NCBI GenBank assembly: GCA_021800155.1
Contig: JAJYZG010000005.1
Coordinates: 1 to 55,260, forward strand
Source of the DNA: a bacterium
Lineage (GTDB): Bacteria; Patescibacteriota; Saccharimonadia; Saccharimonadales; UBA4665
Length of the DNA stretch: 55,260 nt
Direction: 5' to 3'
Numbering within the stretch: position 1 is the stretch's first letter; every line of letters begins with the position of its first letter. A program made the position numbers and the translations under genes. This document shows positions 1 through 55,260 of the stretch, one piece after another. A model generated the notes under the pieces. It saw only the letters and a program-made list of their open reading frames with translations, searched no databases and was not told the DNA's origin.

Positions 1-69
1 AAGTCACGGTAGAGACCTAGATTACATTTTTGTTTTTGAGCCATATATCTATTCCTTTCAGAATAGATT

Positions 70-87
70 GTGAGCCTAACGGCTCAC
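70..87. other. Perfect 7-bp hairpin next to transposase remnant
   Basis: GTGAGCC and GGCTCAC form a perfect inverted repeat around a TAAC loop. No T-run follows, so it is not a standard intrinsic terminator. It lies just before the transposase C-terminal remnant and could be part of the old element or a weak terminator. The function is unknown. Confidence 0.35.
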
Positions 88-108
88 TGACTCAAGTCAA
101 ACGCGTAA

Positions 109-285
109 TTCCTGCTATCAATGATGGATTGGTTGATTTGGTATAACACAGAACGCCCTCATTGGACCCTTAGAGCAAAAAGCTCCCCCAAAGCAATGCT
201 GGATGAGTTACGATTAGATGCACGGCAGTCCAATATGTTATGGACGGATACACGAGATACATTAACGCTTATGTTCGTGATATAG
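109..285 (+). pseudogene. C-terminal remnant of an IS3/IS481-type transposase
   Basis: The frame reads a typical integrase-core end: a WLIWYNTERPHWTL block, then a serine-proline step and a short tail with SNMLWT, ending at TAG (283-285). The YNxxRPH motif is characteristic of the rve/DDE transposase C-terminus of IS3 and IS481 families. An in-frame stop at 106-108 and the absence of the catalytic part upstream show that this is a remnant, although the rest of the element may lie before the window. It is unlike the IS30 element at 17.7 kb. Its last codons contain the probable -10 box of the next gene. Confidence 0.7.
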
Positions 286-286
286 T
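281..286 (+). promoter_or_regulatory. -10 box (TATAGT) of the anchored protein gene
   Basis: TATAGT lies 7 bases before ATG 294, the spacing seen at other leaderless-looking genes here. It overlaps the stop codon of the transposase remnant, so the remnant end may supply the promoter. No convincing -35 box is seen. Confidence 0.45.
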
Positions 287-293
287 TTATCCT

Positions 294-1070
294 ATGGATA
301 ACCTGCCCGTAGTAAATATGCAGCCATCCGAGCCAGTTCCACCACAGCAATCATTAAACGCGAATCAATCAAAAATAAAGAGTTCACCTATAGTTATAAT
401 TGTTGGTCTAGTGATTCTTATTGTTGCAATTGCCGGTACTTACTTCTGGCAGCACAAGGAGGTAGATAACCTAAATACAGAAGTGGCATCCTTAAATCAC
501 CAAGTCGGTCAACTAAAAGCACGATCTAGTAAACAATCTAGCGCAACCAATCCAACCCCCCCGTCTACTGCGTCAAATCCGTATTCCGGCTGGGCTAGTT
601 ATACAACCAAAAATGAGAAATTAAGTTTCAAATATCCACCAAGCTTCACATTAACAGACGATTCAACCGTTGCTAATAATGATGATGTATACTTAAAGGC
701 CAGTAATAATTTTGAGATATATATACATGTGGGTGGCGGCGTTCAGGACGTATGTCCTTACGGCGGCTGTAATATAGTTCAGTCAGACAGAGTAACATTT
801 AATAATCAACCGGCTTTTCTTGATATGTGGTCGTCCGAAACAACACCTGGTGCACCCATAGATAAGGCATATCTTTCTCAGAGTTCTACTAATTATAGTG
901 ATTACTTTAACGCCAAAAACGTTAGCGGCGTAATTTTTATAGGTCTTGGCTACAACACCGACCCAGTAGGTAGCAGTCAAACTAACTATGTGCCAGTATC
1001 GCTGTCTAATTTATTGAATGACCCAAATTATGCAGATGCAAAACTAGTCATACAGTCTATGCATTACTAA
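294..1070 (+). CDS. Membrane-anchored exported protein with PsbP-like-type outer domain
   Basis: The protein has 258 residues. After about 30 polar, proline/glutamine-rich residues there is one membrane segment (about 32-52), a short heptad-like coiled stretch (about 53-79), a serine/threonine/proline linker, and a domain from about residue 97. That domain opens with the SGWASYTT...LSFKYP pattern common in CPR surface proteins. The expected topology is N-terminus inside and domain outside. I chose ATG 294 rather than the upstream in-frame ATG 240 because a TATAGT box sits 7 bases before 294 and 240 lies inside the transposase remnant. There is no clear Shine-Dalgarno sequence. The function is unknown; a role in envelope binding or sensing is only a guess from the architecture. 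Confidence 0.75.
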   Translation: MDNLPVVNMQPSEPVPPQQSLNANQSKIKSSPIVIIVGLVILIVAIAGTYFWQHKEVDNLNTEVASLNHQVGQLKARSSKQSSATNPTPPSTASNPYSGWASYTTKNEKLSFKYPPSFTLTDDSTVANNDDVYLKASNNFEIYIHVGGGVQDVCPYGGCNIVQSDRVTFNNQPAFLDMWSSETTPGAPIDKAYLSQSSTNYSDYFNAKNVSGVIFIGLGYNTDPVGSSQTNYVPVSLSNLLNDPNYADAKLVIQSMHY

Positions 1071-1106
1071 TATAAAATGGTTTATGACTCACCCGAAAAA
1101 CTTGCC

Positions 1107-1570
1107 CTACCCGATAATTTCATCGCCTATTGTTTTATTGATCATAGGGCTTAGTGTATACAACCCCGCGACTCTCTGTAACTCCACATAACTGTTTCGC
1201 TTGCGGCTGTAAAAACTAAAGCTTACAAAAACAACCAGATAGCCAGCAAAATATCGCCATAGCCTGGCAAACTTCATTCCGGAAATAACTGGACTAAGCT
1301 GGCCAATGTTATGACATCGTTTACTATCATAGAAATAGATTTACCAATGCTTCTCTTGGGGATAGAAATCCAGATCGGCGGCAGCACCAGCTTGAGCTTA
1401 ATAATGCTCATCGGAATAAGTGTGCGCCGCATCAATAAACTGGCTAGTCCTGTTATTTCTATTAGACCTGATTTACGCATTATAACGCAGAGTAAAGAAG
1501 CTATTGGACCAGTCAATACATTGAGTGCGCTGTCGATCAATGAGACAAAAAGTGTGTGGGCTATGTCATA
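1107..1570 (-). pseudogene. Probable decayed minus-strand gene
   Basis: One minus-strand frame reads a protein-like sequence broken by two stop codons (near 1380 and 1425). It ends in an intact 56-residue stretch from ATG 1277 to the stop at 1107, with a hydrophobic segment YLVVFVSFSF. Another minus frame is open over 1274-1663 and its stop overlaps ATG 1277, but its composition is odd: very few acidic residues and many Ile/Leu. A plus-strand frame is also open at 1311-1571 and reads no better. I take this as one degraded gene with frameshifts, with some resemblance to a cation-efflux C-terminal region that I cannot confirm. The 56-residue piece could still be a small membrane protein. Confidence 0.25.
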
Positions 1571-1630
1571 GCTAGTATTAAGATAGATAGTCAATAATAA
1601 AGATAATTTATATAAGGAGTGTGTAAAATC

Positions 1631-1861
1631 ATGTATTACTACGGTCCGATGAATGCTTACCACTGGGGTTGGGGGATATTAATGGGTTCGGTGTTTTTGA
1701 TTGTTTTTATAATGCTTCTCTATTCCGTATTCCGGTTATGGGGACACCATGGGCCAGGATTAGCTTCATCTGATGACCCGCTAGAGATTGTTAAAAGGCG
1801 CTACGCCAAGGGTGAGATAAATAAGGAAGAATACGAACAACTCAAAAAAGACCTCAAGTGA
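1631..1861 (+). CDS. Small membrane protein with SHOCT domain
   Basis: This 76-residue protein has a Tyr/Trp/His-rich N-terminus, one membrane segment (about 15-35) and a C-terminal SHOCT motif (about 50-76) of the form DPLEIVKRRYAKGEI...EEYEQLKKDL. SHOCT modules are short helical tails on many small bacterial membrane proteins and probably mediate oligomerisation; their exact role is not known. The start is ATG 1631, 11 bases after AAGGAG (1614-1619). A GTG at 1619 is in frame but overlaps that ribosome binding site. It stands alone and its neighbours do not suggest a pathway. Confidence 0.8.
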   Translation: MYYYGPMNAYHWGWGILMGSVFLIVFIMLLYSVFRLWGHHGPGLASSDDPLEIVKRRYAKGEINKEEYEQLKKDLK

Positions 1862-2078
1862 AACGGTGCTTTTTGATGGATTGCACACGAATGATCCCGC
1901 AAGGCTTTGGTGAAAAGTTCAGACAAAATTCAGCGCTTATGTAGCTACTTTTTTTAATGCATAATCCTTATGATTTGCAGTTTGGTAATTCAGATAAATC
2001 GTGGCGGCAAAAGCTACAAAATTAAAGCCAAGAGATAGAGTTTTCGTAGATCGTTAATTTAAAATCCACAGTTTTAAC
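1862..2078. other. Intergenic stretch without recognised gene
   Basis: I see no convincing open frame or RNA gene. It is AT-rich with scattered T-runs (for example 1949-1956) and leads to the promoter of the secretion operon. Confidence 0.5.
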
Positions 2079-2108
2079 TTGCGTGTTATTCAGGAGTATC
2101 CATATAAT
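2079..2108 (+). promoter_or_regulatory. Promoter of the T4SS-like operon
   Basis: TTGCGT (2079-2084), an 18-base spacer and TATAAT (2103-2108) resemble a sigma-70 promoter. Transcription would start near 2115, giving a leader of about 26 bases before ATG 2141. The leader ends with a GGGGG run that may help ribosome binding. Confidence 0.55.
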
Positions 2109-2140
2109 CCACGCCGAACTTAGAGTAGCGGGGGTTAGTT

Positions 2141-2491
2141 ATGAATACGTCAAATCATTTTAAATATAGACTTTTTGCAGCAATACCGTTGTCCCTCATA
2201 ACAGCTATTGATTTAGAAGGAACGGTTTTTGCAGCCAGCGCGCAAATGGGCCAGGTTGATTCATTTATCCGGAGCGTCATAACTGCGTTAACGGGTATTG
2301 CCGGGCTGGTTGCAACCGGGTTTTTTGTCCTAGGGGGTTTTAAATACATTACAAGTTCTGGTAACCCGCATAACCTCGAACACGCTAAACGCACAATCGT
2401 CTTCTCGGCACTTGGGCTGGCGATTGCAATTGCGGCTTTTGTTCTCAGTAATATCGTAACCAGTCTGGCGAGTTCAGCTTTCGGTGGGTAG
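2141..2491 (+). CDS. VirB2/TrbC-like pilin
   Basis: The 116-residue precursor has a signal-like N-terminus (about 1-32, with VFAASA as a plausible cleavage site), then two hydrophobic helices separated by a short polar loop. The loop carries GGFKYITSSGNP and HAKR, the layout of the VirB2/TrbC pilin family, whose members build the conjugative pilus or its inner-membrane base. It is the first gene of an operon that continues with VirB6-, VirB3- and VirB4-like proteins. A closely similar module recurs at the N-terminus of the next protein. Family assignment rests on topology and the loop motif. Confidence 0.75.
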   Translation: MNTSNHFKYRLFAAIPLSLITAIDLEGTVFAASAQMGQVDSFIRSVITALTGIAGLVATGFFVLGGFKYITSSGNPHNLEHAKRTIVFSALGLAIAIAAFVLSNIVTSLASSAFGG

Positions 2492-2497
2492 CGCGAA

Positions 2498-3808
2498 ATG
2501 AACGGTAGTCCGGTCATCCACAGCTTTTTAGCTCCTATTTTAGCCAGTTTGGGCGGATTTGCGGCTCTGATTTGTGCGTTCTTCCTGGTGTGGGGAGGGA
2601 TTAGTTATATAACTAGTTCTGGCAATCCGTCTAAGCTAGTTAAGTCTAAGCGCATGTTGACGCGCTCGTTGCTGGGCTTAGCAGTTGTGTTGTCAGCATC
2701 GGCTATTGCATTAATCCTGACTCGCACTTATAGCGGATCAACAGTAAGTTCCATAAATAAATTGCCCGACTTAAGTGCCATCAAACCTGCGTCTGCTGGC
2801 GGTGGATTGGTCGGTATCCTAATAAGTGCCATTACCGGTGTGTTTAAAACTATCGTTGAAACTGTAGGCAGACCGTTTATCTCAGCCTTAAATTACTTCA
2901 CTAAAGCAACACCGCTCTTAACACATAGCAGCAGTGTCGTGCACTTATGGGTAATTTGCAGTGGTATTGCTGATGGGCTTTTGGTCCTTGTGATTGTACT
3001 TTTAGGCTTCCATATCATGGGAGCTGAACAACTGGGACTTAGGGACGTTAACCTATCTTCGTTGGTACCACAGTTAATCTTTGCCTTCATCTTAATTAAT
3101 ACGTCGATATATGTTCTAGACGGAGCAATCGAGTTGTCGAACGTAATGATTGCGGCAGTTCGCTTAGGTATCGGCAATAATACTCCTTGGCAAGCTTTAC
3201 TTAATGTCGTAGGCGGGGCTTCGGGTTATAGTCTGGCAGCGCTAGTTATATTTGTGGTATTTCTGGTGTTTAGCGTAATCTTATTAATTTATTATGTCGG
3301 CAGGATTGTAGCTCTTTATCTTGGGGCGGTTCTGGCTCCTATTATTATCTTACTTTGGTTAATTCCGGGTTTTAGAGATTTTGCCGAAAATACACTCAAA
3401 ACTTATCTTGCAACTGTCTTTGTGCTATTTATCCACGTTATCATTCTTGGGCTGGCCGGATCGCTTTTTGCGGCGGTAGTCGTCTCTGGTCATGGCAGTC
3501 CAGATCCTATCATGTCACTGCTGCTCGGGCTTGCAACTCTGATTGCCCTTATTAAGACTCAAGGTGTACTAATGCAGCTTAACTATATGAGCATTGGCCC
3601 GCGTTATGCCCGGAGGCTTGGCACCAGTTTTATAAATGGAATAAGTTACCTCGCGCTGTCAGCTCGGCATAGCTATAACGGCGTTATCGCGTCTGCTGCC
3701 GGTTCCATAGGCGAAGGTGCTCAGGTGCTTGCTGCCGGGAATAAACCCAAAATCAATCACGAACCGTTAAAAACACCGTCCTCGAGCAAGAATGTGAAGT
3801 CTTCATGA
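2498..3808 (+). CDS. VirB6/TrbL-like channel protein with N-terminal pilin-like module
   Basis: The 436-residue polytopic membrane protein has two parts. Residues about 1-75 repeat the pilin layout of the preceding gene: two hydrophobic helices around a loop with YITSSGNP and basic residues. After a linker (about 80-125), the remainder has at least six hydrophobic segments, including a long GRIVALYLGAVLAPIIILLW stretch typical of TrbL/VirB6-like inner-membrane channel components. The last 40 residues are polar and probably cytoplasmic. It starts 6 bases after the pilin stop, and its stop overlaps the next ATG (ATGA), so translation is probably coupled. The pilin-VirB6 fusion is the notable feature. 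Confidence 0.72.
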   Translation: MNGSPVIHSFLAPILASLGGFAALICAFFLVWGGISYITSSGNPSKLVKSKRMLTRSLLGLAVVLSASAIALILTRTYSGSTVSSINKLPDLSAIKPASAGGGLVGILISAITGVFKTIVETVGRPFISALNYFTKATPLLTHSSSVVHLWVICSGIADGLLVLVIVLLGFHIMGAEQLGLRDVNLSSLVPQLIFAFILINTSIYVLDGAIELSNVMIAAVRLGIGNNTPWQALLNVVGGASGYSLAALVIFVVFLVFSVILLIYYVGRIVALYLGAVLAPIIILLWLIPGFRDFAENTLKTYLATVFVLFIHVIILGLAGSLFAAVVVSGHGSPDPIMSLLLGLATLIALIKTQGVLMQLNYMSIGPRYARRLGTSFINGISYLALSARHSYNGVIASAAGSIGEGAQVLAAGNKPKINHEPLKTPSSSKNVKSS

Positions 3809-4296
3809 AAACATCAATTGTTCCCGCACAGGTTACGTCAATCGAGGATACAATAGCCGCCAATCTTTCGTTAACCCAAATAATACTTCTAATAATTCCG
3901 GTTTTTATGGCAGCCTTGATTTTTGCCGGTCTGCCACCGACTATGCACGTAAAAGTATATAAGCTGATTGTCATAATCTGTTGTAGTTTGCCTTTAATCA
4001 CACTTGCACTCAAAGTACGCGGGCAGTTAGTTCTTAAATGGATAATTTTACTGGCTGGCTATAGGTTAAGACCGCGGCGCTATCTCTTTAGCGCTCACTC
4101 TCCTTGTTGCTGTGAAAAAGTAAAACCTGAAATTCAGTCTTCGCTGCCATCTGCCACTGGAGTGGCCAAAGCAGTAAGACTGCCGATATTAAAACCGGCT
4201 GAGCAAATTGCAGTAGGTGAATATTTAAGCAATCGGCAGATAGCATTTTATGCCGACGATATGGGGCAGTTAAATGTGGTTATGGAAAGTAAATAA
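3805..4296 (+). CDS. PrgI-family (VirB3-like) membrane protein
   Basis: This 163-residue protein has two adjacent hydrophobic segments (about 23-47 and 53-78), then a basic stretch with YRLRPRRYLF. This is the layout of PrgI proteins, the VirB3 counterpart that docks VirB4 to the inner membrane in Gram-positive and CPR T4SS loci. The C-terminal half is polar and less conserved. It sits between the VirB6-like and VirB4-like genes, overlapping both neighbours (ATGA upstream, 23 bases downstream). Confidence 0.7.
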   Translation: MKTSIVPAQVTSIEDTIAANLSLTQIILLIIPVFMAALIFAGLPPTMHVKVYKLIVIICCSLPLITLALKVRGQLVLKWIILLAGYRLRPRRYLFSAHSPCCCEKVKPEIQSSLPSATGVAKAVRLPILKPAEQIAVGEYLSNRQIAFYADDMGQLNVVMESK

Positions 4297-4897
4297 GACC
4301 GGTTCGGCAATTGATCAAATTGGCATTATCGGGGCTCGCGACGGCATGCTGTTAATGACGAATAATTGCTATTGTTGTGTTATAGAGACTTCGGCGGTCA
4401 ACTTTGAGCTTAAAAGTGAGGCCGAACAAGATGCGTTAATTGAGATTTTCCAAAGTTTCTTAAATAGTTTGAACTCTAAGGTTCAATTTATTGTCAGGGT
4501 TCGCGAGATTGATCTTGATCGCTACATGGAGGAGCTGGCTCACAGACTAGATCTTGAAAACAATCCGGTATACCAAAGTCAGATCGAAAGTTATAGCCAG
4601 TTTGTGCGCAGCCTGGTTAGTCTCAATAAAATTTTAAGCCGTAATTTTTATGTATGCATACCACTTGAACTTAAGAATAAGCAAGACATGGATAGTATAC
4701 GTGAACAACTGTCTCTGAAAACAGAAATTGTGGCAAGAGGATTACAGCGGCTTGGCATGCACGCAAGGCAGCTTGACAGCCTGGAGTTATTGAACCTTTT
4801 CTATAGCTTTTTTAATCCGGTTCAAGCTAAGACCCAACCGCTCATTCCGGCTACATTAAAGCAGATGCATGTCGCATTAATGAAGGAGAACGCATGA
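4274..4897 (+). CDS. TraC/VirB4 N-terminal-like protein
   Basis: The 207-residue protein matches the N-terminal region of TraC/VirB4 ATPases: a beta-rich start (SAIDQIGII..DGML), then VNFELKSEAEQDALIEIF and LNSLNSKVQFIVRVR, followed by helices. It has no nucleotide-binding motif. The ATPase domain is in the next gene, which overlaps by four bases (ATGA at 4894). Together the two ORFs have the length of a normal VirB4, so VirB4 is either ancestrally split or represented by two interacting proteins. ATG 4274 lies within the end of the PrgI gene. It is expected to act at the cytoplasmic face of the secretion complex. Confidence 0.65.
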   Translation: MWLWKVNKTGSAIDQIGIIGARDGMLLMTNNCYCCVIETSAVNFELKSEAEQDALIEIFQSFLNSLNSKVQFIVRVREIDLDRYMEELAHRLDLENNPVYQSQIESYSQFVRSLVSLNKILSRNFYVCIPLELKNKQDMDSIREQLSLKTEIVARGLQRLGMHARQLDSLELLNLFYSFFNPVQAKTQPLIPATLKQMHVALMKENA

Positions 4898-6603
4898 ATT
4901 TTACTAATTTAATCAGACGTTCACAAACTGACCATACTTTTTGTATCGGCGAACAAAACCAACTTAGTTTAGTCAGCTATGCCGGTTTAGAGGAGCAGCC
5001 GGATTGTATTGTTATTGACGGCCAATATCTGAGGACCCTGTATTTAAGCGGCTATCCTTATGTTGCACATTCAGGATGGCTAGACAATCTAGTTAATTTT
5101 AACCGTAATGCCGATCTCTCTTTTCATATTGAGGAGATTGATGCAATATCTGCGCTCCCGAAATTGCAGCGCAAAATTACGGAACTCGAATCTACTAAGC
5201 GCGCGATGATTAAAGAGGGCCGGATTGTCGGATCGGATATCACTGATCCACTCGAGTCAGCTACATTGTTAAGGGATAAAATCCAACGGGGGCAAGAGAA
5301 ATTATTCCAGATATCAGTATATATTTGTTTGCTTGCAAGCTCTTTATCCGAACTCGACAAATTGACGCGTTTGCTGGAGAACACACTAGCGGCCAGATTA
5401 TTTTTTGTTAAGGCGGCCCACTATCAACAGTTGGACGGCTTACAGTCGGTCTTGCCCAGAGGCGAAGATCGTTTAAAGCAAAAGCGTAATCTAGACAGCA
5501 GCTCAGCTGCACTCAGCTTCCCGTTTATTTCTTCTGAGTTGGTTACCCAAGACGGCATATTATACGGTGTCAATAAATCAAATAGCTCACTTGTAATGCT
5601 CGATCGTTTTGCGCTTAATAATGCCAATTCGATAACGTTTGCACAATCGGGGAGCGGTAAAAGTTATGCTGCTAAAGTCGAAATTCTGCGCCAGCTGATG
5701 CTTGGAACCGACTGTATTGTAATAGATCCCGAAAGAGAATATTCCGGATTAGCTCAGTCTGTTGGAGGCACTGTTATAGAACTATCGGTTAAGTCAAAAC
5801 AACATATAAATCCCTTTGACGTCGGGGCTTTGTCTAAAGAGGGCAATTTAAACGAGCATGTCCAAGATCTTACGGAGTTAATATCGTTGATGGCCGAAGG
5901 GCTGAATGCGCAAGAAAAGTCGATGATTGATCGTGCGATACTTGAAGTCTACGCTCACTCTAATCCTCAAACAATCACTTTACAGACATTTTACAATTAC
6001 TTAAAAAAGCATAGGTTGATTGAACTATGCAAACGTTTGGATAAATATGTCAGCGGATCCTTGGCTAATGTTTTTAACAATTGTACCAACATCGATCTAA
6101 GCAATCGACTGGTCGTGTTTGACATTAAAGATCTCCCAGATAACCTCAGGCAAATTATGATTATGATGATATCAAGTTTTGTTTGGAATAGGGTTAAGCA
6201 AGAACCCAAAAAACGTCTGTTAGTGATTGATGAAGGTTGGCTTTTACTGGAGCATGAACAAAGCGCACGTTTTGTAGCTGGATTGGTCCGCCGGTCACGT
6301 AAGTACTATCTTGGAGTTGCCATTATATCTCAGCAGGCTAATGATTTTTTGAATAACGAATTCGGTAAAGCCATAGCGAGTCAAAGCGCACTGCGCATAT
6401 TGATGCGCCAAGATACAACCACCATAACTAATGTTGTCGCTGAGTTTAGACTTAGTGAATATGAACAGAATTTTCTGTTAACTTGCGATCGTGGCGACGC
6501 CTTAATCATTGCCGATCTGAATCATGTTGCTCTTAGCATTGTTGCTTCTGCTAACGAGCATCCGTTAATTACGACTGACCCGAAAGAACTTTTTGCTCAA
6601 TGA
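4894..6603 (+). CDS. virB4: VirB4-family secretion ATPase
   Basis: The 569-residue ATPase carries Walker A AQSGSGKSYAAK near residue 252, the downstream DPEREYSGL motif, Walker B RLLVIDEGWLLL near residue 440, and a sensor-like AIISQQANDFL. These are hallmarks of the VirB4/TraC/HerA-like T4SS ATPases that power pilus assembly or substrate transfer. The first 230 residues are an N-terminal platform. No VirD4-type coupling protein is visible in the window, so the substrate class is unknown. It overlaps both neighbours by four bases, which fixes it within the operon. Confidence 0.88.
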   Translation: MNFTNLIRRSQTDHTFCIGEQNQLSLVSYAGLEEQPDCIVIDGQYLRTLYLSGYPYVAHSGWLDNLVNFNRNADLSFHIEEIDAISALPKLQRKITELESTKRAMIKEGRIVGSDITDPLESATLLRDKIQRGQEKLFQISVYICLLASSLSELDKLTRLLENTLAARLFFVKAAHYQQLDGLQSVLPRGEDRLKQKRNLDSSSAALSFPFISSELVTQDGILYGVNKSNSSLVMLDRFALNNANSITFAQSGSGKSYAAKVEILRQLMLGTDCIVIDPEREYSGLAQSVGGTVIELSVKSKQHINPFDVGALSKEGNLNEHVQDLTELISLMAEGLNAQEKSMIDRAILEVYAHSNPQTITLQTFYNYLKKHRLIELCKRLDKYVSGSLANVFNNCTNIDLSNRLVVFDIKDLPDNLRQIMIMMISSFVWNRVKQEPKKRLLVIDEGWLLLEHEQSARFVAGLVRRSRKYYLGVAIISQQANDFLNNEFGKAIASQSALRILMRQDTTTITNVVAEFRLSEYEQNFLLTCDRGDALIIADLNHVALSIVASANEHPLITTDPKELFAQ

Positions 6604-7091
6604 AAAAGATGCTATTTGCGGCCGCAGCAATTGTGATTTTCTTAATGGGTTTGCCGGTTATTGCCTTAATCAGCGCCACCAATATTAGCGCACTGGCTTC
6701 GGCTGCAGTAAGTCTATTTACATCTCCAAAAGTTACAAGTGACGCATATGATTATGGAGAGTGTACTTACTGGGTAGCTCTAAGGCGACTGCAAATTAAA
6801 GAGCCTATTCCTAATACATGGGGAAACGCAATAACCTGGGCATCGCGCGCCACCGCCGATAATTATTTAGTTAATCATACCCCAAGTTTTGGAGCGATCA
6901 TGCAGGATTCTAATGCCCCCGGAGGATTAGGGCACGTAGCATTTGTGCAGAGTGTCAATCCAATAACCGGCGCCTGGACCATATCGGAAATGAACCGTGT
7001 TGGCTGGGACGAAGTCGATACGCGAACATTGCCGGCAACGGCTGCTAATAAATATAATTTTATCCATCAGCCAATCGGCGTGCAGTTTTAA
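6600..7091 (+). CDS. Membrane-anchored CHAP-domain peptidoglycan hydrolase
   Basis: The 163-residue protein has a hydrophobic signal anchor (about 3-38) and then a CHAP amidase/endopeptidase domain. The catalytic Cys lies in YGECTYWV (Cys55), the His in LGHVAFV (His112), and an acidic site in ISEMN. CHAP enzymes cut peptidoglycan peptides. As the last gene of the T4SS-like operon it probably plays the VirB1-like role of opening the wall for the apparatus. The start overlaps the VirB4 stop. A second CHAP protein with LysM repeats is encoded at 38.6 kb. Confidence 0.82.
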   Translation: MKKMLFAAAAIVIFLMGLPVIALISATNISALASAAVSLFTSPKVTSDAYDYGECTYWVALRRLQIKEPIPNTWGNAITWASRATADNYLVNHTPSFGAIMQDSNAPGGLGHVAFVQSVNPITGAWTISEMNRVGWDEVDTRTLPATAANKYNFIHQPIGVQF

Positions 7092-7233
7092 TTAGGCAGT
7101 ACACAAACCGTCTCATCTGATCGGTTAGGTCTTGCACGGAGGCAGTGGCTGTCTTAAAAAGTAATGGCAGCTGGGAAAAGTTTATCCAAGGAATATAATT
7201 ACTTCGGTGAGCACTAAATTTAAACCCGACTCG
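7092..7233. other. Intergenic stretch between secretion operon and pyk
   Basis: A weak AACCG/CGGTT hairpin lies near 7105-7124 without a T-run. I see no gene and no convincing terminator. Confidence 0.4.
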
Positions 7234-7239
7234 TATAAT
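7234..7239 (+). promoter_or_regulatory. -10 box (TATAAT) upstream of pyk
   Basis: This is a consensus TATAAT. Transcription would start near 7246, giving a leader of about 37 bases before ATG 7283. No good -35 box is seen. Confidence 0.5.
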
Positions 7240-7282
7240 TAAATTCTTTAAATTTTTGTTATCTGTACATATACTAAAACAA

Positions 7283-8716
7283 ATGGTGGGACTAAAAACA
7301 AAACCAACTAAATCGATCAGTGACTGGCGTAGAACTAAGATACTCGCCACGATTGGGCCGGCAACGGATAGCCAAGAGCTGATTTACAACTTGCTGGCTG
7401 CCGGCGTTAACGGCATTAGGCTAAACTTTTCGCACGGTACATATGAAGAGCGCGAACGGCAGATTAAGTGGGCGCGCGACGCAGCTCTAAACTTGGGTCG
7501 CGAGTTGGCTATAGTCCAAGATTTGCAAGGTCCGAAGATTCGGCTCGGTGATTTTGAAGGTGTAGTTGATGTCAAAAAAGGCCAGACCTTGTTATTAGAA
7601 CATAACGCTGACTTTGCTCAAACAGGCCACCTCCCGATCCAATATGATCTAAGTATCAAAGTTAAGCGCGGAGAACGTATATTACTGTTTGACGGCCGAA
7701 TCCATACGATAGTAACCGCGATTAAAGACGGTATTATTTACGCCGAGGCCTTAAATGATGGAATGCTAATAAAGCGCAAAGGCATTAACGTTCCAGATAC
7801 GGATTTTGGCGGTGATGTTATAACAGCCAAAGATCGCTCGGACCTAGTCTGGGGGTCAAACCAGGATTTCGATTACGTAGCGCTCAGTTTTGTCCAGTCA
7901 GCCGAAGATATTCAAAAGTTACGTCAACTGATGTCGAGCATGAATTACCAGGCTAAAATTATTGCCAAAATTGAAACTAGATCTGCTATAGAAAATATAG
8001 AAGAAATTGTCAAGGAAGCCGACGTAGTTATGGTCGCTCGCGGTGATTTAGCAGTTGAAACCCCAGCTGAAAGTATACCGATAGTGCAACGAAAAATCAT
8101 CGGTTTGGGTTTGCGTTACGGTACTCCTTCTATAGTTGCTACCCAAATGCTTATTAGTATGACGGCTGAGCTAGAACCTTCCCGGGCTGAAGTATCAGAC
8201 GTGGCTACGGCAGTGCTTGTCGGAGCTGATTGTCTGATGCTAAGCGATGAGACGGCCAGCGGCAATTATCCGGTAGAAGCTGTCAAGATGATGCAGCGTA
8301 TTATCCGCTATACGGAAGTACATTCACCTTTGTCGGTTAGTTTCAATAACGAAGCTGATCACTCGGTTGGTGCTGCTATAGCCGATGCGATTATTAAACT
8401 TGCTTCAACCATTAAAGCAAGAGCCATTGTCGCTGAAACCAAGTCGGGGGCCACAGCTTTTAATATTGCGGCAAGGCGAGCTAAAACTCCGCTTATCGCT
8501 GTGACTGATCTGAAACGAACGGCCCATCAACTGGCACTTGTTTTCGGTGTTGAATCCTATATCAGGCCGGCTGACAAAACAGCAGCTACTAAACTTACGG
8601 ATTTTTTGCACAACCATAAAGTTTTTGACAGGGGAGATATTATTGTCACCGTGTCAGGAAAATACCCTGGTGTTGTGGGTACTACCGACACCATTAAGGT
8701 AAGGATTATTGACTGA
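7283..8716 (+). CDS. pyk: Pyruvate kinase
   Basis: This 477-residue enzyme makes pyruvate and ATP from phosphoenolpyruvate and ADP. It shows RRTKILATIGPATDS at the N-terminus, NFSHGTYEE, the DLQGPKIRLG block, the active-site IIAKIETRSAIENIEEI, MVARGDLAVE, and the ATQMLISM/EVSDVATAV motifs, followed by a normal C-terminal regulatory-type domain. Length is usual for the family. I chose ATG 7283; an upstream TTG at 7256 lies just after the TATAAT box and adds nine unconserved residues. It heads a glycolytic cluster, and its stop codon overlaps the pgk start (TGATG). Confidence 0.95.
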   Translation: MVGLKTKPTKSISDWRRTKILATIGPATDSQELIYNLLAAGVNGIRLNFSHGTYEERERQIKWARDAALNLGRELAIVQDLQGPKIRLGDFEGVVDVKKGQTLLLEHNADFAQTGHLPIQYDLSIKVKRGERILLFDGRIHTIVTAIKDGIIYAEALNDGMLIKRKGINVPDTDFGGDVITAKDRSDLVWGSNQDFDYVALSFVQSAEDIQKLRQLMSSMNYQAKIIAKIETRSAIENIEEIVKEADVVMVARGDLAVETPAESIPIVQRKIIGLGLRYGTPSIVATQMLISMTAELEPSRAEVSDVATAVLVGADCLMLSDETASGNYPVEAVKMMQRIIRYTEVHSPLSVSFNNEADHSVGAAIADAIIKLASTIKARAIVAETKSGATAFNIAARRAKTPLIAVTDLKRTAHQLALVFGVESYIRPADKTAATKLTDFLHNHKVFDRGDIIVTVSGKYPGVVGTTDTIKVRIID

Positions 8717-9999
8717 TGTTTGCCAAGAAGACGATTAATGATATTGCTGTATCGGGCAAGTCGGTTCTGGTAAGAGTAGATTACAACGTACCGCTAAGTG
8801 AAGGCAAGGTTATCGATTCTTACAGGATCAAGCAGTCTATACCTACCCTAGAATACCTGCTGAAACAGAAATCTAAGTTGATCCTCATTTCTCATCTTGG
8901 CCGTCCTGACGGTCAGGTCAAACCGGAATTTTCGTTAGCCCCGATAGCTCAAGTCTTGCAGCGTATGTTAAGAACAAAGGTCCATTTTGCACCTGACTGT
9001 ATTGGTAAACCTGTCACTAGAACATTGGCAGCTGTTAAGCCTGGGGAAGTGCTGCTGTGTGAAAATTTACGGTTTCATCCGGAAGAAGAAAAAAATGATG
9101 CAAATTTCGCCAAAGCTCTTGCTGCCCCGGCCGATATATTTGTTCAAGATGGGTTTGGGGTAGTACACCGAGCTCACGCATCAACAGTTGCAGTGACTAA
9201 ATATTTACCAAGCGTAGCCGGGCTGTTGCTGGAGCGAGAAGTTGATACGATAACCAACGTTATGGTTAACCCGTCACATCCGCTCATGGCTATTATTGGC
9301 GGTGCTAAGATCGCCGACAAACTTGATTTGATCAAACGGTTTATTGAACTTGCGGATATTGTGGCAATCGGTGGTGCCATGGGCAACACCTTGCTCAGCG
9401 CCAACGGGGTATTTATTGGCAAAAGTCTGAGCGATAAAGATGACCTGCCGCTGGCTAAAGATATTATCCGCTTAGCACGGCACGAAGCGAAAAAAAGATC
9501 GTTTGTTTTCGTTTTACCTCGTGATGGAGTGGTTGCGTCAAGTCCAAACCCGACTACTAAAACCCGGATTGTAGATTGGGGTTCACATGCAGTGGCCGAA
9601 ATCGAGAATTATCCGAGGCGCGTACCGCTTAGCTCAGCAACCGTCGGCAACCATGAGATGATTCTAGACATCGGACCGTTTAGCGGGTCATTTATCGCCG
9701 GCTGTTTACAGCTAGTTAATACAGTGGTTTGGAATGGCACCATGGGTGTCACCGAAATCCCGTCATTAATTTCGTCTACCGGCCCGTTTGCGCATGGAAC
9801 CGAGTTAGTAGTTGATGGTATCCTTGGTCAGTTCGGTAATCGGCCTTTCAGTCTCATTGGTGGTGGTGATACGGTAGGATATATTGAGAGCCAAGGGCTA
9901 ATAGATCAGTTCAATCATGTTTCGACGGGTGGCGGCGCTAGTTTAGAGCTAATGGCTGGGCGTAAACTACCGGGTGTCGAAGTGTTGGAGGACAAGTAA
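8716..9999 (+). CDS. pgk: Phosphoglycerate kinase
   Basis: The 427-residue enzyme transfers phosphate from 1,3-bisphosphoglycerate to ADP. It shows VRVDYNVPL, ISHLGRPDG, LRFHPEEEKND, the QDGFGVVHRAHAST region, the GGAKIADKLDLI hinge area, WNGTMGVTE and the GGGDTVGYI nucleotide-binding motif. It is about 30 residues longer than the common 395-400, with insertions in the C-terminal half (around residues 290-320). It is translationally coupled to pyk by a one-base overlap, so ATP-yielding steps of lower glycolysis are co-expressed. Confidence 0.95.
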   Translation: MFAKKTINDIAVSGKSVLVRVDYNVPLSEGKVIDSYRIKQSIPTLEYLLKQKSKLILISHLGRPDGQVKPEFSLAPIAQVLQRMLRTKVHFAPDCIGKPVTRTLAAVKPGEVLLCENLRFHPEEEKNDANFAKALAAPADIFVQDGFGVVHRAHASTVAVTKYLPSVAGLLLEREVDTITNVMVNPSHPLMAIIGGAKIADKLDLIKRFIELADIVAIGGAMGNTLLSANGVFIGKSLSDKDDLPLAKDIIRLARHEAKKRSFVFVLPRDGVVASSPNPTTKTRIVDWGSHAVAEIENYPRRVPLSSATVGNHEMILDIGPFSGSFIAGCLQLVNTVVWNGTMGVTEIPSLISSTGPFAHGTELVVDGILGQFGNRPFSLIGGGDTVGYIESQGLIDQFNHVSTGGGASLELMAGRKLPGVEVLEDK

Positions 10000-10001
10000 G
10001 G

Positions 10002-10007
10002 TACAAT
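10002..10007 (+). promoter_or_regulatory. -10 box (TACAAT) for tpiA
   Basis: TACAAT lies 12 bases before ATG 10020. With a usual -10 to start distance the mRNA would begin about 5 bases before the ATG, so it would be nearly leaderless. Confidence 0.5.
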
Positions 10008-10019
10008 AAGATAAGCATT

Positions 10020-10832
10020 ATGAAACAACCTAAACTCGTAGTTGCCAACTGGAAAATGTACTTAAATGTGCATGAGGCGAGTTTGCTTGCGAATCGTTTG
10101 GGTAAAAACATCCAGTTATATCGCGATGTTGATGTAGTTTTAGCGCCTAATTATTTATGCTTACAACCACTCAGCCGCGAAATTGACCGTCACAAGTTTA
10201 AGCTGGCAGCTCAGGATGGCTACTTTATTGATGAGGGAGCTTATACCGGAGCAGTATCCTTTAATCAGTTACGCGAATTGGTCGATTATGTAATCATCGG
10301 TCACTCTGAAAGGCGACGCTACTTTAACGAAAGCCTTGATGAAGTAAGAGATAAAGTTGCGGCGGCAGTGCGTAACGGTATCACGCCGATTTTATGCGTT
10401 GGTGAAACCAAAGAAGAACGTACGCAAAAAGAAACCAAACAAGTTTTGCATGATCAGGTAGTAACTGCTCTGAGTAATTTAACTTCAGAAGATGTCGAGA
10501 ATCTGGTTCTGGCTTATGAGCCGGTGTGGGCAATCGGTGCAAATGAACCTGCCAAACCGGACACGATTGCCGCTGCAGTTGATTGGATACGCTTTCAGGT
10601 GCGAGAGCTTTACGGCAAAACCACCGAGTCATTAATCCGTGTGTTATATGGTGGTAGCGATGAGCCCGAATATGTTAGCGGTATTATGGCGATTACTGGA
10701 GTTGATGGCTTACTAGTTGGCCGTGCCAGTCTTAATTACGAGCGTTTTCACGATATCATTACTGGTGTGCATTTAGCAGCACTATCTGCAGACAAAATAA
10801 TAAAGGCCCCAAAAGCAAGTGGCAAAGTCTAA
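10020..10832 (+). CDS. tpiA: Triosephosphate isomerase
   Basis: The 270-residue TIM-barrel enzyme interconverts dihydroxyacetone phosphate and glyceraldehyde 3-phosphate. The substrate-binding Lys is in ANWKMYL, the catalytic His in IIGHSERR, the catalytic Glu in LAYEPVWAIG, and the phosphate-binding loop in YGGS and GLLVGRASL. It is about 20 residues longer than usual because of a basic C-terminal tail after the last helix. No Shine-Dalgarno sequence is present; a TACAAT box sits just upstream. It lies 20 bases after pgk, completing a pyk-pgk-tpiA cluster. Confidence 0.95.
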   Translation: MKQPKLVVANWKMYLNVHEASLLANRLGKNIQLYRDVDVVLAPNYLCLQPLSREIDRHKFKLAAQDGYFIDEGAYTGAVSFNQLRELVDYVIIGHSERRRYFNESLDEVRDKVAAAVRNGITPILCVGETKEERTQKETKQVLHDQVVTALSNLTSEDVENLVLAYEPVWAIGANEPAKPDTIAAAVDWIRFQVRELYGKTTESLIRVLYGGSDEPEYVSGIMAITGVDGLLVGRASLNYERFHDIITGVHLAALSADKIIKAPKASGKV

Positions 10833-11490
10833 AGACCAACCTATCGAGGACATCAAAAAGTCTTCGCTTGCCGATCCAACTTCACGCCCGGTAATAATTA
10901 AACCGCGGCTGGTTTTAACTGATCCAACATTGGTCTCTGACGAACCAAAAGACGACAGTGAGCAGTCGCCGGTAGCCGCGTCAAGAGTGCTCAAAATTGA
11001 ACCCATTACTGATGAAGCAGAGCTGAAAGCCGAAACTGATACAGCTGCAAGTGATGCTGCGCAACCTCAAACAACAACTTCGGAGACCGAAAAACCGCCG
11101 GCAGAATCCGACCATGAAACCCTTCAACCGCCTGAACCTGAGCCTACCAATATAGAACCGGACGCTGAACCTGCGGCTTTACCACCAGAAAAAGACACTT
11201 CCGAAAATGAGACTAAGACCCATAACGATGAACAACTGAAAGCTGCTCAGCAAGCTGAGGCAGAAGCTAAGGCGGCTCAGCATGCGGCCGAAATAGCACA
11301 GTTGATCAAAGAAGAGAAATATGCGTTACCGATTAACGCTAAAGAAAAACGTAAACTTAAATTTATTATCATTGGCGGCATAGTTGCTGTTTTGCTGGCC
11401 GTCGTTTGGCTCGATGTTGCACTTGATACTGGAATTATTAGCAATAGCTTTAATTTGCCGCATACCCACCTCTTTAATACTAAAAGTTGA
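10819..11490 (+). CDS. Acidic low-complexity protein with C-terminal membrane anchor
   Basis: The 223-residue protein starts at GTG 10819, inside the last codons of tpiA. Residues about 1-150 are rich in Glu, Pro, Thr and Ala and probably disordered. Residues about 150-175 form an Ala/Glu/Lys helix, and about 183-205 a single membrane segment (FIIIGGIVAVLLAVVWL). A short tail follows, which would place the acidic region in the cytoplasm. The function is unknown. The overlap with tpiA suggests co-transcription. A second tail-anchored acidic protein lies at 46.5 kb, so this architecture recurs. Confidence 0.65.
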   Translation: MAKSKDQPIEDIKKSSLADPTSRPVIIKPRLVLTDPTLVSDEPKDDSEQSPVAASRVLKIEPITDEAELKAETDTAASDAAQPQTTTSETEKPPAESDHETLQPPEPEPTNIEPDAEPAALPPEKDTSENETKTHNDEQLKAAQQAEAEAKAAQHAAEIAQLIKEEKYALPINAKEKRKLKFIIIGGIVAVLLAVVWLDVALDTGIISNSFNLPHTHLFNTKS

Positions 11491-12000
11491 CCCGCTCTTT
11501 CGTCGTACCGAACATCGCCATAGCCGTCATCGGTTTCTTCTCTTTTAGCTAAACTAACCGATTACATAAGTGCGGTTGAGGATTTTATATAAGCCTTCCA
11601 GAGTGGAAATTAAAAACTAACCGATGAGCTGCCCAGGCCGACCTACACCCATTACATGCAACAGAAAAACAGTAGTGGCAGTTTCTATGCTTATTGCAAA
11701 AGTTTGGGTAAGTTATGCATGATTGATATTTACTAAAAGCTATTCTAGCCAGGCCAGGATAAGCACTTAACCATACACTTCCAAAAAGGAGTTAAAGGCA
11801 AAGAGGTTGGCTCTACATTCTGTAAGAGTAATCCGAGCACATCTAGCAGCAGTATACCGAGCTCTTCTATTGCCAGCGTATTTTCAATCGATACTGTGCC
11901 GAGCAGCAAATACTGACACATTGACACAGTGAATTACAATATTTCAGCTTCTGTCGGTGCTTATTCTAAAAGTTGAACTGACTATTTCGGCAAAACACCT
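11491..12000. other. Intergenic region of about 510 bp without recognised gene
   Basis: Frames are short and frequently interrupted on both strands; a minus-strand frame at 11745-11927 does not read like a protein. The motif AACTAACCGAT occurs twice (near 11553 and 11615), and an inverted copy ATCGGTT lies near 11528, so a small hairpin is possible. It may be the remains of a lost gene. Confidence 0.4.
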
Positions 12001-12006
12001 TACAAT
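12001..12006 (+). promoter_or_regulatory. -10 box (TACAAT) for the UvrD/PcrA helicase
   Basis: TACAAT lies 11 bases before ATG 12018. A TTGAAC upstream is too far (22 bases) to be a normal -35. The arrangement predicts a leader of about 4 bases. Confidence 0.5.
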
Positions 12007-12017
12007 TAGATAGAGCG

Positions 12018-14174
12018 ATGAATGAATTATTTTCTCAAAAAATTGAGGGGTTGCTGGAGGGTTTAAACCAAGAGCAAAAGCGAGCCGTACTTACAACTCA
12101 GGGTCCGTTGCTTATTCAGGCCGGCGCCGGTAGCGGTAAGACTAAGACGCTTACGCACCGCGTGGCTTATATAATTGCAAGCGGCGTGGCAACACCGTTG
12201 GAAATTCTGGCTGTTACGTTTACCAACAAAGCCGCTCAAGAGATGCGCATCCGGGTTGCTGCTCTACTTGGAGCCAGCGACCACAACCGTTCATTCATGC
12301 CCTATATGGGCACTTTTCATTCGATTGGCGTACGATTACTTAGAGCCGATGCTGACTCGATTGGCCTTCCTAAATCTTTTGTCATATTTGATGAAGCTGA
12401 TCGTCTAGCTGCCGTAAAACGTGTATGCCGCCAGTTGTCAGTTGACGAAAAAACTTTCCCCCCGAGGATACTGGCACATCTGATTTCTACTGCTAAAAAT
12501 GCACTAGTAGGTCCCAGTGAATATTTAACACAGGCTAATCTTCCGACTGCCCAAGTTGCTGCTAGAGTCTATCCTGGATACCAACGCGAGCTTAGGGATG
12601 CTGGCGGTCTGGACTTTGATGACTTAATCAACGAGACAGTACGGATGCTAGATAGCCAACCAGATGTTCGAAACCGTTGGCGTAATCAGTTTAAGTACAT
12701 CATGGTTGACGAATACCAAGACACCAACACCGCCCAATATAACCTAATCAAGCTACTAGTTAATGAACAGCGAAACCTAGCTGTGATCGGTGACGATTGG
12801 CAAAATATATATGCCTTTCGCGGTTCGGATTTTAGAAATATCCTCAATTTTGAAAGTGACTATCCTGACTGCACAATTATTAAGTTGGAACAAAACTACC
12901 GTTCTACTAAGAACATATTGGATGCTGGACAGGCAATTATCTCTAAGGTTGAGCAGCGTAGTGATAAAAAGCTTTGGACATCAATCGGCCAAGGTCAACC
13001 GGTTAAGGTGTTTCAAGTAAGGGACGAACGAGCCGAAGCTGAAGCAATTGTCATGCATGTAAGTAATGAGGTTGCTGCCAGCACCCGCAGCTACCGGGAT
13101 TTCGCAGTCCTCTACCGAACTAACGCGCAAAGTCGGGCGATTGAAGAAGCCTTTGTCCGCTACGGATTGCCGTATAAGATAGTTGGCGGCTTGCGTTTTT
13201 ATGATCGCAAGGAAATTCGTGACGTCGTTGCTTATTTGCGCCTTATCTTCCAGCCCGACGATCGAAATAGTTTTGAGCGGGTTGTGAATCTGCCTCCGCG
13301 CGGTATCGGTGCGACCAGTTTGCAACGGTTCCGTGAGTGGCGGGATAAGCAGCGGCTAGCGCTTATAGATGCGCTTAACTTTAGCAGTCATTGCCCAGGG
13401 TTAACGCATAAGGCAATTAACGGGTTTAAAGACCTGGGCGACGTACTGCAGAGTTTTTCCAAACAAGAGGAGAGGCTTCCACCACAAGAATTGATAGAAC
13501 GTCTCCTAGCCCGTATAAAGTATCTAGAGTATCTTGATGATGGCACACCCCAAGGAGAGGCTAGGGTAGAAAATGTCAAAGAGTTACTCGCCGCGGCGCG
13601 AGAGCATGATGGTTTTGCACTAGCGGATTTTCTAGAAGAAATTACACTCGTGAGTGATATCGATACGGTTGACTTAAATAGTGATGCTGTCACTCTTATG
13701 ACATTACACTCGGCTAAAGGTCTAGAATTTCCAGTAGTATTTATTGCCGGTATGGAAGAAACGCTGTTTCCCCACGCTCAGGCACTCTATGACCAAAAAC
13801 AACTTGAAGAAGAGCGTCGCCTGGCATACGTCGGTGTTACCCGTGCGAAGGAGGAGCTGATCTTAACATCCGCCGGGTCACGTTTAGTTTACGGCGGCGT
13901 CCAGCACAATCCACCTAGCCGTTTTCTAAATGAGATAAATGCAACCGTCACTTCTGAGTGGGGGGACCAAGCGAGCCGCGAGTCTTATCTGAGCGGAAAA
14001 CATACTGAAGAACCGAGGGTTGTAATCGAGCTTTACGAAGGCGACAGGGTAAAGCACCAATTGTTTGGCGTCGGAACCGTTTTAGAACTTGACGGTGACG
14101 TGGCTACTATTTATTTCAAAGGTAAAGGAACCCGAAAACTAGATATTGGTTTTGCACCGCTTAAAAAACTCTAG
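12018..14174 (+). CDS. pcrA: UvrD/PcrA-type superfamily 1 DNA helicase
   Basis: The 718-residue protein is a full-length 3'-5' SF1A helicase. It shows the Q motif LNQEQKRAV, Walker A QAGAGSGKTKTL, motif Ia AVTFTNKAAQEM, motif II VDEYQDTN, motif III VIGDDWQNIYAFRGS, motif IV QNYRST, motif V LMTLHSAKGLEF and motif VI RRLAYVGVTRAKEEL. The last 60 residues form a small beta-barrel (GDRVKHQLFGVGTV) like the PcrA C-terminal Tudor-like domain. It unwinds DNA in nucleotide excision and mismatch repair and removes RecA or stalled polymerase. uvrA and uvrC are also in this window. Confidence 0.93.
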   Translation: MNELFSQKIEGLLEGLNQEQKRAVLTTQGPLLIQAGAGSGKTKTLTHRVAYIIASGVATPLEILAVTFTNKAAQEMRIRVAALLGASDHNRSFMPYMGTFHSIGVRLLRADADSIGLPKSFVIFDEADRLAAVKRVCRQLSVDEKTFPPRILAHLISTAKNALVGPSEYLTQANLPTAQVAARVYPGYQRELRDAGGLDFDDLINETVRMLDSQPDVRNRWRNQFKYIMVDEYQDTNTAQYNLIKLLVNEQRNLAVIGDDWQNIYAFRGSDFRNILNFESDYPDCTIIKLEQNYRSTKNILDAGQAIISKVEQRSDKKLWTSIGQGQPVKVFQVRDERAEAEAIVMHVSNEVAASTRSYRDFAVLYRTNAQSRAIEEAFVRYGLPYKIVGGLRFYDRKEIRDVVAYLRLIFQPDDRNSFERVVNLPPRGIGATSLQRFREWRDKQRLALIDALNFSSHCPGLTHKAINGFKDLGDVLQSFSKQEERLPPQELIERLLARIKYLEYLDDGTPQGEARVENVKELLAAAREHDGFALADFLEEITLVSDIDTVDLNSDAVTLMTLHSAKGLEFPVVFIAGMEETLFPHAQALYDQKQLEEERRLAYVGVTRAKEELILTSAGSRLVYGGVQHNPPSRFLNEINATVTSEWGDQASRESYLSGKHTEEPRVVIELYEGDRVKHQLFGVGTVLELDGDVATIYFKGKGTRKLDIGFAPLKKL

Positions 14175-14185
14175 CCCTTCTCTGG

Positions 14186-14191
14186 TACAAT
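14186..14191 (+). promoter_or_regulatory. -10 box (TACAAT) for the G5/RpfB-like gene and ksgA
   Basis: TACAAT lies 6 bases before ATG 14198, which opens only a 7-codon frame (stop TAA 14219-14221). The protein start at 14251 is downstream. The mini-frame could be a leaderless leader peptide or chance. Confidence 0.4.
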
Positions 14192-14250
14192 AGATCAATG
14201 TTGCGGGTAGGGTTTTGCTAATACTCACCCATACCTTAACCGTGCTAATT

Positions 14251-15543
14251 ATGCCAAACAGGTTAGACGTTCATAAACGGAGATTGGCCTTTATCTGGCG
14301 GCGCCACGCTCGTTTGGCCAAACGAGCTAGCCGGCATCCATGGGCGGTGCCAGTGTTTGTTTTCTTGGGACTGCTTATACTGACCTTGGGAGCATATTTC
14401 ATTATTAACCCTGGTCATGCTAGTCAATCGCCCGGACCAAAATTGGTCATAATCCATCATGACGGAGTTCAACAAATCGTTCCGTCCATTGAACCTACCG
14501 TAGGAGCTCTGCTGTCTAAGCTGCATATTGTGTTGCACCAGGGAGATGTTGTCCAGCCCAGCCTAGCAACGCCAATTAACCAATATGACTTTCGAATAAA
14601 TATCTACCGTGCCGTACCGGTTGAAATTGTCAATAACGGCAGCGATACGTTTACTTTTTCTGCGGCTTCAACCCCAAGGGCAATTGCTACTCAAGCCGGG
14701 CTCAAGCTTAACCCCGCCGATTACGTTCAGACTGTACCGACAACTAATTTTCTGAAGCAGGGTGCTATTGGCGAACGAGTGGTTGTCTATCCGGCCACTC
14801 CAGTTGATCTTAATTTATATGGTACACCACTAGTTATATACACCCATGCTAAAACCGTTGCTGAGTTGATTAAACTTGAGAATATTCATGTACTCAGTAG
14901 TGATCAGTTATCTCCGTCTTCCAATACGCCGATCGTACCGAACTTACAAATTGCTATTGTTCGTCACGGTCTAAAGGTCTCTAGCGTGACTCAGTCCATT
15001 CCAATGCCGGTCGACACGGTTTATGATGACTCACTTGCTTATGGTACCAGCGCGATTCAGCAACAGGGTTCAGCCGGTCAAGAAGTTATCACTTACCAGG
15101 AAAATACCACAAACGGGGCGGTTGTCGGCCAGACACCGATCCAGACAATCGTGACGGTGCCGCCAGTTACTGAAATTGTTGATGAGGGCATTAACCTTTC
15201 CGGTATTAAAGGGGATATGGCGCTTGCTGGGATTCCGCCGAATGACTATACCTTTGCGGACTATATCATTACCAATGAATCGGGCTGGTGTCCAACCAAA
15301 TGGCAGGGAGAATACGGTTATTGTCCGCCAGCTTTTACCCAACTTTACGCTAGTGACGCTGAAGTTGGTTATGGGCTGTGCCAATCTACTCCCCCAGATA
15401 AAATGGCTGCTTTCGGTTCTGACTGGGCAACCAATCCAATTACTCAGCTTGAGTGGTGCAACTGGTATGCAAATTACGGGAGTAGCTACTTTCATGGATG
15501 GGCTCAGGCTTACACTTTCTGGGAGCAGAACCATTTTTGGTAA
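14251..15543 (+). CDS. RpfB/YabE-like wall-active protein (DUF348 repeats, G5, lysozyme-like end)
   Basis: The 430-residue protein has a basic N-terminus, a membrane anchor (about 31-52), two or three ubiquitin-like DUF348 repeats (about 62-245; each has a TVxELLxxLxI-type strand-helix unit), a G5 domain (about 245-318) and a C-terminal region (about 330-430) with NESGW, a candidate catalytic Glu, and a GLCQSTPP block of a transglycosylase/lysozyme-like fold. Actinobacterial RpfB and Firmicute YabE share this order and cut peptidoglycan glycan strands. As in those phyla, ksgA follows directly. An in-frame TTG at 14215 could extend it by 12 residues, but ATG 14251 is more likely. Confidence 0.78.
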   Translation: MPNRLDVHKRRLAFIWRRHARLAKRASRHPWAVPVFVFLGLLILTLGAYFIINPGHASQSPGPKLVIIHHDGVQQIVPSIEPTVGALLSKLHIVLHQGDVVQPSLATPINQYDFRINIYRAVPVEIVNNGSDTFTFSAASTPRAIATQAGLKLNPADYVQTVPTTNFLKQGAIGERVVVYPATPVDLNLYGTPLVIYTHAKTVAELIKLENIHVLSSDQLSPSSNTPIVPNLQIAIVRHGLKVSSVTQSIPMPVDTVYDDSLAYGTSAIQQQGSAGQEVITYQENTTNGAVVGQTPIQTIVTVPPVTEIVDEGINLSGIKGDMALAGIPPNDYTFADYIITNESGWCPTKWQGEYGYCPPAFTQLYASDAEVGYGLCQSTPPDKMAAFGSDWATNPITQLEWCNWYANYGSSYFHGWAQAYTFWEQNHFW

Positions 15544-15551
15544 GAGCTACA

Positions 15552-16355
15552 ATGATTACACGAAACACACCTAAAAAAGAATTAGGCCAGCACTGGCTAA
15601 ACGATTTAGAAACCTTAACGACTATCTGTAAATTGGCGGACATTAAGCCGCATGACACTATAGTTGAAATTGGTCCAGGGGAGGGCAGTCTAACCGATCT
15701 CTTACTTAAACACTCTGGCAGAGTTATTGCTGTTGAGCTTGATTCTGATCTAATCATTACTTTACTTAAGCGGTTTAAGGGCCATACGAATCTCGAGCTT
15801 ATTAATCAAGACATTCGTCACTTTGATTTTTCATCTTTGCCCTCTGGCTATAAGACCGTTGCTAATATCCCTTATTATTTGTCTAGTTTTTTGATCCGAT
15901 TGCTTAGTGAGGCCAAGAACCCACCGTCTTTATGCGTACTGCTGCTGCAGAAAGAAGTGGCCGAGCGTTTATATGCGCAACCAGGCCAGTTATCGCTCAT
16001 AGGCGTCACAGCTCAAGTCTTTTGGGAGGTAAGTCAAGGGCCGGTGGTTCCCGCTAGTTTATTTATACCTCCACCGAAGGTTGATTCCCAGATCATCTGT
16101 CTTAAACGTCGCACGAATCCTATCATACCCAGAGGGCTCACACCGGAGTTCTTTAAAATATTGCGGATCAGTTTTAATCAAAAACGGAAAACGTTGGAAA
16201 ATTCGTTAAGCGGCGGTCTAGGAATAAGCAAGGTTAATGCCCGGAAGATTATAATAAAAGCCGATATTGATCCGTTAAAACGCCCGCAAGCTCTGGAACT
16301 TAAACAATGGTCTACGCTTACTGAGGCAGCTATGCCGTTTATACCCGAGAAGTGA
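15552..16355 (+). CDS. ksgA: 16S rRNA adenine dimethyltransferase KsgA/RsmA
   Basis: The 267-residue enzyme dimethylates two adjacent adenines in helix 45 of 16S rRNA using S-adenosylmethionine. It shows KKELGQHWLND, motif I VEIGPGEGSLTDLLL, the acidic AVELDSDL, NQDIRHFDF, and motif IV VANIPYYLSS with the NIPY catalytic block. The C-terminal helical domain begins near residue 190. The start is ATG 15552; an in-frame upstream start at 15498 lies inside the preceding gene. It follows the RpfB-like gene by eight bases, a conserved neighbourhood in Gram-positives. Confidence 0.94.
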   Translation: MITRNTPKKELGQHWLNDLETLTTICKLADIKPHDTIVEIGPGEGSLTDLLLKHSGRVIAVELDSDLIITLLKRFKGHTNLELINQDIRHFDFSSLPSGYKTVANIPYYLSSFLIRLLSEAKNPPSLCVLLLQKEVAERLYAQPGQLSLIGVTAQVFWEVSQGPVVPASLFIPPPKVDSQIICLKRRTNPIIPRGLTPEFFKILRISFNQKRKTLENSLSGGLGISKVNARKIIIKADIDPLKRPQALELKQWSTLTEAAMPFIPEK

Positions 16356-16361
16356 TAAAAT
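16356..16361 (+). promoter_or_regulatory. Possible -10 box (TAAAAT) for tmRNA
   Basis: TAAAAT overlaps the end of ksgA and would start transcription about 30 bases before the mature tmRNA 5' end, which would then be trimmed as usual. No clear -35 box is seen. Confidence 0.3.
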
Positions 16362-16399
16362 AGCTATTGTGCCAACAGACTTCTGTTAGCAGGAATAAC

Positions 16400-16793
16400 G
16401 GGGCTGAATTTAGCTCGACGTTGGATTTACAAGTTAGATCAAGCAGGCCGCTTGTCAGCGTTATAGACGAACCACAATAGATGCAAAAGAATTTGCACAC
16501 AGCGTAGCTGCGGGTATTAGGAATACGTTCCTCCGCCCTCAGTTCGCACCAGCTTTAGCTTAAGACTAGGGCAGCCGACTGGCACGATACCAGATAGTAT
16601 CAGGAGGCTTCATATATTCTGGTTGCAGCGGTAACTCTCTTTTTGCGGTTACAGCTAAGACTTAGCAGAAATGCGCGGTGGAATGTTTGGTTATTAAGAT
16701 AACCACCGCAAAGTTTTAAAAATAACCTAAGCCTGTAGACGACTAGCCAAAGTAAACTAGCGGACCCGGTTGCAATAACCGGCAGCTCCACCA
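16400..16793 (+). ncRNA. ssrA: tmRNA (transfer-messenger RNA)
   Basis: The 5' end GGGGCTG pairs with CAGCTCC near the 3' end (one G-U pair, as in E. coli), followed by A and an encoded CCA. The tRNA-like 3' part has GGAC, a 5-bp T stem CCGGT/ACCGG and loop TGCAATA. The mRNA-like part has a resume codon GCA after AATAGAT near 16482. The tag reads AKEFAHSVAAGI... and ends ...FAPALA before TAA, 26 codons in all, with a C-terminal ALA of the kind recognised by ClpXP-type proteases. It rescues ribosomes stalled on broken mRNAs. The T loop deviates from the usual TTCAAAT pattern. The rest would fold into pseudoknots that I did not verify. Confidence 0.9.
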
Positions 16794-16821
16794 CTTGAAG
16801 TACTAACTTAATGGATTGTTC

Positions 16822-17685
16822 TTAAATTGACCTGGATAAGATAAATATTTTCCGTAATGGATTGATTTTTTTAGTTTCACAAAATTCCCCAACAGCTTCC
16901 CAAGTGCCGCTGCCGGTATGAGCTGGATGAACTACAATGTTTTTTAATCCTAGGTGACCTATTTTTTGGTATACGCGACTGACCGATTTTTTAGCTTCGC
17001 TACTATCTTTTGAAAATACCGGAGGAGTTAACGCAACTTCACCGGCTTTAGTAAAACCAAAAGCGTCACCAACCACCAGATCCCTATCATTTATCAGGAC
17101 GGCAATGCTATCGGAGGTATGCCCGGGAGCCTTAAAAATACGAAAATTGATCCCGCCTAAGTCCAACACCTCATCATCAATTGGCCTCAAATCGCGGGGG
17201 AAAACCCATGTTGCTGGAGCTTTTTTACGGTCGAAGCGGCTAGCAATTACTAAAGCCGTATCTTTAGCATAAGGCAAAAACCCTTCACTCAGCCCGAGCT
17301 CCTTAAGCGTTCGTCTTGCTAGAGGGTGGGCATATACGGCGACATCCCGCATAGACCTAATACCTTGGGTATGATCTTCGTGGCTGTGCGTAAGAATAAC
17401 TCCGGCCTGTGCGCTAGGATCGTTAAAATCTAATCCCAGGCTGCCCATAAAGAGTCGCATGGTTCTAGCTCTTGGATCATTACCGGTATCAATGAAAACG
17501 ACTGCGCGATTTTCCGTCGGCATGCCAAAGAGGCTGGATTCGGATTGTGTAAGCCGGTGGCTAGGAGTAACGATTCTGACCAAACCGCTGTCATATTCTT
17601 CTCCCTGCTTCAACTCCGCCAAGTTAAGTCTCTTATTCCAGGTGTTCGATGGCTCAATATTCGACAAAGATTCATGAGAGTTCAT
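16822..17685 (-). CDS. Metallo-beta-lactamase-fold hydrolase
   Basis: The 287-residue protein has the MBL zinc motif THSHEDHTQGI (HxHxDH, binding two metal ions), a later metal-ligand block APGHTSDSI and VGDAFGF, and a final VVHPAHTGSG. This is the order of the glyoxalase II/hydrolase-like branch. The substrate is not predictable; thioester, lactone or phosphodiester hydrolysis are all possible. The start is ATG 17685; a GTG at 17706 overlaps the TATAAT box. It stands alone on the minus strand beside the IS30 element, convergent with ksgA/ssrA. No signal peptide is present, so it should be cytoplasmic. Confidence 0.82.
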   Translation of the reverse strand: MNSHESLSNIEPSNTWNKRLNLAELKQGEEYDSGLVRIVTPSHRLTQSESSLFGMPTENRAVVFIDTGNDPRARTMRLFMGSLGLDFNDPSAQAGVILTHSHEDHTQGIRSMRDVAVYAHPLARRTLKELGLSEGFLPYAKDTALVIASRFDRKKAPATWVFPRDLRPIDDEVLDLGGINFRIFKAPGHTSDSIAVLINDRDLVVGDAFGFTKAGEVALTPPVFSKDSSEAKKSVSRVYQKIGHLGLKNIVVHPAHTGSGTWEAVGEFCETKKINPLRKIFILSRSI

Positions 17686-17691
17686 TACTAT

Positions 17692-17720
17692 ATTATAACA
17701 TAACACAAGCTATCATACAA
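17692..17720 (-). promoter_or_regulatory. Promoter of the MBL-fold gene
   Basis: On the minus strand TTGTAT (17720-17715), a 17-base spacer and TATAAT (17697-17692) lie 6 bases before ATG 17685. This is one of the best promoters in the window and predicts a leaderless mRNA. Confidence 0.65.
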
Positions 17721-17736
17721 AGTATTCGTCCCGGAT

Positions 17737-18879
17737 TTAAACCCGAAGTGCAACTCTAGCTGAACTTTTTAAGTAAGCCCTTTGTTCAATTGGCGTGCGG
17801 TAATTGTACCTTTTGCGTGGTCTATTGTTAAGTTTGTCTTGAACTTCCGTGACTTGTTTTTGAGTCAGATCCTTAAAGTCAGATCGTTTTGGAAAATACT
17901 GTCTTAGTAATCCATTAAGATTTTCGTTAGTGCCACGCTGCCAAGAGCTGTAGGCATCAGCAAAGTAGATATTGGAATTCGTCTGCTTGGCAATTGCTTC
18001 GTACTCAGCGAACTCAATGCCACGATCATAGGTTATGGTACCCATAACTGATCCACTGGTTTTAGCTAACCGGCTAGTCTTGTTAGCTATCTTTACGGCA
18101 TTAAAGCCAAGGACTAGGCCAATTAAGCACTCACCAGACGTTCTGTCGACATAGGTGAGTAATCTATCCTTTGTGTCGAGTCCAACGACTGTATCGCCCT
18201 CATAGTCGTTTAGCCTGGTTCTGGTTTCAACAACTGGATCGCGGTCATGGATTGAGGACATATTATTTCTGTTATTTCGAACTCTGGCGATGGTGCCATG
18301 CTTCCTACGGTACTTGTTACCACCTTGCCTGAGATGCTTAACGAGCTGCTTCTTTTCAGGGCTAGTGTAGATGTAGCTGTAGATGGTTTGAGGACTAATA
18401 CGCTCGTCAAGATACTCCGTCAGTCTGCCAGCAATTTGCTCAGGTGACCATTGGTCATAGGTTAGGTTATCTAGTACATATTGCTCTAAGAACGACGCAG
18501 AGCCATGCACTAGTCTAACCCGCAGCTGGTTAGCAGTTTTACGCCTTGTTTTAGCCTTTTTACCAGCAGCTCCAGCATAGTAATACTTGTTGGCTTTAGC
18601 TGCTACTGCCAAGGCCTCGTTGTAGTCGGCTATAGCCTGATACTTATCTTTGGTTAACCCAGAGCTCCTACGCTTTCTGCCATCATAATCCAGTATTGCT
18701 GGTCTCGGTACTACTTTAGGATGCTTGAGCCTACGTTTGCCAGCGTTACGACTAATCTCTCTTCCTATGGTAGATTTATTAACTCCCAGACGTCTAGCGA
18801 TGTATGCATAATCTCTGGATTCACCAAGTAAGGTATCTATGACAATCCGATCCGCTGACTTAAGATGTTTGTAGGACAC
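17737..18879 (-). CDS. IS30-family transposase
   Basis: The 380-residue transposase has an N-terminal helix-turn-helix (IARRLGVNKSTIGREISRN, about 27-45) and an integrase-type core with an intact DDE set: Asp229 in YEGDTVVG, Asp285 in TYDRGIEF and Glu319 in QRGTNENLNG, followed by the IS30-typical LLRQYFPK and NNRPRKRYNY blocks. It cuts and joins the element's ends. The start is GTG 18879, with a strong AAGGAGG nine bases upstream (18889-18895), unlike the chromosomal genes. The final Val codon and the TAA stop lie at or beyond the left inverted repeat, so the stop may come from flanking DNA. Confidence 0.93.
   Translation of the reverse strand: MSYKHLKSADRIVIDTLLGESRDYAYIARRLGVNKSTIGREISRNAGKRRLKHPKVVPRPAILDYDGRKRRSSGLTKDKYQAIADYNEALAVAAKANKYYYAGAAGKKAKTRRKTANQLRVRLVHGSASFLEQYVLDNLTYDQWSPEQIAGRLTEYLDERISPQTIYSYIYTSPEKKQLVKHLRQGGNKYRRKHGTIARVRNNRNNMSSIHDRDPVVETRTRLNDYEGDTVVGLDTKDRLLTYVDRTSGECLIGLVLGFNAVKIANKTSRLAKTSGSVMGTITYDRGIEFAEYEAIAKQTNSNIYFADAYSSWQRGTNENLNGLLRQYFPKRSDFKDLTQKQVTEVQDKLNNRPRKRYNYRTPIEQRAYLKSSARVALRV
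17742..17758 (+). repeat. IS30 left terminal inverted repeat
   Basis: This 17-base sequence matches the reverse complement of 18987-19003 at 16 of 17 positions. It lies inside the 3' end of the transposase gene. Confidence 0.85.
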
Positions 18880-18954
18880 TTATGCTAACCTCCTTCTAAA
18901 GTAATTTGTTTGATCACTTATTAGTTTAGGCCAGGTGAACCTTAGGTGTCCTAC
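18871..18954. repeat. 9-bp inverted repeat flanking the transposase leader
   Basis: GTAGGACAC (18871-18879) and GTGTCCTAC (18946-18954) are perfect inverted copies that bracket the transposase start codon and its upstream region. They could form a structure hiding the strong ribosome binding site, or be a subterminal transposase site. This is inferred from position only. Confidence 0.4.
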
Positions 18955-18986
18955 TTTAATGTTAGTCAGCTACATTTATATATTCT

Positions 18987-19003
18987 TAAAGTTGCACTTC
19001 GGG
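18987..19003 (-). repeat. IS30 right terminal inverted repeat
   Basis: This is the reverse-complement partner of the left repeat, with one mismatch. It marks the upstream end of the element relative to the transposase. Confidence 0.85.
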
Positions 19004-19099
19004 ATGGAGTCTTCGCGTACTCTCTCACCACCTATGGTTGCAATAAAGCAAAGGATGGCTTGACCGAAAACCACGCCGGTACTAGGCTTAAGCTTAGAT

Positions 19100-20365
19100 A
19101 TGCTAACATTTGAAAAAGCTAAAATTTACGTTGGGGGAGCACGTGTCAAACGTGAAAAACCGCTGACTTTGGTTGACGTTGCTGGTGCTCGGGCCTACAT
19201 CAGGCAGTACTGGGACCATTTGGTCCGCTATAACCCCAAAGACGAAGGCAGCATGATCGGCCTGCCTTATCCCTATCTAGTTCCTTCTAAAGGTGAAGGA
19301 CGTGAATTTGACTTTGACGAAATGTTTTATTGGGACAGCTATTTTATGGTCCAATCACTCTTTGATGAGGATCACCGTGATCTGATTCTAGGCATGCTCG
19401 ACAATCTGGTTTTTATGTTTAAACGTTTCCGGGTTATCCCAAACTCCTCACAATACTACATGATCGGTCGTTCGCAACCGCCGTTTTTAACATCCTTGAT
19501 CTTAGATATTGATCGACATTATCATATGGATAAAAAATGGCTAAAGGCCAGAATGGCAGTTGCCGAAGAAGAGTACCAGATGGTTTGGATGTCGCAGCAT
19601 AAACCATACGTGCATCAGGTCTACCGGGGGCTAAGTCGTTACTATGACTACAACTATCTTAATGACATCGCCGAAGCTGAAAGCGGTTGGGATATGACCC
19701 CGCGTTTTCAGCGCAAAGCCCTTAATTTTTTGCCAGTTGATCTCAATGCCTTGCTGTTTAAATATGAAAGCGATTTCGCCAAACACTATCGAGGATTAGG
19801 GGACTGGGAAGCGGCAGGCAAGTGGGAAGCGGCCGCTGAGTCGCGTAAGAGCACGATGAACGAACTGATGTGGGATAAGTCAAAGGGCCTTTATTATGAC
19901 TATGATTACACCCGCCGGCGAAAGGGACCAGTCGCTAGCCTAGCTGCATACTACCCGATGTGGGCCGGTATGGTGACAGATACACAAGCTGCCTATCTGG
20001 TCGAATCGCTTAAACGGTTTGAAAACAAAGGAGGTTTGGCGACCACAGACTATTCGCCATCCCTGCAATTTTCCTCAGTACCAACGCAGTGGGCGTATCC
20101 GAACGGCTGGGCACCGTTGCACTTTATTGTTATGATTGCGCTTGAGCGCTATGGCTATCACCACGAAGCTCGACGGATTGCCACAAAATGGCTCAAAACC
20201 AATCTCGAGTGGTTTAATAAAAACGGTGTATTTTTGGAAAAATACAATGTAGTAAGTCCGGATAAGCCCCCAATTAAAGGTCTATACCCATCACAAGTGG
20301 GCTTTGGCTGGACCAATGCCGTGTTTGAAAGATTCTGTCAGGACTATATCGACCGACCGGTATAG
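19100..20365 (+). CDS. Cytoplasmic GH37 trehalase
   Basis: The 421-residue protein carries both trehalase signatures in altered form: GREFDFDEMFYWDSYF (about 67-82) and QWAYPNGWAPLHF (about 331-343). Also present are AESGWDMTPRF with the likely acid Asp198, VDLNALL, and EKYN with the likely base Glu380, followed by GFGWTNAV. GH37 enzymes split trehalose into two glucose molecules, which would feed the glycolysis genes in this window. It is shorter than the usual 500-550 residues, mainly at the N-terminus, and has no signal peptide. It begins about 100 bp after the IS30 end. Neighbouring GH15/GH63 glucosidases are the main alternative. Confidence 0.82.
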   Translation: MLTFEKAKIYVGGARVKREKPLTLVDVAGARAYIRQYWDHLVRYNPKDEGSMIGLPYPYLVPSKGEGREFDFDEMFYWDSYFMVQSLFDEDHRDLILGMLDNLVFMFKRFRVIPNSSQYYMIGRSQPPFLTSLILDIDRHYHMDKKWLKARMAVAEEEYQMVWMSQHKPYVHQVYRGLSRYYDYNYLNDIAEAESGWDMTPRFQRKALNFLPVDLNALLFKYESDFAKHYRGLGDWEAAGKWEAAAESRKSTMNELMWDKSKGLYYDYDYTRRRKGPVASLAAYYPMWAGMVTDTQAAYLVESLKRFENKGGLATTDYSPSLQFSSVPTQWAYPNGWAPLHFIVMIALERYGYHHEARRIATKWLKTNLEWFNKNGVFLEKYNVVSPDKPPIKGLYPSQVGFGWTNAVFERFCQDYIDRPV

Positions 20366-20396
20366 CTCTGACTAATATATACTAGGTTGTATATGT

Positions 20397-20473
20397 GGGG
20401 CTATAGCTCAGTTGGCTAGAGCGCAGCATTCACATTGCTGAGGCCCATGGTTCGAGTCCATGTAGCCCCACCA
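20397..20473 (+). tRNA. tRNA-Val (CAC)
   Basis: The cloverleaf is complete: acceptor GGGGCTA/TAGCCCC, D arm AGCTCAGTTGGCTAGAGC, anticodon stem CAGCA/TGCTG with loop TTCACAT (anticodon CAC, reading GTG), T arm CATGG TTCGAGT CCATG, discriminator A and encoded CCA. Confidence 0.96.
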
Positions 20474-20488
20474 AAGACTGGAGAAGAT

Positions 20489-20911
20489 ATGGTCAAACAA
20501 GTTAGTTGTCCTTTTTGTACTAATAGAGAACCGGCGCTGAAAGAGAACGGTACTGCCTGGGCTTTTCTGAGTAACCCCCGTAAAGTTCCAGGACACTTTT
20601 TGGTGGCCCCGAAGAGACACATTGAGAAACCCTGGGAGCTTACACAAACTGAGCTCAAGGATATATTTTTACTAATTTTTTTCATTGAAAAACAACTGGT
20701 TAGCAAACTTGGTCAAGGGGTGGATATTAGGCAGAATTATCGCCCCTACATCCCGCAGGACACAATTAAGGTCGACCATGTAGTATTTCATGTCTACCCT
20801 CGTTATCACCAAGACTATCTTTATCAAGTGTCGGAAAAATTTGAAAGTGATTTATTTACCGAACTGGATCCAGCTGAAACTGAAGAGTTCATGAGGTTAT
20901 TAAACCCATGA
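20489..20911 (+). CDS. HIT-superfamily protein with altered histidine triad
   Basis: The 140-residue protein has an N-terminal CPFC metal-site motif, the HIT-like FLSNPRKVPGHFLVAPKRHI strand region, and near the end DHVVFHVYPRY (residues 96-106). HIT hydrolases normally have H-x-H-x-H; here the middle position, which carries the nucleophilic His, is Val99, while His97 and His101 remain. It may be a binding protein or use another residue. The start is ATG 20489; an upstream ATG lies in the tRNA-Val gene. The stop overlaps the Nudix start, suggesting joint action on nucleotides such as ApnA. Confidence 0.75.
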   Translation: MVKQVSCPFCTNREPALKENGTAWAFLSNPRKVPGHFLVAPKRHIEKPWELTQTELKDIFLLIFFIEKQLVSKLGQGVDIRQNYRPYIPQDTIKVDHVVFHVYPRYHQDYLYQVSEKFESDLFTELDPAETEEFMRLLNP

Positions 20912-21363
20912 TTAAAACAAGCTATGGGATACTAGTGTTTAAGCGGGAGAGGGGTAACATCTACGTATTGTTAGCACATCCGGGCGGGCCGTTTTATCAG
21001 CACAAGGATCTGTGGACAGTCCCAAAAGGTGAACCCAATGGCTCCGAAGATAACATCACTACTGCCAAGCGCGAATTTAACGAAGAAACCGGCATCCACG
21101 TTCCTGACGGTGAACTAATAGATTTGGGCAGTTTAGCGCAGTCAGCAGTTAAGATTAACCGGATTTGGGCGGTTAATGGCAACCCCGATCTTACTACTTT
21201 CTCAAGTAATGAATTCGAGCTTGAATGGCCTCCTAAATCAGGCAAGATTCAGTACTTTCCGGAAATTGTCCGCATAGCCTGGTTTACTACTGATACAGCC
21301 AGAATGAAGCTGTTCCCCAAACAGATCGGATTTATCGACCGGCTGGAGTCTGCCTTAACCTGA
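20908..21363 (+). CDS. Nudix hydrolase
   Basis: The 151-residue protein carries a complete Nudix box (G-x5-E-x7-REF-x-EETGI) at about residues 41-63, which binds Mg2+ and cleaves nucleoside-diphosphate-linked substrates. The surrounding YGILVFKR...LLAHPGGPF and DLWTVPKGE resemble the Ap4A/DATP-pyrophosphohydrolase branch. Substrate prediction stays open. It overlaps the HIT-like gene by four bases, so the two are one transcription unit. Confidence 0.88.
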   Translation: MIKTSYGILVFKRERGNIYVLLAHPGGPFYQHKDLWTVPKGEPNGSEDNITTAKREFNEETGIHVPDGELIDLGSLAQSAVKINRIWAVNGNPDLTTFSSNEFELEWPPKSGKIQYFPEIVRIAWFTTDTARMKLFPKQIGFIDRLESALT

Positions 21364-21374
21364 GTGTCAGCTGC

Positions 21375-21380
21375 TACAAT
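21375..21380 (+). promoter_or_regulatory. -10 box (TACAAT) for metG-tatD
   Basis: TACAAT lies 15 bases before ATG 21396. A TTAACC 14 bases upstream is a weak -35 candidate. Confidence 0.45.
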
Positions 21381-21395
21381 ATTTTAGATACAGCT

Positions 21396-22832
21396 ATGGG
21401 AAAGTATTACGTTACAACCTCTATCGCTTACGTGAATGCCGATCCACATATCGGTTTTGCACTGGAGCTTATCTATGCCGATGTGCTGGCCAGATACGCC
21501 CGCAACCATGGCGATGACGTCATTTTTGTGACTGGTACTGACGAACATGGCGGCAAGATCGCCGAACGCGCCAAAGCCGCCGGCCAAATTCCTCAGGAAT
21601 ATGCCGATGCAATATCCAATCGGTTTCGAGAACTGACAAAAACCCTTTTAATTAGCAATAACCGTTTTATCCGGACTACGGATCCTGGTCACGAACAGCG
21701 CGCAGCAGCAATCTGGAAACAATTAAAAAAAGATATATACAAAGGTAAATACGAAGGCTGGTACTGTGTCGGCGACGAAGCATTTTTTACAGACGCTGAG
21801 GTTAAGGCCAATAATGGTATATGCCCGGCCCATAATCGCCCTTACGAAAAACTGACCGAAGAGAACTACTTTTTTAAACTGTCTGCTTATACCGATAGCA
21901 TCAAGCAGGCTATCAAAGACGGAAGATATAAAATTATTCCTCCGACCCGACGCAATGAGATATTGGCTGTGATTGAACGGGGGCTTTCAGATATTTCCAT
22001 CAGCCGGCCAAAGGAGAAGATCAGCTGGGGGATACCCGTTCCGGGGGATCCAAGCCAGGTTATTTATGTCTGGTTTGAAGCATTAATGAACTATATTACG
22101 GTACTTGGATATCCTGAGCATGCAGACTTTAAGCGGTTCTGGCCGGCAGATGTACAGCTTATAGGGAAAGATATTATCCGTTTTCATGCGGCTATCTGGC
22201 CGGCAATGTTATTATCGCTCGGGTTGCCATTACCCAAGAAACTTTATGTGCACGGCTTTATTACTAGCGATGGTAAGAAAATGAGTAAAACACTTGGGAA
22301 CGTGGTCGATCCATTCGAGGTAGTAAAACGCTATGGCGTTGATGCCTTTCGTTATTATCTTTTGCGGCATATGCCTAGCTATAATGACGGTGATTTCAGC
22401 CAGGAACGGTTCAAGGAAGTATATAACGGCGAATTAGCTCATGAACTCGGCAATCTGGTACAACGTACGGTAGCGATGGCCATACAGTATCTTAAAGGCG
22501 AAGTTAAGGATGTTCCTCCGCCTGAGCATGACATGAAAGCCTACGAAGAAGCCATTGACGCCTGCCGTTTCGACCAAGCCTTAGAGGTACTTTGGGGTCA
22601 AGTTAGAGGGTTGAATCAATATATTGATGAGGAAAAGCCCTGGGAAATTGCCAAAGCCGGTGAGGTCGATCATCTTAATGAAGTTTTAGCTTATCTAATA
22701 AGCAGTATCCGGGAGATCGCCGATTTGCTCGCACCGTTTTTGCCAGAGACGGCTGCCAAGATCAGTGCTGCAGTAGGTTCAAATAAGCTGCAATCAATTA
22801 ACGGTACCCTCTTCCCCATTAAGAAACAATGA
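21396..22832 (+). CDS. metG: Methionyl-tRNA synthetase
   Basis: The 478-residue class I synthetase charges tRNA-Met. It shows YVTTSIAYVNADPHIGFA with the HIGH-type motif, GTDEHGGKI, WFEALMNYI, LIGKDIIRFHAAIWPAML and KMSKT (KMSKS variant), and an anticodon-binding helical domain with NELGNLVQR-like ELGNLVQRT. The zinc knuckle region is reduced (only one Cys pair visible near residues 126-147). The C-terminal EMAP-like tRNA-binding domain found in some homologues is absent. It is followed directly by tatD (ATGA overlap), a conserved pair in Gram-positives. Confidence 0.95.
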   Translation: MGKYYVTTSIAYVNADPHIGFALELIYADVLARYARNHGDDVIFVTGTDEHGGKIAERAKAAGQIPQEYADAISNRFRELTKTLLISNNRFIRTTDPGHEQRAAAIWKQLKKDIYKGKYEGWYCVGDEAFFTDAEVKANNGICPAHNRPYEKLTEENYFFKLSAYTDSIKQAIKDGRYKIIPPTRRNEILAVIERGLSDISISRPKEKISWGIPVPGDPSQVIYVWFEALMNYITVLGYPEHADFKRFWPADVQLIGKDIIRFHAAIWPAMLLSLGLPLPKKLYVHGFITSDGKKMSKTLGNVVDPFEVVKRYGVDAFRYYLLRHMPSYNDGDFSQERFKEVYNGELAHELGNLVQRTVAMAIQYLKGEVKDVPPPEHDMKAYEEAIDACRFDQALEVLWGQVRGLNQYIDEEKPWEIAKAGEVDHLNEVLAYLISSIREIADLLAPFLPETAAKISAAVGSNKLQSINGTLFPIKKQ

Positions 22833-23632
22833 AGTTAGTTGATACACATTGCCATATTCATGACACTGGGGGCGGCGAAAATCATACACGCCAGCTCTGG
22901 GAAAAGCTGGGTTTAAACGATGATCAGTTGATTGCACGGGCCAAACAAGCTGGGGTCGAACAGATGATTTGTGTGGGTACCGATCTAGAGGACAGCCGTC
23001 TGGCCGTGAAGTTTGCCGCTGCTCACGATAGGTGCTATGCCTCAATCGGCATACATCCACACGAAGCTAAAAGATACGTCAAAGATGGCACTACTTTTAA
23101 GCAACTGCTTCAACTCGGTCGCAGCGCAAAAGTGGTTGCGGTTGGTGAATGCGGACTTGATTACTTCTATAGTCATAGTAGCCCAGAAGATCAGGCTACA
23201 TTACTTAAACTGCAACTGGAAGTTGCAACAGCTCTTAATTTACCGCTTATTTTTCATGTTCGCCAAGCGTTTACCGATTTTTGGCCGATCTTTGACACTT
23301 ATCCTAATATAAGCGGTGTGTTGCATAGTTTTACAGACTCAATCGCAACACTTGAACAGGCATTAAGCCGGGGATTGTTTATTGGCGTTAATGGCATTGC
23401 AACTTTCGCCAAATCGCCGGATCAGCTGGCAATATATAAACGTATACCGCTCTCTCGACTGTTGCTTGAAACCGACTCGCCTTACTTGACGCCAGCACCT
23501 TATCGTGGTACAGTAAACGAGCCTAAACATGTTGCGAGGGTGGCTGAATACTTATCAGCGCTCAGGGGTGAGCCGGTTACTAGATTAGCGACAGCGTCAA
23601 CTAAGAACGCGCGCTTGCTTTTTGCGATATAA
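22829..23632 (+). CDS. tatD: TatD-family metal-dependent DNase
   Basis: The 267-residue TIM-barrel hydrolase has the metal ligands in VDTHCHIHD near the N-terminus, AVGECGLDYF with Glu, FHVRQAF with His, GVLHSFTDS with His, and LLETDSPYLTPAPYRG with Asp. TatD proteins are Mg2+-dependent 3'-5' exonucleases linked to DNA repair and clean-up. The length is normal and the start overlaps metG. Confidence 0.92.
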   Translation: MKLVDTHCHIHDTGGGENHTRQLWEKLGLNDDQLIARAKQAGVEQMICVGTDLEDSRLAVKFAAAHDRCYASIGIHPHEAKRYVKDGTTFKQLLQLGRSAKVVAVGECGLDYFYSHSSPEDQATLLKLQLEVATALNLPLIFHVRQAFTDFWPIFDTYPNISGVLHSFTDSIATLEQALSRGLFIGVNGIATFAKSPDQLAIYKRIPLSRLLLETDSPYLTPAPYRGTVNEPKHVARVAEYLSALRGEPVTRLATASTKNARLLFAI

Positions 23633-23633
23633 T
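23628..23633 (+). promoter_or_regulatory. -10 box (TATAAT) for the next small gene
   Basis: TATAAT overlaps the tatD stop and lies 8 bases before GTG 23642 (14 before ATG 23648). Confidence 0.5.
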
Positions 23634-23641
23634 TAATATTT

Positions 23642-23974
23642 GTGTTTATGAGAGATCGAAGCGAAATAAACGATCGGCTAAGAGAAAGAAACCCTTATGA
23701 TGATCGACAGGGTATGGTTAAAGACGCCTGTGATACGCTAGAACAATCTGCTAGAGCTGTTTTGGCGGAAATAGAAGCTAGCAAGCAGCAAATTTTAGAT
23801 CAAGTATCCATCGAATCACCTATGCCAGACACAACGACCGTGCCTAAGCAGCCTGGTTATAATGAGCAATCTTCTGCTCTTGCAACCTGGACAGCAGCGG
23901 ATGAGACCGATTTTGTCGCTACTGCCCGCCTCCAGGTAGAGAGTGCATTTAAAAAGGCGGCTGAGCATGATTGA
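23642..23974 (+). CDS. Small hydrophilic protein, unknown function
   Basis: The 110-residue protein (108 if ATG 23648 is used) is highly charged at the N-terminus (RDRSEINDRLRERNPYDD), has a helical middle (CDTLEQSARAVLAEIEASKQQI), then a Pro/Thr linker and an Ala-rich helix at the end. No membrane segment or known motif is seen. Its stop overlaps the start of the next gene (ATGATTGA), so the two are a unit. I cannot assign a function. Confidence 0.6.
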   Translation: MFMRDRSEINDRLRERNPYDDRQGMVKDACDTLEQSARAVLAEIEASKQQILDQVSIESPMPDTTTVPKQPGYNEQSSALATWTAADETDFVATARLQVESAFKKAAEHD

Positions 23975-24323
23975 TGCCATTAAAAAGGCCTTAAGTGTTC
24001 CATTAACTTCTATAGAAGACGTTATTCATTACGAAGCAAAAATCGGTGGTCAATTATTCGGCCCGATTCCAGAAAAGCACCGCCGTGAGTTCTTTGTGCT
24101 GGATAAGCATACATGGGTTTGGCATGAAGAATGGCCGGATAAATTCGGACGCCGCAAAAGTTTAACTACACGTTATGATGTCCGCCCAAACGGAGTGTAT
24201 AAGACTCATGGTATCGAATACAAAAAGATTAGCGTTGAAGAATTAACTAATCTATACGAAGCCAGCAAACTGTATCGCCAAAAAGTTATCCCGGAGTTGC
24301 AGCGTTTGGCCGAAAAGTACTAA
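23967..24323 (+). CDS. Small conserved-looking protein, unknown function
   Basis: The 118-residue soluble protein is rich in aromatic residues (REFFVLDKHTWVWHEEWPD), followed by a beta-strand pattern LTTRYDVRPNGVYKTHGIEYKKI and a helical end. Composition and coupling support a real gene, but I recognise no family. ATG 23967 is used; the longer frame from 23943 lies in the upstream gene. It may act with its overlapping upstream partner. Confidence 0.62.
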   Translation: MIDAIKKALSVPLTSIEDVIHYEAKIGGQLFGPIPEKHRREFFVLDKHTWVWHEEWPDKFGRRKSLTTRYDVRPNGVYKTHGIEYKKISVEELTNLYEASKLYRQKVIPELQRLAEKY

Positions 24324-24332
24324 ACAGACTAG

Positions 24333-25472
24333 ATGAAACAGATCTATCTAGATTATGCGGCATCAACTCCGCTCGATCCAGAGGTTTTAGGAGCAATGCT
24401 GCCGTATCTTAAGAGTAACTACTTTAATCCATCCGCTGATTACAGTGCCGCCCGACAGGTTGCCCAGAGTCTGGCGAAAGCTCGGAGTGCAGTTGCGCAA
24501 GTATTAGGAGCAAAAGCCGGCGAAATTGTGTTTACGGCCGGAGGCAGTGAGGCCAATAATCTTGCTATCAAGGGAGTGATGGATGCTTACCCCGAAGCCA
24601 AAGTATTACTTAGTGCGATAGAGCATGATTCGCTACTGATACCGGCATCGCGCTATGCTCATGATACTATCAAAGTCGACCGTTCAGGCCGGGTAGATCT
24701 TGAAGACTTGAAATCAAAGCTTGACGACAGCGTGGTGCTTGTTAGTGTGATGTATTGCAGCAATGAGGTAGGAACAATCGAACCGCTGAAGCAGGTTGCC
24801 TCCATCTTGAGAGTTGAAAAACAAACGCGCTATCGCCGTGGTAACCGGTTACCGCTGCTCATGCACAGCGATGCTTGCCAAGCTGCCAACTACTTGGATT
24901 TACATGTCAACCGATTAGGGGTTGATTTAATGACTCTAAACGGCAGTAAAATGTACGGGCCAAAACAGAGTGGTGTACTTTTCGTTAAGTCGGGCATCAA
25001 TTTACGGCCGCTGATTGATGGTGGCGGGCAGGAATTCGGTCTACGTTCAGGCACTGAAAATGTAGCTGGTGTAATCGGTTTTGCCGCTGCTCTAACTAAA
25101 GCACAGTCACTGCGCGAAACTGAATCACGCCGTCTACGCGAATTAAGAGACCACTTCATATCTCGTCTGCAATCTGGTTTTGATGATGTCAATATCAACG
25201 GTTCGTTAACACAGCGTTTACCGAACAATGTGAATGCTACATTTTTCGGGCAAGATAATGAAAGATTGTTATTTGGGCTGGATGCGGCCGGCATTATGGC
25301 AGCAGCCGGATCAGCCTGCAGCGCAGCGAAAAGTACCCCTTCGCACGTTTTGGCAGCAATGGGCTTTAATGAGGACTATGCTCACGCCTCATTGCGCTTC
25401 AGCCTTGGCCGGCAAACTCTAAAAGCGGATGTAGATCGTGCTTTATTTGTCCTAAAAACCCTTATTATCTAA
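24333..25472 (+). CDS. iscS: Cysteine desulfurase (IscS/NifS family)
   Basis: The 379-residue PLP enzyme takes sulfur from cysteine for tRNA thiolation and Fe-S assembly. It shows YLDYAASTPLDPEV, FTAGGSEANNLAIKG, AIEHDSLL, HSDACQAANYL, the PLP lysine block NGSKMYGPKQ (usual form HK.YGPKG), LRSGTENV, and the catalytic Cys in GSACSAAKSTPSHVL. The Cys loop is of the long IscS type. mnmA, which needs this sulfur, lies after the ATPase operon; iscU or other scaffold genes are not seen here. Confidence 0.92.
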   Translation: MKQIYLDYAASTPLDPEVLGAMLPYLKSNYFNPSADYSAARQVAQSLAKARSAVAQVLGAKAGEIVFTAGGSEANNLAIKGVMDAYPEAKVLLSAIEHDSLLIPASRYAHDTIKVDRSGRVDLEDLKSKLDDSVVLVSVMYCSNEVGTIEPLKQVASILRVEKQTRYRRGNRLPLLMHSDACQAANYLDLHVNRLGVDLMTLNGSKMYGPKQSGVLFVKSGINLRPLIDGGGQEFGLRSGTENVAGVIGFAAALTKAQSLRETESRRLRELRDHFISRLQSGFDDVNINGSLTQRLPNNVNATFFGQDNERLLFGLDAAGIMAAAGSACSAAKSTPSHVLAAMGFNEDYAHASLRFSLGRQTLKADVDRALFVLKTLII

Positions 25473-25484
25473 AACTGTCTGTAA

Positions 25485-25513
25485 TTGCTTAATAGCTCCA
25501 TTTCGGGTATATT
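25485..25513 (+). promoter_or_regulatory. Promoter of the F1-type ATPase operon
   Basis: TTGCTT (25485-25490), a 17-base spacer and TATATT (25508-25513) form a good promoter. A mini-frame of seven codons (25518-25541) lies at the predicted mRNA start; the first ATPase gene begins at 25563. Confidence 0.6.
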
Positions 25514-25562
25514 AAAAATGAAAGCAAAAGCGGTTAGTTAAGCTGATGGTGGGAAACAAACA

Positions 25563-26186
25563 ATGACTTTCTGGTGGCTGGTAGTAATCCTTATCACCCT
25601 AGGTGCTGTTGGCGTAGCTCTGGTGTGGCTAATTGCCAAACTCAGCCAGATTGGTGCAACAAATACCAAACGCAATGTTAATCAGATCATAGATGCCGCC
25701 AACAATGATGTCGAGCACATCTTTAATGATCAATTCCGTGAGGAATTACGAAACCGGGGCCGCCTACATTTCGAAAGGATTATTGGCGAAAATGCGATGT
25801 TTTTACAGCAGGACCTGCGCTTAACCACGAGCGAGCTGAATGAGTATCTAAAACAAGAATTAGGCAAGAGTTTGCGTGAGGAGTTTGCTAAATATGAGCA
25901 ATCGATCACCGACGCTAAACAGATGGCAATCGATTCGATCGAGAAAACCAAGCAGACTATAGAAGAACAGCGGGCCGAACTCAGTCAAAAACTAAACGAG
26001 GAGGTCGAAGCCGAAAAACAGCGCTCAATCAATCGCTTTGAAGCCAATATGGCGGACATCATTAACCACTATGTGTTAGCGGCAATCGGACAACAGATTG
26101 ATCTTAGTGACCAGATGGAGTATATCCTGTCCGAGCTGGAAGCTAATAAACAGGCTATATCTGAGGACATTCGTCATGGCGCGTGA
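25563..26186 (+). CDS. F-type ATPase b-like stalk protein
   Basis: The 207-residue protein has one N-terminal membrane segment (about 3-24) and then a long charged, largely helical region with heptad character, ending in a short tail. This is the layout of ATP synthase subunit b, whose peripheral stalk joins the membrane to delta/alpha. It is longer than the usual 155-175 residues and its sequence is not a clear b match, so the assignment leans on position: first gene of the operon, overlapping delta by 11 bases. No a or c subunit gene is upstream. Confidence 0.68.
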   Translation: MTFWWLVVILITLGAVGVALVWLIAKLSQIGATNTKRNVNQIIDAANNDVEHIFNDQFREELRNRGRLHFERIIGENAMFLQQDLRLTTSELNEYLKQELGKSLREEFAKYEQSITDAKQMAIDSIEKTKQTIEEQRAELSQKLNEEVEAEKQRSINRFEANMADIINHYVLAAIGQQIDLSDQMEYILSELEANKQAISEDIRHGA

Positions 26187-26679
26187 TGGTTTTAGTTTAC
26201 CGCCGCAAACTATTTCCTTAGGCGACCTCATGCGTCTTAAGCGGGAACTGATCGCGCTTGATGACTTTATCCACCAGTCTGAGTTACGCAGCTTAGGACA
26301 TGCACTCAAGACACCCCCTAAAGCTTCTACTGCATTAAATAATTACGCCGCGCTGAATCACTTGAATTTTTTGCATGCGGAAGACCGTCAAAAAGGCATT
26401 GATTTTCTAGATCATTTAAGTGTGCATGCGCCTCGTGCCCACATAAGTTTTGCAATCGAGCCGTCCGCTCCAACAATCCGTAAAATTGCCGGTTGGTTCA
26501 GGGACAACATCGATCCGCTGCTGCTGCTTAATACCGGTATCGAGCCGTCAATTGCCGTCGGTTTTACTCTCAATACTGATAACCACTATCATGACTTTAG
26601 TTTGCGCCAACATTTTAGCAAACAGCGTGATCTTTTGATTGAAGCTATTGCGAAAAGTGATGAGGCTAAGCGTTCATGA
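26176..26679 (+). CDS. atpH: F-type ATPase delta subunit (OSCP-like)
   Basis: The 167-residue protein has a helical N-terminal domain and a C-terminal part with GIEPSIAVGFTLNTDNHYHDFSLRQHF, recalling the conserved end of delta/OSCP that holds the top of F1 to the stalk. Divergence from typical delta is strong, so position between b and alpha is an important part of the call. ATG 26176 is inside the end of the b-like gene; the frame upstream of it is not conserved. Its stop overlaps alpha (ATGA). Confidence 0.7.
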   Translation: MARDGFSLPPQTISLGDLMRLKRELIALDDFIHQSELRSLGHALKTPPKASTALNNYAALNHLNFLHAEDRQKGIDFLDHLSVHAPRAHISFAIEPSAPTIRKIAGWFRDNIDPLLLLNTGIEPSIAVGFTLNTDNHYHDFSLRQHFSKQRDLLIEAIAKSDEAKRS

Positions 26680-28099
26680 GTGATAACCGTCATTTTGATC
26701 ATTTAGTTGAACAGGGCGGGCCGATTGGCGAAGTGGTGGCGGTTACCGATTTTCTCATAAAAGTCCGGGGTATGCAGCCAGTTAATACTCGGGCACTGGT
26801 GCTATTTGACGATGGCAGCAAGGGATATGTTACTGAGGTCAAGGAAGACTATACTTCAGTTTTGCATCTCAGCAATAGCAGCCTCAACGTCGGGTCCAGG
26901 GTAGTGGTTCAACACGATGATTTGGTCACTAAAGTCGGGGCAGGTTTTGTCGGTCGGGTAGTTAATGTTTTCGGTGAACCGCTAGATGATAAAGGACCGA
27001 TCGCTGCTGATGCCGGATGGCCGGTATTTAATGATGCCCCACCGCTTTATATGCGCGAAGGTTTAACCGATCTGTTGCCGACTGGTGTTACGGTAATCGA
27101 CAGTTTGTTGCCTCTTATAAAAGGCCAACGCTTAGCAATATTGGGCGACTCGAAATCAGGCAAAAGCGCATTGGCCACCCAGATCGCAACTAACCAGGCG
27201 GGAACCGACCAGGTTGTGATTTATGTAATGATTGCCAAACGTCGCACCGATATAACGCACCTTATTAATAGTTTAAATGCCTCAAAGGCCATGGAGAACT
27301 GCATCGTTGTAGTCTCGACTATCTTTGATTCTTTGATTAGCAGTTACCTAGCTCCATATGTTGGTTGTGCTCACGGGGAATATTTATGGCAGAAAGCCGG
27401 TCGTGATGTATTGCTAATCTATGACGATTTAACCAATCACGCCCATGTTTATCGGGAAATCTCGCTTTTAAACCGAGCTAGCCCGGGTCGAGACTCATAC
27501 CCGGGTGATATGTTTTATGCCCACTCTAGTTTGCTTGAACGAGCCGGGCGCTTAAGTTCAAACCATCGGGCTCTGACTGCCGTGCCAATTGTGCTTGCCG
27601 ATAGCGGCGATATTGCCGCCTATCTCCCGACCAACGTTATGTCGATTACTGACGGCCAGTGGATACTGGATATGAAGGTATTTAATGACTCTATGCGTCC
27701 GGCCGTGAATGTCGGTCTGAGCGTTTCGCGTATTGGTGGAGTTGGATTAACACTGCGTGGCCAGGCACTAAATGCCGAAGCGATGAAGTTGCTGGCAGAC
27801 TATGCGGAGGCTGAAGAATTTTCGCACTTTGGCTCTGAGTTAGCTCTTGAAACCCAAAACTCACTCAACCGGGGTAAGATGCTCTTTACTCTACTTAATC
27901 AGGCGATTGGCGAACACTATACCCCCTTAGCGCAGACTTTGGCCTTAGATATTGTTCTGCATGCAGCATTGGATAAGCCGCTTGATGTGATCAAGCTCAA
28001 AGCGAACGCCAATCAGATGGCAGCTGAAGTAAAAGACGACAGTGACTATGACAAAATTAAGGCCAGGTTGCACAAGTCAAGTTTAGTGGAGCTTAAAAG

Positions 28100-28103
<4 letters not shown>
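26676..28103 (+). CDS. atpA: F-type ATPase alpha subunit
   Basis: The 475-residue non-catalytic nucleotide-binding subunit has Walker A GDSKSGKS (157-164; usual GDRQTGKT), LLIYDDLTNHAHVYREISLL, PGRDSYPGDMFY, LLERAGRL, and the arginine finger in GLSVSRIGG (Arg352). It is about 30 residues shorter than E. coli alpha, through a shorter N-terminus (the helix that contacts delta) and a missing loop after LLERA. Core motifs are intact, so a functional F1 hexamer is expected. Confidence 0.93.
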
Positions 28104-30264
<2,161 letters not shown>

Positions 30265-30267
30265 ATT

Positions 30268-30537
30268 ATGGCTACGACTACAGCGAAAACCGATCAAACT
30301 ATAAGGGTCAAGGTAGCTTCGCCATACCAAGTATATTTTGATGAGCAAGCTTATTCAATATCCGGAGTAAACGCTACTGGTCCGTTCGACGTGTTGCCGG
30401 GACACCATAATTTCATTACCTTGCTTGAGCCGTGTGAACTATTTATCCGGAGTGGGGCTGGTGAACGTAAGATCCGGATCAACGGCGGGTTGATGCATAT
30501 CAAGGCGAATATGGCTAATGTGTTTCTCGATGTTTAA
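30268..30537 (+). CDS. atpC: F-type ATPase epsilon subunit, beta-sandwich only
   Basis: The 89-residue protein matches only the N-terminal ten-strand domain of epsilon, with GPFDVLPGHHNFITLL (usual GxxGILPGHxPLLT). The two C-terminal inhibitory helices of the usual 130-140-residue protein are absent. Such a protein could bind gamma (and a c ring, if present) but could not act as the extended ATPase inhibitor. It is the last gene of the operon, three bases after beta. Confidence 0.85.
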   Translation: MATTTAKTDQTIRVKVASPYQVYFDEQAYSISGVNATGPFDVLPGHHNFITLLEPCELFIRSGAGERKIRINGGLMHIKANMANVFLDV

Positions 30538-30569
30538 ATATAACAGTCGCTAAAGCTCCCCTCTTCCCT

Positions 30570-30575
30570 TACAAT
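30570..30575 (+). promoter_or_regulatory. -10 box (TACAAT) for mnmA
   Basis: TACAAT lies 7 bases before ATG 30583, so the mRNA would start at or next to the start codon. No -35 box or Shine-Dalgarno sequence is seen. Confidence 0.6.
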
Positions 30576-30582
30576 AAGATAT

Positions 30583-31635
30583 ATGGTTAAGCAAGTATTC
30601 GTCGGCATGTCCGGCGGTGTTGACAGCTCGCTCGCTGCCGCCTTGTTAAAGGAGCGTGGCTATCTAATCACTGGCGTATTTATGAAAAACTGGACTCTGG
30701 ACTTGCCTGGATACCGTTGCAGCTGGGAAGATGATTTTAAGGATGCGAAACGAGTGGCAGTACAACTCAACATACCTTTGAAAACACTGGACTTCGAACA
30801 GCAATACCGGGAAAAGGTTGTCGACTATATGCTCGACGCCTATGAGCTCGGGTTAACTCCTAATCCTGATGTGATGTGTAACCAGGAGATCAAGTTTAAG
30901 CTGTTCTTTGAGGTAGCCAAAACTTATGGTGCCGATCTTATAGCTACCGGACACTATGCCCAAACGCGACAGGGCAGATTATTTAAGGGGATAGACCCCA
31001 ATAAGGATCAAAGTTATTTTTTGTATAGAGTCAGCTCGCAAACTCTAAAAGATACCATGTTCCCGCTCGGTGGCATGCATAAAAGCGAGGTCAGGGCTGA
31101 AGCCCGGAAGCGTGGTTTAGTTACTGCTAATAAACCGGACAGCCAGGGTATTTGTTTTGTGGGCGAGGTTGGCATTAAGCAGTTTCTACAAGCTGAATTA
31201 GGGCCGCAACAAGAGGGGGATATTATTGATCAGCACAACCGGGTGATCGGCCGCCACGACGGCGCTTTGTATTTTACGATCGGTCAGCGACATGGCCTGA
31301 ATGTCGGGGGCGGACTTCCCTATTACGTAACCTATAAGGATATGAGTAAAAATGAAGTTCATGTCAGCAGTAATTTGTCCGACTCGAAACTATGGAGCCG
31401 GGAGCTTATTCTTACTGATTTGTGGTGGATAAATAACCAACCCGAATCAGGTAAAATTTACCAAGTTAAGTGCCGTTACCGGGCACCTGGTACCAATGTG
31501 CGGATCACACCCAATAAGACCTGCCTGAAGCTTATACTTGATGAAGAAATTAGGGCAGCTAGCCCGGGTCAGTCGGCTGTTATTTATGACAAGGAAGAAG
31601 TGATTGGCGGCGGTATAATCAAAGACGCCCGGTAA
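30583..31635 (+). CDS. mnmA: tRNA-specific 2-thiouridylase MnmA
   Basis: The 350-residue enzyme puts the 2-thio group on U34 of tRNA-Lys, -Glu and -Gln. It shows the PP-loop GMSGGVDSSLAA, the FMKNW block, NPDVMCNQEIKF with the first catalytic Cys, TGHYAQT, KDQSYFLY, and KPDSQGICFVGE with the second catalytic Cys, then the C-terminal beta-barrel with IGQRHGLNVGGG. Sulfur should come from the cysteine desulfurase encoded 5 kb upstream. Length is normal. Confidence 0.95.
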   Translation: MVKQVFVGMSGGVDSSLAAALLKERGYLITGVFMKNWTLDLPGYRCSWEDDFKDAKRVAVQLNIPLKTLDFEQQYREKVVDYMLDAYELGLTPNPDVMCNQEIKFKLFFEVAKTYGADLIATGHYAQTRQGRLFKGIDPNKDQSYFLYRVSSQTLKDTMFPLGGMHKSEVRAEARKRGLVTANKPDSQGICFVGEVGIKQFLQAELGPQQEGDIIDQHNRVIGRHDGALYFTIGQRHGLNVGGGLPYYVTYKDMSKNEVHVSSNLSDSKLWSRELILTDLWWINNQPESGKIYQVKCRYRAPGTNVRITPNKTCLKLILDEEIRAASPGQSAVIYDKEEVIGGGIIKDAR

Positions 31636-31640
31636 TAAGG

Positions 31641-31646
31641 TAGAAT
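31641..31646 (+). promoter_or_regulatory. -10 box (TAGAAT) for alaS
   Basis: TAGAAT lies 8 bases before ATG 31655. It leaves only two bases before the in-frame TTG 31649, so ATG 31655 is the better start. Confidence 0.55.
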
Positions 31647-31654
31647 TATTGACA

Positions 31655-33541
31655 ATGACAGCACAAGAAATTCGAAAAGCTTATTTAGACTTTTTTAAGG
31701 CTCGTGGCCACAGCATTATCCCGCGGGCTTTGTTAGTACCGCAGGATGATCCGTCGACACTTTTTACCGGTAGCGGCATGCAACCGTTGGTGCCTTATTT
31801 ACTCGGGCAGGAACATCCCAGTGGCACACGATTGAGTAATAGCCAGACTTGCTTACGCGCTCAAGATATTGAAGAAGTTGGTGATAACCGCCATACGACA
31901 TTTTTTGAAATGTTAGGCAATTGGTCTTTGGGCGACTATTTTAAACAGGAGCAGATTAGTTGGGTATGGGATTTTATGGTCAATAAGATAGGTTTGGACA
32001 AACAACGGATATTTGTCAGTTGTTATAGCGGTAATGCAAAACTCGGTTTGCCAAAAGACACTGAAAGTGCCGGGATCTGGCATGAGATATTTACCGCTGA
32101 GGGCCTAGACGCTAAACAAGTGGAAATAGGTACTCAGGAGCAGGGATCTAAGCACGGCGAACAAAGTGGCCGAATTTTTTTCTACGGTGATAAAAATTGG
32201 TGGTCACGCGCTGGACGGCCCGAAGAGATGCCGGAAGGCGAACCCGGTGGGCCGGATACCGAACTGTTTTATCTTTATCCGCAAGTTAAACACAATCCGG
32301 CGTATGGTGCTTACTGCCACATTAATTGTGATTGCGGACGCTATATTGAGCTCGGCAATTGCGTTTTTATGGAATATCTAAAGACTGCTATGGGTTTTGT
32401 AAAATTACCCAAACGTAATGTGGACTACGGCGGAGGCCTGGAGCGAGTCGCAGCGGCGGCAATTGATGACCCTGATGTATATATGATCAGTTTAATGCAG
32501 CCAGTGGTTAATTTACTTGAGAAACTGTCAAATAAAGCTTACGCCAGCAATACTACCCCAATGCGAGTCATCACCGATCATCTAAGAGCGGCAACATTTC
32601 TGGCAGTTGACGGCGTCAGCGCGAGCAATAAAGAGCAGGGGTATGTTATGCGCCGGTTGATCAGACGCGCGGTACGGTTTGCATTTGATCTGGGGATTGA
32701 GCAGAATTTTATTGAAGACGTAACTAATAAGATTGCAGATATTTACGAGCCGGATTTTCCTGAAGTAGCCTTGCGCCGTCATCAAGTTATAACCAGCTTA
32801 AGCAAGGAAGAAAAGGCGTTTCGGCAGACACTTCGCAAAGGTCTTAGGCAATTGGACAAACTGGCTAAGCAAAGTTCGATTAGCGGTCAAGATTTATTTA
32901 CTTTGTATGATACCTATGGTTTTCCAATCGAGCTTAGCACCGAGGAAATCTATAGCCGCGGGCTGAAACTTGAGGATAGTTGGCGAGTGCAGTTTGACAA
33001 GGCAATGGAGCGGCAACGTGAGCGCTCGCGTACAGCTAGCAAGGGCGAGTTTAAAGGCGGCCTAGGCGGGCATGGTGATATTCATAAGAAGTATCATACG
33101 GCTACACATCTCCTATATAAGGCCTTGAGGGATACCCTGGGAGATACCGTCGTGCAGCATGGCAGCAATATAACAGAGGAAAGGCTGCGTTTTGATTTCA
33201 GTTATCCGGCTAAGTTGACTAAAGAGCAGCTTGAAACGATCGAGGATATTGTCAATGCGCAGATCAAACGGGACCTTATAGTTGCATGGGCTGAATATCC
33301 GACCGCTAAAGCTCTGAACGAAATGGGGGCTCTCGGAGCGTTTGGTGACCGTTATGGCGACCGGGTAAAGGTTTATTCAATGACTCCAAAGGACAGCAAC
33401 AAACCCTATAGTCTAGAGGTATGTGGCGGCCCGCACGTTGAACATACCGCCCTACTGAGTGAGGGCGGCAAACGTTTTAAGATTATTAAAGAAGAATCAT
33501 CATCAGCCGGTATTAGAAGAATCAAGGCGGTACTAGCTTAA
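31655..33541 (+). CDS. alaS: Alanyl-tRNA synthetase, reduced form
   Basis: The 628-residue class II synthetase charges tRNA-Ala. The N-terminal catalytic domain has FFKARGHSIIPRALLVP, LFTGSGMQPLVPYLLGQ, RHTTFFEMLGNWSLGDYF and GGGLERVAA, followed by the tRNA-recognition helices. The editing domain retains HTATHLLY and EVCGGPHVEHT, which supply the zinc/editing ligands. Compared with the usual ~875 residues it lacks the beta-barrel insert between recognition and editing domains and the entire C-terminal C-Ala/oligomerisation domain, ending just after the SAD core (SSSAGIRRIKAVLA). Confidence 0.94.
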   Translation: MTAQEIRKAYLDFFKARGHSIIPRALLVPQDDPSTLFTGSGMQPLVPYLLGQEHPSGTRLSNSQTCLRAQDIEEVGDNRHTTFFEMLGNWSLGDYFKQEQISWVWDFMVNKIGLDKQRIFVSCYSGNAKLGLPKDTESAGIWHEIFTAEGLDAKQVEIGTQEQGSKHGEQSGRIFFYGDKNWWSRAGRPEEMPEGEPGGPDTELFYLYPQVKHNPAYGAYCHINCDCGRYIELGNCVFMEYLKTAMGFVKLPKRNVDYGGGLERVAAAAIDDPDVYMISLMQPVVNLLEKLSNKAYASNTTPMRVITDHLRAATFLAVDGVSASNKEQGYVMRRLIRRAVRFAFDLGIEQNFIEDVTNKIADIYEPDFPEVALRRHQVITSLSKEEKAFRQTLRKGLRQLDKLAKQSSISGQDLFTLYDTYGFPIELSTEEIYSRGLKLEDSWRVQFDKAMERQRERSRTASKGEFKGGLGGHGDIHKKYHTATHLLYKALRDTLGDTVVQHGSNITEERLRFDFSYPAKLTKEQLETIEDIVNAQIKRDLIVAWAEYPTAKALNEMGALGAFGDRYGDRVKVYSMTPKDSNKPYSLEVCGGPHVEHTALLSEGGKRFKIIKEESSSAGIRRIKAVLA

Positions 33542-33846
33542 GGCACATTGATATCGCTGTATTTTGTGGCTTGTTTAATCTGGTTTTTGGTCAAGTCGTT
33601 TGGCTTTACGGGAGCGACCAGCGTCCAATGCTTGCCGACAGGACAGTATTGATATCGATAAAAACCCAAACGAATAGATTTCAGTGAGGCTCCAGGTATC
33701 CATAGTGTTGTAAAGAAATGTCCCTTACGGCACCGTACAACTGTACGTCCACCGATGCCGCTATATCCTCTATGCTTCATAATGATAGTCCAGGCGATTA
33801 AAGCAATTACTACCAACGAGACGATCAAAGGCCCGATGAACTTTAC
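33538..33846 (-). CDS. Small anchored protein with Cys-rich ribbon motif
   Basis: The 102-residue protein has one N-terminal membrane segment (about 4-24) and a compact domain with VRCRKGHFFTTLWIPGASLKS and YQYCPVGKHWTLV. The two C-x-K-G-H / C-P-V-G-x-H-W units look like a zinc-ribbon-type or Cys/His site. I recall similar RCxxGHxFTTxWxPGAS proteins from Actinobacteria, with unknown function; this memory needs a search. The start is ATG 33846, nine bases after a TACTAT box that overlaps the longer ATG 33858. It is convergent with alaS; the two stop codons share TTAA. Confidence 0.72.
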   Translation of the reverse strand, partial: VKFIGPLIVSLVVIALIAWTIIMKHRGYSGIGGRTVVRCRKGHFFTTLWIPGASLKSIRLGFYRYQYCPVGKHWTLVAPVKPNDLTKNQIKQATKYSDINVP

Positions 33847-33858
33847 CATTACCAACAT

Positions 33859-33888
33859 ATAGTAAAACCGACGTCATAAAAAGTTCAA
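33859..33888 (-). promoter_or_regulatory. Promoter of the small anchored protein gene
   Basis: On the minus strand TTGAAC (33888-33883), an 18-base spacer and TACTAT (33864-33859) sit nine bases before ATG 33846. This predicts a nearly leaderless mRNA. Confidence 0.6.
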
Positions 33889-33923
33889 CAAATACCTCAT
33901 GATTCTCTCAGCATTCCCTGGTG

Positions 33924-33929
33924 TATACT
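33924..33929 (+). promoter_or_regulatory. -10 box (TATACT) for the FtsA-like gene
   Basis: TATACT lies 12 bases before ATG 33942 and inside the longer in-frame GTG 33921 start, which makes the latter unlikely. Confidence 0.5.
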
Positions 33930-33941
33930 ATTGAAGTAATT

Positions 33942-35282
33942 ATGCTTAGCAAAATTAAAGCTGTTAGCAAGGAGACGGCCGCAAAGGCCATCGCTACGTC
34001 CAAGGATAGGCTAAAGGATATCCGGTCCAAATCGCTGAAAGGTCAGGGCGGAGAGGATCATTTAGTAGCTTTAGATATTGGAACGGAATATGTTAAAGCC
34101 CTGATCGGTAAAATTAACTCTGATGGCACAATAGACATTACTGGAGTGGGCCGGCGGCACCAGAACTTAACAGACATGCAAGCTGGTGCAATCGCAGACA
34201 TTGCCGGTGTTGTTGAAAACTGTGATCAGGCACTAACTGAGGCAGAAACCCAGGCCGGCTTAAGCGTCCGCCCGGCAATCATCGGAATAGCCGGAGAGTT
34301 AGTGAAAGGAACGACTATGACTATAAAGGTCGCCCGAACCGAAGCTAACAAGTCGATTGATCTTGAGGAAATGGAGAAAATTATCCGTTTAGTACAGCAG
34401 CATGCTGAGACCAAGGCCAAACAACAGCTAGCCTGGGAGATGGGCGGCAAGGAAGTGGCTATACGTTTAGTGAATAGCGCTTTAGTCGGTATTGAAATTG
34501 ATGGTTATCCAGTGACTAATCCGATTGGCTTTCAAGGTAAAAACGTTGTCGTTCAGCTTTATACAGCGTTTGCTCCCATGATTCATATTGGTGCGCTCGA
34601 AAAAACAGCCCAGGAGCTTGACCTCGACTTGATGGCTGTTGCTGCCGAGCCGTTTGCGGTGGCGCGGGCCGTGATCGGCGATAAACAGAACCAGAACTTA
34701 AGTGCTATTCTGATGGATGTCGGCGGTGGTACCACTGATATTGCGGTCGTAGATGATGGTGGAGTACAGGGGACTAAAATGTTTGGGATTGGCGGACGCG
34801 CGTACACTCATGCCGTTGAACGCGCACTGGGCATATCTTTCGATCAAGCTGAAACACTAAAACTGGCTTATGGTACTAGTCAGCTACCACCACAGCGCCG
34901 GCCAGCAGTTGAGTCAGCTCTAGATAAAACTGCCGAAGTTTGGATTAGCGGTATTGAACTGGCCCTGGGTGAATTTACCAAGCTTGATCACCTGCCCCAC
35001 CGGATGTTCTTATGCGGAGGTGGCGCCAGTCTGGACTTATTGATGCAAAGACTAGAAGGCAGCGCCTGGTACAAGAGCTTACCGTTTACTCGACAGCCGA
35101 GTGTTAACCTGATCAAACCGGAACAGGTTGTTGGTATTAAAGACACTACCGGAAAAGTTAAGGATCATACTTTTATAACTGCCATGGGACTGCTTAGGGT
35201 TGGTTTAGATACCATGCAACTTAGCGGTGGCGAAAGTGGCGGGAATATTCGTGAAAAACTGGACAGGATGTTAAGTGTATAG
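33942..35282 (+). CDS. ftsA: FtsA/PilM-family actin-like ATPase
   Basis: The 446-residue protein has the actin/Hsp70-like phosphate loops VALDIGTEYVKALIG (about 43-57) and AILMDVGGGTTDIAVV (about 248-263), an SHS2/1C-type region between them, and a C-terminal FLCGGGASLDLL. This fits FtsA, which ties FtsZ to the membrane; PilM is closely related and a possible alternative. A basic, amphipathic-looking N-terminal extension may replace the usual C-terminal membrane helix. It is followed three bases later by a membrane protein gene and then by RuvX, MltG and a LysM/CHAP protein, an envelope/division setting. Confidence 0.82.
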   Translation: MLSKIKAVSKETAAKAIATSKDRLKDIRSKSLKGQGGEDHLVALDIGTEYVKALIGKINSDGTIDITGVGRRHQNLTDMQAGAIADIAGVVENCDQALTEAETQAGLSVRPAIIGIAGELVKGTTMTIKVARTEANKSIDLEEMEKIIRLVQQHAETKAKQQLAWEMGGKEVAIRLVNSALVGIEIDGYPVTNPIGFQGKNVVVQLYTAFAPMIHIGALEKTAQELDLDLMAVAAEPFAVARAVIGDKQNQNLSAILMDVGGGTTDIAVVDDGGVQGTKMFGIGGRAYTHAVERALGISFDQAETLKLAYGTSQLPPQRRPAVESALDKTAEVWISGIELALGEFTKLDHLPHRMFLCGGGASLDLLMQRLEGSAWYKSLPFTRQPSVNLIKPEQVVGIKDTTGKVKDHTFITAMGLLRVGLDTMQLSGGESGGNIREKLDRMLSV

Positions 35283-35284
35283 CC

Positions 35285-37015
35285 ATGGCAACTGATAAGG
35301 ACACAATTTACGTTGACACCGAAGAAGAGATTACGGCGATCATTGACAAGGTCAAAAGTTCACCGTCTAAGGTGGTAGCATTAGTATTACCGAAACGCGC
35401 GGCAATGCTCCAGTCAATCGTTAATCTTAAGCTTTTAAAGCGCAGCGCGGATAATGAAAAGAAAACACTGGTTTTAATTACTACTGAAGCCGGACTGTTG
35501 CCGCTAGCTGGCGCAGTCGGCCTGCACGTCGCCAGCAGCCTAACTGATTCGCCCGAAGTACCTTCTCCACCAAGTATGGGTTCAAACCGGCCCGAAACTG
35601 TTGATGAGGATATGACCATACCTATGGGGGAGGAAACTGAAACTCCTGACTTAACTGAACATGCGAGTAAAGCATCGGCCGTCGGCGCTTTGGCCGAGGC
35701 CGCGAAACACCACGCCTCAAAGGCCGATCAAGAGCTTGAAACCCTGGAGTTAGATAACAGGGGACCCGAAACCGCTACTAACCCAACGTCCAAGGAGTCT
35801 GCCAAGAAGAGCAAGCACCTTAAAGTGCCTAATTTTAACCGTTTCCGGGCCGTCCTCATAATCGGGGTTGTGTTGGTAGCCGCTCTAGTTCTATTAGGTA
35901 TATTGGCCTTTGCCGTTTGGCCGCACGCGGACATCTCGATTCAGACCAACGCCGCCAACGTAAACGTTAATTTACCCTTGACGCTAGATACCACCGCCCA
36001 GTCGGCTAACTTCTCTAACGGCGACCTACCGGCTAAAGCTGTAACTGAGCAAAAAACCTTTACCGCCACCGTGCCAACGACCGGACACCAGAATTTAGGC
36101 AACACCGCGACCGGTACTGTAGTAATGCTTGTACCATGCAGCGCTTATCCCACCGTACCCCCTCCTGACGTCTTAAGCGGTACAACTTTGACTCAAGGCC
36201 AATATAATTATTCAACCACCGATGATACTACTTTTTCGTCACCACCGTTACTAACCACCTATAAAGGCCGGTGCTATTGGGAAGGCACTGACGCCTCAAC
36301 TGGTAGCAACAATATACCAATCACCGCCCAATCGCCCGGCTCAGCCTATAACACTAACGGTCAGACCAGCTTTGCGGTTGCTAATAATACCAGTGTCCAG
36401 GCCGAGGGATCAGCTGCTGGCGGCACGGACAATATCGTTCCAGTGGTTGCTCAAGCTGACATTACAACCGCGACTGCGAAGATCAATACAAACAACAGTA
36501 GCGCCGCTCAGCAGAGTCTAGCCAGTCAACTGGTAGGTGACGGGTATTATCCAATTAACGCAACCTTTACTAGCTCCAGCCCGCAAATAGCCACCAGTCC
36601 GAATGTAGGTGATCAGGCAACTTCGGTAACAGTGACCGAAACCATTACCTATACGATGTATGGGGCGAAGCAATCCGACCTAAAGTCGGCAGTCGCAACT
36701 TTCGTGCATAGTCAGACCAGCAGAAACCAGAACATCATATCCTACGGCATTCACCAAAACGATTTTAAGCAGATTAACACCAATGCCAATACCGACCAAA
36801 TAACCTTAAGCACTATTACCGAGGTTGGCCCTAATATATCTCTAAAACAGATTAGGAAATCGATCGCGGGTAAATCACCGGCAGAAGCAGTCGCCTTGAT
36901 TAAGCAAAACCCAGACGTTACGTCAGTTTCAATTCGCCTAAGCCCATTCTGGGTGAGTTCTATACCAAGTAATCAATCAAAAATAGCCATCAATATCGCT
37001 AAACTGGGTAAGTAA
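35285..37015 (+). CDS. CPR-type single-pass protein, baseplate J-like outer part
   Basis: The 576-residue protein begins with a cytoplasmic domain (about 3-85) reading TIYVDTEEEITAIID..VALVLPKRAAMLQSIVNLKLL, which I recall as recurrent in CPR genomes. An acidic, disordered linker (about 90-185) and one membrane segment (about 193-216, VLIIGVVLVAALVLLGILAF) follow. The outer part of about 350 residues is rich in Thr, Asn, Ser and Ala and reads as repeated beta-structure with short duplicated motifs. Related proteins are sometimes labelled baseplate J/gp47-like. It may be a surface or pilus-associated structure working with the FtsA/PilM-like neighbour; this is inference from context. Confidence 0.68.
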   Translation: MATDKDTIYVDTEEEITAIIDKVKSSPSKVVALVLPKRAAMLQSIVNLKLLKRSADNEKKTLVLITTEAGLLPLAGAVGLHVASSLTDSPEVPSPPSMGSNRPETVDEDMTIPMGEETETPDLTEHASKASAVGALAEAAKHHASKADQELETLELDNRGPETATNPTSKESAKKSKHLKVPNFNRFRAVLIIGVVLVAALVLLGILAFAVWPHADISIQTNAANVNVNLPLTLDTTAQSANFSNGDLPAKAVTEQKTFTATVPTTGHQNLGNTATGTVVMLVPCSAYPTVPPPDVLSGTTLTQGQYNYSTTDDTTFSSPPLLTTYKGRCYWEGTDASTGSNNIPITAQSPGSAYNTNGQTSFAVANNTSVQAEGSAAGGTDNIVPVVAQADITTATAKINTNNSSAAQQSLASQLVGDGYYPINATFTSSSPQIATSPNVGDQATSVTVTETITYTMYGAKQSDLKSAVATFVHSQTSRNQNIISYGIHQNDFKQINTNANTDQITLSTITEVGPNISLKQIRKSIAGKSPAEAVALIKQNPDVTSVSIRLSPFWVSSIPSNQSKIAINIAKLGK

Positions 37016-37020
37016 TATAA

Positions 37021-37446
37021 ATGACCCAAGCAAGTACGTCCATACTGGGACTAGATATAGGGAAAGTGCGCATAGGAGTAGCCAAAGCCTACTGGCCTTT
37101 TGGTATACCTGCTCCTCTAACTGTTCTTAACAATGACCATAACCTAGTTGATGCGCTTAAGCGTCTTATAGCAGAAGAAAACGTGGCTTTTATGGTAGCC
37201 GGTTGCCCCCGCTCGCTTCATGGCAACAAAACTGCGCAAACGGCTTTCACGCTGGATCTAGTTGATCAATTGAGACGAACTCTTCCCGTGCAGATAAAAT
37301 TACAGGATGAGGCAGCGACTTCTATCAAGGCCGAGGCAGAGCTAAAAGCTAAAGGCCGTCCATTCTCTAAGTCAGACATCGACAGTTTAAGTGCTGTCTA
37401 TATACTTGAGGATTTTCTAAGCGAACATCGTAGAGGTAAATCTTAA
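37021..37446 (+). CDS. ruvX: Holliday junction resolvase-like RuvX/YqgF
   Basis: The 141-residue RNase H-fold protein has ILGLDIGKVRIGVA with the first catalytic Asp, the VAGCPRSLHGNKTAQT loop, LQDEAATSIKAEAEL and SDIDSLSAVYILEDFL with the last Asp. YqgF proteins process the 16S rRNA precursor 5' end and have been proposed as resolvases. Length is normal. It is five bases after the upstream gene and three before mltG; the yqgF-mltG pair is common in bacteria. Confidence 0.9.
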   Translation: MTQASTSILGLDIGKVRIGVAKAYWPFGIPAPLTVLNNDHNLVDALKRLIAEENVAFMVAGCPRSLHGNKTAQTAFTLDLVDQLRRTLPVQIKLQDEAATSIKAEAELKAKGRPFSKSDIDSLSAVYILEDFLSEHRRGKS

Positions 37447-37448
37447 AT

Positions 37449-38492
37449 ATGCAGACAAAACATCACCATCCCATCCCTCGCCGACTTTGGATCATTGGTG
37501 GAGCTGCCATAGTTTTACTGATCGGGTTAATTGTAGGTATCAGACAATATTATTTTGCTAATTTGGTACCGGTGAGCAATAATCCGAAATCAGTTATTTT
37601 TACCGTACCAAACGGGGATACGATTACCCAGATAGGCGATCAACTAGCTAGTCGGGGATTGATTCGCTCAGGGTGGGTTTTCGACTGGTATGTGCATAGC
37701 CAAAACCTTGGAAGCAAGTTAGAAGCTGGTAGCTTTGCGCTTTCTCCGAGCTATTCTGTACAACAGATTGCTTCAATCATTGCTTCTGGTCATGTGGCCG
37801 AAGGGATAGTCACGATACTACCCGGGAAAACCATAGCGCAAATTAAAGCCAGCTTGATTAACGCCGGTTTTACTCCTAACAGCGTTGATAGTGCACTTAA
37901 CCCGTCTAATTATGTCGATTTACCCATAATCGCCGATAAACCGGCTTCGGTTAATACGCTCGAAGGCTTACTTTACCCTAATTCTTTCGATAAGACCGCA
38001 ACTACTCCACCTGAGCAAATTGTGCGTGAATCCCTGATCGAAATGGGGCAGCATATTACACCCGCACTAAAGTTAGCTTTTGCTGCTGAGGGTTTAAGTG
38101 TTTACCAAGCAATAACCCTCGCCTCAATTATTCAGCAAGAAGTGAGTCAACCAGCAGATATGACGCAAGTGGCACAAGTGTTTCTAACCCGGCTCAAACA
38201 AGGTACGCCTCTAGGCTCAGATGTTACCGCGAATTTTGGTGCGATTGCTGCCGGCCAACCGCCCTCTCTTACCTATAATTCCCCATACAACACCCTCATA
38301 CATATCGGTCTGCCGCCAACACCGATTGGTACGATCAGTCAAGTGGCCTTAAGTGCAATAGCGCACCCGGCACCAACTAATTGGCTGTATTTCGTAACTG
38401 GCGACAATGGTACAACCTACTTTGAACAAACTCTCGCCCAACATAACGCTGATGTCGCCCAGTATTGCCATAAGCTCTGCTCACAACCATGA
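37449..38492 (+). CDS. mltG: Endolytic murein transglycosylase MltG
   Basis: The 347-residue protein has a basic start, one membrane helix (about 13-32), a LysM-like region (VPNGDTITQIGDQLASRGLI) and the YceG catalytic domain with LEGLLYPNSFD, ITLASIIQQEV, VFLTRLKQGTPLGSDVT and GLPPTPIGTIS..LYFVTGDNG. MltG cuts nascent glycan strands and ends their growth. In the usual E-K-E(T) motif the first Glu is Gln here (QQE), so which Glu acts is a question. The protein would sit outside the membrane. Confidence 0.92.
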   Translation: MQTKHHHPIPRRLWIIGGAAIVLLIGLIVGIRQYYFANLVPVSNNPKSVIFTVPNGDTITQIGDQLASRGLIRSGWVFDWYVHSQNLGSKLEAGSFALSPSYSVQQIASIIASGHVAEGIVTILPGKTIAQIKASLINAGFTPNSVDSALNPSNYVDLPIIADKPASVNTLEGLLYPNSFDKTATTPPEQIVRESLIEMGQHITPALKLAFAAEGLSVYQAITLASIIQQEVSQPADMTQVAQVFLTRLKQGTPLGSDVTANFGAIAAGQPPSLTYNSPYNTLIHIGLPPTPIGTISQVALSAIAHPAPTNWLYFVTGDNGTTYFEQTLAQHNADVAQYCHKLCSQP

Positions 38493-38568
38493 GACTTTGA
38501 GCTTCGCTAGATCATAGACGTTGCTTTTGGTAAAATAAATCTGTCGCCACACGGGGAAACTTATATTA

Positions 38569-39717
38569 ATGATGCCTAAGGTGGTGTATACGAAGGAGAA
38601 GTTGGCCATTTTTAGGACTATTTCTCACAGCCCTGAGCTCAGTACGTTTTTACTTAACAAAAGCCGACGTAAGTGGTTACACAAGCTGATTAAGGTTAAT
38701 TTTAGCCGGCGTAAGCTTATGAGAACCGGATTGGTCGGGGTTAACCTTTTTATTTTAGCGTCAGTCATTTTTTTCATAATGACCTCTCCGCACAGCCAGG
38801 CTCAGAGTTTGAGTGTCACACCGGTCGTTGACACGTCCAGCAATGTGATTAATCCACTAGATCAACTTGCTTCGGCCAATATCGCATTGACCGTAGCTAG
38901 AATGGATAACCTTCCGGAAGCAACCGCTATCAGCAATCAGGCGGACAGCGAAAACGCCTTATTATCAGTGCCTCCTGTTAATAATAGCGTGATTTCTAAA
39001 CCGCAAATTGTGGCTACTCACTATGTATCCAATAAAGACATCAAAGTATATATTGTTCAACCTGGCGATACCGTGACCTCGATTGCTCAGAAGTTCAACA
39101 TTTCGACGGATAGTATACTTTGGTCGAATAATATTATAGGCAATGATGTGACCTCGGGGGTCAAACTGCTTATACCCCCGATCACTGGCATTGTTTACAC
39201 TGTTAAACCAGGTGATACGCCGGCTTCGCTGGCAGAGCAATATAACGCGAGTGAGTCTCTCATTATCGCCTATAATGATGCCGAAATAAAAGGTATTTAC
39301 CCAGGTGAGAGAATTATTATTCCGAACGGCACACCCCCAAGTGCGACTCAGGCTGCTTATAGTGCAACCTATGGCTGGGGTTATCAGGCGATATACGGCT
39401 TTAACGGCTACGATCCGGGTCAGTGTACCTGGTGGGTAGCCAAACTCAGAGCCGCCGCCGGCGATCCGCTACCGACTGATCTCGGCAACGCTGACACCTG
39501 GGGTATTAATGCTGAACGCTTCGGTTTGCCGGTTGGTACTACGCCTCAGGTTGGCGCAGCGGTAGTGATGTCAACGTACGGTTATGGGCACGTGGCTTAT
39601 GTGACAGCTGTACACCCTAATGGTACGATTACAATTAGCGAGATGGATTATTACTGGGAGCCATTCGTTGCCGATACCAGGGTCGTGCCAAGCGCCGGCA
39701 TGCTGTACATTTATTGA
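38569..39717 (+). CDS. LysM-LysM-CHAP wall hydrolase
   Basis: The 382-residue protein has a cytoplasmic basic start, one membrane segment (about 53-72), a linker, two LysM domains (about 162-205, YIVQPGDTVTSIAQKF; and about 210-253, YTVKPGDTPASLAEQY) and a C-terminal CHAP domain (about 275-382) with the catalytic Cys in GQCTWWVAK, His in GHVAYVTAV and Glu in SEMDYYW. It binds and cleaves peptidoglycan, probably in division or growth together with MltG upstream. A weak GGGG ribosome binding site lies before the double ATG (38569/38572). It is related to, but distinct from, the T4SS-linked CHAP protein at 6.6 kb. Confidence 0.9.
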   Translation: MMPKVVYTKEKLAIFRTISHSPELSTFLLNKSRRKWLHKLIKVNFSRRKLMRTGLVGVNLFILASVIFFIMTSPHSQAQSLSVTPVVDTSSNVINPLDQLASANIALTVARMDNLPEATAISNQADSENALLSVPPVNNSVISKPQIVATHYVSNKDIKVYIVQPGDTVTSIAQKFNISTDSILWSNNIIGNDVTSGVKLLIPPITGIVYTVKPGDTPASLAEQYNASESLIIAYNDAEIKGIYPGERIIIPNGTPPSATQAAYSATYGWGYQAIYGFNGYDPGQCTWWVAKLRAAAGDPLPTDLGNADTWGINAERFGLPVGTTPQVGAAVVMSTYGYGHVAYVTAVHPNGTITISEMDYYWEPFVADTRVVPSAGMLYIY

Positions 39718-39772
39718 TGGATCTAGCTTCGGGCAAGGCTGGTTATTACAACTAATAGAAGAAGGATAGCTG

Positions 39773-41047
39773 ATGAATTTCGTAGACCAAGCCAGCATAA
39801 CGGTAATTGCCGGTAAGGGTGGCGACGGCCGGGTGAGCTTTAGGCGCGAAAAATTTGTTTCCCGTGGTGGTCCTGACGGCGGTGACGGTGGTAACGGCGG
39901 CAATATCATCGCATTGGCCAGCAATAGTACCAACAGTCTTGCTAATTTCCGGATCAATAAGCTAGTTAAAGCTGAAGCCGGATCGCCGGGTGGTAATAAA
40001 AAGAAACATGGTAAAAGCGGCCATGATTTAGTGATTTATGTTCCGATCGGAACTGAGGTTAAAGATAATGCGGGTCAGTTGCTTGCCGACTTCATCAGTG
40101 ACGGTCAAAGCGTAATCGTAGCTCATGGTGGTAAAGGCGGTTTTGGTAACGCTCACTTTGTAAGCTCTCGCCGCCAAAGTCCGAATTTTGCCGAAAAGGG
40201 CGAACCGGGCGACAGCCTGGAGCTGAAGTTGGAGCTTAAACTGCTGGCAGACATTGGTCTGGTTGGTTTGCCGAATGCCGGCAAGTCTACTCTGTTAAGG
40301 GCTCTATCCAATGCTCGCCCTAAAGTTGCCAACTATCCTTTTACCACATTAGAGCCATCGGTGGGCGTCGTAGACATTGATGCGCAAACAAGTCTGTTAT
40401 TTGCTGATATTCCTGGCCTAATTGAGGGGGCAGCCGAAGGCAAGGGTCTGGGCCACGATTTTTTGCGCCATATTGAGCGGACATCAGTTATTGTCCATCT
40501 GATTGATGCCTATAACGATGACGTAGTTAAGGCCTATTCAATTATTCGTAATGAACTTTCAGCTTATAGTCCGGTTTTAGCAAAGCAGCCGGAAGTTATC
40601 GCCATCAATAAGTCCGAAGGGTTAAATAATACTGCTAAAGCTGCCCTCGTTAAGTCTCTAACAACAACTGTGGAGCCTAAAAATACCCCGATTTTACTTA
40701 TTTCAGCCAAAAGCGGTCTGGGCCTTAAAGAGCTTGTTTTGGCGGCTAAAGCTGCCAAGGATAAGGAGGCGAGCAAACGACACCGCCGGAAAGCTAAAGT
40801 TGTCTTTCGCTATAGTTTGCCAGATAGTTCTGGCGGATGGAAGATCAAGCGCGCCGGCGACCGTTACCTGGTTGAAGGACGCGATATTGAACGTTTTGCG
40901 CTTAAGACTGATTTTAATAATGATCAGGCAGTCGCCCGCTTGCTGGATATCTTAAAAAAACGTGGTGTTATCCATGCCCTGATAAAGGCAGGCATTAAGC
41001 CGGGGAATACAATTGATCTGGGCGGCAAGGGTGAGATTACTTTTTAG
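39773..41047 (+). CDS. obgE: GTPase ObgE/CgtA
   Basis: The 424-residue protein has the glycine-rich Obg fold (about 1-157, FVDQASITVIAGKGGDGRVSFRREK), a GTPase domain with G1 GLPNAGKSTLL, G3 DIPGLIEGA, G4 NKSE and G5 SAKSG, and a C-terminal OCT domain (about 345-424). Obg acts in 50S ribosome assembly and stress response and is essential in most bacteria. GAAGGA lies 9 bases before the ATG. Its stop directly precedes the next start. Confidence 0.95.
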   Translation: MNFVDQASITVIAGKGGDGRVSFRREKFVSRGGPDGGDGGNGGNIIALASNSTNSLANFRINKLVKAEAGSPGGNKKKHGKSGHDLVIYVPIGTEVKDNAGQLLADFISDGQSVIVAHGGKGGFGNAHFVSSRRQSPNFAEKGEPGDSLELKLELKLLADIGLVGLPNAGKSTLLRALSNARPKVANYPFTTLEPSVGVVDIDAQTSLLFADIPGLIEGAAEGKGLGHDFLRHIERTSVIVHLIDAYNDDVVKAYSIIRNELSAYSPVLAKQPEVIAINKSEGLNNTAKAALVKSLTTTVEPKNTPILLISAKSGLGLKELVLAAKAAKDKEASKRHRRKAKVVFRYSLPDSSGGWKIKRAGDRYLVEGRDIERFALKTDFNNDQAVARLLDILKKRGVIHALIKAGIKPGNTIDLGGKGEITF

Positions 41048-42505
41048 ATGAGCAAGATAAGCTTATTCTTCTATGATCTAGAAACATCAGGTCTTCATCC
41101 TGATTCTGACAGGATAATGCAGTTTGCCGGACAGCGTACGGATCGTGATCTTAATCCGCTCGGGGAACCGATTAACCGTCTGATTAAGCTAAATGAAGAC
41201 GTGCTGCCTGATCCTTCAGCAGTTCTGATTCACGGTATTACACCGCAGCAAACTTTGTCTGAGGGATTAAGTGAAGCAGAGTTTCTGCAAGAATTTTACG
41301 GCGAGGCTGTTCTGCCGGGTACGGTTTTCGTGGGTTTTAATAATATACGTTTTGACGATGAATTTATGCGTTTTTTAAACTATCGTAATTTGTATGATCC
41401 TTTTGCCTGGAGCTACCTAAATAACGTATCGCGGTGGGACATGCTTGATATGGCCAGGATGACCAGAGCTTTGCGGCCTGCCGGTATCAACTGGCCGACT
41501 AATGATAAAAATGGCAGTAATATTAATCGCTTGGAGCACTTAACGGCCGCCAATAACTTGCCGCATGCTAATGCCCATGATGCGTTGGCTGATGTTTTGG
41601 CTACAATCGACTTTGCTAAATTAGTTAAAGCGAGACAGCCTAAACTATATAACTATCTCTTTCGGCTCCGGCTTAAGGATCACGCTGCCAAACTAGTTAA
41701 TGCTCCATCGCCGTTTATATATACATCGTCACACTATCCGTCGGCACAATTGCACACCACCGTCGTCATTAAGGTGACAGACCATCCGTCCCCGAACTGT
41801 GTTTTAGTCTATGATCTACGCCATGATCCTACCCAATGGATTAATAAAAACGGGCAAGAGCTGGCTGATGCATGGCGTTACACCACTATGCGCAGCGTTG
41901 ACACTCCAAGATTACCAATCAAAACTTTGCGTTTGAATCGCTGCCCGGCGGTGGCTCCATTGTCAGTACTTAATGAAACGTCTGATCTTGAGCAGCTGCA
42001 ATTAGATATGACAGAAGTTAGAGAAAACGCAAAAATCCTAGCTAAGGGAGTCAATAAGTTCGCGCATTCTTTGATCGACGCAGTTAATATTTTAAACGTT
42101 GAGCAAGAAGAGCGGCAGTCCAGTCGTCACGTTCCGCCCGATGCTCAACTGTACCATGGCTTTTATTCAGATTATGATCGTACTTTGTTACACCAACTAC
42201 ACTTATCGGAGTCACCGCAAGCCATCAGATTGTTTAGGGGCAAAGTGAGGGATCCTAGACTTAAGCAGCTTGCCAGCCTGTATCTTGCGCGTAATTATCG
42301 GGGCGGTCTAACAGCTAAAGAATACCAAGGTTGGGCAGAGTATTTAAAACGCCGATTGTTCAAAGGCGGCGAAACAAGTACCCTAGCGGTGTATTTTAAA
42401 CAAGTTACGGAACTTAAAGAACAACATCTGGATCCGCGTAGTCAAGTTCTGCTCGAAGATCTCAAGTTGTATGGGGAATCCTTGATTCCCAGTGATATTG
42501 CTTAG
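41048..42505 (+). CDS. sbcB: Exodeoxyribonuclease I
   Basis: The 485-residue protein has a DEDDh nuclease domain: FFYDLETSGLHPDSDRIMQFAGQ, GFNNIRFDDEFMRFLNYRN and PHANAHDALADVLATI, followed by the SH3-like and C-terminal helical regions of E. coli ExoI (475 residues). It digests single-stranded DNA 3'-5' in mismatch repair and recombination. ExoI is best known from gammaproteobacteria, so its presence in a CPR genome is of some interest. The start directly follows obgE. Confidence 0.9.
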   Translation: MSKISLFFYDLETSGLHPDSDRIMQFAGQRTDRDLNPLGEPINRLIKLNEDVLPDPSAVLIHGITPQQTLSEGLSEAEFLQEFYGEAVLPGTVFVGFNNIRFDDEFMRFLNYRNLYDPFAWSYLNNVSRWDMLDMARMTRALRPAGINWPTNDKNGSNINRLEHLTAANNLPHANAHDALADVLATIDFAKLVKARQPKLYNYLFRLRLKDHAAKLVNAPSPFIYTSSHYPSAQLHTTVVIKVTDHPSPNCVLVYDLRHDPTQWINKNGQELADAWRYTTMRSVDTPRLPIKTLRLNRCPAVAPLSVLNETSDLEQLQLDMTEVRENAKILAKGVNKFAHSLIDAVNILNVEQEERQSSRHVPPDAQLYHGFYSDYDRTLLHQLHLSESPQAIRLFRGKVRDPRLKQLASLYLARNYRGGLTAKEYQGWAEYLKRRLFKGGETSTLAVYFKQVTELKEQHLDPRSQVLLEDLKLYGESLIPSDIA

Positions 42506-42679
42506 CAGGGGACGTTTCAGTAAAAGTGCAACATTGGCGACTAACCGGATGGTTTCGTTTCTGAGGCGTCGGCTATGGCGATAGGCTAAAGCAGTAAACA
42601 ACGCTAACACCAACCCACACCACAGTGGAAACCCGATAATCGTACCAATAACCAGACCTAAATTAATTAGATTGTACAT
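42383..42679 (-). CDS. Possible small membrane protein, antisense to sbcB end
   Basis: The 98-residue frame has one good membrane segment (about 5-32, NLGLVIGTIIGFPLWCGLVLAL), then a basic stretch RHSRRLRNE, with the last 40 residues antisense to sbcB. AAGGAG lies two bases before the ATG, too close for good initiation. A transmembrane-plus-basic pattern is plausible, but the antisense tail may be chance. If real, translation may end normally at 42383. Confidence 0.35.
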   Translation of the reverse strand: MYNLINLGLVIGTIIGFPLWCGLVLALFTALAYRHSRRLRNETIRLVANVALLLKRPLLSNITGNQGFPIQLEIFEQNLTTRIQMLFFKFRNLFKIHR

Positions 42680-42816
42680 AACTCCTTAATTCCTGGGTCA
42701 ATTAGTCAATAACATACAACTAAATTGTGCGAAGGTCAAGATCCTGTATTCGTGTTTTTTGGCTTGACCCTGCCCGATTTTACAGAATAACAGTGGTAAG
42801 AATAGTAATTTTCCGG

Positions 42817-42822
42817 TATAAT
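42817..42822 (+). promoter_or_regulatory. -10 box (TATAAT) for uvrA
   Basis: TATAAT is 26 bases before ATG 42849; AAAGG (42837-42841) gives a Shine-Dalgarno site seven bases before the start. This gene therefore has a short true leader, unlike several others. Confidence 0.55.
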
Positions 42823-42848
42823 TACATAGTTTAACTAAAGGTTATTGA

Positions 42849-45692
42849 ATGGCCGATGAAATTACGGTACGGGGAGCGCGTGAGCACAACCTGAAAAATA
42901 TTAACCTATCAATTCCCAGAAATAAGCTGGTGGTGATTACCGGTTTGTCCGGTTCTGGCAAAAGCTCGTTGGCCTTTGACACGATTTATGCCGAGGGTCA
43001 GAGGCGTTATGTGGAAAGCTTGAGCTCTTACGCCCGACAGTTTCTGGGTTTAATGGAAAAACCTGACGTCGACCAGATCGATGGCTTGAGCCCCGCTATT
43101 TCGATTGACCAGAAATCCACCAGTCGCAACCCCCGATCAACAGTAGCTACAGTTACCGAAATATATGATTATTTACGTTTGCTGTACGCCCGTATCGGGG
43201 TGCCTCACTGCCCGATTGACGGTGTAGTAGTTGAACGCCGAAGCATTGAGGGCATACTCAAACAGATTGAAACAGATTTCAAAGGTAACCGGATTATCAT
43301 ACTGGCTCCAGTAGTGATGGACAAGAAGGGAGCATTCGAGCACATTCCCGAGCAGTACAGCCGAGCCGGTTTTGCACGTGCTCGGGTTGATGGAGTCGTC
43401 TATGCGCTTGACGAATTTCCAATACTAGATAAAAACGTTAGGCATAAGATCGAAATCGTTGTCGATCGTCTAGTAAACGATCCCGAGAGCCGAGTTCGAC
43501 TGGTTCAAAGCGTTGAGCAGGCGCTTGATTTAACAGATGGCAATGCTTATGTGCTTAACGCTGATACCAATAAGCTTAAAACTTATTCTTTAAAGTATGC
43601 TTGTCCAAACCACCCCGAAGTTGCTATTCCAGAGCTTGAACCGCGGACGTTTAGTTTTAATAGTCCGCACGGGGCTTGTCCGGTCTGTACTGGTATCGGA
43701 TCAAGACTTGAAGTTGACCCCGACTTAGTTATTCCTAACGGTCGGTTGACAATTGCTGAGGGAGCAATCCGCCCGTACAACCGAATTAATGTCGACAACT
43801 GGTACATGAAGAAGCTGGTAGCGGTTGCTGAACGGCACCACTTTTCACTCCACGTTCCGACTTCAGAGTTAAGCGAGATGCAACTAAAGCTTGTTCTTTA
43901 TGGAACAGGTGACGAGACATACAGGGTCCATCTTTCTCAAGGACGAAGTTTTGAAACAACCTATGAAGGAGTCATTCCCAATTTAGAACGCCGCCACCGC
44001 GAAACCGACAGTGATTTTATCCGCCGCGATATTGAACGTTTTATGCTTGAACGACCATGTTATAAGTGCGGCGGCTTAAGACTTAAGCCGGAAGTTTTGG
44101 CAATTACAGTAAACGGGACATCGATTATGGATGTCTGCCAGCTATCAATTAATGGTGCTATTAACTGGATTAGTAACCTGAAACTGTCTGATACAGAGAC
44201 ACAGATTGCCCGCATGATCGTCAAAGAAATTACCGCCAGATTACAGTTTCTGATCGATGTTGGTCTGGACTACCTAACCCTATTAAGGAGTGCAACTACT
44301 TTAAGCGGCGGTGAAGCCCAGCGGATCCGTTTAGCTACGCAGATCGGTTCCGGGTTGACCGGGGTTTTATACGTGCTTGATGAACCCAGTATTGGCTTAC
44401 ATCAGCGGGACAATGCCCGCCTGGTTGAGACCTTAAAACGCCTACGTGATCTGGATAATACGGTTATAGTAGTTGAGCACGACGAGGAAACCATTAGATC
44501 GGCTGACTGGCTGATAGATATCGGTCCAGGCGCCGGAATACACGGCGGTAAAGTTGTGGCCGCTGGCACACTTGAGTCGGTACAACACAATAAGGATAGT
44601 CTGACGGTCTCATATCTTTCAGGCAAACGGTTCATTGCGACGCCGAAGCGGCGTCGACGTGGTAATGGCAGCTCACTGGTAATTAGGGGAGCCAGAGAAA
44701 ACAACCTTAAGAATATAGACGTCAATATACCTTTGGGTGAGTTAGTAGTGGTTAGCGGTGTCAGCGGCAGCGGTAAAAGTAGCCTAATAAACGACATTTT
44801 AGCTAAAGAGCTACTGGCGCGCTTGAACCGTGCGGGTACCGTTCCCGGTAGGCATGATGACATAGAAGGGATCAAACAACTGGATAAGGCGATTATTATC
44901 GACCAAAGTCCAATTGGACGCACTCCCAGGTCCAATCCAGCAACCTATACCGGTTTGTTCACACCAATCCGCGAGTTATTCGCCAGCCTCCCCGAAGCCA
45001 AGATTAGAGGCTATTCAGCCGGAAGGTTTAGTTTTAATGTTCGCGGTGGCCGCTGCGAAAACTGCCGTGGGGACGGAATTATTAAAATTGAAATGCATTT
45101 TTTACCAGACGTTTATGTGCCCTGTGAGGTATGTAAAGGCAAGCGCTATAACCGCGAGGCGCTTGAGGTCCATTACAAGGGGAAAAATATTGCTGATGTG
45201 CTTGCAATGACTACAGAACAAGCTCTCGATTTTTTTACCAACATCCCCTCTATTAGCCGCAAACTACAAACACTTGTTGACGTCGGATTAGGATATATCG
45301 GTCTTGGTCAGCCCGCTACAACTTTAAGTGGTGGTGAAGCCCAAAGGATCAAATTAGCCAGCGAGCTCAGCCGGAGGTCCACTGGGCGCACACTTTATAT
45401 ACTTGACGAACCAACTACCGGTTTGCATATGGCCGACGTCGAGAAACTGCTAGACATGCTTCATGCGCTTGTCGATAACGGTAACAGTATGATCGTAATC
45501 GAGCACAATCTGGACGTCATTAAGAACGCCGATTACATAATAGATATGGGGCCAGAAGGAGGCGATGCGGGCGGAACAATCGTTGCCAGCGGCACGCCGG
45601 AAGAGATTGCTAAATCACCTCAAAGCTACACCGGCGCATTTTTAAGGCAGATCTTAAAGAATTCTGCTACACTTAAAATAAAGCAAGGTTAA
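42849..45692 (+). CDS. uvrA: UvrABC excinuclease subunit A
   Basis: The 947-residue ABC-type ATPase recognises DNA damage. It has two ATPase modules: Walker [21 protein letters not shown] (about residue 31) and [15 protein letters not shown] (about residue 640), signature motifs LSGGEAQRI twice, and Walker [12 protein letters not shown] and [11 protein letters not shown]. Zinc modules are visible as C-x-N-H..C-P-V-C, CYKCGG, and [16 protein letters not shown]. Length is normal. The protein loads UvrB, and UvrC is encoded at 49.5 kb; uvrB is not in the window. Confidence 0.97.
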
Positions 45693-45721
45693 TTAAGAGC
45701 GCGAAACCAGGATTGTGAGCT

Positions 45722-46432
45722 ATGGCCCAAGATGTAATCAAACTGACGCTTGAACCGCGAAGCATAACCGGCAAGGCGGTTAAGCACCTGCGCAAGGCGG
45801 GTAAAATACCAGCCGTGATTCATGATCATGGCCGTCCATCAATTGTTGTTGAAGGCGATAGCTTAAGTTTGTTACGGGTCTATCATTTAGCCGGTAAGCA
45901 TCACCCCGTAAGCCTAACGGCTGATGGTAAAACGTACACTGCTATGATCAAGACAGTCGAATTCGAACCGCGCAAGAACACCCTTAATCACGTAGTATTT
46001 AATGCTGTAGCTGCTGACCAGAGGGTTGAAGCTGAAGTACCCGTAGAACCGCGCTACGCTGATGGAGATGAGGTGACACCCGCCGAAAAGGCTGGTCTGA
46101 TTGTTCTCAACAATCTAGAAGCTGTTGAAATTGAAGCTTTACCGAAAGATCTGCCAGATGTTATTTACTACGATGCCAGCCTACTAGTAGAAATCGGCGA
46201 TCAGGTATCAGTCGAGGATCTAATAGTTCCGCCAAATGTAGTTATCAAGACTGAAGCTAACCATGCGATTGCAACTGTCTACGAACCGAGTGCCCTAGCT
46301 GCGGCCAATGAGACGGCCGGTGGGACAGCTGAAGAAGCAGTCCAAGCTGAAGAAACGGAAGAGGCTACACAAGAGACAGCCGGGGATGAAACATCCACTG
46401 ATAGTACCGAAGAATCATCAACTAAAGTCTAA
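45722..46432 (+). CDS. rplY: 50S ribosomal protein L25 (CTC form)
   Basis: The 236-residue protein has the L25 5S rRNA-binding domain (about 1-92: LTLEPRSITGKAVKHLRKAGKIPAVI) and the CTC-type beta domain (about 98-190: VPVEPRYADGDEVTPAEKAGLIVLNNLEAVEIEALPKDLPD), then an acidic Thr/Glu/Ala tail of about 45 residues. It binds 5S rRNA in the large subunit. The tail is long for the family but common in long CTC proteins. It lies 29 bases after uvrA. Confidence 0.92.
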   Translation: MAQDVIKLTLEPRSITGKAVKHLRKAGKIPAVIHDHGRPSIVVEGDSLSLLRVYHLAGKHHPVSLTADGKTYTAMIKTVEFEPRKNTLNHVVFNAVAADQRVEAEVPVEPRYADGDEVTPAEKAGLIVLNNLEAVEIEALPKDLPDVIYYDASLLVEIGDQVSVEDLIVPPNVVIKTEANHAIATVYEPSALAAANETAGGTAEEAVQAEETEEATQETAGDETSTDSTEESSTKV

Positions 46433-46501
46433 AACTTCAGCAATTGCGCCTGATAAAGATATAAGCGTATACTTTAAGTCGCCCTGTAATGTGAAATTTC
46501 C

Positions 46502-47998
46502 ATGGAAGAAACTCCCTTTTTGCTGTTGCCAGAGGAAGACGATGATGAAGACGATGAGCAGGCAACTGATCGCAAAAAGCGCTCATTGCCGTCCCTCGGC
46601 GAATTGCTTAAGTATCCGACAAAAGATAAAGAGACGGTCGGTCAGAACATTGCCGATACACTGCTTGGACGTCGTGATAAAGTTAATACTGACGATGAGG
46701 TTGATAATGCTATCTCTCTTGATGTGGCTGAGACTGATAAAAACGTACCTCAACTGGAAAGCGAGGAGCTTCAGCTGAACGAAGAGCAAACTGCGGATAT
46801 TAACCAACGGATAGCGCAAGAGCATCTGGAGTATCCTGTTACTGCGGGCTCTCCTCAAGAGCCGGTAATTAATTTTTTAGAGTTAGTCAAAAAACGAGTT
46901 GAAACTGAGACTGCCTTTAAGTCAACGATCATCAATCATGGGCTTGAAAGTCCCAAGGAACCCCTAAACCAAGAGGTTAATGCACCACAGGATCACATCA
47001 TTCCGGAAGTTTTGCCCCAGCCATTTCTAACTAAGCCAGTCGGATCTGCTCAGCCGGAAGGAACCCAGCAGGGCACAAAAGTAGTGGAACGAAAATTGAA
47101 CCAGACACCATCATTTGTATCCGAGCTCACTAAGCCAGTCGGATCTGCTCAGCCGGAAGGAACCCAGCAGGGCACAAAAGTAGTGGAACGAAAATTGAAC
47201 CAGACACCATCATTTGCATCCGAGCTGGCTAAGCTAGTAATAAACCACCCCTCCAGAGTACACAATAACAGTGAAGTAGTAGGACGCAAACAAGCGCGTG
47301 CCATCCGTAAGATCGAGCAAATGGAATCAAATTTAACGAGCCAGGAAAACGCCCTTCAAAAGCTTAGTTTAGAAAAATTTGCGTCCGTTAACCCATCGGC
47401 TTTAAAGGAGCGCACTCAACCAGGCCGCCAGGAAAGCCGTTTGGGTCTGAAAAAACCTGAGCGCGCTGAACATATTGGCAAAGTTGTGGTGAAACAAGAA
47501 AGAACCACTTCAAAGCACTCTCCGGAGAATAGTATGAAGCAAGCCAAAACCATGCACCGAGCCGAGTTGCTTGAAATTAGTGAGAGAATTAAAGTCGAAG
47601 GAGCCTCGCTGAGGCATATGTTTGACAATAACTTGTTTGGTGAAGGGGCTCTGAGACGTTTAGTGGGTGCTTATTTAGAAGGACGTGAGCTTCAGCCGCT
47701 TCTGCGCCGCGAGATACTGGAGCGCCAAATTGACTATGAGCGCGATCCGTTGCTAAGAGATCGAGGCAACAGTGATGGGTCCAATGGATCTTTGTTCGAT
47801 AAAATGCTGGCAGCAAGCCCTGAGCCGGTTAACCCTAATCTAGCTAAACGGATGAGGAAGCGCGCCAAGCTTACTCTTGCTCATGATAAACCAGAGCCTA
47901 AAATAATTAACCAAACCAAGTACCTTGTTAATAATATCATTCTAGGTGCCACAATTGCTGCACTTATCGGCGCTATCATATACCTACTGGTACGTTGA
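46502..47998 (+). CDS. Tail-anchored cytoplasmic protein with tandem 33-residue repeats
   Basis: The 498-residue protein begins with an acidic run (LPEEDDDEDDEQ), continues with a mostly helical, charged region, and carries two nearly identical 33-residue repeats (residues about 177-242; TKPVGSAQPEGTQQGTKVV start). A helical conserved-looking section follows (about 345-430: MHRAELLEISERIKVEGASLRHMF..EGALRRLVGAYLEG..LRREILERQIDYERDP). It ends with one membrane segment (about 473-497), which makes it tail-anchored with nearly all mass in the cytoplasm. No enzyme motif is seen. A TATACT box (46468-46473) could be its promoter. The function is unknown; the helical part may be a protein-interaction module. 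Confidence 0.7.
   Translation: MEETPFLLLPEEDDDEDDEQATDRKKRSLPSLGELLKYPTKDKETVGQNIADTLLGRRDKVNTDDEVDNAISLDVAETDKNVPQLESEELQLNEEQTADINQRIAQEHLEYPVTAGSPQEPVINFLELVKKRVETETAFKSTIINHGLESPKEPLNQEVNAPQDHIIPEVLPQPFLTKPVGSAQPEGTQQGTKVVERKLNQTPSFVSELTKPVGSAQPEGTQQGTKVVERKLNQTPSFASELAKLVINHPSRVHNNSEVVGRKQARAIRKIEQMESNLTSQENALQKLSLEKFASVNPSALKERTQPGRQESRLGLKKPERAEHIGKVVVKQERTTSKHSPENSMKQAKTMHRAELLEISERIKVEGASLRHMFDNNLFGEGALRRLVGAYLEGRELQPLLRREILERQIDYERDPLLRDRGNSDGSNGSLFDKMLAASPEPVNPNLAKRMRKRAKLTLAHDKPEPKIINQTKYLVNNIILGATIAALIGAIIYLLVR
47030..47227 (+). repeat. Two tandem 99-bp direct repeats
   Basis: Copies at 47030-47128 and 47129-47227 differ only in a few bases near their ends (for example GTATCC versus GCATCC). 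They keep the reading frame and encode 33 residues each. The near identity at DNA level points to a recent duplication or to gene conversion. Confidence 0.92.
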
Positions 47999-47999
47999 A

Positions 48000-48741
48000 T
48001 CCGTATACCCCTCAAGAGCTTTGCAACATTCAAGTGGTGTCCTGTAATGCAAACTTAAGTGCACTCGTTTTGTGTTGTAGATCTCTAGGTACTTATCTAG
48101 TTAAGTTTGTAGTTCCGTTGTTTTGGTCTGGTAGGTAATATATCTACCTAAGCATTGATCTTGGATAGTTCTATTGAACCTTTCAATGTGAGCATTGTCG
48201 TTAGGCCTGTGTAATCTAGAATGTCTGGTTAGGATAAACTGTGCCTTTAGCCTGCTCTCAAAGTCACAACTGGTCTCTTTGCATTGTCTGGCCTAACCCG
48301 CGTCTTTCTGCCATTAATCTCATAATGACTTTTTAAGATTCTACGGACACTATTGACGCCCATCCTTATACCATCTAGATGAACTAGATGCCATCAAATT
48401 ATCTCACCACAACGTTTGAGTGTCCGTCTGAGTTCTAGTTTACGCTCAACAATTTCTGAACTAATATCCCTAGTACTGACTCGTGGCCTAGAGCTAAGTG
48501 TAGGTATCCGCCAAGTACACCTAAGTAGATGGTTTGCTTGACTATATGTACGACTGGGTCGATTAGGATTGTCGAACTGCACATTCTCGTTCAGCTTGCT
48601 CCATTTAGTCTTCCATCTATAGATAGTGGTTCTGTTTACACCACATTTATTGGCTACTACTAGGACGGATAAACCCTCCATTAATAGCTTCATAGCTAAA
48701 GCTCTCGCTTTAGGTAGATTAGGGTTGATAGAATAAGCCAT
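48000..48741 (-). pseudogene. IS481/IS3-like transposase with deleted catalytic core
   Basis: On the minus strand, ATG 48741 opens a normal transposase start: ALAMKLLMEGLSVLVVANKC, then a helix-turn-helix CGVNRTTIYRWKTKW, ending at TGA after CGEII. Reading continues in frame (WHLVHLDGIRMGVNSVRRIL), breaks by a frameshift, and resumes as HRPNDNAHIERFNRTIQDQ and YLEIYNTKRVHLSL, with another stop between. About 100 residues holding the first catalytic Asp are missing. The locus is only about 740 bp and cannot make an active transposase. Terminal repeats could not be defined. Confidence 0.75.
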
Positions 48742-48833
48742 AGGCAGGCTCTTTTCCTTGTAATTATTGTTAGTAACTACAGTCTAGGACGCCTACCTTT
48801 TATGTTGCAAAGGTGGTGATAGAATACTGAATC

Positions 48834-48862
48834 TTGCTAAATCACTACATATAAGATATAAT
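48834..48862 (+). promoter_or_regulatory. Promoter of the anchored protein before uvrC
   Basis: TTGCTA (48834-48839), a 17-base spacer and TATAAT (48857-48862) lie 12 bases before ATG 48875. Confidence 0.6.
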
Positions 48863-48874
48863 ATACATATTGTT

Positions 48875-49513
48875 ATGAGTGAGGAAATTGGTGGTGGCTT
48901 AACGCACTTTGACCGTCGCGCAGCTAATTGGGTGCGCCGGAATAAACTGGTAAGCATTGTCTTTAGTTTGGCATTAGCCACGGGAGGACTTTCCGCATTA
49001 GCTGCCAATATGTATGAAGGCTACAAGCTTGACCGTCGCCAGTCCACTTACAATCAAAAGGTATGCTTAAAACTCCTGGGCTGGGAGCTACATCACAAGG
49101 CACCGATCGCTAATGGTGACTTTGAGCTCGCTGTCGGAACCCCGCTTTATCATTCGCCGTATCTCTATGCTGGCGGTAATTTAGACCTGACCAATTATTT
49201 TAGCAATGCCGTAAACTATGTTCAGGTCCGTGAGGTGGTGCATAGCCCGCTTTGGCAGGATGAATCCGGCCGCGATTGGATCGGTTTTACAGCAACATCT
49301 GTTGCGGCGGGAAGTGTCGCGACACATGCAGCTTGCCAAAACATCTATTGGACTGAAGTCGGACAACATAACCTTGATCAACCGAGAAAAAAACTGGTTC
49401 AAGCACTAGGCAATTTTGTAATCAAAGATAACGGCATCATTGATCCAAACGGCGACATCGTCAATTACAATGGGCAACGTATTGCCTATGCCATGAACGA
49501 TCTAAATCGATAG
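48875..49513 (+). CDS. Membrane-anchored exported protein, unknown function
   Basis: The 212-residue protein has a charged N-terminus with two Arg-rich stretches (DRRAANWVRRNK), one membrane segment (about 26-45), then an outer region with a VCLKLLGWELHH helix and several Asn/Tyr-rich beta-like stretches. Two Cys (about 63 and 153) could form a disulfide outside the cell. No catalytic motif is visible. It heads a run that continues into uvrC 24 bases later, but a functional tie to DNA repair is unlikely given its location. Confidence 0.65.
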   Translation: MSEEIGGGLTHFDRRAANWVRRNKLVSIVFSLALATGGLSALAANMYEGYKLDRRQSTYNQKVCLKLLGWELHHKAPIANGDFELAVGTPLYHSPYLYAGGNLDLTNYFSNAVNYVQVREVVHSPLWQDESGRDWIGFTATSVAAGSVATHAACQNIYWTEVGQHNLDQPRKKLVQALGNFVIKDNGIIDPNGDIVNYNGQRIAYAMNDLNR

Positions 49514-49537
49514 AGCCGATGCAGGAAGAGAAGAATC

Positions 49538-51040
49538 GTGATTGATACAAATAAGAAAATAAAGCACCAGCTGGCACAATTGCCTTTAGTGCCAGGGGTT
49601 TATTTCTACCGCAATAAAAACAACGAAATTATCTATATCGGGAAGGCAGCAAGATTACGCAATCGAGTTCGTCAATACTTCCAAAAGAGCCGTTACCGGG
49701 ATCCGAAGACTGATGCCCTAGTGCGAGAAATTGCGGATATTCAATGGATGGAAGTGGACAGTGAACTCGACGCTTTGTTTTTAGAGGCCGAACTAATCCG
49801 TCGCCATTTGCCAAAATATAACATTCTATTGCGAGATGATAAGGCTTTGGTCTACGTCCGGATTGACATTGACAGCGATTATCCGACTGTCAGTTTCACC
49901 CGTAGGCCGTTAGATGACGGCGCGTGTTACTTTGGACCCTATACATCAGTAACTGCGGTACGACAGGCTTTACGGTTGTTAAGGCGGGTTTTCCCTTTTG
50001 CCACTAAACGCCCGCGTCATGCTAAACGCTCTAGTTTGTATTACCACCTCGGGCTAGATCCTGGCCTCGAAGACGGACACACGACCCTAGAAGACTATCG
50101 GGCGAATTTGCGTCGTTTGATGGCATATATTAGCGGGCAGCGGGTGGCTATCGTACGCGAGCTTGAACGGAACATGAAACGTGCAGCCAAAGCTCAAGAT
50201 TTTGAACAAGCTGCGCGCTTGCGAGACCAGCTAATGAGTCTCAAGCGCCTGTCCCAGCAGATTGTGTTTAGCGACAAAGAGTTTATAGATATATCCAAGG
50301 ATCAGGCTTTAAGTGAATTAGCCCAATTGTTAAGCTTGCCGGCGTATCCGCATCGTATCGAGGGTTATGATATTTCGCATATGTCCGGAACAGATGTTGT
50401 CGCTAGCATGGTGGTATTTACTAATGGTGTTAGCCACAAGACTAGTTACCGTAAATTCAAGACAGCCAAAGACATCAACAATGATTTTTTAAATATGCAT
50501 GAAACCATAAAACGTCGTTTTAAAGAGAAACATTTGAAGGATTGGGGTATTCCTGACTTAGTGCTGATTGATGGTGGCAAGGGTCAGCTGGATGCCGCTA
50601 TCTCGGCATGTGAAGAGACGTCAAAGGCAAATGCAATACCTTTCATTGGTCTCGCGAAGCGAGAAGAGCAAATCGTAATAGATATTGCAAGAAGCCATGT
50701 TAACCTGAACTTTAATTTAATACATACGCTTCACGGGCATGCAATGCAGTCGGATAACTTTATTTTAGTTACTCTGCCCAAAAGCAGTAACGTGGTCAAA
50801 CTTTTACAAAGAGTACGAGATGAAAGCCATCGTTTTGCGGTCAGTTATCATTCCACTCTCAAGACTAAAAGGGTGAGCGGCTCAACACTTGAATCTATAC
50901 CCGGCATTGGTCCGGCTACAGCTAAGAAGTTAATTAAAAAATTCGGTTCGGTTAAAGGTGTAATCAGTGCCGGAGATAACGAGTTGACAGAAGTAATTGG
51001 TAAATCGAAAACCGTAAGTTTGCGGAAACTGTTGGGCTAA
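49538..51040 (+). CDS. uvrC: UvrABC nuclease subunit C, shortened
   Basis: The 500-residue protein makes both incisions around a lesion. The GIY-YIG nuclease (about 1-95) has VPGVYFYRNKNNEIIYIGKA; the UVR motif (about 210-235) reads AKAQDFEQAARLRDQL; the RNase H-like second nuclease has EGYDISHMSGTDVVASMV and LVLIDGGKGQLDAA; two helix-hairpin-helix motifs end the protein (IPGIGPATAKKLIKKFGS). It is about 100 residues shorter than E. coli UvrC. The four-Cys iron-sulfur segment is replaced by FATKRPRHAKRSSLYYHLG, with no Cys. It starts at GTG 49538 after a purine-rich AGGAAGAG. Confidence 0.94.
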   Translation: MIDTNKKIKHQLAQLPLVPGVYFYRNKNNEIIYIGKAARLRNRVRQYFQKSRYRDPKTDALVREIADIQWMEVDSELDALFLEAELIRRHLPKYNILLRDDKALVYVRIDIDSDYPTVSFTRRPLDDGACYFGPYTSVTAVRQALRLLRRVFPFATKRPRHAKRSSLYYHLGLDPGLEDGHTTLEDYRANLRRLMAYISGQRVAIVRELERNMKRAAKAQDFEQAARLRDQLMSLKRLSQQIVFSDKEFIDISKDQALSELAQLLSLPAYPHRIEGYDISHMSGTDVVASMVVFTNGVSHKTSYRKFKTAKDINNDFLNMHETIKRRFKEKHLKDWGIPDLVLIDGGKGQLDAAISACEETSKANAIPFIGLAKREEQIVIDIARSHVNLNFNLIHTLHGHAMQSDNFILVTLPKSSNVVKLLQRVRDESHRFAVSYHSTLKTKRVSGSTLESIPGIGPATAKKLIKKFGSVKGVISAGDNELTEVIGKSKTVSLRKLLG

Positions 51041-51050
51041 TCTGCTAAGC

Positions 51051-51056
51051 TACTAT
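51051..51056 (+). promoter_or_regulatory. -10 box (TACTAT) for the aminopeptidase gene
   Basis: TACTAT lies 7 bases before ATG 51064. There is no Shine-Dalgarno sequence, so the mRNA is probably leaderless. Confidence 0.55.
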
Positions 51057-51063
51057 CAAGGCG

Positions 51064-52296
51064 ATGGTTAAATTCCCTAATTTTAAGACTGAATTTTTTA
51101 GCAGCAATAGACAGCGTCTGTTAGCATGTTTGCCGTCAGATTTGGCGGTAGCTATTACGGCTAACGGATTGGTTCAGCGCGGTGCTGACAGTGCTTACCC
51201 GTTTGCACAGGATGCTAACTTTTGGTATCTCACCGGTATCACAATCCCTGACATAGTTCTGGTAATTGATCGCTCGCGTGAATTTCTAATCGCACCCTTG
51301 CGAGAAGGCGGTCGGGTGATACTTGATGGCCAAATCGACTATTCTGCATTAAGCGCGGTTTCGGGTATAAAAGAGGTGCTGAATGAAGCTAGTGGCTGGA
51401 AACGCTTAGACGGCATAATCAGCAAAAATAAACGTCTTGCGAGCTTGGCTCCAGCAGGTGCCTATATAGAAGCTTATGGCATGTACTCGAACCCAGCGCG
51501 CGCCCGCTTTACCGACCGGTTAATCCGCCATACTCCCGACCTGGAAATATTAGATATCCGACGTGATCTAGCCAGGCTAAGGATGATAAAACAACCGGAA
51601 GAACTAATAGCGATTCAGGCGGCCATCGATATTACCGTAACTACATTAAAAGAAGTGCTAAAACAACCGCGTGCGATCTATCATTATGAATACGAAATCG
51701 AAGCTGACATTACTCGCGGTTTCAGGCGACGCGGTGCTCTTGGGCATGCCTTTGAGCCGATAATTGCCTCGGGTCAGCGAGCTTGCACGCTACATTATCT
51801 GGACAATAACGGTGCTCAGTCGCCTGATGATCTCTTTGTCGTCGACGTAGGCGCGAACGTTTGCGGATATGCTGCAGACATTACCAGGACTCTTGCGGTA
51901 ACCACACCAACTAAACGCCAAAAAGATGTCGTTTTGGCTGTCAAAGAAGCACACTCTTATGCTCTTAGCTTACTCAAGCCAGGTGTTAGTTTTCGTACTT
52001 ATGAGAACAAGATGGAACGTTTTATCGGAGCTAAACTCAAACAGCTTGGCGTGATAGATAATCTTAAAAAAGACAACATTCGTCGTTACTTCCCGCATGC
52101 CACATCCCACTTTTTAGGATTAAACCCACACGATGCCGGCGATTACAGTCAGCCAATCCAGCCAGGCTATGTTCTCGCAGTCGAGCCCGGGATATACCTA
52201 CCCAAAGAGGGTATAGGTGTCAGGATAGAAGATGATGTATTAATTACCGAAAATGGCAACAAAAATTTAAGCTTTCCCTTGCCAGTATACCTTTAG
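51064..52296 (+). CDS. pepP: Xaa-Pro aminopeptidase (PepP/M24B)
   Basis: The 410-residue protein has the PepP N-terminal domain (PFAQDANFWYLTGI) and a pita-bread catalytic domain with the five metal ligands in VVDVGANVCGYAADITRT (two Asp), HATSHFLGL (His), VEPGIYLP (Glu) and VRIEDDVLI (Glu). It removes the first residue from peptides with Pro in second position, which would help a scavenging cell use host peptides. No signal peptide is present. A peptide-binding protein gene follows 600 bases later. Confidence 0.93.
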   Translation: MVKFPNFKTEFFSSNRQRLLACLPSDLAVAITANGLVQRGADSAYPFAQDANFWYLTGITIPDIVLVIDRSREFLIAPLREGGRVILDGQIDYSALSAVSGIKEVLNEASGWKRLDGIISKNKRLASLAPAGAYIEAYGMYSNPARARFTDRLIRHTPDLEILDIRRDLARLRMIKQPEELIAIQAAIDITVTTLKEVLKQPRAIYHYEYEIEADITRGFRRRGALGHAFEPIIASGQRACTLHYLDNNGAQSPDDLFVVDVGANVCGYAADITRTLAVTTPTKRQKDVVLAVKEAHSYALSLLKPGVSFRTYENKMERFIGAKLKQLGVIDNLKKDNIRRYFPHATSHFLGLNPHDAGDYSQPIQPGYVLAVEPGIYLPKEGIGVRIEDDVLITENGNKNLSFPLPVYL

Positions 52297-52308
52297 CTAA
52301 CCTACAAT
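52279..52308 (+). promoter_or_regulatory. Promoter for the small membrane protein-secG unit
   Basis: TTGCCA (52279-52284), an 18-base spacer and TACAAT (52303-52308) lie eight bases before GTG 52317, a leaderless GTG candidate. Confidence 0.6.
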
Positions 52309-52316
52309 TAACCTTC

Positions 52317-52682
52317 GTGAGAACAACGCCTCTAACACGCCTATTAATACGTTGGCTCGTGTCCAGTCTGGGGCTGTGGATTGCGGCCGGCATTTTATCG
52401 ACCAGCATCAGCTACTCTAGCCTCTACGCCATTGTCGTTGCCGGCCTAATCCTGGCGCTGATAAACTCGATTATTAAACCGATTCTGGTCATTCTATCTT
52501 TACCGGCAATTGTGCTGACACTTGGAATTTTCATGGTCATCATTAATGGTTTAACCGTATATATTGCCAGCCGGCTGTACACGAGGCTGCATATTACTAA
52601 CTTTTTGGCAGCGGTATTTGCCGGTATGGTAATTGGCCTGGTAAACTATTTAGTAAGCGCAATTATCGAGAAAAAACCTTGA
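52317..52682 (+). CDS. Four-TM small membrane protein (phage holin IV/DUF360-like)
   Basis: The 121-residue protein is almost entirely hydrophobic, with about four segments and the pattern LINSIIKPILVILSLPAIVLTLGIFMVIINGL. This matches the widespread superfamily IV 4-TM holin-like or YvlD family, which is usually chromosomal and not a phage holin. The role is unknown, possibly membrane stress. It starts at GTG 52317 and lies 8 bases before secG. Confidence 0.8.
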   Translation: MRTTPLTRLLIRWLVSSLGLWIAAGILSTSISYSSLYAIVVAGLILALINSIIKPILVILSLPAIVLTLGIFMVIINGLTVYIASRLYTRLHITNFLAAVFAGMVIGLVNYLVSAIIEKKP

Positions 52683-52690
52683 GTTAGTAT

Positions 52691-52903
52691 ATGAGTATCT
52701 ATGACTACATCGCTTTCGGATCCATGGTTTTAATGGTTCTGCTGATATTAGTTCAAACACGTGGGGCCTCACTTGGAGCTGGGCTTGGCGGAGCCGGCGA
52801 CGTTAATACGACGCGCCGTGGCACTGAAAAAACCATATTTCAGCTGACTATAGTACTGGCTGTAATATTTTCGTTAAGTCTTCTTTTTGGCGCGATCGGC
52901 TAA
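52691..52903 (+). CDS. secG: Preprotein translocase subunit SecG
   Basis: The 70-residue protein has two membrane helices (about 4-22 and 48-69) with the SecG loop LVQTRGASLGAGLGGAGDVNTTRRGTEK between them. SecG stabilises and speeds the SecYE channel, which exports the many anchored proteins found here. Length is typical of small SecG forms. Confidence 0.92.
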   Translation: MSIYDYIAFGSMVLMVLLILVQTRGASLGAGLGGAGDVNTTRRGTEKTIFQLTIVLAVIFSLSLLFGAIG

Positions 52904-52911
52904 ACCTGACT

Positions 52912-52917
52912 TATATT
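52912..52917 (+). promoter_or_regulatory. -10 box (TATATT) for the peptide-binding protein gene
   Basis: TATATT lies 7 bases before ATG 52925. It overlaps the in-frame TTG 52916, which is therefore a poor start. Confidence 0.5.
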
Positions 52918-52924
52918 GATCACT

Positions 52925-54706
52925 ATGATCAGCCAACACGTGCGTAAGATCTGCCGCCGGCGCAAACAAACTGTCGTTATTCTGACTAAAAAAGCCGGAT
53001 TCTCGATTGAAAAGCATATCTTTGGGCGGTTTGATAGGTTTAGATTAAAGCCGTTTAGGCGATTTGTGGGGTCATGGTTGATATTGATGTTGCTGCTTAG
53101 TTTTATAACACTTTGGCAAATGACGTCTTTATTCACTTATTACCAAAGCATCGAGCCGGTGCCGGGTGGCATCTATAACGAGGGTATTTTAGGTACGCTC
53201 ACCAATGTTAACCCGATATATGCTACTAGCCTGGTTGATACCAGCCTGTCTCAGCTAATCTTCGCCGGACTGTTAAGCTATAACAACAATAACCAACTTG
53301 TTAACTGTTTGGCTAGCGGCTATAGTGTTGATCCAGCCGGGACCTTATACACGGTAGTCCTCAAGCCCGGATTAACCTGGCAGGATGGACAGCCGTTGAC
53401 TGCCGCTGATGTTGTCTTTACGATTGATACAATCCAGAATCCCGCTGCACAGTCTCCGCTATACTCTAGTTGGCAAGGAATAACAGCAACAGCCGTTAAT
53501 TCTTTGACGGTTCGCTTCAAGTTGCCTAACCCGTTGGCTTCTTTTCCTTATGAACTCACGCTTGGCATCATCCCAAAACATATTTTAGGCGGGATCAATC
53601 CGGCCAATTTGCGTTCAGCTAACTTTAATACCCTAAATCCAATTGGAGCAGGCCCGTTTGCCTGGAATGGCATTGAAGTAAGCGGCAATACGCCACAAAA
53701 TGCCGCTGAGCAAATAGCCTTATTGCCTTTCGGCAACTATGTATTAGGTAAACCAAAGCTTAATGAATTTATAGTTCATGCTTATGCCGACCGGCATCAG
53801 CTGATCCAAGCTTTTGTTTCCGCTCAACTAAATGCACTCGCCGGTCTAAATACTGTTCCGCCTGCACTTAAGCATTCGCAAGGTATTACGATACATAGTT
53901 TAATTCTGACCGCCGGTAATTATGTTTTCTTTAAAACCCAGGGGGATATCTTAAGTGATGCTAATTTACGGCGGGCACTCGTGCTTGCTGCAAACCCGAA
54001 AACTATCATGGCTAGGTTGGGCTACCAGACTTATCCTGTAACCGAGCCGTTACTTGTCGGCCAGCTGGCGTATTCGTCAAAGTACGCTCAAGTTACAAAT
54101 GATTTAACGCTTGCCAAGTCAGTGCTCAACCAAGACGGCTGGATAAGAGGACGCGGGGGTTATAGGTATAAGAACGGCCAGCAGCTAAGCTTTAATCTTG
54201 TTACGACTACTACTCCCGAAAACTATTTGGTTGTATCCATACTAAAAAAGCAGTGGCGGGCGGTAGGAGTTAATTTGCAACCTATATTTGAATCAGCTGA
54301 AACGTATAGCGCAACGCTGCAGAGTCATAGTTATGATTCAACGCTTGAGGGCATATCTATTGGCGTAGATCCTGACGTATTTGTTTATTGGGATTCGTCT
54401 CAATATGATCCACGTTCTACCGGTCTTAATCTGTCTGAATACAACAATGCTACGGCTGACTCGGCACTCGACCAAGGACGTACCCGTTTGAACCCGGCTC
54501 TCAGGGTGATTAAGTACGCGCCATTTTTGGCAGTTTGGCAACAAGACAATCCCGCTCTGGGGCTTTACCAGCCGCGTTTTATATATATTACTCGCGGCAC
54601 GGTATATGGACTAGGCAACCATGAGATCAATTCCGCCCCCAACCGTTTCAACAATGTCCAGAACTGGGAAATACTGCGCGCCGGTGTAACTGATAAACGA
54701 CCTTGA
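52925..54706 (+). CDS. Membrane-anchored family 5 (oligopeptide-binding-like) solute-binding protein
   Basis: The 593-residue protein has a long basic cytoplasmic start (about 1-43), one membrane segment (about 44-68) and an OppA/DppA-type SBP_bac_5 domain with LVNCLASGYSVDPAGTLYTVVLKPGLTWQDGQPLTAADVVFTI split across the usual motifs. Family 5 proteins bind peptides or nickel for ABC import. Here the anchor is an N-terminal helix without lipobox Cys, and the basic start is unlike normal lipoproteins. No ABC permease or ATPase gene is near. It probably captures peptides at the cell surface, consistent with an amino-acid auxotroph. Confidence 0.85.
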   Translation: MISQHVRKICRRRKQTVVILTKKAGFSIEKHIFGRFDRFRLKPFRRFVGSWLILMLLLSFITLWQMTSLFTYYQSIEPVPGGIYNEGILGTLTNVNPIYATSLVDTSLSQLIFAGLLSYNNNNQLVNCLASGYSVDPAGTLYTVVLKPGLTWQDGQPLTAADVVFTIDTIQNPAAQSPLYSSWQGITATAVNSLTVRFKLPNPLASFPYELTLGIIPKHILGGINPANLRSANFNTLNPIGAGPFAWNGIEVSGNTPQNAAEQIALLPFGNYVLGKPKLNEFIVHAYADRHQLIQAFVSAQLNALAGLNTVPPALKHSQGITIHSLILTAGNYVFFKTQGDILSDANLRRALVLAANPKTIMARLGYQTYPVTEPLLVGQLAYSSKYAQVTNDLTLAKSVLNQDGWIRGRGGYRYKNGQQLSFNLVTTTTPENYLVVSILKKQWRAVGVNLQPIFESAETYSATLQSHSYDSTLEGISIGVDPDVFVYWDSSQYDPRSTGLNLSEYNNATADSALDQGRTRLNPALRVIKYAPFLAVWQQDNPALGLYQPRFIYITRGTVYGLGNHEINSAPNRFNNVQNWEILRAGVTDKRP

Positions 54707-54750
54707 GTTTTACACCCAAACCATACTACTATATGCAAGCGCTAACATAG

Positions 54751-54837
54751 GCGGATGTGGCGGAATGGTAGACGCGCTAGCTTCAGGAGCTAGTGGGCAT
54801 AATGCCCGTGGAGGTTCAAATCCTCTCATCCGCACCA
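54751..54837 (+). tRNA. tRNA-Leu (CAG)
   Basis: The acceptor stem is GCGGATG/CATCCGC. The anticodon stem GCTAGC/GCTAG has loop TTCAGGA with anticodon CAG (reads CTG). A long variable arm (TGGGCATAATGCCCG) is typical of class II tRNA. The T arm is GAGG TTCAAAT CCTC, with discriminator A and an encoded CCA. Confidence 0.95.
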
Positions 54838-54996
54838 GCATAGTCTTCAATAGCAGTGACTAGGTTTTTGAATGGTTCACGTAAGAGGTGGTAGTCGCTT
54901 TTCCATTACCTACCCATAGGTTCTAGAACAATATATGGCTACGGGTCAAGGTTCCCAAATCCCGAACGCCTCGTATTAGACTAATTGAGCCTTGAG
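54838..54996. other. Intergenic stretch after tRNA-Leu
   Basis: I see no gene or RNA. Short frames on both strands are interrupted. It may be a scar of a mobile insertion next to the tRNA, but no repeat of the tRNA 3' end was found. Confidence 0.35.
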
Positions 54997-55077
54997 CTAA
55001 GCAGCGTAAGCTGCTGGACTTATGCCCTCAGCACGAAGTTTAATGAACTGTAATTTAGTTTTTTGGCTCGCTGCCAT
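54997..55077 (-). pseudogene. 26-codon helix-turn-helix-like fragment
   Basis: A minus-strand ATG at 55077 opens MAASQKTKLQFIKLRAEGIS, then stops at TAG after six more residues. The KLQFIKLRAEGIS pattern is the usual start of a transposase or resolvase helix-turn-helix. A TATAAT box is about 15 bases before the ATG. The remainder of the gene is missing, and a GCAGC/GCTGC hairpin overlaps the stop. It is probably a truncated mobile-element gene. Confidence 0.4.
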
Positions 55078-55147
55078 AGATTTCTACAATAATTATATCA
55101 AACAATATATTGCTGAAATAGTCTAGTCAGACTCCTGACTTCCGCAA

Positions 55148-55260
55148 TTAGTGTGTTCGTTTGAGCTTGTTTAACAGTTTGTCCATATCTTCTGGCAATG
55201 CAGCCTTGGCGGAGTATTCTTTACCGTCAATAACAACAATTCCCGATCTGACAGTTCTCA
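55148..55260 (-). CDS. 3' end of a gene running past the window
   Basis: The minus strand has an open frame from the window edge to TAA (55150-55148), reading about 37 residues. It includes RSGIVVIDGKEYSAKAAL and a Lys/Leu-rich end (DKLLNKLKRTH). Codon use and the clean ending look real. The family cannot be named from this piece. Confidence 0.5.
   Translation of the reverse strand, partial: RTVRSGIVVIDGKEYSAKAALPEDMDKLLNKLKRTH

Follow-up and report, generated by a model that had tools for sequence, protein, structure and literature searches.

The pairing of a pilin with a pilin-like VirB6 N-terminus has precedents in the literature. Beltran et al. 2023 (PMC9905601) report homology between the N-terminus of archaeal CedA and the pilin CedA1, and the same outcome, with a lower score, for VirB6 and VirB2 of A. 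tumefaciens. R388 has a separate VirB2, plus VirB5 and VirB8-VirB11; its VirB6 pentamer has been proposed as the base of a five-start pilus and VirB6 helix alpha-1 as the VirB2 recruitment site, the recruitment and assembly sites resting on coevolution, docking and mutants (PMC9259494). A review treats VirB6 as pilus platform as a model still awaiting test (PMC12857230). For Patescibacteria, a survey of type IV secretion systems (T4SSs) using PF18895 described pilin arrays of 2-11 genes; in its accessible portion the only fusion passage concerns VirB3-VirB4, and a pilin-VirB6 fusion is not mentioned there (PMC12102498). A literature search for such a fusion, covering the main texts of largely open-access papers, returned no match, and among the papers searched this survey alone names PF18895.

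The window analysed here, a stretch of 55,260 nucleotides, is contig C49 of a 1.1-Mb assembly (68 contigs, 95% complete) and carries a T4SS operon of six closely packed plus-strand genes at 2141-7091. Judging by how its relatives are labelled, the source is probably a Saccharibacterium (Saccharimonadales). The first two ORFs, lying where the initial annotation had placed them, encode a VirB2-like pilin of 116 aa (2141-2491) and a VirB6-like protein of 436 aa (2498-3808), in the same frame with a TAG between them. They are followed by genes for a PrgI/VirB3-like protein (3805-4296; PF12666, 29.3 bits, cut-off 27), a TrsD-like protein resembling the VirB4 N-terminal part (4274-4897; PF11130, 37.3 bits, cut-off 28.1; NF041427 TrsD, 38 bits, under its cut-off of 200), a VirB4-like ATPase of CD1110 type (4894-6603; NF045971, 360.6 bits, cut-off 325) and a CHAP-domain cell-wall hydrolase with a single N-terminal hydrophobic stretch (6600-7091; PF05257, 53.1 bits, cut-off 26). 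The VirB6-like gene stands beside VirB2, VirB3 and VirB4 genes in the window and its relatives alike, and no VirB5 tip protein was recognised in the operon. The genes 3' of the operon we take to be Pyk and then Pgk; both also follow it in three regions of the same genus, and the L046 contig ends before Pgk. Elsewhere in the window, a small ORF at 1619-1861 has homologues in the three regions of the same genus, where its spacing from the operon varies, a second CHAP-like stretch at 38569-39717 matches the operon hydrolase (E 1.1e-15), and positions 1-240, upstream of the operon, presumably resemble the end of an IS3-type transposase.

The pilin begins with a signal-like part (residues 1-34; 2141-2242) that has a hydrophobic stretch at 11-29 and is probably cleaved; across 48 sequences its mean pairwise identity is 0.26, against 0.68 for residues 35-116. 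The latter form the hairpin (2243-2491 with the stop) recognised by PF18895 T4SS_pilin (45.6 bits, cut-off 26.6), NF045849 (42.6 bits, cut-off 40) and an AF2 model. That this layout is repeated at the N-terminus of the VirB6-like protein, as the initial annotation had proposed, is borne out by an alignment of pilin residues 39-107 with VirB6 residues 7-75 that is gap-free and 42% identical (29/69; BLASTP E 1e-14), and in which the pilin carries GGFKYITSSGNP (residues 65-76) and the VirB6-like protein GGISYITSSGNP (residues 33-44). Its Smith-Waterman score of 146 lies far above the maximum of 73 reached by 4000 shuffles, half of which preserved the order of hydrophobic and polar residues. When a profile was built solely from operon pilins of genomes outside the window's class, it scored 63.0 bits against VirB6 residues 1-100 (shuffle maximum 19.8) and 0.8 bits or less against five other 100-aa segments of the same protein. 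We refer to VirB6 residues 7-79 (2516-2734), supported by BLASTP, shuffles, AF2 and recurrence, as the module.

Scores against family models lie on both sides of the cut-offs. Against PF18895 the window VirB6 scores 28.2 bits as residues 1-91 alone and 27.9 in a six-frame search; the whole 436-aa protein, at 23.0 bits, falls under the cut-off. NF045849 reaches at best 27.6 bits on VirB6, below its cut-off of 40. At E <= 0.001, 57 of 58 full-length VirB6 relatives (window included) match PF18895, and six further relatives score 30.1, 26.6, 35.1, 33.9, 35.2 and 42.8 bits as whole proteins, five exceeding the cut-off and one equalling it. The window protein stays below the cut-offs of PF04610 TrbL (24.5 bits, cut-off 25.9) and PF19597 TrbL_4 (24.2, cut-off 27), which at E <= 0.001 match 35 and 9 of the 58 relatives, respectively; the L163 VirB6 passes both PF18895 (30.1) and TrbL_4 (29.4) in one protein. 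The pilin-type loop is also conserved: K51 is invariant in 58 sequences, T39, S40, G42 and A50 occur in at least 90% of them (the window has S50), and in the window VirB6 the basic residues K46, K49, K51 and R52 lie behind the loop. A PDB sequence search gave no match for VirB6 and two chance-level matches for the pilin (E 0.25 and 0.34).

Structure prediction of each protein alone produced the same helix-SSGN-helix hairpin. The AF2 model of the pilin (48 sequences, mean pLDDT 84.3) has helices at 6-71 and 76-113 around SSGN 72-75, and that of VirB6 (58 sequences, mean pLDDT 80.3) has module helices at 5-39 and 44-79 around SSGN 40-43, with block pLDDT of 87-96 over residues 11-70. The module thus has the two membrane helices, short loop and basic residues of the T4SS_pilin family. 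Behind it lie a linker of low identity (residues 80-103; 2735-2806) with pLDDT below 50 at 82-90 and 92-95, a predicted VirB6/TrbL-like core (residues 104-392; 2807-3673) and a variable tail (3674-3808 with the stop). The core has seven hydrophobic stretches from residue 98 onward, and the TrbL_4 match starts at residue 106. VIA-align places model residues 125-371 onto residues 2-273 of R388 TrwI/VirB6 (PDB 7o3v, 8rt9, 8rtd; Z 10.5, 228 aligned, rmsd 5.7). Ranks 1-3 are all TrwI, at Z of about 10.5; with helical bundles the tool advises caution below about 13, and designed repeat proteins aligned over a similar length reach 9.4 and 8.9. In Foldseek, ranks 1-5 are likewise all TrwI/VirB6 chains, with E of 0.035-0.18, not significant alone. 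A polytopic core of VirB6 fold, into which the initial annotation had the protein continue, is therefore indicated by the consistent TrwI ranks, the individual scores being weak. Fold searches with pilin and module are unspecific, both being two-helix hairpins; with the pilin alone they returned unspecific helical hairpins, and the A. pernix conjugation pilus (8dfu) came at rank 41 with E 2.0.

On these sequence comparisons and models, the VirB6 N-terminal hairpin is homologous to T4SS pilins. The idea was to be given up if the two modules did not align significantly, or if the N-terminal part modelled as an ordinary VirB6 segment; the alignment is significant, and the hairpin is modelled ahead of a TrwI-like core. 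Since the core aligns from TrwI residue 2, with no hairpin in front of that residue in R388, the hairpin is extra to the canonical VirB6 and appears to be an addition in front of an otherwise ordinary, complete core. As modelled, the VirB6-like protein is a stable two-part protein: a pilin hairpin and, after a linker of about 24 residues, a complete VirB6/TrbL core. A reading in which residues 1-75 simply form the opening helices of a standard VirB6, and share the motif by coincidence as membrane hairpins, is highly improbable: pilin and module segments are both hydrophobic hairpins, but the shuffle controls, the Pfam matches and the TrwI alignment contradict it.

To what extent this arrangement recurs was assessed in a scan of 84,980 species genomes with two core motifs, confirmed with the whole protein. 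The 71 loci obtained are labelled Saccharibacteria, Saccharimonadia, Patescibacteria or 'bacterium', with one Anaerolineae; together with fetched regions they make 101 rows, or 82 distinct proteins. The module is present in 76 of the 82, within and beyond the window's class. Four of the remaining six begin at a contig edge (L123, L127, L129, L130), one is a misjoin in which the core is preceded by unlike sequence (L121), and one is interrupted by a stop (L096). No intact VirB6 of this subfamily without the module, and hence no clean counter-example, occurred among the 82: the module is present wherever the N-terminus is intact. In L096 (6244-7509) a TAG in the linker splits module and core ORFs and the core is without a segment, possibly through decay or an assembly error. 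The search for this domain order in CPR genomes, suggested at the outset, thus found the fusion to recur across the class border. Among the matches listed, 24 of the 148 genomes of the order match the window VirB6 at E < 1e-50, and weaker matches are mostly pilins; the weak match in G126 (E 2.5e-7) is to its main-type VirB6. When 379 genomes of the phylum were searched with a profile, 11 from outside the class proved to have fused homologues, which match from profile position 10-17 on (the G458 protein stops short); a pilin match lies immediately upstream in all rows inspected and in 12 of 12 fetched loci. A scan of IMG/VR yielded 32 stretches fitting a pattern and no relatives among them. When plasmids were searched by tblastn with VirB6, a single Streptomyces record matched, through the core alone.

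Pilin modules were also seen in other proteins. At seven loci from genomes of the phylum (L175-L179, L181, L182), long proteins of 530 to >3200 aa, several of them cut by the stretch ends, have such modules close to the N-terminus, often two or three in a row. A Pfam scan of four such proteins found Ig-like, PKD or beta-propeller domains, and they may be pilin-anchored surface proteins. In a 367-aa protein (L180, 6764-7867), a CHAP hydrolase domain comes after a T4SS_pilin/TrbC module.

The surroundings of the operon speak to its wider role. PrgI, TrsD and VirB4 accompany the fused VirB6 in nearly every distinct locus of sufficient length, and a coupling-protein gene lies within the fetched stretch of at least 38 of the 82 distinct loci, a lower bound because many stretches are short. 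PF13814 Replic_Relax occurs in 17 of 28 operon-bearing genomes; among the matches listed, 11 of 25 are no more than 20 kb away from the fused VirB6, against an expectation of about one for genomes of 1 Mb. The window's genus contributes none of these. The PF03432 relaxase was found in none of the 28. With coupling-protein genes and Replic_Relax close by, the operon looks like a conjugation module, and the family as a whole is probably of conjugation type and carried by mobile elements. The 'minimal secretion system' of the initial annotation is to that extent an incomplete description. A distinct set of 15 of the 82 loci has Pyk, does not overlap the coupling-protein set and includes the window; none of the 15 has a coupling-protein gene within the fetched stretches. 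The window copy has neither that gene nor Replic_Relax beside the operon, and neither PF03432 nor PF13814 matched in its assembly, which is 95% complete; a coupling protein encoded at another place in the genome is 49% identical to that of L055. Such Pyk-linked copies are probably settled, and possibly repurposed, chromosomal forms.

The origin of the module is old, not local. In a tree of 95 modules over only 84 columns, from which a truncated array pilin and all module matches not exceeding 25 bits had been removed, 31 VirB6 modules form one clade (support 99/96) and 31 operon pilins another (98/91). The neighbouring pilin gene as parent, which the initial annotation had assumed, does not agree with this separation: a recent local duplication is rejected in favour of an old event, as the VirB6 modules are one old clade apart. 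The best tree joins the two clades with support of 58/0 only, and AU tests reject neither operon with array pilins (p 0.22) nor VirB6 with long-protein modules (p 0.23). Because the 31 VirB6 modules form one clade, the module appears from this tree to have a single origin, which predates either the divergence of the lineages sampled or the movement of the operon between them. A joining of pilin and VirB6 by stop-codon readthrough was likewise rejected: the upstream pilin ORF is in frame in 38 of 93 rows (duplicates included) and out of frame in 55, with mixed stops between the two.

A reversed order of events, in which the hairpin belonged to VirB6 from the start and gave rise to the free pilin, with no fusion in this lineage, would be compatible with any of the functional readings given below. 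It draws on the CedA-CedA1 and A. tumefaciens homologies, whose authors were tempted to view the pilin as a later addition (PMC9905601). Against it, four Gram-positive relatives and the genome's two other VirB6-like genes have the core without the module, and free pilins of the T4SS_pilin family are widespread in the searched genomes; with both observations, gain in this VirB6 subfamily is simpler, and we regard the reversed order as quite unlikely.

Within the subfamily, the core has a mean pairwise identity of 0.53 and the module one of 0.46; the linker reaches 0.28, and the tail 0.13 over the 1208 pairs, out of 1653, that allowed a comparison. Four pairs have a core dS below 1.5: the two closest show a module dN of 0.05 with module dS of 2.7 and 1.2, and the other two a module dN of about 0.6. 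Codon comparison thus shows purifying selection on the module in two close pairs. Pilin and module distances do not covary beyond what the core accounts for (partial r 0.11; 172 of 2000 permutations equal or higher), and the test therefore gives no support for a special pilin-module contact. The fixed pseudopilus or channel ring of the initial annotation is a hypothetical reading.

What might the retained hairpin do? Our first choice, to which we give slightly less than an even chance, is that it serves as a permanent pilin seat at the VirB6 ring. The hairpin would sit in the membrane like a pilin, with both ends outside and the basic loop inside, and the ring would bear one pilin copy per subunit, five if it has the pentameric form known from R388. 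Tethered to VirB6, the module could not leave with the pilus; it would provide a seat or first layer for the docking and polymerisation of free VirB2, no VirB5 tip protein being recognised in the operon.

A different possibility is that the pseudo-pilin is a built-in brake, occupying the VirB2 recruitment site at rest and displaced when pilus assembly starts, and so taking over a job done in R388 by the inner-membrane part of VirB10. The R388 recruitment site is indeed obstructed by VirB10 in the resting structure (PMC12624023), the accessible portion of the Patescibacteria survey names just three VirB10 homologues (PMC12102498), and the linker, modelled as disordered, could swing. The conservation of the module fits a seat equally well, however, and a brake seems to us improbable. 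Somewhat better placed, if still unlikely, is a passive anchor, in which the hairpin aids VirB6 insertion, oligomerisation or stability and the pilin interaction has been lost. This is consistent with the lack of extra pilin-module covariation, with the lower conservation of the module than of the pilin (mean identity 0.46 vs 0.68) and with the pilin modules found, as a plain membrane anchor might be, at the front of surface-type proteins that have Ig-like, PKD or propeller domains, but an anchor would not need the pilin-type loop that has been kept (K51, and T39, S40, G42 and A50). Of the three, the seat remains our preference.

More broadly, Patescibacteria may possess a conjugation-type module, spread across class borders, with a built-in pilus base: every VirB6 subunit would bring its own pilin, and the resulting permanent ring would start or gate pilus growth with neither VirB5 nor VirB10. 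We consider this doubtful. The natural covalent link holds pilin and VirB6 together, so that the pilus base becomes open to structural tests in a small monoderm-type system, and the fusion bears on which came first, the pilin or the channel. There is also a practical consequence. Under the pilin criteria of the published survey (i-Evalue < 0.001, coverage > 50%; PMC12102498), a fused VirB6 would often be scored as a pilin. On the broader reading just given, some of the two-gene 'VirB2 arrays' in print, based on PF18895 counts, would consist of one pilin and one fused VirB6. As PF18895 counts in Patescibacteria probably include VirB6, pilin-array surveys may need correction.

Among the closest known systems are the CD1110-type (MPF_FATA) modules of Bacillota and Actinomycetota, whose CD1110 model the window VirB4 passes. 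The order in E. faecalis pMG2200 (Maff2, CD1112 TrbL, methyltransferase, PrgI, CD1110 VirB4, C40 peptidase) is near that of the window. In four of eight Gram-positive plasmid loci fetched, those of Streptomyces, two Embleya and Enterococcus (CD1112) (L184, L185, L189, L190), the core aligns from window residue 104-107 and no module precedes it; a separate pilin-family gene lies upstream in Streptomyces and both Embleya, and an annotated Maff2 gene in Enterococcus. The Pontibacillus locus (L183) has a marginal candidate core (E 0.034), and none was found in the Priestia and two Paenibacillus loci (L186-L188).

The main Saccharibacteria T4SS likewise has PF18895 pilins, PrgI, TrsD and VirB4 (PMC12102498, PMC10633639). 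In the window's genome (G000) it is a separate locus, on contig C34, with six pilin genes. The genome's other VirB6-like genes, on contigs C34 and C26 (L042, L198), give weak core-profile matches. No module match was found in their two products (1038 and 992 aa), the former being the main-type protein of C34, or in the main-type protein of L061 (972 aa). A parallel to the fusion itself is CedA of the crenarchaeal Ced DNA import system, likewise a VirB6-like channel, with an N-terminus reported to be homologous to a pilin (PMC9905601). CedA is archaeal, the likeness is drawn from its description in that paper, and Patescibacteria are not treated in the accessible portion. Pilin-like N-termini of VirB6 and CedA were thus already known (Beltran et al. 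2023), and the Patescibacteria fusion is a variant of them which, if the proposed role holds, would be a bacterial counterpart of the archaeal CedA-CedA1 relation.
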